Source of the DNA: Bacilli bacterium | Lineage (GTDB): Bacteria; Bacillota_I; Bacilli_A; RF39; UBA660 | Direction: 5' to 3' | Assembly: GCA_022801735.1 (NCBI GenBank) | Contig: JAAWSW010000004.1 | Location: forward strand, 1 to 39,107 | DNA: 39,107 bases | Part shown: piece by piece, positions 1 to 39,107 of the stretch | How positions within the stretch are numbered: the first letter of the stretch is position 1 | Layout of the letters: every line of letters begins with the position of its first letter | Translations under genes and position numbers: made by a program | The notes under the pieces: generated by a model | Databases searched by the model: none | Told to the model about the DNA's origin: nothing | What the model saw: only the letters and a program-made list of their open reading frames with translations

Positions 1-19
1 AAGACACAATTGTGTCTTT
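1..19. terminator. Perfect palindrome aagacacaattgtgtctt with T-run, adjacent to the 3' end of der
   Basis: AAGACACAA/TTGTGTCTT palindrome followed by TTT; window edge truncates the other side. Confidence 0.5.
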
Positions 20-1333
20 TTATTGTTCTCCTTTATTTTTGAAATTAAGTACAATCGGAGTACCTTCAAAATCAAAGTTTTCCCTAATCTTATTTTCTAA
101 ATATCTTTTATAAGAAAAATGAAGTAAACCTTTACTATTAACTTGAATATTAAATGTAGGTGGTTTTATCCCAACTTGCGAAGAAAAATAAATTTTCATT
201 CTTCTACTTTTATATGTAGGTGGTAAATTAAGTGAATATGCATCCATAATAACATCATTAAGAACACTCGTTTTAATCTCCTTGCATGCATTATCATGAG
301 CCTTTAAAATCATTGGCATTAATGTATGAATACGCTTTTTAGTTAATGCTGATAAAAATACAATTGGAGCATAAGGCATAAATTGGAAATTATTTCTAAT
401 CTCATTCGTAAATTCCTTCATTTTTTTATCCTTATCCTCAATAACATCCCATTTATTAACTACAATAACCACAGCCTTACCAGCCTCTAATGCATAACCA
501 GCAATATGTTTATCATGTTCAATAATACCTTCTTCAGCATTTAAAACAATTACACATACATCAGAACGATCAATAGCCTTTAAAGATCTTAATAAACTAT
601 ATTTTTCAACATTTTCATAAATCTTACCACGTTTACGCATACCTGCTGTATCAATAACCACAAACTCTTCACCATGATAAGTAAATAGTGTATCAACTGC
701 ATCTCTAGTAGTTCCCGCCACATCACTAACAATAACTCTTTCTTCATTTAATAAAGCATTTACCAAACTACTCTTTCCAACATTTGGTCTTCCAATAATA
801 GAAAATTTAATAATACTATCATCATAATCATCTGGTATTTCTTTAAAGTCTTTCGTAACTTCATCAAGTAAATCATAAATACCAAAATTTTGTTCACCAC
901 TTAAAGGTACATACTGTTCAAAACCAAGTTCATAAAAATCATATTCATGATCTTTATAACTTTTAGAATCAGCCTTATTAATAGCAACAATTACATTCTT
1001 ACCACTACGCATTAAAATATCTCTTACCAAATAATCATTGGAAGTCAAACCTTCCTTACCATCAACAACAAAGACTACAACATCTGCCTCATCAATAGCC
1101 AGTTCAGCTTGTCCTTTAATTTCATCATTGAATTTACCTTCAGTGATATCAATACCACCAGTATCAATCAAATGAAAACTATAATCATAATAACTTACAT
1201 TACCATAAATTCTATCACGAGTTACTCCAGGTGTATCCTCAATTATTGCCATTTTACTCCCAACCAAACGATTAAAAATAGTACTTTTTCCAACATTTGG
1301 TCTTCCAACTAAAGCAACTACTGGTTTTCGCAT
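20..1333 (-). CDS. der: Ribosome biogenesis GTPase Der (EngA), double Era-like GTPase
   Basis: Two G domains: [14 protein letters not shown]...DTPGVTRD...NKAD and [14 protein letters not shown]...DVAGTTRD...NKWD, plus C-terminal KH-like domain. Confidence 0.98.
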
Positions 1334-1337
1334 AATA

Positions 1338-1817
1338 TCACCTCACTATTTTTCCTTTTCTTATTATATTATCTGCTTCTATACCATAGATAATTTTTGA
1401 ATGCTCAAGTAATTTACCCATTTGTATATCAGATACTTGATTTTTTACTTTAATATAAAGTTTATCATTAAATTTATATAAAACAAAATATTCTAAATTT
1501 TGTTTATTAACATCTGAAATTTCATACAAAAAAGAACCATGAATTACTTCTGTATTCATCTCTATTTGATTACTGAAGTAATCCAAATATTCTAATTCCT
1601 CTTTTAATACTTCAATTATTACACCATAATTCATATCCACATATAATTTAACTATATAATATCCATCAAATTCTATATCATATTTAGTAGATATTTTAAG
1701 AAATAAACGTTTCATATATTTTTGAAGCATTTCTTTATCAGAAAAATCCAAACTATGAATATACATTTTATTCAAATATAAAACTAATTTATCATCCTCA
1801 TATACAAGTTTCATCAT
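1338..1817 (-). CDS. Conserved hypothetical protein between der and engB
   Basis: 159-aa ORF in tight spacing with der; no recognised motif. Confidence 0.75.
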
Positions 1818-1861
1818 ATCACCTAAAATAGTGTATGAATATAGGGTATAAATGTAACAAA

Positions 1862-2452
1862 TTAAAGAGTATTTTCTATTTTTTTCATAACCTCTTCTTT
1901 ACCAGTTTTGTTTACGCTAGAAAACATTATAAAATCATCACCAACAACTAACTCCAAATCATCCAAAATTGCATTTCTTTGTTTTTGTTGTAAAGTAATT
2001 CCAATTTTATCAACTTTAGTAGCAACAATAGTAACTGGTATTTTATAATATTTCAAATAATTATACATCAAGATATCATCATTAGTTGGACGATGTCTAA
2101 AATCCACAAGCAAAAACACCTGTTTCAAATTTTCACGATTAACCAAATAATCCTCAATCATTAAACCAAATTTATTTCTTTTAGTTTTACTAACCCCAGC
2201 ATACCCATACCCAGGTGCATCAACCAAATAAAATTGATCATTAACATTATAAAAATTAATTGTCTGAGTTTTTCCAGGCCTACCAGAAGTTCTCGCATAA
2301 TTTTTTCTATTAACTAAAGTGTTAATAAAACTACTTTTTCCAACATTAGATCTACCAATAAGTAAATATTCTGGTTTTTCATCTGTTGGATATTGACTAC
2401 GGCGCACTGCTGACATCACTAAATCAACTGATTGTATCTTCATATATTTCAC
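1862..2452 (-). CDS. engB: Ribosome biogenesis GTP-binding protein EngB/YsxC
   Basis: LLIGRSNVGKSSFINTL, GRPGKTQTINFYNV, DAPGYGYAGVSK, VATKVDK motifs. Confidence 0.97.
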   Translation of the reverse strand: MKYMKIQSVDLVMSAVRRSQYPTDEKPEYLLIGRSNVGKSSFINTLVNRKNYARTSGRPGKTQTINFYNVNDQFYLVDAPGYGYAGVSKTKRNKFGLMIEDYLVNRENLKQVFLLVDFRHRPTNDDILMYNYLKYYKIPVTIVATKVDKIGITLQQKQRNAILDDLELVVGDDFIMFSSVNKTGKEEVMKKIENTL

Positions 2453-2515
2453 CCAATTTCAAATAAAATTATAACAAATAAGCATATATGTGTCAAAATT
2501 AATAAGTTTGTTTTA

Positions 2516-3490
2516 TTATCTGCTTTTAACCTTTTGCATGCCTTTTTTTACTTTACCAATAATAGTTTGACCAGTTTTACGCATTCCAACTGTTTCACGA
2601 CATCTAGAAGCAAGTTCGATACTACTATGTAAATCAATCTCTTTAAAAAATCTTCTAATAGTTTGAGCAACCTTTTTTCTATCGTTAAGTTCCTTTGGAA
2701 TCACATTATATAAATAATTTCTTAGGCAACTAGGTAATTCATCAATTTGCTGTTTTAATGCTTCTTCATCCTGTGATTTTCTATAAACTAGTCCTTCAGG
2801 CCCTTTTTCACCTTCGCACCAATCAACATAAAATTCTGGCAAAGATAAATAAGTTTGCTCAAAAAAGTCATATGAACCTTCTAAAATGTTAGGAATTTTA
2901 TTAGGATCTTCACAATGAACGAGCCTTCTAAAATCACCTAAATATGATAAACTAACAATCGTTTCCAAAAGTTCCTGTGAATTTAAAGAATCTGATTCAT
3001 GCATAAGTAAAGCCGCTCTTGCTGCTGATTTATAATTAAGTCTCATTAATGCAGGTAATACGCCATCACTATTATCAACAATTAAAGTTGTTGGCTTTTG
3101 AAAACGCCCTGCTAACGAAAAACATGACCAATTTTTTAAATCACCATATAATAATCTTTTATCAACTACCATAAGTTTATATTCATGGTTACCAAAGGTT
3201 GCAAAAAAACACCCAAGTGATTCTGGAAAACTCGCTGAATGACTTTGTTTTTCTATTTCTGCAATATCAATTAAATTTTTCCAACCCGCTTCCCTATACA
3301 TGCTAGGATTTTGAAGAAGATTTTTTGCATGCCACAAAGATGGATTATCAACCGAAATAATCAAATCCATAGATTTTTCCTCATCTATCATACTATCTTG
3401 TTCAAAATATCCACTGCCATATGCAGTTACAGAATTAACTTCCGGTAAAACACTAATTAATTCTTGAGTTTCTTCTTGTATACTTTTCAT
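2516..3490 (-). CDS. Tam41/Mmp37-like nucleotidyltransferase (putative CDP-diacylglycerol synthase), copy 2
   Basis: AYGSGYFEQ...MDLIISVDNPSLWHAKNLLQNPSMY and LLYGDLKNWSCFSLAGRFQKP resemble Tam41/Mmp37; paralogous to the adjacent ORF. Confidence 0.75.
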   Translation of the reverse strand: MKSIQEETQELISVLPEVNSVTAYGSGYFEQDSMIDEEKSMDLIISVDNPSLWHAKNLLQNPSMYREAGWKNLIDIAEIEKQSHSASFPESLGCFFATFGNHEYKLMVVDKRLLYGDLKNWSCFSLAGRFQKPTTLIVDNSDGVLPALMRLNYKSAARAALLMHESDSLNSQELLETIVSLSYLGDFRRLVHCEDPNKIPNILEGSYDFFEQTYLSLPEFYVDWCEGEKGPEGLVYRKSQDEEALKQQIDELPSCLRNYLYNVIPKELNDRKKVAQTIRRFFKEIDLHSSIELASRCRETVGMRKTGQTIIGKVKKGMQKVKSR

Positions 3491-3505
3491 AATATTCCCC
3501 CTGTA

Positions 3506-4375
3506 CTACTTCCCTTTTTTACGCTTTAATTTTTGTGCTACATATTTGATAGATTTAATAGGTCCAGTTGTTAATAATCCTTTAACAGTTTGTGACATAC
3601 TTTGATTTCTATTCTTGTTAACCAAAAACTGTCTTATACCATCACTTATAGTCCCTTTATAATCCATCAAATACTTTTGCATATCATCAGGTAATGTTTT
3701 AATATCCTCTTCTTCTACTACTACATTACCCCGTTTGAATTTCAATTCCTTCCCATATGTATCATGATAAAAATCAAATCTTCCCTTTACTATATTTAAA
3801 ACTTTATCAGGATTCTCTGCAATCCCCATTCTTGTATCACCAAGATAAGAAAGGCCTGCTAAAATAGTATAAAAATACTCTTCATCATATTCACCTTTCC
3901 CTAGCAACAATTTCGAACTAAGTAAACCAGCATGTCTGTTATATTCAATAGCAGACTCTATTTCCTTTGGCGCCTTTACAACTAAAATAGGTTTCTGCAT
4001 TCTACCAGCCATATAAAAGGTTTCCCAATTTTTTAAATCTGCTAAAAAGTCATCTTTTTCAATTGTTCCAATCTTATACTCTTGACCATTGAATGCTATA
4101 TATGTCATATAAGTTATTTTTCCACCTTTTCTCATATACCTTCTAGAAGCAAATTTAAAGAATAACTTACCTGAAAAAGAATAATCACGAGGATTTAATT
4201 TGATATTTTCTTTATGCCACTGCTTTAAATTATTTACTACTACAATAAGGTCAATTTGTGGTTTTCTATTCTCCTGACCATATTGTACGTTAATCCCAGA
4301 ACCATAACCAATAACTGCTACTGTTTCTGGTCTATTATCCATAAATTTCAAAATTTCTTCTTCTGGTTTCACCAT
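3506..4375 (-). CDS. Tam41/Mmp37-like nucleotidyltransferase (putative CDP-diacylglycerol synthase), copy 1
   Basis: GYGSGINVQYGQ...IDLIVVVNNLKQWHKENIKLNPRDYS and DFLADLKNWETFYMAGRMQKPI; same architecture as 2516..3490. Confidence 0.72.
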   Translation of the reverse strand: MVKPEEEILKFMDNRPETVAVIGYGSGINVQYGQENRKPQIDLIVVVNNLKQWHKENIKLNPRDYSFSGKLFFKFASRRYMRKGGKITYMTYIAFNGQEYKIGTIEKDDFLADLKNWETFYMAGRMQKPILVVKAPKEIESAIEYNRHAGLLSSKLLLGKGEYDEEYFYTILAGLSYLGDTRMGIAENPDKVLNIVKGRFDFYHDTYGKELKFKRGNVVVEEEDIKTLPDDMQKYLMDYKGTISDGIRQFLVNKNRNQSMSQTVKGLLTTGPIKSIKYVAQKLKRKKGK

Positions 4376-4644
4376 AAATCCTCCTATAATTATTTCCTAC
4401 AATTGTTACAAATTAATTAAAACAAATATAGTACACAATATTATAACACAATATCCTTTTTCTGCACCATTTTTTATTATAAAATATCAAAATATTCTAA
4501 CAAAATTATACCACAAATATTAATATAATCATATACAAAATAACAGCCGCATATAATAAACAATAATAAAAAATAACATTTTTCAATAAAATATATTGAT
4601 TTTTTATAAATTATATGATACAATTTATAAGCAATGTTGTTTTT

Positions 4645-4721
4645 GGGGAATTAGCTCAGTTGGCTAGAGCACCTGCTTTGCACGCAGGGGGTCAAGGGTT
4701 CGAGTCCCTTATTCTCCACCA
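4645..4721 (+). tRNA. tRNA-Ala(TGC), CCA encoded
   Basis: GGGGAAT/ATTCTCC acceptor stem, anticodon loop TTTGCAC, TTCGAGTCC T-arm. Confidence 0.97.
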
Positions 4722-4732
4722 ATATGTTAATT

Positions 4733-4762
4733 AAAACCGTTGAATTTCAACGGTTTTCTTTA
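4733..4762 (+). terminator. Rho-independent terminator after tRNA-Ala
   Basis: AAAACCGTTGA-att-TCAACGGTTTT followed by a T-rich tract. Confidence 0.85.
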
Positions 4763-4932
4763 TTTTTTAGAATTCCTGACCCCTCTGCATGCAAAAAGTT
4801 CATCACATTTTTGTTAGAAAATATAATGAAACAATAATATAACTAACTTTTATATATTTCCCTCCCATTTTTTTCTAAATTAATGTATAATATAAAAAAT
4901 AGGAGTGATTGGATGAATTCGTTGTGGGCTGT

Positions 4933-5685
4933 ATGTTGTATAATATTGTGATTTGTGATGATAATTTAAATGATTTAAATATAATTACAGAAAAAATAAG
5001 TAATTATTTTGATCAGCAAAAAAATATATATTTTAAAATTCATTCATTTAATGACTATAACAATAAATTTATTGACTTTATTTATAATAATAGATTAACT
5101 AATCTAATTTATTTATTGGACATTGAAACTCCTAGTGGAGATGGATTTGATATAGCGAGAACCATAAAACGATTCGATGCCAATATTCCAATTATTTATA
5201 TAACTGGCCACCATGAAAAGCACATTAATAAAGCACTTAAAAGTTGCGATATGGATGGCTATATAAATAAATTTAATAATTTAGAAAATGAGTTAATAGA
5301 AAAATTTGATAAAATTTTAGCTGAAAAAGGTAAAAAATACATATTTCATATCAAAGGTAATAATGTCACATATATTTTAAATGTTAAAAATATTAATTGT
5401 TTTACTACTGATATTGACAGAAAAAACCAAATAAGAATAATAGGAAATTATTATCCAAATATACATTTAAGCATAAGATCTTTATATATACAGTTAGATA
5501 GTCGCTTTATAAAAACACACCAATCTTGTATTGTAAATTTAGATAATGTCAAAGAATTTGATATAAAAAACAAAATAATATATTTTAAAGATAAAAGCCA
5601 TACAGATTTAATTTCTCGTAACTTCTTTAAAAAGAATAAAGAATGGTTATTGGAACACTATTCGGACAAAATTATTTTTAAATAA
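4933..5685 (+). CDS. AgrA-like response regulator with receiver and LytTR DNA-binding domains (orphan)
   Basis: IVICDDN...YLLDIETPSGDGFDIAR...ITGHHEKH receiver and FIKTHQSCIVNLDNVKEF LytTR motif. Track ORF starts at a TTG (4909); ATG at 4933 is the likelier start. Confidence 0.88.
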   Translation: MLYNIVICDDNLNDLNIITEKISNYFDQQKNIYFKIHSFNDYNNKFIDFIYNNRLTNLIYLLDIETPSGDGFDIARTIKRFDANIPIIYITGHHEKHINKALKSCDMDGYINKFNNLENELIEKFDKILAEKGKKYIFHIKGNNVTYILNVKNINCFTTDIDRKNQIRIIGNYYPNIHLSIRSLYIQLDSRFIKTHQSCIVNLDNVKEFDIKNKIIYFKDKSHTDLISRNFFKKNKEWLLEHYSDKIIFK

Positions 5686-5783
5686 CTTTACTTGCAAAAA
5701 CCTTCTACACAAGGTTTTTAATTAATAAACTGCTGTAATAAATAATCTCATTTATAATTAACAATTTAAACAAAATTAAAAAC

Positions 5784-5813
5784 ACCATTCATTAAATGAA
5801 CGGAGTTTTTTAA
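5784..5813. terminator. Imperfect inverted repeat with flanking A/T tracts, probable terminator
   Basis: aaaaacaccattcat-taa-atgaacggagttttt hairpin followed by T-run. Confidence 0.6.
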
Positions 5814-5989
5814 TCAAACAAATTATATTTATATATATTTCATAAAACTAAACTTTACTAACTTCTAAGTTTTTATAAAAAATTGAATAATCCAAGTTTG
5901 CAAAATGTCACGGATTTTTACAGAATGTCACATTTCTATTTATTTCTTATTTAAAATATGATAACCTTATGCTAGGAAAGGAGAAGGTT

Positions 5990-6133
5990 ATGAAAGTTAA
6001 ATATAGGAAACTACAAAACGTAATATTTTTGAAAATTAAAAAAGAAGATAAAGAAATATTTATCATCAATGAAAAATACAAAAAAAGGCTAGAATGCTCT
6101 GGCAAGCAAACTAGCAATTATACGAAAAAATAA
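5990..6133 (+). CDS. Small 47-aa basic ORF, function unknown
   Basis: ATG after AAAGGAGAAGG Shine-Dalgarno; MKVKYRKLQNVIFLKIKKEDKEIFIINEKYKKRLECSGKQTSNYTKK; not in the supplied ORF track. Confidence 0.5.
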   Translation: MKVKYRKLQNVIFLKIKKEDKEIFIINEKYKKRLECSGKQTSNYTKK

Positions 6134-6337
6134 CAGCACGAACCATTGTTTTTTCGCACTTCAATTTTAACACTTTTCAAAAAAAAATACAAGATTGGAG
6201 GAAATAATATACCAATTAATAATGAAATTAATGAATAATAAAAAGAAGATAATACATAAAAAGATAGAATTCTTTTTTATAACAAAAACTCTGGGAATGA
6301 ACTGAACCCCATAAGTTGGACAGTTTATAAGTAGTTT

Positions 6338-6556
6338 CTAGTTAGAGGATTGTAACCTGTAATTTACAGGAGACAGTCCTTTTAATTTTACTTTAATTCT
6401 ATCATGATTATAATAATAAATATAGTCATCTATTGCTAAAATTAACTCATCTATTGTTTTATATTTATCTTCTTGGTCATAAAACATTTCTGTTTTTAAA
6501 AGTCCAAAGAAATTTTCCATCATGCCATTATCCATACTGTTGCCTTTTCTGGACAT
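6338..6556 (-). pseudogene. IS3-family transposase OrfB, C-terminal fragment
   Basis: KQSMSRKGNSMDNGMMENFFGLLKTEMFY...YYYNHDRIKVKLKGLSPVNYR; N-terminal DDE core missing. Confidence 0.9.
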
Positions 6557-6579
6557 ACTTTGTTTAATTCCTTTATTTT

Positions 6580-6795
6580 TTAATCTTTGTTGATCATCCT
6601 TTCCTTATCTTGTGCGGAATAATATTTATTTTTAACTGTTCTTAAAGCATCAAATCCATGTCTATCAATCAATCTGATAGTATATTTTATTAATTCTATA
6701 TTCACTTTGTATTTTTTTACTAATTTACTTAATGATAATCCTTTTTTTCTATCTTTGTACATATCTATTTTATCTTCGTAACTTAATTTGCTCAT
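6580..6795 (-). pseudogene. IS3-family OrfA N-terminal HTH fragment
   Basis: MSKLSYEDKIDMYKDRKKGLSLSKLVKKYKVNIELIKYTIRLIDRHG; runs out of frame into the OrfB fragment. Confidence 0.85.
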
Positions 6796-6854
6796 ATAAA
6801 AACCTCGTTTCTATGTCCTAGAAACGGGGTTCATATCATATCCAGAGTTTTTTT

Positions 6855-7718
6855 CTATTTAAGTTCTAATTTTTTATATAATTCATCTAAATTACTAGCA
6901 TCATCAGTATAACCACCAATTTCAGATACAACTTTCTTATCCTTAATGGCTAAAGTAAGTGGAGTACCCCAACTATCATTTTCATTAAAATAACTTAATG
7001 AATTAGTTAAAGCTGATCTATCTGAGTCTGATAAAGTATCAATTTGAATAACATAAATTGGTAAATTATTCTTTTCAGTATACTCACCAATTATTGGATT
7101 AAACTGTTGACAATATCCACAACTTGTTTGTTCTAAAACCAATACAAAAGGATTTCCACTATCATATAAACACTTATATTGTTCGTATGTAATTTCAGCT
7201 ACATTTTCATATTCTTCAGTCGCTTTTACATCACAAGCAAACTTTGATAAATTTGACTCTTTTAAGAATGTATTTAATTTATCACTATCACTTAAAATTG
7301 ATTCTTTAAAATTATCAATTTTCTTACCTTTAAATACAATAATAACATCATTTTTAAATGAATCATCATTATACTTTAATTCCTTTTTTATCACTTTCAT
7401 ATCTTCATCAGAAATATTTTGAACATCTAAATAATATAAAGCATGACCAATTTGTTTTGCTGACTTATTCAAAATGCTCTTCTCTTTTTTACTTAAATCA
7501 TTAGCAACTACTAATGCATTTTTATCCTTGCTCTCATATAAACATTGATATTGTTTATAATTCACTTTTCCAAGTTTTTCATAATCTCCATCTGCTTTTA
7601 CACCACATATAAATGTTCTATCTTTTTCAGGCCAAAAACTAATAAGTAAAATTAATCCAATAACTGCCACGATAACAACAAATATAGTAATTAAACGTTT
7701 ATTCTCATTCATATTCAT
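6855..7718 (-). CDS. Membrane-anchored thioredoxin-like protein with duplicated domain
   Basis: N-terminal TM segment; second repeat carries SCGYCQQF (CxxC). Repeats: FICGVKADGDYEKLGKVNYKQYQCLYES and FACDVKATEEYENVAEITYEQYKCLYDS. Confidence 0.8.
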   Translation of the reverse strand: MNMNENKRLITIFVVIVAVIGLILLISFWPEKDRTFICGVKADGDYEKLGKVNYKQYQCLYESKDKNALVVANDLSKKEKSILNKSAKQIGHALYYLDVQNISDEDMKVIKKELKYNDDSFKNDVIIVFKGKKIDNFKESILSDSDKLNTFLKESNLSKFACDVKATEEYENVAEITYEQYKCLYDSGNPFVLVLEQTSCGYCQQFNPIIGEYTEKNNLPIYVIQIDTLSDSDRSALTNSLSYFNENDSWGTPLTLAIKDKKVVSEIGGYTDDASNLDELYKKLELK

Positions 7719-7775
7719 ACCTCTTTCCTATATAATAATAACATATTTTAATTATTTTATCTACCTATTAATTAC

Positions 7776-7801
7776 GAAAAAACAAGCATTTGCTTGTTTT
7801 T
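7776..7801. terminator. Terminator hairpin downstream of htpX
   Basis: AAAAACAAGCA-tt-TGCTTGTTTTT. Confidence 0.75.
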
Positions 7802-7806
7802 CTACA

Positions 7807-8685
7807 TTATTGAATATTTTGTAATTTATTAATACGATTAGAAGTACTAGGATGTGTACTCCATAACGAGTCGCGATTTTTTCCTTTTAAAGGATTAACT
7901 ATAAACAAAGATTCAGTCGCTTTATTTACTTGCATATTCTCATTTTCAGTTTCTAATTTATTAAGGGCGCTAATTAGACCTTCCCTATTTCTTGCTATTT
8001 CCACTGCACTTGCATCAGCCAAATATTCACGATTACGTGATATTGCTAATTTAAGTAATGTAGCAAATATAGGCGATAAAATAACAAAAACTAAACCAAT
8101 AAGCATTAAAACTGTCCCAGCCTTATTATCATTATCTCTATTGCTACCGAATATTAAACTTCTAGAAAACATATCAGATAAAATTGTTACAAAACCAACC
8201 ATAACAATTGCAATAGTTGATACCAATATGTCATAATTTTTAATGTGTGATAACTCGTGTGCCAATACACCTTCTAATTCATACTTATCTAACTTATTTA
8301 AAAGACCAGTTGTAACACATATAACTGCATGTTCAGGATTTCTTCCCGTTGCAAAAGCATTTAATGCAGATGTCTCCATAACATAAAGTTTAGGAAGTGG
8401 TAATCCCGCACTTATGCATAAAGATTCCAAAGATACATTAAGTTGTAAAAATTCCTCTCGAGTTGCTGGTCTTGCACCATTAACACTTAAAATCATTTTA
8501 TCAGAATTATAATACGATATAAAAGCCGAAAGAAAAGCAAAACCTAACCCTATAGCACCTGCTATATAAATATTATCACAGAAAAATAAAGAAAGAAAAT
8601 AAACCAATAAAGTAACAAAAACAAAACATAATGTAATGATTAATCCAGTTTTTAATTTATTTTTACGTACATCTCTTAATATCAT
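7807..8685 (-). CDS. htpX: HtpX-family M48 zinc metalloprotease
   Basis: LAHELSHIKNYDI (HExxH), multiple TM segments, NREYLADASAVEIARN. Confidence 0.95.
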   Translation of the reverse strand: MILRDVRKNKLKTGLIITLCFVFVTLLVYFLSLFFCDNIYIAGAIGLGFAFLSAFISYYNSDKMILSVNGARPATREEFLQLNVSLESLCISAGLPLPKLYVMETSALNAFATGRNPEHAVICVTTGLLNKLDKYELEGVLAHELSHIKNYDILVSTIAIVMVGFVTILSDMFSRSLIFGSNRDNDNKAGTVLMLIGLVFVILSPIFATLLKLAISRNREYLADASAVEIARNREGLISALNKLETENENMQVNKATESLFIVNPLKGKNRDSLWSTHPSTSNRINKLQNIQ

Positions 8686-8686
8686 T

Positions 8687-9220
8687 TTATAATTCCACCT
8701 TTACTATTTTTTTGTCTTCTTCATTTACTTTAAAGTATTCCTTCTCTTTATATCCAATCATTTTAGCCATTATATTATTTGGAAAAACTGTAATAGCAGT
8801 ATTATAATGTTGAACTGTATCATTATAAAATTGTCTAGCAAAGGCAATTTTATCTTCTGTTCCAGTCAATTCAATTTGTAAGTTTTTAAAAACTTCATTT
8901 GCCTTTAAATCAGGGTAATTTTCTGAAAGCATTAATAATTTATTCAAACTATTACTAACCTTCTCGCTATTTTTAGCTATTTCACTCATCGATGTTACAG
9001 CATTTCTAGCGTTAACAACATCAATTAGTACTTGGCTCTCATAAGTTGCATATCCCCTAGTAACTTCTACTAAATTAGGAATCAAATCAGCACGTCTCTT
9101 TAATTGATTATCAATTTGTGACCATGCATTCTTACATCTGATATTTAATTTTACTAAATAGTTATATAAAATAATTAATAAAATAACAATAACCACTATA
9201 ATTATCAAAAATATTTTCAT
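8687..9220 (-). CDS. lemA: LemA family protein
   Basis: N-terminal TM, CKNAWSQIDNQLKRRADLIPNLVEVTRGYATYE, YNTAITVFPNNIMAKMIGY; paired with htpX. Confidence 0.95.
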   Translation of the reverse strand: MKIFLIIIVVIVILLIILYNYLVKLNIRCKNAWSQIDNQLKRRADLIPNLVEVTRGYATYESQVLIDVVNARNAVTSMSEIAKNSEKVSNSLNKLLMLSENYPDLKANEVFKNLQIELTGTEDKIAFARQFYNDTVQHYNTAITVFPNNIMAKMIGYKEKEYFKVNEEDKKIVKVEL

Positions 9221-9376
9221 TGTAATCTCATCCTTCCAATTAATAATATTTTACCACACTTATCCCTATTTTTAAAGTTAACTTCCTTCTTATTAATATT
9301 ATGTTTCATTTTCTTGTTTTTCACATTTAAATTTAATTAATTTTTTTAAATAAAAAAGCAGGAATTTGATAGACGA

Positions 9377-10174
9377 GTGCAGTATATTACATATGGAGGG
9401 GCAAAATATAAAGAAAGGAGGGTAATCAATATTAAAGATTTAGAGGAACTAACGTCTAAAATAACTAATATAAAATCTAAAGGATGGATTAAAGCCGTTA
9501 ACAACCATACCAGCGGAATCGGCCTTACTTTAGAGCATGAACTAGGCGTAAATAGTGGAGATTTTGAAATACCAGATTATGGCCAAATTGAATTAAAAAC
9601 TAAAAAGATAAATAGTGAACCATATACTACATTGTTTAATGCTACACCAGATAGTTATTTATTTGAAATAAAAAGAATACAAGAAGAATATGGATATCCA
9701 CATTCTAAAAATCCAAACTTCAAAGTATTTAATGTATCATTTGATGGTTCAAATTATAAATCAATAGGCAATAAATTTCTTTTTATTTTAAACGTTGACT
9801 GGAATAAGAAAATTGTTATTTTAAAAGTATTCGATAAATATAGCAAACGCTTAATTGACGATAAAATCTCTTGGTCATTTGAATTATTAAAAGAAAAGTT
9901 ATATAGAAAACTAAAATATTTAATGTTTATCAAAGCTAAAAGAAAATATGAATTTCCATATGTTTACTATAAATACACACAAGCACAATTTTATATTTTA
10001 AGAAGTTTTGATGATTTTTTAAAAGCAATAGAACAAGGAAATATAAGAGTAACTTTTAAAATTAATGCTATTTTAAATGGTAAAAACAAAGGGAAAATGC
10101 ATGATCATGGTACAAGTTTTGAAATAAAAGAAACAGATTTAGATAAAATTTTTATAAAAAGTATAACTATATAA
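9377..10174 (+). CDS. MvaI/BcnI-family type II restriction endonuclease, apparently solitary
   Basis: GIGLTLEHELGV...IPDYGQIELKTKK (D...ExK active-site pattern), WSFELLKEKLYRKLKYLMFIKAK, GKMHDHGTSFEI, all resembling MvaI. Start codon uncertain. Confidence 0.85.
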   Translation: MQYITYGGAKYKERRVINIKDLEELTSKITNIKSKGWIKAVNNHTSGIGLTLEHELGVNSGDFEIPDYGQIELKTKKINSEPYTTLFNATPDSYLFEIKRIQEEYGYPHSKNPNFKVFNVSFDGSNYKSIGNKFLFILNVDWNKKIVILKVFDKYSKRLIDDKISWSFELLKEKLYRKLKYLMFIKAKRKYEFPYVYYKYTQAQFYILRSFDDFLKAIEQGNIRVTFKINAILNGKNKGKMHDHGTSFEIKETDLDKIFIKSITI

Positions 10175-10217
10175 TAAAATATTAGAGTTTTTATACTAAT
10201 ATTATTTATTAAAACGC

Positions 10218-10247
10218 AAAACCGTTGAATATCAACGGTTAGTTTTG
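10218..10247 (+). terminator. Hairpin downstream of the restriction gene
   Basis: AAAACCGTTGA-ata-TCAACGGTT, then TTTT. Confidence 0.7.
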
Positions 10248-10405
10248 TATATACAAAACGAAGAAACATGATATAAAACATACGAAAAAGAAATAACCAC
10301 TTTACTAAAAATAATAACAAATTTTAAACAAAGCCTTAGAAAATCAAATTTAAGGGATTAAGGGACAAAGCAGTTGCAGTTTCTCACTATACTTTGTATG
10401 CACAT

Positions 10406-10436
10406 AAAAACCGTTGATTTCTCAACAGTTACTTTT
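10406..10436 (-). terminator. Terminator of the tRNA-Arg/tRNA-Pro transcript
   Basis: Reverse complement: AACTGTTGA-gaaa-TCAACGGTTTTT. Confidence 0.75.
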
Positions 10437-10440
10437 TCAA

Positions 10441-10517
10441 TGGTCGGGAAGACAGGATTTGAACCTGCAACAGCTTGGTCCCAAACCAAGTGCTCTACCA
10501 AGTTGAACTACTTCCCG
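10441..10517 (-). tRNA. tRNA-Pro(TGG)
   Basis: Cloverleaf with encoded CCA; anticodon loop TTTGGGA. Confidence 0.96.
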
Positions 10518-10521
10518 GTAA

Positions 10522-10598
10522 TGGCGCGCCAGCCAGGAGTCGAACCCGGAACCTTTTGATCCGTAGTCAAACGCTCTATCCAATTGAGCTACTAGCGC
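10522..10598 (-). tRNA. tRNA-Arg(ACG)
   Basis: Cloverleaf with encoded CCA; anticodon loop CTACGGA. Confidence 0.96.
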
Positions 10599-10837
10599 AA
10601 GCTGACACATATCATTTTTAATAAACTATTTAATATGTCTCACATCAAGACATCTATAATGTTACCATTTTTTTTCATATAAGTCAACATTTTTAACAAT
10701 TATTTTTATAGTATTATATGTATCTAATATAACAATTAAAAACTTATACATTTATATTATATTCACTATGTTAAATTTGTTTCATATATAAACAATAAAA
10801 AAACGCATATCGAATTTAGCGCTTGTTATTTCTTACC

Positions 10838-10913
<76 letters not shown>

Positions 10914-10916
10914 GAA

Positions 10917-10992
10917 TGGCGGTCCCGACGAGAATCGAACTCGCGATCTTCTGCGTGACAGGCAGACGTGATAACCGCTACACCACGAGACC
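10917..10992 (-). tRNA. tRNA-Asp(GTC)
   Basis: Cloverleaf with CCA; anticodon loop CTGTCAC. Confidence 0.97.
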
Positions 10993-10995
10993 AAA

Positions 10996-11072
<77 letters not shown>

Positions 11073-11092
11073 ATATCAAAATATAAACTAAA

Positions 11093-11183
11093 TGGCGGAG
11101 AAAGAGGGATTCGAACCCCCGCGCCGTTTCCGACCTCCCGGTTTTCAAGACCGGTCCCTTCAACCAGACTTGGGTATTTCTCC
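11093..11183 (-). tRNA. tRNA-Ser(TGA)
   Basis: Long variable arm; anticodon loop CTTGAAA; CCA encoded. Confidence 0.96.
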
Positions 11184-11187
11184 ACGT

Positions 11188-11276
11188 TGGTGCCTAAGGC
11201 CGGACTTGAACCGGCACGGGATATGACTCCCGCAGGATTTTAAGTCCTGTGCGTCTACCAATTTCGCCACTCAGGC
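11188..11276 (-). tRNA. tRNA-Leu(TAA)
   Basis: Long variable arm; anticodon loop CTTAAAA; CCA encoded. Confidence 0.96.
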
Positions 11277-11296
11277 ATTAATAATAAAAATAAAAA

Positions 11297-11372
11297 TGGT
11301 GTCCCGCCCGAGACTCGAACTCGGGACCCTTTGATTAAAAGTCAAATGCTCTACCAACTGAGCTAACGGGAC
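11297..11372 (-). tRNA. tRNA-Lys(TTT)
   Basis: Anticodon loop CTTTTAA; CCA encoded. Confidence 0.97.
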
Positions 11373-11378
11373 AAACAA

Positions 11379-11453
11379 TGGCTGCCTCGGCTAGATTCGA
11401 ACTAGCGCATGCCACAGTCAAAGTGTGGTGCCTTACCGCTTGGCTACGAGGCA
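11379..11453 (-). tRNA. tRNA-Gln(TTG)
   Basis: Anticodon loop CTTTGAC; CCA encoded. Confidence 0.96.
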
Positions 11454-11459
11454 ATCACC

Positions 11460-11543
11460 TGGTGGAGAGAGATGGATTCGAACCATCGAACCCGAAGGAA
11501 CAGATTTACAGTCTGCCGCGTTTAGCCACTTCGCTACCTCTCC
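11460..11543 (-). tRNA. tRNA-Tyr(GTA)
   Basis: Long variable arm; anticodon loop CTGTAAA. Confidence 0.96.
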
Positions 11544-11549
11544 AAATAA

Positions 11550-11625
<76 letters not shown>

Positions 11626-11633
11626 AAAAAAAA

Positions 11634-11710
11634 TGGTGGGCGATATAGGACTCGAACCTATGACCCCTTGCTTGTAAGGCAAGTGCTCTAACCAACTGAG
11701 CTAATCGCCC
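11634..11710 (-). tRNA. tRNA-Val(TAC)
   Basis: GGGCGAT acceptor; anticodon loop CTTACAA. Confidence 0.97.
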
Positions 11711-11747
11711 ATTTCTCTGGACGTAATTAAATATATCATTTAAATAT

Positions 11748-12125
11748 CTATTTGTCAATAGAATTTTTAGTATTTTTGATACTTTTTATTTTTTTTGCCA
11801 CCCATACTGGTAATTTTCTTCCTAAAGTAGTAAAACCACTGCTAGTTTCAATAATATTTCTTCTTTTTGGCTTACCATTCATGCGATATTTTATATTTTT
11901 AATACTAAGTTTCAAATGTGCTTCTTCATCATCAACTTCTAAAATTTCAACATATATATGATCACCAACATTTACAAAATCTGTTATATTTCTAACAAAT
12001 CCTCTTGAAATTTCAGATATATGAATTAGTCCTGTATAAAATTCGTCAAATGAAACAAAAGCCCCATATGGCTCAATACAAGTAACTGTACCTTTAACAA
12101 CTTTTCCCTTTTCATATTTTGCCAT
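11748..12125 (-). CDS. S1-domain RNA-binding protein (YugI/CvfD/GSP13-like)
   Basis: MAKYEKGKVVKGTVTCIEPYGAFVSFDEFYTGLIHISEIS...VGDHIYVEILEVDDEEAHLKLSIK; internal ATG preferred over the track start. Confidence 0.88.
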   Translation of the reverse strand: MAKYEKGKVVKGTVTCIEPYGAFVSFDEFYTGLIHISEISRGFVRNITDFVNVGDHIYVEILEVDDEEAHLKLSIKNIKYRMNGKPKRRNIIETSSGFTTLGRKLPVWVAKKIKSIKNTKNSIDK

Positions 12126-12225
12126 ATAAACACCTCTAAATAAATTATACCACAAAATTAAAAAAGAAAAAACCAACCTCTTTACTTAAAGAGATATTAT
12201 ATTATATAATAAAGTTGGTGATAAA

Positions 12226-12462
12226 ATGACAGAAGAGCAAAAAATTATTGAAATTATTGACAAACTAAGACCATTTTTAATAACAGATGGCGGTAATATC
12301 GAATTTATAAAATATGAAAATAATATTGTTTACATAAAAATGTTAGGCGCCTGTGCTGGATGTGATTTAATTGACATAACCTTAAAAGAAGGTATAGAAG
12401 GAGCAATTAAAGAAGAAATACCAAATGTCAAAGAAGTAATAAATGTAAACAGTCCAATTTAA
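12226..12462 (+). CDS. NifU C-terminal-domain (Nfu-type) Fe-S scaffold protein
   Basis: LRPFLITDGGNIEFI...GACAGCDLIDITLKEGIE, CxxC. Confidence 0.93.
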   Translation: MTEEQKIIEIIDKLRPFLITDGGNIEFIKYENNIVYIKMLGACAGCDLIDITLKEGIEGAIKEEIPNVKEVINVNSPI

Positions 12463-12508
12463 ACTAACAAACAAATACAATGGTAAAGGTAATTAAATTA
12501 AAAGATAA

Positions 12509-13417
12509 TTATTCTAACCATTCAATAGGTGTTATTGACAAATAATTCCTATAATACCTATAAATATTTTTAATAATATATTGATAGTCGTCAACTTTAC
12601 TGATGACTTTTTTTAATTCAGCTTTTCTATCCACACCACTTATAATATCCTCATATAAATCAAAATAATATGTAGGATATAACATTCTTGCCAAAAACAA
12701 TAAACACTCTTCTGACCCTAAATTACCATACTGCATAAACTCCATTATTTCCCCTTCAATATTATGCCCAGCAAAAAAACAATGCTTAAAATACTCTGCC
12801 ATATCCCTAATACGATAATCAACAACCAAATTCAAAGGGTTATATAAATCAAACAAAGTATCCTCTGCCCTAATTCGATCATGACTTATAGTTTTAAAAA
12901 CCATCAAATTTTTCTTCTCATCACCTAAAACCATATTAACCAATTGAATAGCAGTTTCGCCCATACCAACAAAATAACTAAAAGTATCTCTAATTTCAGG
13001 GTGTTTTTGCCCTAACTGACCTATTTCATATTCCAGATAATCAATTTTATCAGCCCACAATATTCCCCAATTAGTTCTTTCAATACTATTATTCCCACTA
13101 AAATGCATATTAACAAACGAATATATTTTTTCTAATGTAATCTCACCTTTGTCATAAAAAACACGCATTAAAATATAAGGAACACCATTTATTAAAGTCG
13201 CTATCTGTTTATCCCTATTTAAAATAATTTGATGAACATAAATACCATGTCTCAATGCCTGCACATGTAAGTCATAAATACTTTGAAGTATTGTAACATC
13301 ACCCTTATATGGTACTAAAGCATAATGATAATTTTCATAATCAAAATAAAACATTTTTTTATTTTGATGAATATCACAATTAATTATATTATAAAAATAA
13401 TTTAAAGCATTCTTCAT
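12509..13417 (-). CDS. CotS/YutH-like spore-coat-associated kinase-fold protein (probable)
   Basis: SHDRIRAEDTLFDLYNPLNLVVDYRIRDMAEYFK resembles the degenerate APH-like region of CotS/YutH; adjacent to a CotZ-like gene. Confidence 0.6.
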   Translation of the reverse strand: MKNALNYFYNIINCDIHQNKKMFYFDYENYHYALVPYKGDVTILQSIYDLHVQALRHGIYVHQIILNRDKQIATLINGVPYILMRVFYDKGEITLEKIYSFVNMHFSGNNSIERTNWGILWADKIDYLEYEIGQLGQKHPEIRDTFSYFVGMGETAIQLVNMVLGDEKKNLMVFKTISHDRIRAEDTLFDLYNPLNLVVDYRIRDMAEYFKHCFFAGHNIEGEIMEFMQYGNLGSEECLLFLARMLYPTYYFDLYEDIISGVDRKAELKKVISKVDDYQYIIKNIYRYYRNYLSITPIEWLE

Positions 13418-13589
13418 GATATTCACCTCATCTCTAATATTCAAATACATCCATACTATTTAACTTTATGAAATAAATAAAAGTAAAATGATAAAATATC
13501 AAATTTATAAATTATTTGGGTAATTCATTTACACCCTTTTACGCGCCCCAGCATATGTTATATTGAGAATAAATGAAGGGGTGGATTAT

Positions 13590-14036
13590 ATGTGTAATAA
13601 CAATAACAATTCAAATGAATGTAGATGCATTTCTGAAATCTTAACAGTTATCAACATTTTACAAGATAATGCAGAATGTAATGATGCATGTTTAGATACA
13701 TGCGATCGTGGTTTCTTAGGATGTTCAGTATCTACATTAGGTTGTAACACAAGACCAGTAGTATTATATACTTGCTGCGGAAATGGTACACCATGGTCAA
13801 TGCCAACAACTAAAGAAGACGTTGTTTGTGGTACACCAGGTGTAACATGCTCAAACGTATTTAGAGTAGAAAAAGTAGATGGATGCTGTGCTACCTTTAG
13901 AGTACTTGCTCCAAATCCTGACACTACAGAAGTTGACACTATACCATATGTTGCAACAAATAGTTTCTTTACAATGAATCTAAATTGTGTTTGTGCATTA
14001 AGATGTTTACAAGACACACACGTAGAATGTGTATAA
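13590..14036 (+). CDS. Spore coat protein, CotY/CotZ family
   Basis: Cys-rich CNNNNNSNECRCISEILTVINILQDNAE...GFLGC...CCGNGTPWSMP...CATFRVL; SD GAAGGGGTGG before ATG 13590. Confidence 0.85.
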   Translation: MCNNNNNSNECRCISEILTVINILQDNAECNDACLDTCDRGFLGCSVSTLGCNTRPVVLYTCCGNGTPWSMPTTKEDVVCGTPGVTCSNVFRVEKVDGCCATFRVLAPNPDTTEVDTIPYVATNSFFTMNLNCVCALRCLQDTHVECV

Positions 14037-14048
14037 TATAACTAGAGA

Positions 14049-14076
14049 AAAGACTCATAAGAAAAATGAGTCTTTT
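14049..14076 (+). terminator. Terminator of the CotZ-like gene
   Basis: AAAGACTCAT-aagaaaa-ATGAGTCTTTTT. Confidence 0.85.
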
Positions 14077-14423
14077 TATTTGTGCTTGATATCCACAATA
14101 TCAGAAATTGGAATTAATTCATTATCAATAGTAATCAAATGATTAGCGTTTTTACCAATAATACGTTTAGTAACCACACCATTTTTTAAAGTTATTTCAA
14201 CATCTGCCTTATATACATATCTAGAAGAACTAAATATACCATTAATCTTTTGGTTTATGTTTTTTTCCACAGCATTATTGGCCAAGCGCCTATTAGACAA
14301 TTCATTATCTCCACCATTATTATCATTCAAAACTGGTTCTTTGCTAGAATAAAATACATTTTTATTATTACCAATCTCCTTACTTACTGGATTAGCAAAC
14401 ACTTTAGGTATTTTATTTCCCAT
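14076..14423 (-). CDS. Hypothetical protein
   Basis: ORF with hydrophilic N-terminal half and ...ITLKNGVVTKRIIGKNANHLITIDNELIPISDIVDIKHK C-terminus. Confidence 0.65.
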   Translation of the reverse strand: MGNKIPKVFANPVSKEIGNNKNVFYSSKEPVLNDNNGGDNELSNRRLANNAVEKNINQKINGIFSSSRYVYKADVEITLKNGVVTKRIIGKNANHLITIDNELIPISDIVDIKHK

Positions 14424-14460
14424 AACTCTCACCTCTCTAATTCAATTATATGTTTATAAT

Positions 14461-15342
14461 CTAATCATTTGCCAATAATTTATTTATTTTTATTCCCAAA
14501 TAATATCCCATCACAATATAAAATATATTTTTAAACAATAATATAGGATTACCAAATAATTCACTAACAAAATCCTTACCATCATATACCATTAAAAACA
14601 TAATAAATACAGAAGAAATCATAAAACCAATAATCGCAGAATAAGTAATTTCCTTATGATAACTAAGCAAAAAGGTAATGATTTTAGCCAATATAAATAT
14701 CCCTATAATTACGCCTGAAAAAAATACCAATCCAAAACACCAATAACTAGGGTTCAAAATATTTTCATAAAAAGATAACAACATTTCATAACACCCTAAA
14801 GACATAAAAATAGCAGTACCACTAATCCCAGGGACTATAGAAGAAAATGCTTCCAACAAACCAATAACAAAAAATATACAAATATTAGAAAACGACAAAG
14901 TAATATTAGTTCCACTATTGCCTGCCCCAATACCAAAACTTCCGGCCCCAAGTTTAGTTAAAAAGTAAGAAAATGTAAACGCAAAAATAAATACACCTAA
15001 ATACCTTAATCCAACACTATAACTTATTTTTTTATTTCGAAATTCCTTAACAATCTCAGGTAAACCGCTAAGAATTAAACCGACAAAAAGTAACATAGTC
15101 GTAAAATAAAACTCATCTAATAGCCACTTTACACCTTTACTAAATATACTAATACCAAAAAAAACGCCAATAACTAAACTAATAATAAACAAAAAATCAG
15201 ACCACTTCATATCTCGAATTTTAGAAATAATTCGTAACGCCCTTTCATACACCCCCATCGAAATAGCCAACATACTACCACTTACACCTGGAATAATTTT
15301 TCCAATACCAATTATAAATCCCTTTAAAATATTTTTTATCAT
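14461..15342 (-). CDS. popT: DUF368 family polytopic membrane protein (PopT-type undecaprenyl-phosphate translocase family)
   Basis: GFIIGIGKIIPGVSGSMLAISMGVYE and SIVPGISGTAIFMSLGCYE repeated motifs characteristic of DUF368. Confidence 0.85.
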   Translation of the reverse strand: MIKNILKGFIIGIGKIIPGVSGSMLAISMGVYERALRIISKIRDMKWSDFLFIISLVIGVFFGISIFSKGVKWLLDEFYFTTMLLFVGLILSGLPEIVKEFRNKKISYSVGLRYLGVFIFAFTFSYFLTKLGAGSFGIGAGNSGTNITLSFSNICIFFVIGLLEAFSSIVPGISGTAIFMSLGCYEMLLSFYENILNPSYWCFGLVFFSGVIIGIFILAKIITFLLSYHKEITYSAIIGFMISSVFIMFLMVYDGKDFVSELFGNPILLFKNIFYIVMGYYLGIKINKLLAND

Positions 15343-15370
15343 ACTAAAACATATAACAAACCATACAAAA

Positions 15371-15412
15371 AAATGATTAAACTAATATAAATTAACATAG
15401 TTTAATCATTTC
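15371..15412 (-). terminator. Terminator downstream of trpS
   Basis: AAATGATTAAACTA...TAGTTTAATCATTT inverted repeat. Confidence 0.75.
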
Positions 15413-15427
15413 TAAATAAAATACATA

Positions 15428-16441
15428 TTATTTTTCATCAAAATAGTCAATTTTAATACTTTTTCTAACAGATGCCATAACCTCTTTAGCCTTAACACGA
15501 GCATCATTAGTACCTTCAAGTAAAATCTTATCCACAAGTTCAGGATGAGACTCATAATATGCCCTTTTTTCCTGAATCGGTTTTAAAAATTCCATCATAT
15601 TTCTAATAAGTTCTTTCTTACATGCTACACAACCACGTTCACCCTTTTTACACTCACTGCAAATATTATCTAAATTCTTACTACTAATAAGTTTATGATA
15701 ATAATAAACCATACAAACATCAGGATTAGCAGGATCATCTTTCTTAATCTTATCAGGATCTGTTACCGCTCCCATAATTTTTTTAGAAACAATATCCTCA
15801 TCGTCTGCAAGAAATATCCCATTTCCTAAACTTTTTCCCATCTTCTCATTACCATCTAACCCTTTTATTCTAGGAGTAGGTGATAATAAAGGTTCTGGTT
15901 CAATCAAAGTTTCCCCATAAATAGAATTAAACTTACGAACAATTTCACGGCATTGCTCAATTAATGGTAATTGATCTTCACCAACAGGAACTAACTGTCC
16001 ACTAAAGGCCGTAATATCGGCTGCCTGACTTACTGGATAACCCACAAATCCATATGTAACACTTTCACCATCATTCCCAAATAAAGCTTTCTTTTGGGCT
16101 ATTTCCGCTTTAACAGTTGGATTACGATACAATCTAGACATAGTAACTAGATTTGAATATATAACAGTAAGTTCAGCAATCTCTGGTATCATCGATTGTA
16201 CAAACAAATGCACTCTACTAGGGTCTATTCCAATAGACAGTAAATCAATAGTAATTTCACGGACATTCATTCTTACCTTATCAGGATTATCAAAATTATC
16301 AGTCAAAGCCTGAATATCTGCAACCTCCAAATAAAAATCATAATCATTTTGAAGTCGAAGCCAATTTTGAGCCGCTCCAAAATAATGCCCTAAATGTAAT
16401 TTCCCAGTAGGTCTAAGACCAGTCAAAATCGTCTTTTTCAT
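15428..16441 (-). CDS. trpS: Tryptophanyl-tRNA synthetase
   Basis: TGLRPTGKLHLGHYFGA (HIGH-like), GNEKMGKSLGN (KMSKS-like). Confidence 0.97.
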   Translation of the reverse strand: MKKTILTGLRPTGKLHLGHYFGAAQNWLRLQNDYDFYLEVADIQALTDNFDNPDKVRMNVREITIDLLSIGIDPSRVHLFVQSMIPEIAELTVIYSNLVTMSRLYRNPTVKAEIAQKKALFGNDGESVTYGFVGYPVSQAADITAFSGQLVPVGEDQLPLIEQCREIVRKFNSIYGETLIEPEPLLSPTPRIKGLDGNEKMGKSLGNGIFLADDEDIVSKKIMGAVTDPDKIKKDDPANPDVCMVYYYHKLISSKNLDNICSECKKGERGCVACKKELIRNMMEFLKPIQEKRAYYESHPELVDKILLEGTNDARVKAKEVMASVRKSIKIDYFDEK

Positions 16442-16509
16442 CAAAATCATCCTTCCTCATTTAAAATTATAACACAATTATCATCACTTACAACTTTATA
16501 ATCAATTAT

Positions 16510-17793
16510 CTAATAAAAACCTCTAACATTTTTCTTTAAAATATAAAGATATAAGGCCACTAAAAATTCATCCGCAAACACAGGTAAAAATAAAAGCACA
16601 TCACGTATTTTATCATTACAAATTGCTTCATAAAAAAGTCTAACTACTTGTCTTAATTCAACCAGTCCCTTAAAATCTCCAGTCTTAACCTTCTCTGCCA
16701 CTATTTCTGGGCTTATAGAAATAGTTTTAGAAAGTTCAGTTAATAACCCTTTATTATACGTTCTAATATTATAAATAATATCAGAAGGAAAATTAAAACA
16801 TTCCCCAGCCTTTTCCACCAACCTATTAAAATGTTTATAAGAAACTTTATCTTTAATAATAGATTTAAATAAAGATGTAGATACAATTTTAGATAAGATT
16901 CCTTCAGGCGTACCATCTAAAATAGAATAAACTTTGTCCTCAAACAAAGAACCATACTTATTATAATTTGAAACCAAATTATTCTTCTTAAAAGTAAATA
17001 AATTACCATCTAACTTACCAAACACCTTCATTGCATCATTATATCCATAACGAAGTGCTTCACGAGACTTCTCCTTATCAAATACCAAAAATGATACAAT
17101 TTTATTACGTGGAGAAATCATAGTAACCGGCACATCTACCTTAGTAGGTCTTTTAAAACCAACAGCGCGTAAATCAACTGCAATAATTTCTTCTGCACCT
17201 AAACTAACGGCTAAATTAATAGGTAAATTATCATAATAACCTCCATCAATATATAAATCATCCCCTATTTTTTGTGGTTTAAATGCTGGGTAACAAGAAG
17301 CAGATGCCATTACATAATCCTTAACAGTATCAGCAGATAAATCCTTTTTAGTCATAAATAATGGCTCATTTTTAGATAAATTATAAGTTACTAATCCATA
17401 ATCAATATTAGAAGCAAAAAACTTTCTAGGATTATAGTACTTATCAAATAATAATCTTAATTTACTAACATCCATACCACCTTCGGTAATAAACGCTTTA
17501 ACATACAATTTATATATTGAAGTAAGTGCTGGATTATCACAAACAGGAAAAGAATTTTCATCATAAACTCTTGAAAACGAAATAGAACGCCAAAGTTTAA
17601 CTGCACTATAATAATCATTTTGAACTAGCAAAACACCATTTAATGCTCCCACCGAAGTTCCAGTTATAATATTAGGTTTTTTACCTAACTTTTTTAAAGC
17701 CTTATAAACTCCAATTTCATAAGCCCCCTTAGAGCCACCACCAGATAAAACTAACCCTAACTTTACCTTCCCATTTGCAACATATTTACTCAT
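16510..17793 (-). CDS. Patatin-like phospholipase family protein
   Basis: LVLSGGGSKGAYEIGVYKAL, GTSVGALNG (GxSxG), DGGYYDNLP (DGG). SD GGGAGG favours start at 17793. Confidence 0.92.
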   Translation of the reverse strand: MSKYVANGKVKLGLVLSGGGSKGAYEIGVYKALKKLGKKPNIITGTSVGALNGVLLVQNDYYSAVKLWRSISFSRVYDENSFPVCDNPALTSIYKLYVKAFITEGGMDVSKLRLLFDKYYNPRKFFASNIDYGLVTYNLSKNEPLFMTKKDLSADTVKDYVMASASCYPAFKPQKIGDDLYIDGGYYDNLPINLAVSLGAEEIIAVDLRAVGFKRPTKVDVPVTMISPRNKIVSFLVFDKEKSREALRYGYNDAMKVFGKLDGNLFTFKKNNLVSNYNKYGSLFEDKVYSILDGTPEGILSKIVSTSLFKSIIKDKVSYKHFNRLVEKAGECFNFPSDIIYNIRTYNKGLLTELSKTISISPEIVAEKVKTGDFKGLVELRQVVRLFYEAICNDKIRDVLLFLPVFADEFLVALYLYILKKNVRGFY

Positions 17794-17813
17794 CGTCTGC
17801 CTCCCTTTATCCA

Positions 17814-19082
17814 TTACTTAATATAAACACCAAATAATAAATCATCATTAAACTCAAGTTCTGTGTTTTCTAAAACTTGTCTAACCCCTTTATCATGATA
17901 ATAATATATACTATTATTGTTTAAGAAATAAATGTAATCATCTAAATATATGACACTATTCATATCAGAAGTCGTAAATAAATACGTTATCATCTTTTTA
18001 TTTTGTACATCAGCACGATAAACATCAAATAAATTATCATTTTGTTTTTTATAAAAATAACAATATCCAACCTTGTTACCAAGACAATCTGCTTTAACAA
18101 AGCCATTTGGAACATTCGAGTGATATCTATCAAATTTCTTACCTGAAACCGCTTCGTTTAAAGTCATATTACCCCATTGACCATCGTAATACTTTAAGTT
18201 ATTTTTATCTGAAACCTTCTCCACAGTTTCATGTTTTAAATTAATTTTATATTGAGTTTCAGAATCCTTATCGAAGAAATAAATTTCATCATTTAAAGCC
18301 CCCTGAACAACAATATCGAATGATAAATCATCATAACTGCGTATTTTGCTAACTTTACCATTAATTATATTAACAACATAAAAGTTTTTAAAACTATATT
18401 GTTCATTATAATCAGCAACAATATAATATTTATCACTGAAAATCTTAACAGACTTTTTATAAACATCATTATCAAATAATTTTACATTAGATTGCTTATT
18501 ATTATATAAAGATAATCCCTTATAATTTTCTGCTGCTATATAATGATTTTCCACAATATTATCATCATATAAAGTTATAGTATTAGATAACTTATGCGAA
18601 GAAGCACTGTCATTATAATCATTAACATCATACCCATATTTTTTTAGCGACTTTACAAAACCAGACAAAACCTTTTTCTTATCATTAGATAAATCACGAT
18701 AAAACTTCATTTCCAATAATTCAGATTTATTCTTTTTATCTTGTAAATCTATACACATAATATCAGTAAGTATCTTATTCCCCTTAAAAACAGGCATAAT
18801 ACAATACATATTAGATATCTTCTCATATTTTATTGTATTTATAATTTTCTCTGCCTTATTATAATTTGTAGGTATTTGAAAATTCATTTTAAACTTTTCA
18901 TGAGACAGTTCAAAATAATAAGAATCTGAACCATATAAAGAGTTCGTTTTCAAAATTTCCTTCACCTTAAAATTCCCACTAGAATAACTAACCTCATGGC
19001 CCTTATCAAATAAATGAATAAAAAATTTAAGGCCAAAAAGTACAGCCAATAAAATAAGCAGAGTTTTAAACAAATACTTCAT
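17814..19082 (-). CDS. Hypothetical exported/membrane-anchored protein, possible beta-propeller-like repeats
   Basis: N-terminal signal/TM MKYLFKTLLILLAVLFGLKFF; repeated Y/D-rich strands (YYIVADYNEQYSF, DDYIYFLNNNSIYYYHD). Confidence 0.75.
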   Translation of the reverse strand: MKYLFKTLLILLAVLFGLKFFIHLFDKGHEVSYSSGNFKVKEILKTNSLYGSDSYYFELSHEKFKMNFQIPTNYNKAEKIINTIKYEKISNMYCIMPVFKGNKILTDIMCIDLQDKKNKSELLEMKFYRDLSNDKKKVLSGFVKSLKKYGYDVNDYNDSASSHKLSNTITLYDDNIVENHYIAAENYKGLSLYNNKQSNVKLFDNDVYKKSVKIFSDKYYIVADYNEQYSFKNFYVVNIINGKVSKIRSYDDLSFDIVVQGALNDEIYFFDKDSETQYKINLKHETVEKVSDKNNLKYYDGQWGNMTLNEAVSGKKFDRYHSNVPNGFVKADCLGNKVGYCYFYKKQNDNLFDVYRADVQNKKMITYLFTTSDMNSVIYLDDYIYFLNNNSIYYYHDKGVRQVLENTELEFNDDLLFGVYIK

Positions 19083-19166
19083 AAAGCAAACCTCCTATAT
19101 TAATTATATATAATAAGTATCTTTTTTTCAAGAAAAAGCCCTATCAAAAAAGAATAAAGCAACTCT

Positions 19167-19670
19167 TTATTCTTCTCCGTTTTCTGATATAGATTTAAGT
19201 TCATTATTTAATTTAATAACATCCTCATTAGGAACTCCATTTTCAAGTTCTCTTTTTTTCTGCATCATATATTTAGATAAAACTGTTTCCACTTCTTTTA
19301 ATGCACCGCGAGATAAATTAGATAAAATAACAGTTTCTTTAACAGTATCAATTATTGCTCTACCCCAAATAAGTCCCATTTTTATCGAAAAATCATTAAA
19401 CATATCAGGTGTTATTGTGTAATAGAAATGTCCAAAAACAAGTCTTTTTTGTGCAACAATTAAACGTTTATTAGTTATTACTAATACATGTGTACTAATC
19501 ATATCCCAAGCACTAACGCCCTTTTGTGCTGCAAAAGCATATAAAATTTCCTCATCATCATTTATATATCTTTCTGCAATTTTACAATGAGCCTTAAGGC
19601 GCCATACAACCGTTCCTGGATGTCTATTTATAAATTCACTAGCCTTTTGATATACTATATTTTTCATCAT
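19167..19670 (-). CDS. PH-domain-like (bPH) protein
   Basis: DEEILYAFAAQKG...STHVLVITNKRLIVAQKRLVFGHFYYTITPDMFNDFSIKMGL. Confidence 0.65.
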   Translation of the reverse strand: MMKNIVYQKASEFINRHPGTVVWRLKAHCKIAERYINDDEEILYAFAAQKGVSAWDMISTHVLVITNKRLIVAQKRLVFGHFYYTITPDMFNDFSIKMGLIWGRAIIDTVKETVILSNLSRGALKEVETVLSKYMMQKKRELENGVPNEDVIKLNNELKSISENGEE

Positions 19671-19675
19671 ATTAC

Positions 19676-22168
19676 CTACTTTCCACAACATTGCTTATAC
19701 TTTTTACCAGAGCCACATGGGCACTTATCATTACGACCAACCTTTTGAATTCTCTTTGGTTGTCTTTTTTTCAATTTATTAGGATCTTCCACTGCATTAC
19801 CTTTAATTACTTGTTCTCTTTCAGTATTTTGTCTTACTTCAGCATGTAATAAAAATCTAGTAACATCGGTATCAATAGTATCTAATAAATTATCAAACAT
19901 TTCGTAACCTTCAGCAGTATAAGCTCGAAGTGGATTTTCTTGTGCATAACCTCTAAGACCAATACCTTCACGTAATAAACTCATTTCATTAATATGATCC
20001 ATCCAGTGAGTATCTATTACTTTAAGTGTAACTGCCTTTTCAAATTCATCGCGAATTTCAGTAGGAATTTCAGAAGTTCTCTTATCGTATTCCTTAACAA
20101 CCTCATTATAAATAGTCTCAGTTAAATTATCAGCATCTAATTCCTCTAATTCTCTCACTTCAAGTGAATCTGATAATAAATTTTCATTAACTGATTCTAA
20201 AATTTCACTTACATCTAAACCAGTTAATGTCCCTTCTGGTCCCAGATGGTCCTTAACAGAAACCTCAATGTGGTCATAAAAACTCTTTAAAACATCATCG
20301 TGAATAGAATCACTATCTAAAATTTTATTACGTCTATCATAAATAATACCACGTTGATTATTTAAAACATCATCATATTCAAGTAAATTCTTACGTGTAT
20401 CAAAGTTATTACCCTCAACACGTTTTTGTGCAGATTCAATAGATCTAGATAAAGATTTACTTCTTATATTCATTTCTCCATCAAAACCAAGTCTTTGAAG
20501 CATTGCTTTCGCACTATCAGTCCCAAAACGAACCATAAGTTCATCTTCAAAAGAAACATAGAATTGAGTCATTCCAGGGTCACCTTGACGCCCAGAACGT
20601 CCTCTTAATTGGTTATCAATACGCCTAGATTCATGTCTTTCAGTTCCAAGAACACATAATCCACCAAGTTCCTTAACGCCTTCACCTAATTTAATATCTG
20701 TACCACGTCCAGCCATATTAGTTGCAATTGTAACTGCGCCCTTTTGACCTGCTTTTGCAATAATTTCAGCCTCACGTGCATTATTCTTCGCATTTAAAAC
20801 CTCATGAGGAATACGTTCCTTAGTAAGCATGCTACTAATAAGTTCACTATTTTCAACCGCAATTGTACCCACTAAAACAGGTTGACCAAGTTCATGTCTT
20901 CTTTTTATTTCTTTAACAATAGCCTTATATTTACCTGAAGATACAGCAAATATTAAATCTCCTAAATCCTCACGAATAACAGGTTTATTAGTAGGAATAG
21001 TAATTACATACATATTATAAATATCTCTAAATTCTTCTTCTTCTGTTTTTGCAGTTCCTGTCATACCAGCAAGTTTATTATACATTCTAAATAAATTTTG
21101 GAATGTAATAGTTGCTAAAGTCTTAGTTTCTTCATTAATCTGAACACCTTCTTTAGCCTCAATCGCTTGATGTAACCCTTCAGAAAAACTACGACCAGGC
21201 ATAAGTCTACCTGTAAATTGGTCAACAATCACAACTTGGCCATCTTGAACAACATAATCAAAATCACGTTTCATACTATAATTAGCCCTTAAAGCCTGAT
21301 TAATAAAATGAACTAAAGAAGTATGTTCAAGGTCATATAAATTTTTTAAATTAAAATAACTTTCAGCACTCTTCATTCCAGTAGCATCTAAAGATACTTG
21401 TTTAGTTTTTTCGTCATATATATATCCGTCATTTTCTTTTAAACCCTTAACAAATTTATCTGCCTGAATATATAAATTGGCAGATTTCATAGAACCACCA
21501 GAAATAATAAGTGGTGTTCTGGCCTCATCAATTAAAACAGAATCAACCTCATCTATAATAACAAAATTAAGCGGTCTTTGAACACGGTCCTCTGACTTAA
21601 CAACCATGTTATCACGTAAATAATCAAAACCTATTTCATTATTAGTTGAATACATGATATCGCAGTTATAAACATCTCTTTTTTCTTTAGCATTAAATTC
21701 ACGGTAATTAACACCAACAGTTAAACCTAAAAATTCATAGATTTGTCCCATCCATCCAGCATCACGTCCCGCTAAATATTCATTAACAGTTATGATGTGA
21801 ACACCATCACCAGTTAATGCATTTGCATACGCAGGTAAAACAGAAGTTAAAGTTTTTCCTTCACCAGTCTTCATTTCGGCAATATTACCATAATGAATAG
21901 CAAGACCGCCTATTAACTGTACATAAAATGGTTTTTGTTCTAAAACCCTCCATGCTGCCTCTCTAGCAACCGCAAAAGCCTCAACTAAAATATCCTCTAA
22001 AGTTTCACCATTTGCTAATCTTTCTTTAAATTCTTTTGTTTTATTTTTTAATTCATCATCAGATAATTTCCCCATTGACTCATCTAATGATTCTATTTCA
22101 TTTGCAATCGCTTTAAAACGTTCTAATTCTTTATATTCATGATCAAAAATTTTTTTCAAAAAACTCAT
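19676..22168 (-). CDS. secA: Preprotein translocase ATPase SecA
   Basis: AEMKTGEGKTLTSVLPAYANAL, IDEVDSVLIDEARTPLIISG, GRGTDIKLG, C-terminal zinc motif CPCGSGKKYKQCCG. Confidence 0.99.
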   Translation of the reverse strand: MSFLKKIFDHEYKELERFKAIANEIESLDESMGKLSDDELKNKTKEFKERLANGETLEDILVEAFAVAREAAWRVLEQKPFYVQLIGGLAIHYGNIAEMKTGEGKTLTSVLPAYANALTGDGVHIITVNEYLAGRDAGWMGQIYEFLGLTVGVNYREFNAKEKRDVYNCDIMYSTNNEIGFDYLRDNMVVKSEDRVQRPLNFVIIDEVDSVLIDEARTPLIISGGSMKSANLYIQADKFVKGLKENDGYIYDEKTKQVSLDATGMKSAESYFNLKNLYDLEHTSLVHFINQALRANYSMKRDFDYVVQDGQVVIVDQFTGRLMPGRSFSEGLHQAIEAKEGVQINEETKTLATITFQNLFRMYNKLAGMTGTAKTEEEEFRDIYNMYVITIPTNKPVIREDLGDLIFAVSSGKYKAIVKEIKRRHELGQPVLVGTIAVENSELISSMLTKERIPHEVLNAKNNAREAEIIAKAGQKGAVTIATNMAGRGTDIKLGEGVKELGGLCVLGTERHESRRIDNQLRGRSGRQGDPGMTQFYVSFEDELMVRFGTDSAKAMLQRLGFDGEMNIRSKSLSRSIESAQKRVEGNNFDTRKNLLEYDDVLNNQRGIIYDRRNKILDSDSIHDDVLKSFYDHIEVSVKDHLGPEGTLTGLDVSEILESVNENLLSDSLEVRELEELDADNLTETIYNEVVKEYDKRTSEIPTEIRDEFEKAVTLKVIDTHWMDHINEMSLLREGIGLRGYAQENPLRAYTAEGYEMFDNLLDTIDTDVTRFLLHAEVRQNTEREQVIKGNAVEDPNKLKKRQPKRIQKVGRNDKCPCGSGKKYKQCCGK

Positions 22169-22236
22169 ATCATCAGGTCCTTTCATATATAACTTAATTT
22201 TACCAAAAAACCATTAAAATTAACAGTACTAGAAGA

Positions 22237-22258
22237 AAAAAAGACTTAAAAGTCTTAT
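22237..22258 (-). terminator. Terminator hairpin between hpf and secA
   Basis: AAGACTT-aa-AAGTCTT with flanking A/T tracts. Confidence 0.6.
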
Positions 22259-22788
22259 TTTTCTTTAATAATTCCGTAGTTACCATCTTTACGCATATAA
22301 ATAACTTCAACTTCACCATTTTTTGAATTTCTAAAAATAAAGAAAGAATGGTCAATCAAATTCATTTGTAAAATTGCTTCATCTTCACTCATTGGTTTTA
22401 GTTCTACTTCTTTACGCTTAACAATTTTAGTCTTATCTTTTTCTTCCTTAGGAATTTCAAAATCTAATACTAATTCAGCATATTTTTCCTTAGTTCCTTT
22501 TTTACTCATACGAGTTTTATTTTTTCTTATTTGTCTTTCTAATTTATCTAAAACAAGGTCAATAGCAGCAAATGGATCTTTATGACCCTCTTCAGCACGT
22601 AAAATCATCTTTTTAGCAGGAATTGTCACTTCTACAACTTGATTAACACCATCAGGTCTAATAACAACACTAGCCTCTAAATTTTCAGGTTTATCAAAAT
22701 ATTTATCAAGTTTACTAAGTTTGCTTTCGACATAAGATTTAATGTCACTTGTAACCTTAAATTTCTTTCCGTGTATTCTATATTCCAT
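22255..22788 (-). CDS. hpf: Ribosome hibernation promoting factor (long form)
   Basis: YRIHGKKFKVTSDIKSYVESKLSKLDKYF; C-terminal MSEDEAILQMNLIDHSFFIFRNSKNGEVEVIYMRKDGNYGIIK. Confidence 0.96.
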   Translation of the reverse strand: MEYRIHGKKFKVTSDIKSYVESKLSKLDKYFDKPENLEASVVIRPDGVNQVVEVTIPAKKMILRAEEGHKDPFAAIDLVLDKLERQIRKNKTRMSKKGTKEKYAELVLDFEIPKEEKDKTKIVKRKEVELKPMSEDEAILQMNLIDHSFFIFRNSKNGEVEVIYMRKDGNYGIIKEK

Positions 22789-22891
22789 ATTATCACTCTC
22801 CTAACTACATTATACCACATTAAAAACAAAAATAGTATGAAAAAGTATGTAATATTATGTGACTGTACACATAAAGAATAAAAAGACCACC

Positions 22892-23104
22892 TTATACTAA
22901 GGCAGTCTTAATTTCAACTACGTTTTTAGCCTGAAGTCCTTTGTCAGTTCTAACTAATTCGAACTCAACATATTGACCTTCCACTAGTGTTTTGTAGCCA
23001 TCTGTAAGTATTGATGAATAATGTACGAAAATATCTTCATGTTCATTATATTCGATGAAACCGAAGCCCTTTTCATTGTTAAACCATTTAACTTTACCTC
23101 TCAT
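22892..23104 (-). CDS. Cold-shock protein CspA family
   Basis: [30 protein letters not shown]. Confidence 0.97.
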
Positions 23105-23341
23105 GCTTACATCTCCCTTCTAATTAAATTCCTTACAACCTTACTATACACCTAAATTGCCCTACTTGTAGCAAATTCTGAAATACAAAATCCGACAAAA
23201 TTTGCAAAATAGGAAATACCAATGTTGTAGGTAATTTGTATTTTACTATAAAAAGTCCATCTTGTTTCAAAACTTGCGTCAAGGTATCATTTTCGTGCAT
23301 GAATGATTCAAAGTGTCGCAAGTAATAACACATCGGCTATC

Positions 23342-23372
23342 ATTCACACAGGCTCCACCCATGATTCACACA
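23342..23372. promoter_or_regulatory. Candidate LytTR/AgrA-type tandem binding site upstream of agrB
   Basis: ATTCACACA repeated exactly at 23342 and 23364 (9 bp, 13-bp spacer, 22-bp period), 67 bp before the agrB start. Confidence 0.5.
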
Positions 23373-23438
23373 AAAATACGACACAATATGACAAAAATTG
23401 ATAACATAGAGGTGCAATTATAGAAAGCAGTTGATTTT

Positions 23439-24038
23439 ATGAAAGAATTATTTGTTGGCACTTCTATTGATATAATAAAAAAACAATGTCCCGAGTATAG
23501 TAATATAAAACTAGAAGAGATAAAATATGGATTAGCCAGTTTATATTTAACAATTTCTAAAACAATTGTTATTGGTACTATGGCATATATTTTAGGGATT
23601 TTAACAGAATTAATTATTTTTACTATAATATACAACCTACTAAGAATGACATCATTTGGTTTGCATGCGACCAAAAGTTGGATATGTTTATTATCTTCAT
23701 CAATAATTTTCATGGGATGCCCTTATCTATGTTATATAGTAACCATCCCTATATTGCTCAAATTTATTATTGGAATAGTTGGAGTAATATTAATATTTAA
23801 AAACAGTCCTGCTGATACTAAAAAGAAGCCAATTATAAATCCTAAAAGGAGAATGGTTTATAAATTAATATCAACACTGACTGCCACTATATTTGTAATA
23901 CTATCATTAACTATATCTGATAACTTTTTATCTAATAGTTTTATATTTTCTATCATATTACAAAATATTATGATATCTAAAATAACCTATAAACTATTTG
24001 GATTACCTTATGATAATTATAAAAATTATCAATTATAA
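23439..24038 (+). CDS. agrB: AgrB-type accessory gene regulator / AIP processing endopeptidase
   Basis: Multi-TM protein with RMTSFGLHATKSWIC (conserved His...Cys catalytic pair context), KKKPIINPKRR. Confidence 0.9.
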   Translation: MKELFVGTSIDIIKKQCPEYSNIKLEEIKYGLASLYLTISKTIVIGTMAYILGILTELIIFTIIYNLLRMTSFGLHATKSWICLLSSSIIFMGCPYLCYIVTIPILLKFIIGIVGVILIFKNSPADTKKKPIINPKRRMVYKLISTLTATIFVILSLTISDNFLSNSFIFSIILQNIMISKITYKLFGLPYDNYKNYQL

Positions 24039-24070
24039 AATTTAAATAAAAGTAAGAAGGGAGTAAGTAC

Positions 24071-24190
24071 ATGTCATTTATAGCAGCAATACTTGCTAAT
24101 TTAGGTGGTTTATTTGCTAACATAGGAAGCCAAATGTGTGGATTTTGGTGGTATGATGAAGAAGAAACACCAAAAAGTTTAATAAAATAA
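24071..24190 (+). CDS. agrD: AgrD-like autoinducing pro-peptide (39 aa)
   Basis: MSFIAAILANLGGLFANIGSQMCGFWWYDEEETPKSLIK: amphipathic leader, single Cys with aromatic core, acidic tail DEEETPKSL; SD AGAAGGGAG; directly after agrB; absent from the ORF track. Confidence 0.88.
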   Translation: MSFIAAILANLGGLFANIGSQMCGFWWYDEEETPKSLIK

Positions 24191-24224
24191 CATACAATCA
24201 AATAACAAACGAATAACAAACAAA

Positions 24225-24258
24225 AAAATGTAGAACGAGTAAATTCTACATTTTTATT
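24225..24258. terminator. Bidirectional terminator between convergent agrBD and agrCA
   Basis: AAAATGTAGAA-cgagtaaa-TTCTACATTTT with T-run on + and A-run on the other side. Confidence 0.8.
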
Positions 24259-25553
24259 TTTAATCTTTGTGTAAACATATCTCTACAAATCTCTTTTTCA
24301 TTTTCCAAACTAGAATCACCTCTAATTATTTCATCAACTAAGGATAATCCATAACCATGGCCTTTTCCTTTTGTTGTATAACCCTTATTACCAATCTTAT
24401 CTACGGCAAGATTACCAGAATAATTATTAGATATATCAATACATAAATAACCATCCATATTATATAACTCAACTGTAATAATTTGTTTCTTTAATTTTTC
24501 AACTTCCTCAATGGAATTATCTAAAAATACTCCCATTATTTTACAAATATTAAGCATTGTTCCATCATCTAAATTAATCAAATCAGATGTTTTTACATCT
24601 CTTGAAATTTCAAGTGCATACTTAATTTTCATTTCTTTCATCTTACATAATTTAGAATAAATAATTGAACGAAGTCCTCCTTCAGGAATCTTTTCTGTTT
24701 TCTTAAATATACCTTCATTATCTTTAGATTTATTATCGATAAGTTTATCTATATAATTAATTGTAGTTTTATCTTCTGACTTTATCATATTTCTAATTAT
24801 TAATAATTGATTTTTATTTTCATGATTAGTAACTCTATATTTATCCATCATAGTTTCATGTTCACGCAAACTAGATAGACTAGTTGCATATTTATTACTT
24901 ACTTTTCTATAATTTTCTCTTACATTAGAAAGTCTTAAAATAACAAAAACATAAAGAATTATTAAAATAGTATTACAAGTTAAAATCACTATAGGTGGTA
25001 AATCAATATATGTCATCACCATAAATAAACTTGCTAAAATAACAGTTATAACAAAATTCAAAACTAAATTATTACTTTTAAGGTTGCCTGCCAATTTATA
25101 TAATACACCATATATCTTATATGGTATTGGTGTTTTTAAAGATAAAAATGCCAATACAGGTACACCAAGATTAATTACTAACATACCTAATAAATTATGA
25201 TTTACATTATCAGGGTTTGATTCAATAAATGTAAATGTTATTACAACCAAAATCAATTCACAAATCATAGCAATAAACTCTGATACTACGACTGTTAAGA
25301 ATGCTTTCTCAACATTTCTAAATAACCAATAACACAATACAAATAGTATTAATATCACTAAAAATATTTTCAAAAATTGTGGCAAATAAAAATTAACTAT
25401 AGTACTACCTAAAGTGGCTAATATTACACCAAGGTAAATTTTATAATTTTTAAAATCTATTTTAATATTTAATAATTTATGCCAACAATTAACCATAAAC
25501 ATAGCCAATACTGAAGTACCCACTATATACACAATCAAAATTTCTAAATCCAT
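24246..25553 (-). CDS. agrC: AgrC-like sensor histidine kinase (HPK10 type)
   Basis: Polytopic N-terminus, TNHENKNQLLIIRNMI phosphoacceptor region, FLDNSIEEVEK and GKGHGYGLSLV ATPase motifs. Confidence 0.9.
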   Translation of the reverse strand: MDLEILIVYIVGTSVLAMFMVNCWHKLLNIKIDFKNYKIYLGVILATLGSTIVNFYLPQFLKIFLVILILFVLCYWLFRNVEKAFLTVVVSEFIAMICELILVVITFTFIESNPDNVNHNLLGMLVINLGVPVLAFLSLKTPIPYKIYGVLYKLAGNLKSNNLVLNFVITVILASLFMVMTYIDLPPIVILTCNTILIILYVFVILRLSNVRENYRKVSNKYATSLSSLREHETMMDKYRVTNHENKNQLLIIRNMIKSEDKTTINYIDKLIDNKSKDNEGIFKKTEKIPEGGLRSIIYSKLCKMKEMKIKYALEISRDVKTSDLINLDDGTMLNICKIMGVFLDNSIEEVEKLKKQIITVELYNMDGYLCIDISNNYSGNLAVDKIGNKGYTTKGKGHGYGLSLVDEIIRGDSSLENEKEICRDMFTQRLKIKM

Positions 25554-25554
25554 A

Positions 25555-26256
25555 TTATATCAACTCTCCCTCAAATCTTGTAGATACTAGATCTATTTGT
25601 TCACCAGTATCAAACATTATAATTTTTTTATTCTTATTAAACCTAACCACTCTTTTTCTATTAACTACACATGCCCTATGTGTTTTTATAAAAGATGGAT
25701 TAAGTGATTTCGTTATTTCATTTAAACTTTTATTCAATGTAAATTCTGCATAATCAGTTTTAATTATACATTTTCTCTCCATACTTTCTTTAACAATATA
25801 TAAAATATCGTCTAAAGCAATTGTATATATTGTTCCGCAATCTTTAACTCTAAGCATTTTTCTTACCTTTAACATTTGTAATGCCTTATCTATAGCCAAT
25901 GATAATTTAATATCAGTATTATCAAATTTATTAATAAATGTTAAAAATGAAAGTTGATTTTTAGAAACTGAATCGCTAAGTTCTTGATGCCCTGTTAAAA
26001 ATATAATTACACTGTCCACATCTTCCTTTCTTATCATTCGAGCAATATCCACACCAGAACCATTTGGAAGTTCAATATCCAGTATATATACTTTAAAAGA
26101 CTCATTATTATTTACCATATTTATAATATTTTGATTATAATCATCAAATTCATGAATATGATATTCAAAATCATTTTTCATCATATAACTAGTGATAATA
26201 GAGGCAATCTTATGCCTATAACCTTGGTTATCTTCACAAATAATAAAATTTATCAT
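25555..26256 (-). CDS. agrA: AgrA-like LytTR response regulator
   Basis: FIICEDNQGYR...YILDIELPNGSGVDIARMIR...FIKTHRACVVNRKRVVRFN. Confidence 0.92.
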   Translation of the reverse strand: MINFIICEDNQGYRHKIASIITSYMMKNDFEYHIHEFDDYNQNIINMVNNNESFKVYILDIELPNGSGVDIARMIRKEDVDSVIIFLTGHQELSDSVSKNQLSFLTFINKFDNTDIKLSLAIDKALQMLKVRKMLRVKDCGTIYTIALDDILYIVKESMERKCIIKTDYAEFTLNKSLNEITKSLNPSFIKTHRACVVNRKRVVRFNKNKKIIMFDTGEQIDLVSTRFEGELI

Positions 26257-26381
26257 AAATCTTACCTTCTTTTGTTTATTTGTATACCCTTACGACCTTT
26301 TAAATATAACATATTTTATTGCCAATTACTACCATTTTTTGACAATTTTTTCATTTTGCATATTATTTTTGTATAAATAAA

Positions 26382-26409
26382 AAAACAAAGAACGAATTAT
26401 CTTTGTTTT
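26382..26409. terminator. Hairpin at the 3' end of the lipoprotein gene
   Basis: AAAACAAAGA-acgaatta-TCTTTGTTTT. Confidence 0.6.
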
Positions 26410-27008
26410 CCCTCACTTTTTTCTTTCGCATCATCTAACCAATTAGTGCCTTTATCCATAACATAAGCACCTAAATCTGTACTCTTATCCCATAGCCACT
26501 CACCAGCATCTGATAATTTCTCTTTAGCCTTTTCCTTATACTCTGGTATATAACTTTCAATATAACTATCCAAAGTTCCTAAAGAATTTTTTGCCATTTC
26601 TACTGTACTATCAGAAACATCATTAATTGTATATCCATTAATTTCTTCACCATTAAACAAGAAATTAAAAATAGTATCAAAATTATCCATTGCTTGTTCT
26701 TTAGTTTTCTGATAAGACTCAGTCTGCTTAACTTCATCCGTTGCATTTGCAAGTTCAGAAGCACTATCAGTCATAATAGTAATTGCCGCTTCTACAGCAT
26801 TAGATCCTTCAACTTTATCATATTCTTTTTCAACAAAATTTTTCTCTTCTGTACTTACTGCTACATCATCAACACTTTGTTCATTAGTAATATTTTCCTC
26901 ATTGCTATTTTTGGTTTCATTTACACCACATCCAACCAAAGTAAAAGATAAACCTCCAGCAAGTAACATCATAACCATCTTCTTTGACAAATTTAGATTT
27001 CTAGTCAT
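26397..27008 (-). CDS. Hypothetical lipoprotein
   Basis: Lipobox LVGCG after a hydrophobic signal; low-complexity polar linker; C-terminal helical EWLWDKSTDLGAYVMDKGTNWLDDAKEK. Confidence 0.8.
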   Translation of the reverse strand: MTRNLNLSKKMVMMLLAGGLSFTLVGCGVNETKNSNEENITNEQSVDDVAVSTEEKNFVEKEYDKVEGSNAVEAAITIMTDSASELANATDEVKQTESYQKTKEQAMDNFDTIFNFLFNGEEINGYTINDVSDSTVEMAKNSLGTLDSYIESYIPEYKEKAKEKLSDAGEWLWDKSTDLGAYVMDKGTNWLDDAKEKSEGKQR

Positions 27009-27079
27009 ATTTCCACCTCTTGATATATTATACCATTTAATAAAAAAATTAACAAAATTTATATAATTCGTACAAATAT

Positions 27080-27145
27080 ATGGATAATAAAATAATATCG
27101 AAAGTTACTGGCTTAACAATAAAAGAGATAGAAAGTTTAAAATAG
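27080..27145 (+). pseudogene. Possible C-terminal remnant of an Rpn-family nuclease/transposase
   Basis: MDNKIISKVTGLTIKEIESLK* resembles the IAKITGLSxEEIxxLK C-terminus common in Rpn-family proteins; followed by a + strand terminator at ~27126-27160. Confidence 0.35.
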
Positions 27146-27289
27146 CTTTCTATCTTTTTCTTTACACATTTTTAAAATTTTACGTTTTTTGGCAATTATA
27201 AACTTTAATTTTTGATTACATTACCTTTAACCCTTAAAATAAAACTTAATTTATAACGTAAAACTTCGTTAAATATTTTATAAAGACAT

Positions 27290-29875
27290 TTAAACGCCGC
27301 CTATTTCTCCTTTTTTTCTAAGTAAAACCTTTCTTAGAAAATCTATCGGTATTACCAAAGCCGCTAAACCTACCATAACTTCAAATTCAAATAAACTAAG
27401 GCCATAAGTTCTAAACATATCACCACCATAATAAATAAGATAAATTTGAACTATCAAAATAAAAGCAATTACCAATATGAAAATTTTATTTTTAGTAAGA
27501 TGCGCTAATAAATTTAACCTATGAGTTCTTGCATTAAAACAATTAAAAATACTAATAAAAATAAATAATCCAAAGAAGGCAGTCATCAAATCATTAGTGT
27601 TTTCATTTCCAAATATACTGTGGATAAATGGGCTTTTCAAAAATATTACACATAGTAAAGCCGAAAATACACCAGTAATAAAAATTTCTTGTTTCATATA
27701 ATCATTAATAATCATTTCATTCTTATTTTTAGGTTTTTCATTCATATATTCTTTAAGTGCAGGTTCAAAAGAGAATGCAATACCTGCTAAAGTATCCATA
27801 ACCATATTTATCCAAAGCATCTGAATAACAGTAACTGGAGTATCCACACCAATAAATGGACCAATTATAGAAATACTAACCGCACATAAATTAACTGTTA
27901 ACTGAAATACAATAAACTTACGAATACTCTTAAATATTGTTCTACCATATAAAACAGCATTAGAAATAGATAATAAATTATCATCTAAAATAACTATATC
28001 GCTAGCCTCTTTTGCCACTTCAGTTCCAGATCCCATCGCAAAACCAACATCGGCTTTTTTTAGTGCTGGCGCATCATTAACACCATCACCAGTCATTCCA
28101 ACTACTAATCCCGATTCCTGAGCAAGTTTAACTAATTTACTTTTATCTTGGGGTAGTGAACGCGCAATAATCTTAAGATTAGGAAGCAATTTTTTAATTT
28201 CCTCATCTGATTTTTTAGATAATTCATCACTAGTTAAAACAATATCATCTTCACTTGTAATAAGACCAACTTCCTTACCTATAGCATATGCAGTCTTCAC
28301 ATTATCACCAGTAATCATAACCGTATTAATATGCGCACTTCGTATTAAAGATAAGCCTTCAACCGCCTCAGGTCTAACCTCATCTTTTATATAAACAAGA
28401 CCTATAAAAGTAAGTCTACTAAGTCTATCCTTAACTGGAGTAGTTGCTAACGCAAGAACCCGAACACCTTTAGAAGTAGCCTCCTCAATTTGTTTATATA
28501 ACTTTTCCTTGTGGAAAAAACCACTTTTCTTCTCACCATCATAATAATGAGAACACTTTTCCACAATAATTTCAGGGGCGCCTTTTACTAAGTGAAAAAT
28601 ATCACCATTTTGCCTAATACTAGACATTGAATACTTAGTATCACTAGAAAAAGGGAGACTATCAATAACATCATAACTAATACTCTTTTGCTCAAAAAAA
28701 TCAAGTAATGCTCTATCTGTAATATTTCCCCCAATTGCCTTACCATCATTACCATAACTACTCGCATTATTTCCAACCAAAGAAAGTCTAACTTTATTAT
28801 AAAAATATTTATCTTGTAATAATTCAGATTCATCACGATAAACCTTACCATTAGGACTTACAACACCAATAACCTCTAACTTACCTTTAGTAATAGTCCC
28901 AGTTTTATCAGTAAATAAAATATTAATATTTCCAGCAGTTTCAATTCCCATAAGTTTTCTAACTAAAACATTGCTCTTAAGCATTCTTTTCATATTCGAA
29001 GATAACACTAAAGTAATCATCATAGGAAGACCCTCTGGAACTGCTACAACTATAATTGTAACACTTAAAGTAAGAGCATGTAATAAATAACCAAACATTA
29101 CATGAAAATTAGTAACAGTATCCTTTATTAAAGAAATATTAAAATTATTATCTATAATAATTACTGAAAATAGATAAGAAACTGTTACTAAAATTGCTCC
29201 TATATAACCCATTTTACTAATCTGTTTAGCCAAATGAGTTAAACGTAATTTCAATGGACTATCAGGTTTCTTCTCATTAACCTCTTTCGCAAGAGTACCA
29301 TAAAAAGTACTATCTCCAACCTTTTCCACAAGCATTAACGCATCACCAGAATACACAACAGAAGAGCGATAAACAGGGCTATTAGTTTTTTTCTCAATTT
29401 CCTTCATTTCTCCATTTAAATTAGACTCATTAACCTGTAATTTACCTTTTATTATCTTTCCATCTGCAGGAATTTGATCACCAGTTTGTAAACTAATCAC
29501 ATCACCTACTACAATCTCATTAATTTCCACCTCTGACAAAATATTATTTCGCAATGCCTTACTCTTAATTTTAGAAGCATCTTCTTGAAGTTTGTCAAAA
29601 GCCTTCTCACTTCCATATTCAGAAAGTGAAGAAATAAAAGAGGCTAAAAAAATAGCAATTACAATTCCAATAGTCTCATACCAATCAAAATCTTGAAATA
29701 AAAATAAAGTCTTAACTGCTAAAGCAATTAACAAAATTTTAATAATTGGATCACCAAGTGCTGAAAATAAATGTTTGATAAAACTATCCCTAGCCTGTGC
29801 TTTAATTTCATTTGTTCCATGTTCTTTTCTACTTATATTTACTTCTTCATCAGTTAAACCTGTCTTCATAGGCAC
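27290..29875 (-). CDS. P-type (P2A-like) calcium-translocating ATPase
   Basis: TDKTGTITKG, MTGDGVNDAPALKKADVGFAMG, VPEGLPMMITL, LMWINMVMDTLAG-type TM6 context. Confidence 0.96.
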   Translation of the reverse strand: MPMKTGLTDEEVNISRKEHGTNEIKAQARDSFIKHLFSALGDPIIKILLIALAVKTLFLFQDFDWYETIGIVIAIFLASFISSLSEYGSEKAFDKLQEDASKIKSKALRNNILSEVEINEIVVGDVISLQTGDQIPADGKIIKGKLQVNESNLNGEMKEIEKKTNSPVYRSSVVYSGDALMLVEKVGDSTFYGTLAKEVNEKKPDSPLKLRLTHLAKQISKMGYIGAILVTVSYLFSVIIIDNNFNISLIKDTVTNFHVMFGYLLHALTLSVTIIVVAVPEGLPMMITLVLSSNMKRMLKSNVLVRKLMGIETAGNINILFTDKTGTITKGKLEVIGVVSPNGKVYRDESELLQDKYFYNKVRLSLVGNNASSYGNDGKAIGGNITDRALLDFFEQKSISYDVIDSLPFSSDTKYSMSSIRQNGDIFHLVKGAPEIIVEKCSHYYDGEKKSGFFHKEKLYKQIEEATSKGVRVLALATTPVKDRLSRLTFIGLVYIKDEVRPEAVEGLSLIRSAHINTVMITGDNVKTAYAIGKEVGLITSEDDIVLTSDELSKKSDEEIKKLLPNLKIIARSLPQDKSKLVKLAQESGLVVGMTGDGVNDAPALKKADVGFAMGSGTEVAKEASDIVILDDNLLSISNAVLYGRTIFKSIRKFIVFQLTVNLCAVSISIIGPFIGVDTPVTVIQMLWINMVMDTLAGIAFSFEPALKEYMNEKPKNKNEMIINDYMKQEIFITGVFSALLCVIFLKSPFIHSIFGNENTNDLMTAFFGLFIFISIFNCFNARTHRLNLLAHLTKNKIFILVIAFILIVQIYLIYYGGDMFRTYGLSLFEFEVMVGLAALVIPIDFLRKVLLRKKGEIGGV

Positions 29876-29949
29876 CTCCTACAAAAACATATTAATCAAA
29901 ACTTATTTATATCACATAAACAAATCGACAATTAAAAACAAAAAAATGG

Positions 29950-30276
29950 CTATATTAAACCATTTTCTTTAAGTAAATTATAAATACATGAATAACTACG
30001 CTTATTATAAAACTTACAAAACTTTCTAATACTAACATTACTTTTTTTATAAAGTGTTATTATTTTTTGCTTTTCTTCTTCACTCATTACATTTGCAGGA
30101 ACTCTATTTTTATTACCATGTTCAAGACGGATTTCGCCATTCAAAACTTCTTTTTTTAACTTTAGAATATACTTAGGATGATATCCCGTAATAGCCGCTA
30201 TCTCATTATACGTTAAAAATGTTTTGTTATTAAGTTTATCTTTTATCAACTTTACTGCTTCCTTTTTATTAGACAT
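29950..30276 (-). CDS. Small HTH protein, possible transposase N-terminal-like fragment or domesticated regulator
   Basis: NKTFLTYNEIAAITGYHPKYILKLKKEV...HGNKNRVPANVMSEEEKQKIITLYKKSNVSIRKFCKFYNK, two HTH-like segments. Confidence 0.6.
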   Translation of the reverse strand: MSNKKEAVKLIKDKLNNKTFLTYNEIAAITGYHPKYILKLKKEVLNGEIRLEHGNKNRVPANVMSEEEKQKIITLYKKSNVSIRKFCKFYNKRSYSCIYNLLKENGLI

Positions 30277-30364
30277 AATATCCATCTCCTGCATATATAT
30301 TCAGTCCCATTATACCACTGACTTACCCACTCGTGTCAATATTTTAACAAAAAAAGCGAAATTT

Positions 30365-32362
30365 TTACTTCGCTTTTTGCTCTTTTTTAGCCTTTGACAT
30401 ATTTGTCACAAAAGTAAGTCCATTAAATACCACCATAATAAGTACTAAAATAGTAATATCTTTAATAAGAAATGAACTATTAATATTAACAAAAGATTCC
30501 CTTAATAAATCAACAGAATAAGTCATAGGCATAAATGGATAAATTGCTTGATAAACACTAGGTTCAGTTTGAATTGGGAAAGTTCCCCCGCAGGCTGCTA
30601 ATTGCATAACTAAAAATACAAGTGCCAAAAACTTACCAATATCTTGAAAATTAAAGAATAAAAACATTATAATAGCCAAAAAAGCCTCCGAAATCAATAT
30701 ACATGAACCATAATAAACAAATCCATTAGTTACTTCAAAGCCTAAAGTAACCTGTAAAATAAAGGCAAGTAAAATCGCTTGAATAATACCAATTACATTA
30801 TATATCACTAATCGTTTTCCACGATTTTCACTATTACGTCCTAGAATTTTAAACCTATGATCTGGATCATAATAAAGACCCATTAAAATCAAAATTCCAC
30901 CAACCCATAAAGATAAAGACATAAAGTATGGTGAGAAAAAAGTTCCATAATCTTTTACTTCACCATAATTTTCCTCTTTTATCTTAACAGGATCCTTAGC
31001 ATAATCAGAAAGTCCATCTAATACCTCAGTCTGTTTACCAATAGAATCACTTTTATCATCTATTATATTTTTAGCATCATTAACCCCATTATTTAAAGTA
31101 TTAGTACCAATTGCCAAAGTGCCAGCACCTTTATCTGCACTATTCAGACCATTATTGATTAATTTAGAATTAGTATTTAACATAGATAAACCATTATTAA
31201 TATCAGAAATACCTTTATAAACCTTATCAGAATTACTTTTTAATTCAAATAATCCAGCCTCTAATAAATCGATACCACCTTTTAATTCATTAACACTAGA
31301 AACTTGACCATTCATCAAATTAATACCATCATTTACTAATTTATTCCCACTAACAAGAGTATTTAAACCACCCTTTAATTGTCCCAAACCACTAACTCCA
31401 CTAGAATTATCAGTATAATTTTTAGCGATTTGATAAGCAGTTAATAAATTTGTATCAGTAATACCAGGATTACTTTCAACATATTGTATTAATTTACTAT
31501 AAGCAATATTAGTATTATCAATCATGAGATTACTATTATTTTGGTAACTTTCTAAACCACTAGTAAAATTATCACTACCAGTTTTTAGTTCACCAACTTT
31601 AGAAACTAAAGACCCAATACCATCTGTTTTAGTTTTTAAAGTATTAGCACCATCATATACCTTATCAATTCCAGCATTAAACTTCTTATAAGAATCATTT
31701 AAAGTACTCGCTCCACTAAATAACTTTTCAACACCATTATTAAAATCTCTATAATTTGTAGATAATTTATTAATACCATTTTTTAATTCCAATGCCCCAT
31801 TATTTAAAGTATTAGTACCATCAGAAAGCGTTCCAAACGCATCACTAATCTGTTTTGTCTGATTCGGAACATCCTGTAAATTATTAGTTAATTTACTTAC
31901 AATTTCCTTATTTACCTCAGAAGTAAGTTCACTTTCAATTTCCTTAACCGCAGTCCCAATAATTTGTGAAGCCAAATAACTAGTTTTAGTATTAGGCATA
32001 TAAGTAATTGTTGTTTGTTGTCTATCACTACTAGCAGCACTTTCTAAATTACTAGTAAAATCTTTTGGTATCTTAATCACAGCATAATAATCTTTATCAA
32101 TTAAACCCTTTTCTGCTTCTTCTTCACTAACAACTTGAAAATCAAAAACATCTTTATCCTTCAGAGTTTCAACAAGTTCACTACCTTTGCAATTTTCTGA
32201 ACATTCATCCAAATTCACCAAGGCAACTGGGATATTATCTAAAGAATTATATGGATCCCAAAATCCCTTTAAATAAAATAAACTATAAACAAGTGGTAAA
32301 ATAATAATTCCTAAAATAACCATTAACTTCATTTTATTACTATCACGTTTAATTTTTTGCAT
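30365..32362 (-). CDS. YhgE/Pip-family ABC-2-like membrane protein
   Basis: N-terminal TM and FYLKGFWDPYNSLDNIPVALVNLDE; long LxxGxxxLxxG heptad-like repeats; C-terminal TM block. Confidence 0.93.
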   Translation of the reverse strand: MQKIKRDSNKMKLMVILGIIILPLVYSLFYLKGFWDPYNSLDNIPVALVNLDECSENCKGSELVETLKDKDVFDFQVVSEEEAEKGLIDKDYYAVIKIPKDFTSNLESAASSDRQQTTITYMPNTKTSYLASQIIGTAVKEIESELTSEVNKEIVSKLTNNLQDVPNQTKQISDAFGTLSDGTNTLNNGALELKNGINKLSTNYRDFNNGVEKLFSGASTLNDSYKKFNAGIDKVYDGANTLKTKTDGIGSLVSKVGELKTGSDNFTSGLESYQNNSNLMIDNTNIAYSKLIQYVESNPGITDTNLLTAYQIAKNYTDNSSGVSGLGQLKGGLNTLVSGNKLVNDGINLMNGQVSSVNELKGGIDLLEAGLFELKSNSDKVYKGISDINNGLSMLNTNSKLINNGLNSADKGAGTLAIGTNTLNNGVNDAKNIIDDKSDSIGKQTEVLDGLSDYAKDPVKIKEENYGEVKDYGTFFSPYFMSLSLWVGGILILMGLYYDPDHRFKILGRNSENRGKRLVIYNVIGIIQAILLAFILQVTLGFEVTNGFVYYGSCILISEAFLAIIMFLFFNFQDIGKFLALVFLVMQLAACGGTFPIQTEPSVYQAIYPFMPMTYSVDLLRESFVNINSSFLIKDITILVLIMVVFNGLTFVTNMSKAKKEQKAK

Positions 32363-32374
32363 ACATCTCTCCCC

Positions 32375-32926
32375 CTAAATAAATAATCCATTTTCTAAAA
32401 TATTCATAATTCTTTCAGTTGCTAATTTCTTATCAAGTGGCTTATCCCACTCAAACATTAAAGCAACATAAATTTTATATATAACAAATGCAACTACATC
32501 TGTATCACACGGTTTTATATGACCTTCTTCAATTGCAAATTCCAATTTTTTCTTAATTTCATTTTGAAATGTTTGATTTAAAATTTCTTCACATTCATCA
32601 GCAATTCTAAGTCTTTTATGGACATTAGAAAATTCACTTAATAATTTAGAATTTGTACGATACTCAATAAGCATCATAATATTTTCATGAATTTTTTGTG
32701 TAAAAGAAATATCTTTTTTATCTATCTCTTCTGTCATAAATTTCATTTTATTAAGTTCCTCATATAAGAAATATTTTATCAAGTCATCTTTGTCTTTAAA
32801 ATATGTGTAAATAGTTCTTTTAGTTACTCCAGATACTCTAGCAATTTCATCCATACTTACCTTTCGATAACCAAGTTCACTGAATAACTTCCTTGCAGTA
32901 TCAATAACTTGTTCTCTCTTACTCAT
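32375..32926 (-). CDS. TetR-family transcriptional regulator
   Basis: REQVIDTARKLFSELGYRKVSMDEIARVSGVTKRTIYTYFKDKDDLI. Confidence 0.95.
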   Translation of the reverse strand: MSKREQVIDTARKLFSELGYRKVSMDEIARVSGVTKRTIYTYFKDKDDLIKYFLYEELNKMKFMTEEIDKKDISFTQKIHENIMMLIEYRTNSKLLSEFSNVHKRLRIADECEEILNQTFQNEIKKKLEFAIEEGHIKPCDTDVVAFVIYKIYVALMFEWDKPLDKKLATERIMNILENGLFI

Positions 32927-32941
32927 ATACACACCTCACAA

Positions 32942-32982
32942 AGTATACTAATTCGGTAAAAAAGTATACTAACATAGTATAT
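32942..32982. promoter_or_regulatory. Candidate TetR operator array upstream of the tetR-yhgE operon
   Basis: AGTATACT at 32942 and 32963 (exact palindrome, 21-bp period, extended direct repeat GTATACTAA) plus variant TAGTATAT at 32975. Confidence 0.65.
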
Positions 32983-33041
32983 GCCTTTTAAACAAAAAAG
33001 TCAACAAAAAACAACAAAAAAAGCATAAACATGTGCCTATG

Positions 33042-34403
33042 CTATTTTGTTTCGAATAAACCTTTATAATACTTCCAAGCAAGCACTCTTAACGCTGCCT
33101 TATCCACAACTTTTTCATCTAATGTCCCATTTTTAACAGCATTTACAATTTTATCAATACTACCTGTTGAATCAGTAAGGATTAATAAATCATTTCCAGC
33201 AAGTAACGCTTTAACAATTGCATCATCACCAGTTATTGCTTTCATAGATAAATCGTCTGTCATAGCAATACCACTAAATCCAACATTGTTTCTAAGTAAA
33301 TTATGGACACTTGCTGATAAAGATGCAGGATTACTAGAATCAACATTTTTTACTATATTATGACTAAATAAAACTGCTTCAGCACCCGCTTTAGTCCCAG
33401 AAATAAATGGTACTAAATTAGTACTAATTATATCATCATAAGATGTATCATCAGTAACTTGACCTTGATGAGTATCTTTATTGTTTCCATAACCAGGGAA
33501 ATGTTTTAATGTATAAGAAACACCAGTACCTTTACTTGCTTCAATAACAGTTTCTGCATACTTAGCAGTTTTTTCTGCATCTTCTCCCAAAGTACGTTGA
33601 TATATATATGCATTAGGATCAGTAGCAACATCAACAACTGGCGCTAAATTAAGATTAATTCCTAAATCATGTAATATTTTACTTTTATCAATAGTATCAA
33701 CCTTAATAGCATTAAGTCCCCCAGCCTTATATAACTCTTGCGGAGATTTAAATCCATTAGGTACTAAATTTTTATTAGTTCCAACTCTAACAACTTTACC
33801 ACCCTCTTCATCGACTGCAATTAATAATGGTATTTTTGAGGCATTCTGTAAAGATTTTATTTTATTAGTGACCTGTCTAGCAGTTTTTCCATCAAAATCA
33901 CGTTTATAAAGAATATAACCACTATAAGGTTTTTCCTTAAGTAATTCTGCCTGACCACTATCTGGCGCTGCTACCAATAAAACTTGACCTGCTTTTTCTT
34001 CTAAAGTCATTTTATCCAAAAGTTTAGCAGCCTGTTTATAAAATACACTAAATGCACTTTTATCTTCCATCATCACATCAATATCACTATCATCTAGTTT
34101 TGCACACTCAACTACAGATGCCTTCTGCATTTCAGTATCCCCATCAATATCACCTGTATAGCTCAATGTTAAATAGTCCCCAACATTAAGTACCTCTTCA
34201 CTATCGAAATCATTAAAAGTATAAATAACATTATTTCTATCCTGAACAGTTAATGCATCATCAGAAACAGCCAAAACAGTTGCAGTCATTTCACTTGTTT
34301 CAATCTCTATTTGCTCAGATTTATTTTTATTATTAACAACCATCCAAATTATTAAAACTAAAACAATAATGAAACTAATTATCCCAATTAAAATTTTCTT
34401 CAT
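33042..34403 (-). CDS. Glycoside hydrolase family 3 beta-N-acetylhexosaminidase (NagZ-like), membrane-anchored
   Basis: KHFPGYGNNKDTHQ, VDEEGGKVVRVG, GIAMTDDLSMKAI; N-terminal TM segment. Confidence 0.93.
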   Translation of the reverse strand: MKKILIGIISFIIVLVLIIWMVVNNKNKSEQIEIETSEMTATVLAVSDDALTVQDRNNVIYTFNDFDSEEVLNVGDYLTLSYTGDIDGDTEMQKASVVECAKLDDSDIDVMMEDKSAFSVFYKQAAKLLDKMTLEEKAGQVLLVAAPDSGQAELLKEKPYSGYILYKRDFDGKTARQVTNKIKSLQNASKIPLLIAVDEEGGKVVRVGTNKNLVPNGFKSPQELYKAGGLNAIKVDTIDKSKILHDLGINLNLAPVVDVATDPNAYIYQRTLGEDAEKTAKYAETVIEASKGTGVSYTLKHFPGYGNNKDTHQGQVTDDTSYDDIISTNLVPFISGTKAGAEAVLFSHNIVKNVDSSNPASLSASVHNLLRNNVGFSGIAMTDDLSMKAITGDDAIVKALLAGNDLLILTDSTGSIDKIVNAVKNGTLDEKVVDKAALRVLAWKYYKGLFETK

Positions 34404-34494
34404 TCTACTTCCTCCTTGCTTAATAATATGATGTAAAGAAAATTATATGAATATTAAAAAAGAAAGAAAATTAATTTCTCTCTTCAACAAATAA

Positions 34495-35703
34495 TTAATA
34501 AACCTGAAAAACATCTTTTAATTCTAATTTTGAGGCATTTATTTTTATATGCATTGAAATTGTTGGTTTTAATTGCCTTACATTATTAATATCAAACTCA
34601 ATCATATTATTATCCAAAAATTTTGCGGATTTTACATTAACAAAAAATAATTTATTAAATTTAATTCTACTAGGTACATTGGTTCCCCTAGCATTAACAA
34701 TTTCCACAAATTCATTTTCTAACGAAACCTGATATTCACTACCGCCAACGTTTTTAGCACCCATCTTATCTAAAACCTTAGAAAAAAGCACAGGTGTAAA
34801 TATTTTAGTATGATTTCGCCCAGATGTCCTAATTTCACTATTTTCTGTAGTTATTATTTTTTTTCCATTAGGAAGTGAAATGTTTACACAATCAGGAGTT
34901 AATACAACCAATTTATTATCACAAGTAGAAGAAACAAGCAAATCAATACCATGCCTATTGAAATACTCTAAAATTGATAAAACTTTAGTTTCTTCATCAA
35001 ATTTACTATAATTATGTCCTATCTGCTCAATAACATTAGTTTCGTTATTAAATTTATTAATCAACGGAATATACTCAGGAGTTTCCTTTTTAAACTTATC
35101 AGATATTAATAATTTGCCATTTTCATCATATAATCCTTTAATATCATATTCCCCTGCCTTAGCATTTCTTTCCTTTAACTCTAATCTTATTTTATTATCC
35201 TTTATTATTATTTCTGCATCACCATTTGCTGGATTACCATATTGAAAAAGAAATATATCAGGATTCTTAGGGTTATAATATAAATACCTAGCAGCTGAAA
35301 AAGTTTGATAACCAGAATTTAAATAATTTCTACACTCAATAGGAACACTGTTTAATGGTGTCTTATCAAAATCTAAACATTTATTTAATTTAAAAATTTT
35401 AGCAAGTGTCTCTATTAAATTACACTCAGAAAGTATCCCTGGTTGCAATGCTTCATTTTTATTATATTGTTTTTCCAATTCACACCTTCCGCTTTTTAAC
35501 TTAGAAATCATTCCTATTTGCTCAATATTATTTTCGAAAAAACTATCAAATTCTTCTTCATTACACATTACATCTTTAAAAAAATTATTTAATTTTTTGA
35601 TATCAGATTCAGAAATTATTAAATCAGAATTATACATATACACTGTTCTAATAAATTCATTTATTGCTTCGCTCTTATTCACATTCATCACTTCCGTCTT
35701 CAT
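34495..35703 (-). CDS. Putative restriction endonuclease-like protein partner of the adjacent methyltransferase
   Basis: Start overlaps the 3' end of the MTase gene; possible PD-(D/E)XK signature NGDAEIIIKDNKIRLELKERNAKAGEYDIKG. Confidence 0.55.
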   Translation of the reverse strand: MKTEVMNVNKSEAINEFIRTVYMYNSDLIISESDIKKLNNFFKDVMCNEEEFDSFFENNIEQIGMISKLKSGRCELEKQYNKNEALQPGILSECNLIETLAKIFKLNKCLDFDKTPLNSVPIECRNYLNSGYQTFSAARYLYYNPKNPDIFLFQYGNPANGDAEIIIKDNKIRLELKERNAKAGEYDIKGLYDENGKLLISDKFKKETPEYIPLINKFNNETNVIEQIGHNYSKFDEETKVLSILEYFNRHGIDLLVSSTCDNKLVVLTPDCVNISLPNGKKIITTENSEIRTSGRNHTKIFTPVLFSKVLDKMGAKNVGGSEYQVSLENEFVEIVNARGTNVPSRIKFNKLFFVNVKSAKFLDNNMIEFDINNVRQLKPTISMHIKINASKLELKDVFQVY

Positions 35704-37225
35704 TAAATAAAGAACTACTATGAACTTTATTTAAAATACTTATATCCTCATTAATTCCAAGTGCTTCAAAAAATATCTTATTAATTCTATTTCTATATTC
35801 TATTGGAAACTTAACATTCTCCTGTTTTTTTCCTGCATTCATTTTATAAACCAAATATTTCTGTTCCCTTTCCTGCATTTCAAAAGCAATTTCATTTAAT
35901 TCATTTTTCAAGTCATCATCAAGCAAATCATAAAAAACAGGTATACTATTAATAATCGTTAATGGACAATTAATACCACCATCATATAATCTCCAATACC
36001 AATAAGCAAAAGATGAATTAAGCATACAGTAAACATAATTATACTTATCTCTATCAGACACCCTTATAGTGCGCTTTCCATCTCTAACTAAATTTCTTTT
36101 AGCACCTACTGTAAAATATCTACATGTAGTAGGTAAATATATCTCATCACCATCTTTTGAATCTATAAAATTTCCCATTTTTTTATTAGACAATGTCTCC
36201 CATTTGTCTAATAAATTTAATAAATCAATATGGCATTTATAATATGATTTCTTTTTAGTATCAACTAATTGGTACCTATCATTAATCAAATTAAATAAAT
36301 AATCATTATTCAGCATTTTTAAACGTTCATCTGTTTTAAATCTAATTAACGGACTAAATCTAAATCCTTTAATATCTTCCTTATTTTCAACAACAGTTAT
36401 TGCTGCTCTAACCGAATTACCTTTATTAGTATTAAAAATCCCGTGTTTACGACCATTAAAAATATTGCCAGGAACATTATCAAAAGATACTACGAAACCA
36501 TTATAATTATTCATTACCTTCCTCAATGAATAAAATTTAGCACTCCCAATATAACTATATGGTGTAATTATAACAGACGATTTACTCTGCTTTAAAATCT
36601 TTTCCATAAACGAAGCATATAACTCCTTTGAATCTTTCATTACCATAGTAACATTCCATCGATCAGAAAAATCTGAAATTTTATAATATGGAGGATTAGA
36701 AATAACTTTCGAATTTTTTGGCAATTTTACACTCTTATTTAAAAAATCACAATTCTTAACATTTATATTTTTCAAAAATTCTTTCCCATACTTTATTGCA
36801 ATTGAATACTTACAAATTTCTAGTGCTACTTCATCTATATCGTAAATATATATTTTTTTATTACTTATCAGCTCAATCGCATTATCTCTCCCAATTACAT
36901 CTAAATAAGTTAAAATTAAATTCCCAACCCCACAGCCTACATCACAAATATTTTCACCATCTAAAGACTTAAGCCAATTAGACATAACAACTGAAACATC
37001 TTTAGGAGTATAATACTTTCCAAATTCCTTTTTACTCACTTTATTTACATGTGCCAAACCAATTTCATATAATTCGCCATAATTCTCAACTACAAATAAA
37101 TCAGATTTAAATTTTTGATTTAAAGTATTAGATAGTATTGTATGCCAAGTATCTTTTAACCCTTTTTGGTCGATATCAAATATATAATTATCTATTGTAT
37201 AATCTTTTAAATAAAATTTACTCAT
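35675..37225 (-). CDS. N6-adenine-specific DNA methyltransferase (Eco57I/TaqI-like)
   Basis: EFGKYYTPKDVSVVM, ICDVGCGVGNLILTYL (SAM motif), KVISNPPYYKISDF (NPPY motif). Confidence 0.93.
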   Translation of the reverse strand: MSKFYLKDYTIDNYIFDIDQKGLKDTWHTILSNTLNQKFKSDLFVVENYGELYEIGLAHVNKVSKKEFGKYYTPKDVSVVMSNWLKSLDGENICDVGCGVGNLILTYLDVIGRDNAIELISNKKIYIYDIDEVALEICKYSIAIKYGKEFLKNINVKNCDFLNKSVKLPKNSKVISNPPYYKISDFSDRWNVTMVMKDSKELYASFMEKILKQSKSSVIITPYSYIGSAKFYSLRKVMNNYNGFVVSFDNVPGNIFNGRKHGIFNTNKGNSVRAAITVVENKEDIKGFRFSPLIRFKTDERLKMLNNDYLFNLINDRYQLVDTKKKSYYKCHIDLLNLLDKWETLSNKKMGNFIDSKDGDEIYLPTTCRYFTVGAKRNLVRDGKRTIRVSDRDKYNYVYCMLNSSFAYWYWRLYDGGINCPLTIINSIPVFYDLLDDDLKNELNEIAFEMQEREQKYLVYKMNAGKKQENVKFPIEYRNRINKIFFEALGINEDISILNKVHSSSLFNEDGSDECE

Positions 37226-37310
37226 ATCAATACCATCCTTACATCTATATTATATCACAAAATCTATTTTCCCTATAAACAAAAAACAAGTCAAATTTGA
37301 CTTATTTTAA

Positions 37311-38390
37311 TTAATCATTTTTAGGTCTTATAACATCAATAAGTAAACCTAAACCAATTAGTACTGTAATAATAGATACCAAAGTTCTAACACCAGGAAT
37401 TAAACTAAATATAAATAATATAAATAAGCCAAACAATCCTAATAATAAAACATGAGCATCTTTACTAAATACTTTTTGCCATATTTTATATCCTAATAAA
37501 TATGCAGTAAATATAGTAGTTAAATACATAGCAATACCATATAACAATAAAGTAATAATTCCGAGTGGAATTCCAATTATTGTAAAGCAAGCAAACACTG
37601 CAACTACTGGAACTATAATTAAGGTAACTAAACCTTTAGTAAACACCTCAATCACTTCTCCAAATTGCATATCTTCAAACTTATTATTAATTTTACTAAA
37701 TGCTGATGGGAATATTAAACTAATAACAGCAAACACTAAAGATAGACACAAAAATGACCAAATTTTTGCAGAAACTGTTGCAAAAAAGTTTTCATCATTT
37801 TCAGTTTGAATAGCATCAGTTTTAATAGTTTTTCCAACTAATGCACCTTTTTGAACATTATAACTACTATCCTCTGGATAAGATAAAGTTCCATTAATTT
37901 TTGCATCTTTTAAAATATCAATTTTATTAACATATAATTTCACATTCCCCTTAATATCAGCATCCCTAATAGTAACTTTAGAAGCATAAATACTAATATT
38001 ACGATCAATTACACCACTAATTTCAACATCAGAAGCAGCAATTATCATATCTCTTGAAATCTTTGCAGTATCTTTAATTGTAACAATATTACCTGCTATA
38101 ATAGCATCATTATTAATGATCCCATTAACCTCAATAGAATTACCAGCAAGTAAAGCATAATCACTATTACCGCCTTGAACAACTTTATTTCCAGCGCCTA
38201 TAGAAATACCTTTAATAGTTCCATCAAAACTTACTGACTCACCAGCAGCAGCAACAGACGAATTATAAGTATTTTCCATTACTACATCATTATTTACCTT
38301 ACTAGTAAAATGTTCTACTTCCTTAGCCTGAACGCTAGGAATCATAAAAAACACAGCCAAAATCATCAAGTATTTTATATACCTTTTCAT
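37311..38390 (-). CDS. Signal-peptide protein with bactofilin-like beta-helical repeats and C-terminal TM domain
   Basis: Repeated short strands (GISIGAGNKVVQGGNSDYALLAGNSIEVNGIINNDAIIAGNIVTIKDTAKISRDMIIAASDVEISG), then several TM helices. Confidence 0.75.
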   Translation of the reverse strand: MKRYIKYLMILAVFFMIPSVQAKEVEHFTSKVNNDVVMENTYNSSVAAAGESVSFDGTIKGISIGAGNKVVQGGNSDYALLAGNSIEVNGIINNDAIIAGNIVTIKDTAKISRDMIIAASDVEISGVIDRNISIYASKVTIRDADIKGNVKLYVNKIDILKDAKINGTLSYPEDSSYNVQKGALVGKTIKTDAIQTENDENFFATVSAKIWSFLCLSLVFAVISLIFPSAFSKINNKFEDMQFGEVIEVFTKGLVTLIIVPVVAVFACFTIIGIPLGIITLLLYGIAMYLTTIFTAYLLGYKIWQKVFSKDAHVLLLGLFGLFILFIFSLIPGVRTLVSIITVLIGLGLLIDVIRPKND

Positions 38391-38481
38391 ATCATCACCC
38401 TATCTAAATTTTAGCACAACTATATTTTTTTGTAAATATTTCCGACATATTAAGACCATAATAATAACGAGGTGAATTCGT

Positions 38482-38985
38482 ATGGCCATATTATGTTTAA
38501 AAATATTTCTTACTAGAATATTAGATGTTTCATTAGGAACATTTAGAACAATAGTCCTAGTAAAAGGTAAAAATATACTAGCAGGTATAATAGGCTTTTT
38601 TGAAGTATTTGTTTGGTTTGTAATTGTTCAAGAGGCATTAAACACCACCTATACAAGCATCTGGATAGCAGTTTTTTATTCATTAGGATTTGCAGCAGGA
38701 ACAATCATAGGTGCCTATGTAACAAACTATTTCATAAGAACGCCAATTTCATTACAAATAATAACTAACAAAGATAACTTAGCAGACTACCTAAGAGAAA
38801 AAGGCTTTGGTGTATCAGTGGTTGATGTAAAAGGAAAAGACGGAATAAGAAACATGCTAATTCTAGAAACTCTAGATAATCGTTATAAAGAATTATTAAG
38901 TTTAATCAGAGTTGTAGATAAAAATGCCTTTATTGTAGTTGATGAAAAAAAATACATTCATAATGGTTTTATATTAACAAAATAA
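38482..38985 (+). CDS. UPF0316 / DUF2179-DUF5698 membrane protein
   Basis: FLTRILDVSLGTFRTIVLVKGKNILAGIIGFFEVFVWFVIV...GFGVSVVDVKGKDG. Confidence 0.88.
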   Translation: MAILCLKIFLTRILDVSLGTFRTIVLVKGKNILAGIIGFFEVFVWFVIVQEALNTTYTSIWIAVFYSLGFAAGTIIGAYVTNYFIRTPISLQIITNKDNLADYLREKGFGVSVVDVKGKDGIRNMLILETLDNRYKELLSLIRVVDKNAFIVVDEKKYIHNGFILTK

Positions 38986-39107
38986 GAAAGTCTAATTCGA
39001 CTTTCTTATTTTCAGACTGTTGACAAAGTCAATGGTCTTTTCTTTTTCGTAAAAATGTTATATAATGAATATGCGAGTTTCACATTCTCGACAAATGTGC
39101 TATCAAA

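Follow-up and report, generated by a model that had tools for sequence, protein, structure and literature searches.

The 39,107-nucleotide window analysed here, contig 29 of the 101 that make up a 1.24-Mb metagenome-assembled genome, carries a complete agr quorum-sensing locus in which the signal genes (agrBD) and the sensor genes (agrCA) face each other. Comparative sequence analysis makes it likely that this is a working convergent agr system, with AgrA driving agrBD and a divergent promoter directed toward the cold-shock gene csp, and with agrCA placed outside the loop. In Staphylococcus aureus the four genes run together as one co-directional agrBDCA operon, every one of them under feedback, the P3 promoter makes RNAIII, and the autoinducing peptide (AIP) has a ring of five residues. 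The named relatives closest to the source genome are gut assemblies labelled uncultured Tenericutes, Firmicutes, Bacilli or Erysipelotrichaceae, and the family probably belongs to an RF39-like order in GTDB terms.

Genes of the locus and the hairpin between its units

The locus and its syntenic neighbours are arranged as follows.
19676..22186, minus strand: secA, syntenic neighbour (NCBIfam and synteny)
22255..22788, minus strand: hpf, ribosome hibernation-promoting factor (TIGR00741), syntenic neighbour
22892..23104, minus strand: csp, cold-shock RNA chaperone of 70 aa (NCBIfam cold-shock models)
23439..24038, plus strand: agrB, membrane protease of 199 aa (PF04647, 105 bits; cut-off 23)
24071..24190, plus strand: agrD, pro-signal of 39 aa, MSFIAAILANLGGLFANIGSQMCGFWWYDEEETPKSLIK (TIGR04223, 23.8 bits; cut-off 19)
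24224..24262, either strand: hairpin with a T-run on both strands, a putative shared bidirectional terminator (stem 24224-24235/24244-24255)
24246..25553, minus strand: agrC, membrane sensor kinase of 435 aa (GHKL domain PF14501, 51 bits)
25555..26256, minus strand: agrA, receiver and LytTR response regulator of 233 aa (PF00072 and PF04397, both over their cut-offs)

An AgrB-type endopeptidase, an AgrD precursor, an AgrC-type GHKL sensor and an AgrA-type receiver with LytTR domain are thus all present and intact, and domain searches bear out each member of the complete locus proposed in the original prediction, as the open reading frames do its strand assignments (agrB and a 39-aa agrD on the plus strand, agrC and agrA on the minus strand). 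The LHATKSWIC motif of AgrB carries the His and Cys that are invariant in 141/141 loci of the family, and from its sequence AgrB would both process and export AgrD. AgrC matches the S. aureus AgrC kinase structures 6e52 and 4bxi by sequence, scores well below the staphylococcal AgrC equivalog cut-off, and belongs to a set in which the His and the N-box Asn are invariant (109/109 loci). For AgrA the top NCBIfam match is AgrA itself, but far below the equivalog cut-offs; its phospho-Asp is invariant in 105/105 loci.

The source genome encodes two more AgrA-like receiver and LytTR regulators that have no adjoining AgrC-type kinase, at 4909-5685 (plus strand) of the window and on another contig (G000:C95; L176 4075-4791, minus strand). 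Most family genomes have a single LytTR gene as the norm, and the two additional regulators may use AgrC or its operators jointly. Elsewhere in the window, 13563-14036 (plus strand) encodes a Cys-rich protein of 157 aa that by eye resembles spore-coat proteins of the CotY/CotZ type, in a genome of 1.2 Mb.

Only 1 bp separates agrC from agrA, and 55 bp lie between the agrD stop (24190) and the agrC stop (24246), the distance first proposed. The two facing units look to be separate, as had been suggested, with a bidirectional hairpin shared between them whose right arm sits in the final codons of agrC. It folds on the plus strand with -10.8 kcal/mol (z -3.1) and on the minus strand with -12.7 (z -4.2); an automated terminator scan, which needs at least three G-C pairs, did not call it. 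A terminator-like hairpin, with an A-run before and a T-run after, occurs in 90 of 117 agrD-agrC gaps where shuffled sequences predict 2.7, and the hairpin claimed over the agrC stop is thereby confirmed. The same recurrence bears on the proposal that convergent read-through could add antisense control, in which agrBD or agrCA transcription running on through the opposing unit would tune expression. Such control would gain from 3' ends so close together, and it too predicts that the orientation be kept; against this, insulation is what a well-folding, conserved hairpin with T-runs on both strands predicts, and its presence argues that read-through is unlikely. We hold an antisense role for the facing order to be quite improbable, and the preferred reading is that the hairpin would act as a bidirectional terminator that ends both the agrBD and the agrCA unit.

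The facing layout across the family and the class

AgrB was found in 129 of the 193 family genomes; flanks were retrieved for nearly all matches, and the genes in them were located with purpose-built profiles. Among the 141 distinct family loci so defined, 108 have both agrC and agrA convergent with agrB, 13 have a convergent agrC followed by the end of the contig, and two have a convergent agrC without agrA. A further 16 lie on contigs that stop within 0.8 kb after agrB, one has a divergent second copy in the opposite order, and one has nothing there. The layout is therefore convergent in 123 of 124 assessable loci, which supplies the survey of related genomes called for at the outset and, with the hairpin that recurs alongside it, excludes both chance and misassembly as the source of the facing order. 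Family loci nearly always adjoin csp-hpf-secA, with csp next to agrB in 129 of 138. Outside the family, in a sample confined to the same class, to which the order and phylum samples added no families from beyond it, every agrB linked to a kinase or regulator is co-directional with it, except at one locus where agrA alone is reversed.

The convergent layout is probably ancestral to this family of small-genome uncultured gut Bacilli. When trees were used to ask for a single inversion, AgrA split the family from the outgroups (0.96), and the AgrB and AgrC trees were not cleanly resolved. A phage origin was considered and set aside: AgrB has no match in phage records, and the AgrA matches there are weak. 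A literature search covering mostly non-subscription journals turned up nothing published about agr in these bacteria and no report of facing agrBD/agrCA units.

Several loci depart from the common plan. Eleven (L070, L078, L088, L098, L120, L126, L133, L144, L148, L157 and L162) have two full agrC genes in tandem before agrA, a receptor duplication that perhaps serves to sense a second signal. At L226 (3967-6833; G021:C1) agrBD is gone, and csp, agrC, agrA and a relic of an agrB-type operator are kept; this may be a listener that no longer produces a signal. L072 has, between agrC and agrA (2499-3773, minus strand), a membrane protein whose core is AgrB-like: its HMKNASQC places His and Cys at the spacing seen in AgrB. 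Proteins of this type, 412-427 aa long with a helix-turn-helix-like C-terminal region, are also found at L227 (7670-8932), L229 (6710-7945) and G470:C1:45476-45790.

The predicted signal and its receptor

All 117 family AgrDs follow one plan, that of an amphipathic leader, a macrocycle core closed on Cys, Ser or Thr, and an acidic tail. Six residues run from the Cys to the acidic cleavage motif in 99 of the 109 AgrDs with a core Cys call, a few of the scripted core calls (L087, L088, L114) being wrong, and in the ten calls lacking Cys, Ser or Thr takes its place. Cleavage by AgrB immediately ahead of the acidic pair would give rings of six residues. For the AgrD of the window the predicted macrocycle is CGFWWY (six residues), or possibly CGFWW (five).

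The core sequences are nearly all different among the family loci. Between close relatives the AgrD core is 0.49 identical, as compared with 0.71 and 0.93 for its flanks, and the sensor half of AgrC is 0.31 identical as compared with 0.58 for the kinase half; fast change in both the core and the sensor half fits signal-receptor specificity. Contig ends also accumulate here, with 17 within 400 bp past the agrB stop versus about 2-3 per 400 bp elsewhere, a pattern that a mixture of signal types among the strains of a single gut would predict. A second pile-up of contig ends, 22 at 3.2-4.0 kb upstream of agrB, lies near the end of secA.

These rates also bear on whether the two units belong together at all, or whether AgrC and AgrA answer some other ligand and adjoin agrBD incidentally. 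Scores of AgrC and AgrA far below the equivalog cut-offs, the loss of agrBD with retention of agrCA in G021, and the two further AgrA-like regulators of the source genome would all suit incidental adjacency. It is nonetheless opposed by adjacency in 123/124 loci, by the fastest evolution falling on precisely the AgrC sensor half and the AgrD core, and by an operator-like site upstream of agrB, so that we give it only a slim chance. A cognate pair, in which AgrC would sense the AIP and phosphorylate AgrA, is the reading carried forward.

Operator-like repeats, putative divergent promoters and probable feedback

Between csp and agrB lie two operator-like pairs of direct repeats and two promoter-like boxes.
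23240..23245, minus strand: -10-like TAAAAT of a leftward (P3-like) promoter, at a family-fixed offset; start expected near 23233
23274..23306, plus strand: upstream operator-like pair TTGCGTCAAGGT/GTGCATGAATGA at a conserved position, repeating every 21 bp and read functionally to the left, toward csp
23340..23373, minus strand: promoter-proximal operator-like pair TTGTGTGAATCA/CTGTGTGAATGA, 22-bp period
23400..23407, plus strand: -10-like GATAACAT of the agrB promoter, with no good -35; start expected near 23414

The locus was originally drawn from position 23342; what begins at this base is an operator-like direct repeat (23340-23373) and not agrB. On the plus strand the proximal pair reads ATTCACACA N13 ATTCACACA, facing agrB; this had been a candidate for the entire operator, which in fact comprises two pairs, the proximal one being that directed at agrB. 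When the whole genome was searched with a relaxed consensus, the exact matches were the proximal pair and one other, over the Shine-Dalgarno and start region of uvrB, which was rejected as chance. The upstream pair is the top-scoring pair of the window (16.7, against 11.9 for the runner-up).

Across the family the repeats were sought in two ways. The half-site profile WTGTCTRAAAWG started from a seed chosen by eye and was then trained on agrB promoters, which makes its counts partly circular; it finds a pair upstream of agrB in 61 of 139 loci (control 2.5). A test by lag assumes no profile and is free of that circularity: 56/139 loci have ten-base direct repeats spaced at lag 21 in front of agrB, where other lags give 14.8 +/- 4.0 (z 10). 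In front of agrA lag-21 repeats are weakly raised (21/104 loci, z 2.3), and the profile finds nothing beyond its control there (5/104, control 2.8), though a differing AgrA site could escape a profile trained on agrB promoters. The family's plus-strand pair is centred about 148 bp before agrB and the pair of opposite orientation about 80 bp before it, at a distance fixed to the agrB start (SD 10 bp) and not to csp (SD 41). Only around half of the loci yield an upstream pair with the profile, and subclades in which no pair is detected may use another site; CGACA repeats in those loci were examined and gave no consistent alternative operator. A search for a wider regulon in the 193 genomes with a stricter consensus returned 25 matches versus 18 for a reversed control, nothing clear.

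With the loci aligned on the upstream pair, a TATAAT peak appears on the plus strand at the agrB promoter (40/61 loci) and another on the minus strand at a single leftward offset (50/61). Under a fixed definition the leftward box lies 27-29 bp from the pair in 63 of 66 loci, other offsets giving 11.0 +/- 3.5 (maximum 21). The window's own two -10 boxes are weak, and that of agrB was placed by position from the family peak. The pair centres are about 54 and 58 bp from the predicted starts that they face. The AgrA of S. aureus binds direct repeats whose centres lie near -60 at both P2 and P3 (PMC4227749), and the match in spacing suggests that the family keeps a P2/P3-like divergent arrangement despite the turned agrCA. 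We infer that AgrA binds the paired repeats between csp and agrB.

The leader from the leftward promoter to csp has a median length of about 119 nt, contains a terminator in only 3/62 loci, and in the family alignment has no conserved columns once past the promoter; read most simply, the transcript continues into csp. Whether such an AgrA-dependent leftward transcript does so stands, on this evidence, at about an even chance. The competing view is that the leftward promoter makes a stand-alone RNAIII-like RNA or serves another gene, with csp a bystander. It draws on the RNA made by P3 of S. aureus, on a promoter-like -10 box of csp's own about 40 bp before its start, which may leave csp little dependent on the leftward RNA, and on L277, the sole locus with the pair and without an adjacent csp, where an ORF of 77 aa, possibly an accessory output gene, lies 254-490 bp left of agrB between the leftward promoter and csp. 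It is countered by the 59/62 leaders without a terminator, by the lack of conserved leader columns outside the promoter, and by the constancy of csp beside agrB, 65 of the 129 loci with an adjoining csp having the pair as against 1 of the 9 others (Fisher p 0.02, uncorrected for relatedness). We regard the bystander view as rather unlikely. An Rfam search at the gathering threshold gave no RNAIII match, though a diverged RNA could escape such a search. The relic at L226 was tried as a csp operator kept without agrBD; its site faces agrB and so is no evidence for csp.

The original prediction held that the positive feedback of the single operon must be rewired. A LytTR-type operator, found at a fixed distance upstream of agrB in about half of the family and not enriched upstream of agrA, suggests that this applies to one half only: feedback onto agrBD looks kept, and sensor production looks uncoupled. 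Probably, then, feedback on signal synthesis persists and that on the sensor is lost; with no operator detectable at agrCA, the sensor level would lie outside AIP feedback and the positive loop would act on the signal only. In the mechanism proposed, AgrB would cut and cyclise AgrD into the AIP, chemistry suggested by homology and the invariant catalytic residues. Phosphorylated AgrA would activate agrBD from the agrB-facing pair and, from the pair that faces csp, whose placement matches that at S. aureus P2/P3, the divergent promoter, whose transcript probably runs into csp. That quorum sensing thus reaches csp, and perhaps hpf and secA, through a divergent AgrA promoter that replaces RNAIII, with autoinduction limited to the signal genes since an inversion took the sensor genes off the AgrA promoter, is a tentative proposal that we rate somewhat below an even chance.

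All four protein families are shared with the S. aureus system, as are, by sequence in about half of the loci, paired direct repeats near -60 of two divergent promoters and, by inference, the divergent promoters themselves and feedback on agrBD. The differences are that agrCA faces agrBD (123/124 loci) in place of a single operon, with no operator found upstream of agrCA, that csp stands in the place of RNAIII, and that six residues run from Cys to the cleavage motif as opposed to a five-residue ring. In Clostridium acetobutylicum agrBD and agrCA are separate operons, six-membered AIP rings are predicted, a synthetic peptide is active, and no RNAIII was found (PMC10301443). The family resembles it in the separate units and, as a rule, in the six residues; in C. 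acetobutylicum, unlike here, the order is written agrBD, agrCA, CA_C0082, apparently co-directional, and the output gene CA_C0082 is downstream of agrCA (PMC10301443). Separation of the operons is therefore not new in itself; the facing orientation is. Clostridioides difficile agr1 (agrBD only) and agr2 (agrACDB) also depart from agrBDCA in gene content or order, and in the portions of the reports consulted neither is described as facing agrBD/agrCA units (PMC8534292, PMC3754575).

The system is of a known type, and what would be new is the possible csp output: if the csp-facing promoter works as proposed, agr gains an RNA-chaperone output without RNAIII. The inversion would uncouple receptor production from signal autoinduction, a natural test of loop wiring in a quorum switch. 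Peptide quorum sensing emerges as a standard part of these small-genome uncultured gut bacteria, with hundreds of diverse predicted signals.

Follow-up and report, generated by a model that had tools for sequence, protein, structure and literature searches.

Genes and features of the agr locus

Four complete and adjacent genes of an agr-type system were found in the window (the whole 39,107-nucleotide stretch of DNA analyzed), with agrB and agrD on the plus strand converging on agrC and agrA on the minus strand. The agrB gene (23439..24038, +) encodes a membrane peptidase/cyclase with catalytic His76 and Cys83 that matched PF04647 (105 bits, E 3.6e-30), and R69, H76, C83, and K129 were invariant in 35 AgrB sequences. 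It is followed by the short agrD gene (24071..24190, +), beyond which lie agrC (24246..25553, −), encoding a sensor histidine kinase with a variable N-terminal sensor (residues ~1 to 220) and a GHKL kinase domain (PF14501, 51 bits), and agrA (25555..26256, −), encoding a LytTR response regulator (PF00072, PF04397) with phospho-acceptor Asp60. A hairpin with A and T runs on its flanks (24224..24255; 12-pair stem, fold z = −3.8) separates the convergent ends of agrD and agrC and is likely a shared terminator. Two features expected of an agr system were present: an adjacent agrB with the catalytic His and Cys (PF04647, H76/C83), and an AgrC kinase with a variable membrane sensor together with a LytTR AgrA.

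Mean pairwise identity of AgrC across the genus, taken per 20-residue segment, was 0.20 to 0.41 over the first 220 residues and 0.57 to 0.77 in the kinase part, in which H244, N346, G400, and G402 were invariant across the genus sequences compared. A variable sensor joined to a conserved kinase is the pattern that would be expected of a sensor tracking a changing ligand. Asp60 of AgrA was invariant (n = 24 sequences), and the best NCBIfam match of this protein was AgrA itself (NF046049), at 63.4 bits against a cut-off of 400. The 1.24-Mb genome encodes a single AgrB, and it also encodes a CPBP/Rce1-like protease and a signal peptidase, so that removal of the AgrD leader is possible. An Rfam scan of the window returned tRNAs only, with no RNAIII; searches of solved structures with AgrB and AgrD gave no matches; and AgrB was absent from the phage records searched, so there was no sign of a phage-borne agr system.

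Other features of the window included an AgrA-like LytTR response regulator gene (4909-5685, +; 32% identity to AgrA) without an adjoining kinase gene; a predicted lipoprotein gene beside agrA (26397-27008, −; signal sequence ending LVGCG) with no convincing family match; a gene for a spore coat protein of the CotZ family (13563-14036, +; PF10612, 58.9 bits) in this 1.24-Mb genome; and, by reading, an apparently broken insertion-sequence transposase gene on the minus strand (~6300-6830).

The agrD gene and its product

The agrD open reading frame has an ATG start and 39 codons, and its product is MSFIAAILANLGGLFANIGSQMCGFWWYDEEETPKSLIK. The first-pass annotation had placed it 33 bp after agrB behind a good Shine-Dalgarno sequence; 32 bases separate the agrB stop (24038) from the agrD ATG, and a good Shine-Dalgarno sequence lies within AAGTAAGAAGGGAGTAAGTACATG, just before the gene. 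The 39-residue pro-peptide comprises a leader (residues 1 to 22), a predicted macrocycle (C23-G-F-W-W-Y28), and a recognition tail (D29 to K39). A ring Cys and an acidic, Pro-containing tail with Asp-Glu and Leu, as in AgrD, were both found (C23, D29, E30, P34, L37), and to this extent the three-part layout proposed earlier stands; the leader that had been called amphipathic is hydrophobic and only weakly amphipathic, with zero charged residues, a hydrophobic moment of ~0.31, and a mean hydrophobicity of 0.5 to 0.7.

The first-pass annotation had also proposed an HMM search of the 39-residue frame against AgrD. This search placed the peptide in the NCBI family TIGR04223 (23.8 bits, E 3.8e-5; curated cut-off, 19 bits), with an E value of 3.4e-4 when the whole genome was searched in six frames. 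The staphylococcal AgrD family of Pfam, PF05931, gave 17 bits, under its gathering score of 22.7 bits, and the peptide is not classed there. The gene had been described as unannotated, which is true of the raw sequence alone, but NCBI's own model would name it.

The ratio of nonsynonymous to synonymous changes in agrD was 0.02 to 0.19 in the tail and 0.33 to 0.58 in the leader; pooled across all agrD pairs, it rose from 0.19 (tail) to 0.58 (leader) and 0.72 (core), with none above 1, and these values are rough because synonymous-site divergence is near saturation. The order of the ratios (core > leader > tail) therefore indicates a core freer to vary than the remainder. By the evidence of the family model, the genus-wide homologues, and the mostly synonymous changes, agrD is a genuine gene, beyond chance.

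Variation of AgrD across the genus

AgrD homologues were present in 41 of 45 congeneric genomes, including all 14 of those that were ≥90% complete; a first search had found AgrB in 34 of 37 same-genus genomes, its own genome counted. The convergent agrBD/agrCA order was common to the fetched genus loci wherever agrC was in reach; in one (L146), agrC and agrA sit further off. The named records that matched were metagenome-assembled genomes of uncultured Bacilli, Tenericutes, Firmicutes, and Erysipelotrichaceae; the order may be RF39-like.

The 38 genus AgrDs compared were 38 distinct sequences with 37 distinct hexapeptides at residues 23 to 28. Variation was concentrated in a block between Cys23 and Asp29 (residues 24 to 28), and the positions of highest entropy were 24 (3.46 bits), 25 (2.83), 26 (2.27), and 28 (2.24), the last being occupied by L, F, I, W, or Y. 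Trp27, present in 33 of the 38, was the most conserved of core positions 24 to 28 and is a signature of the genus, not special to the window's peptide. Glu30, Pro34, Lys35, Leu37, and Lys39 were invariant (38/38), the Asp-Glu pair starting at residue 29 was near-invariant, and residues 20 and 22, before the ring, were conserved. Cys23 was found in 37 of the 38, the exception having Ser (genome G017, locus L142; GSWIFWWDEPKCPKSLIK); an AgrD from another genus likewise has Ser for the ring Cys (G078, L162; ASAWLLLDEPEMPKSLIN). Both Ser-bearing precursors are predicted to yield lactone pheromones.

Repeats upstream of agrB

In most relatives, TTGTCTGAATG N10 TTGTCTGAATG forms a tandem repeat of 21-bp period ~155 to 185 bp before the agrB start. 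Across 34 upstream regions the 21-bp spacing had z = 34, compared with 5 to 20 at other spacings, all of these values being inflated by kinship and by a strong single site. The box pattern occurred at 31 sites in 41 genomes, 22 of them within 300 bp of agrB; its reversed form, used as a control, gave 3. In S. aureus P2, two 9-bp AgrA sites lie 12 bp apart (PMC10482373); the relatives' repeat matches this geometry (21-bp period), from which we infer a putative function as an AgrA box. A first de novo scan of the upstream regions for k-mers of length 9 returned mostly A/T runs.

The window's own box is rearranged. Its strong pair, TGTGTGAATCAT / TGTGTGAATGAT (23339..23372, −), is inverted, has a 22-bp period, and is unique in the 1.24-Mb genome at ≤3 mismatches; it is a candidate AgrA box read on the minus strand. 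A weak forward pair, TTGCGTCAAGG N10 GTGCATGAATG (23274..23305, +), is in register with the genus box, with 2 mismatches to the relaxed pattern; taken by itself, it scored no better than the best shuffle. Over the window's genome, control matches to the relaxed box about equaled the real ones (20 vs 17), and therefore no AgrA regulon is claimed there.

Agr-type repeats were also seen elsewhere in relatives. In L167 (genome G016), four half-sites, two direct and two inverted (2680-2780), precede a gene of 1325 codons (2910-6887) for an RHS-repeat/DUF6531 protein that probably carries a signal sequence. In three genomes (G020, G025, and G030; loci L069, L071, and L168), an agr-type box lies ~50 bp before a gene for a small membrane protein that is rich in Cys and zinc-ribbon-like; the copy in G030 had no Pfam match. 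The RHS-repeat gene of G016 and the zinc-ribbon-like genes are leads only as possible agr targets. In L075 (G025) and L072 (G030), the cold-shock gene adjoining agrB is tandemly duplicated, and another agr-type box lies between the copies.

Proposed processing and ring size

The product of 24071-24190 is, with a probability of roughly 0.93, the pro-peptide (AgrD) of a cyclic peptide pheromone of the agr type. The AgrD-like pro-peptide of the first-pass annotation was borne out by the family model, the gene neighborhood, conservation across the genus, and retention of the processing residues. R69, H76, and C83 of AgrB correspond to R70, H77, and C84 of S. aureus AgrB, each numbered one lower, and D29, E30, and L37 of AgrD to D33, E34, and L41 of S. 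aureus AgrD, each numbered four lower; every one of these S. aureus positions is either required for processing or has been implicated in it (PMC10196373, PMC10482373). Counting against the AgrD reading are the PF05931 score below cut-off, the uncharged and weakly amphipathic leader, the short tail, and the rearranged AgrA box.

The genes and residues observed here, their pattern of conservation, and the geometry of the repeats suggest the following course of cleavage, ring formation, export, sensing, and autoinduction. AgrB (His76/Cys83) would recognize the acidic AgrD tail (Asp29, Glu30, Leu37), cleave after Tyr28, and transfer the resulting acyl-enzyme onto the thiol of Cys23, closing CGFWWY as a six-residue thiolactone. 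The leader would be removed by another protease, either CPBP/MroQ-like or a signal peptidase, and an exotail of at most a few residues would remain. AgrC would detect the secreted peptide through its variable membrane sensor and phosphorylate AgrA at Asp60, and binding of AgrA to the tandem LytTR half-sites 5' of agrB would close the loop.

A ring of five or six residues had been proposed earlier. Taking register as the sole guide, six residues (CGFWWY) are predicted and are the probable size, because S. aureus AgrB cleaves directly before Asp-Glu (PMC10196373), here at residue 29, and five residues separate the ring residue from Asp/Glu-Glu in every one of the 38 genus AgrDs. There is precedent in the six-residue ring of the Clostridium acetobutylicum AIP [CVLVTL] (PMC12312760, PMC10301443), and most AgrDs of the family outside the genus keep the six-residue register. 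The smaller ring, CGFWW, would form if AgrB cut after Trp27 and left Tyr28 on the tail. Five residues is the common AIP ring size (PMC12312760, PMC11297923), Trp27 is the best conserved of residues 24 to 28, and one AgrD from another genus of the family (G173) has five residues before Asp-Glu (CMFAF). Against this smaller ring, position 28 varies as the signal does and not as the tail does, and the scissile bond in S. aureus directly precedes Asp-Glu; cleavage after Trp27 is accordingly regarded as unlikely. Similarly doubtful is rearrangement of an exotail-free product by an S-to-N acyl shift into a homodetic cyclic hexapeptide. Such a shift to the homodetic form has been reported for exotail-free Listeria AIPs (PMC11297923), and conservation of residues 20 and 22 means that specificity may sit in the ring alone, but many AIPs retain an exotail (PMC12312760).

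Two further explanations would deny the peptide a signaling role at present. The small genome (1.24 Mb) and the degenerate forward box could reflect decay of the agr system in this lineage and a nonfunctional agrD, but all four genes are intact and conserved genus-wide, and the strong repeat pair persists before agrB, making decay very improbable. A short, hydrophobic, Trp-rich peptide might be read as an antimicrobial or structural small protein; the adjacent AgrB and AgrC/AgrA, the match to the AgrD model, and the hypervariable core beside a fast-changing sensor domain leave this the least credible explanation of all.

Novelty and comparison with known systems

To our knowledge, the host bacteria are uncultured Bacilli represented by metagenome-assembled genomes only, and nothing on their quorum sensing was found in the literature searched. 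CGFWW did not occur in that literature and is absent from a 2025 table of known AIPs (PMC12312760), and the window's core was in no other of the 38 genus AgrDs. The pheromone sequence, first noted as unfamiliar, is thus new as far as these sources extend; the kind of system is already known, a textbook, ordinary agr. Across this one uncultured genus, at least 37 different signals are predicted, the window's peptide among them. On balance, the genus and part of the family appear to use a six-residue AIP class (within the genus, mainly C-x-x-x-W-hydrophobic), with near species-specific signals that include a natural Ser-lactone. With 37 cores among 38 AgrDs, close species may therefore talk privately within a conserved AgrB/AgrD frame. 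The locus yields a concrete, synthesizable pheromone, and the matched AgrB/AgrD/AgrC sets of the genus form a natural series, with the recognition tail fixed and the cores changing, that would be useful for testing how AgrB controls ring size and how AgrC reads it.

Nothing was found that excludes the peptide from TIGR04223 (AgrD family cyclic lactone autoinducer peptide). C. acetobutylicum likewise has separate agrBD and agrCA units and a six-residue ring (PMC12312760, PMC10301443), but it differs in core sequence and in having a CA_C0082-type LanM-like gene, none of which lies beside the window's locus by open reading frames and family matches. Ser replaces the ring Cys in Clostridioides difficile agr2 (NSA[SSWVA]) and S. 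pseudintermedius (RIPT[STGFF]) (PMC12312760), as in G017 and G078, whereas the window's peptide has Cys. The agrBDCA system of Staphylococcus aureus (AIP-1, YST[CDFIM]) has the equivalent AgrB (R70/H77/C84) and AgrD (D33/E34/L41) residues, a hypervariable core, and a LytTR AgrA whose tandem sites have a 21-bp period, but its ring is one residue shorter, its genes form a single operon, and RNAIII is present. The likeness drawn earlier between the two AgrD tails holds for the Asp-Glu and Leu equivalents but not for length, which is 11 residues in the window's peptide and 14 to 15 in S. aureus (PMC10196373).
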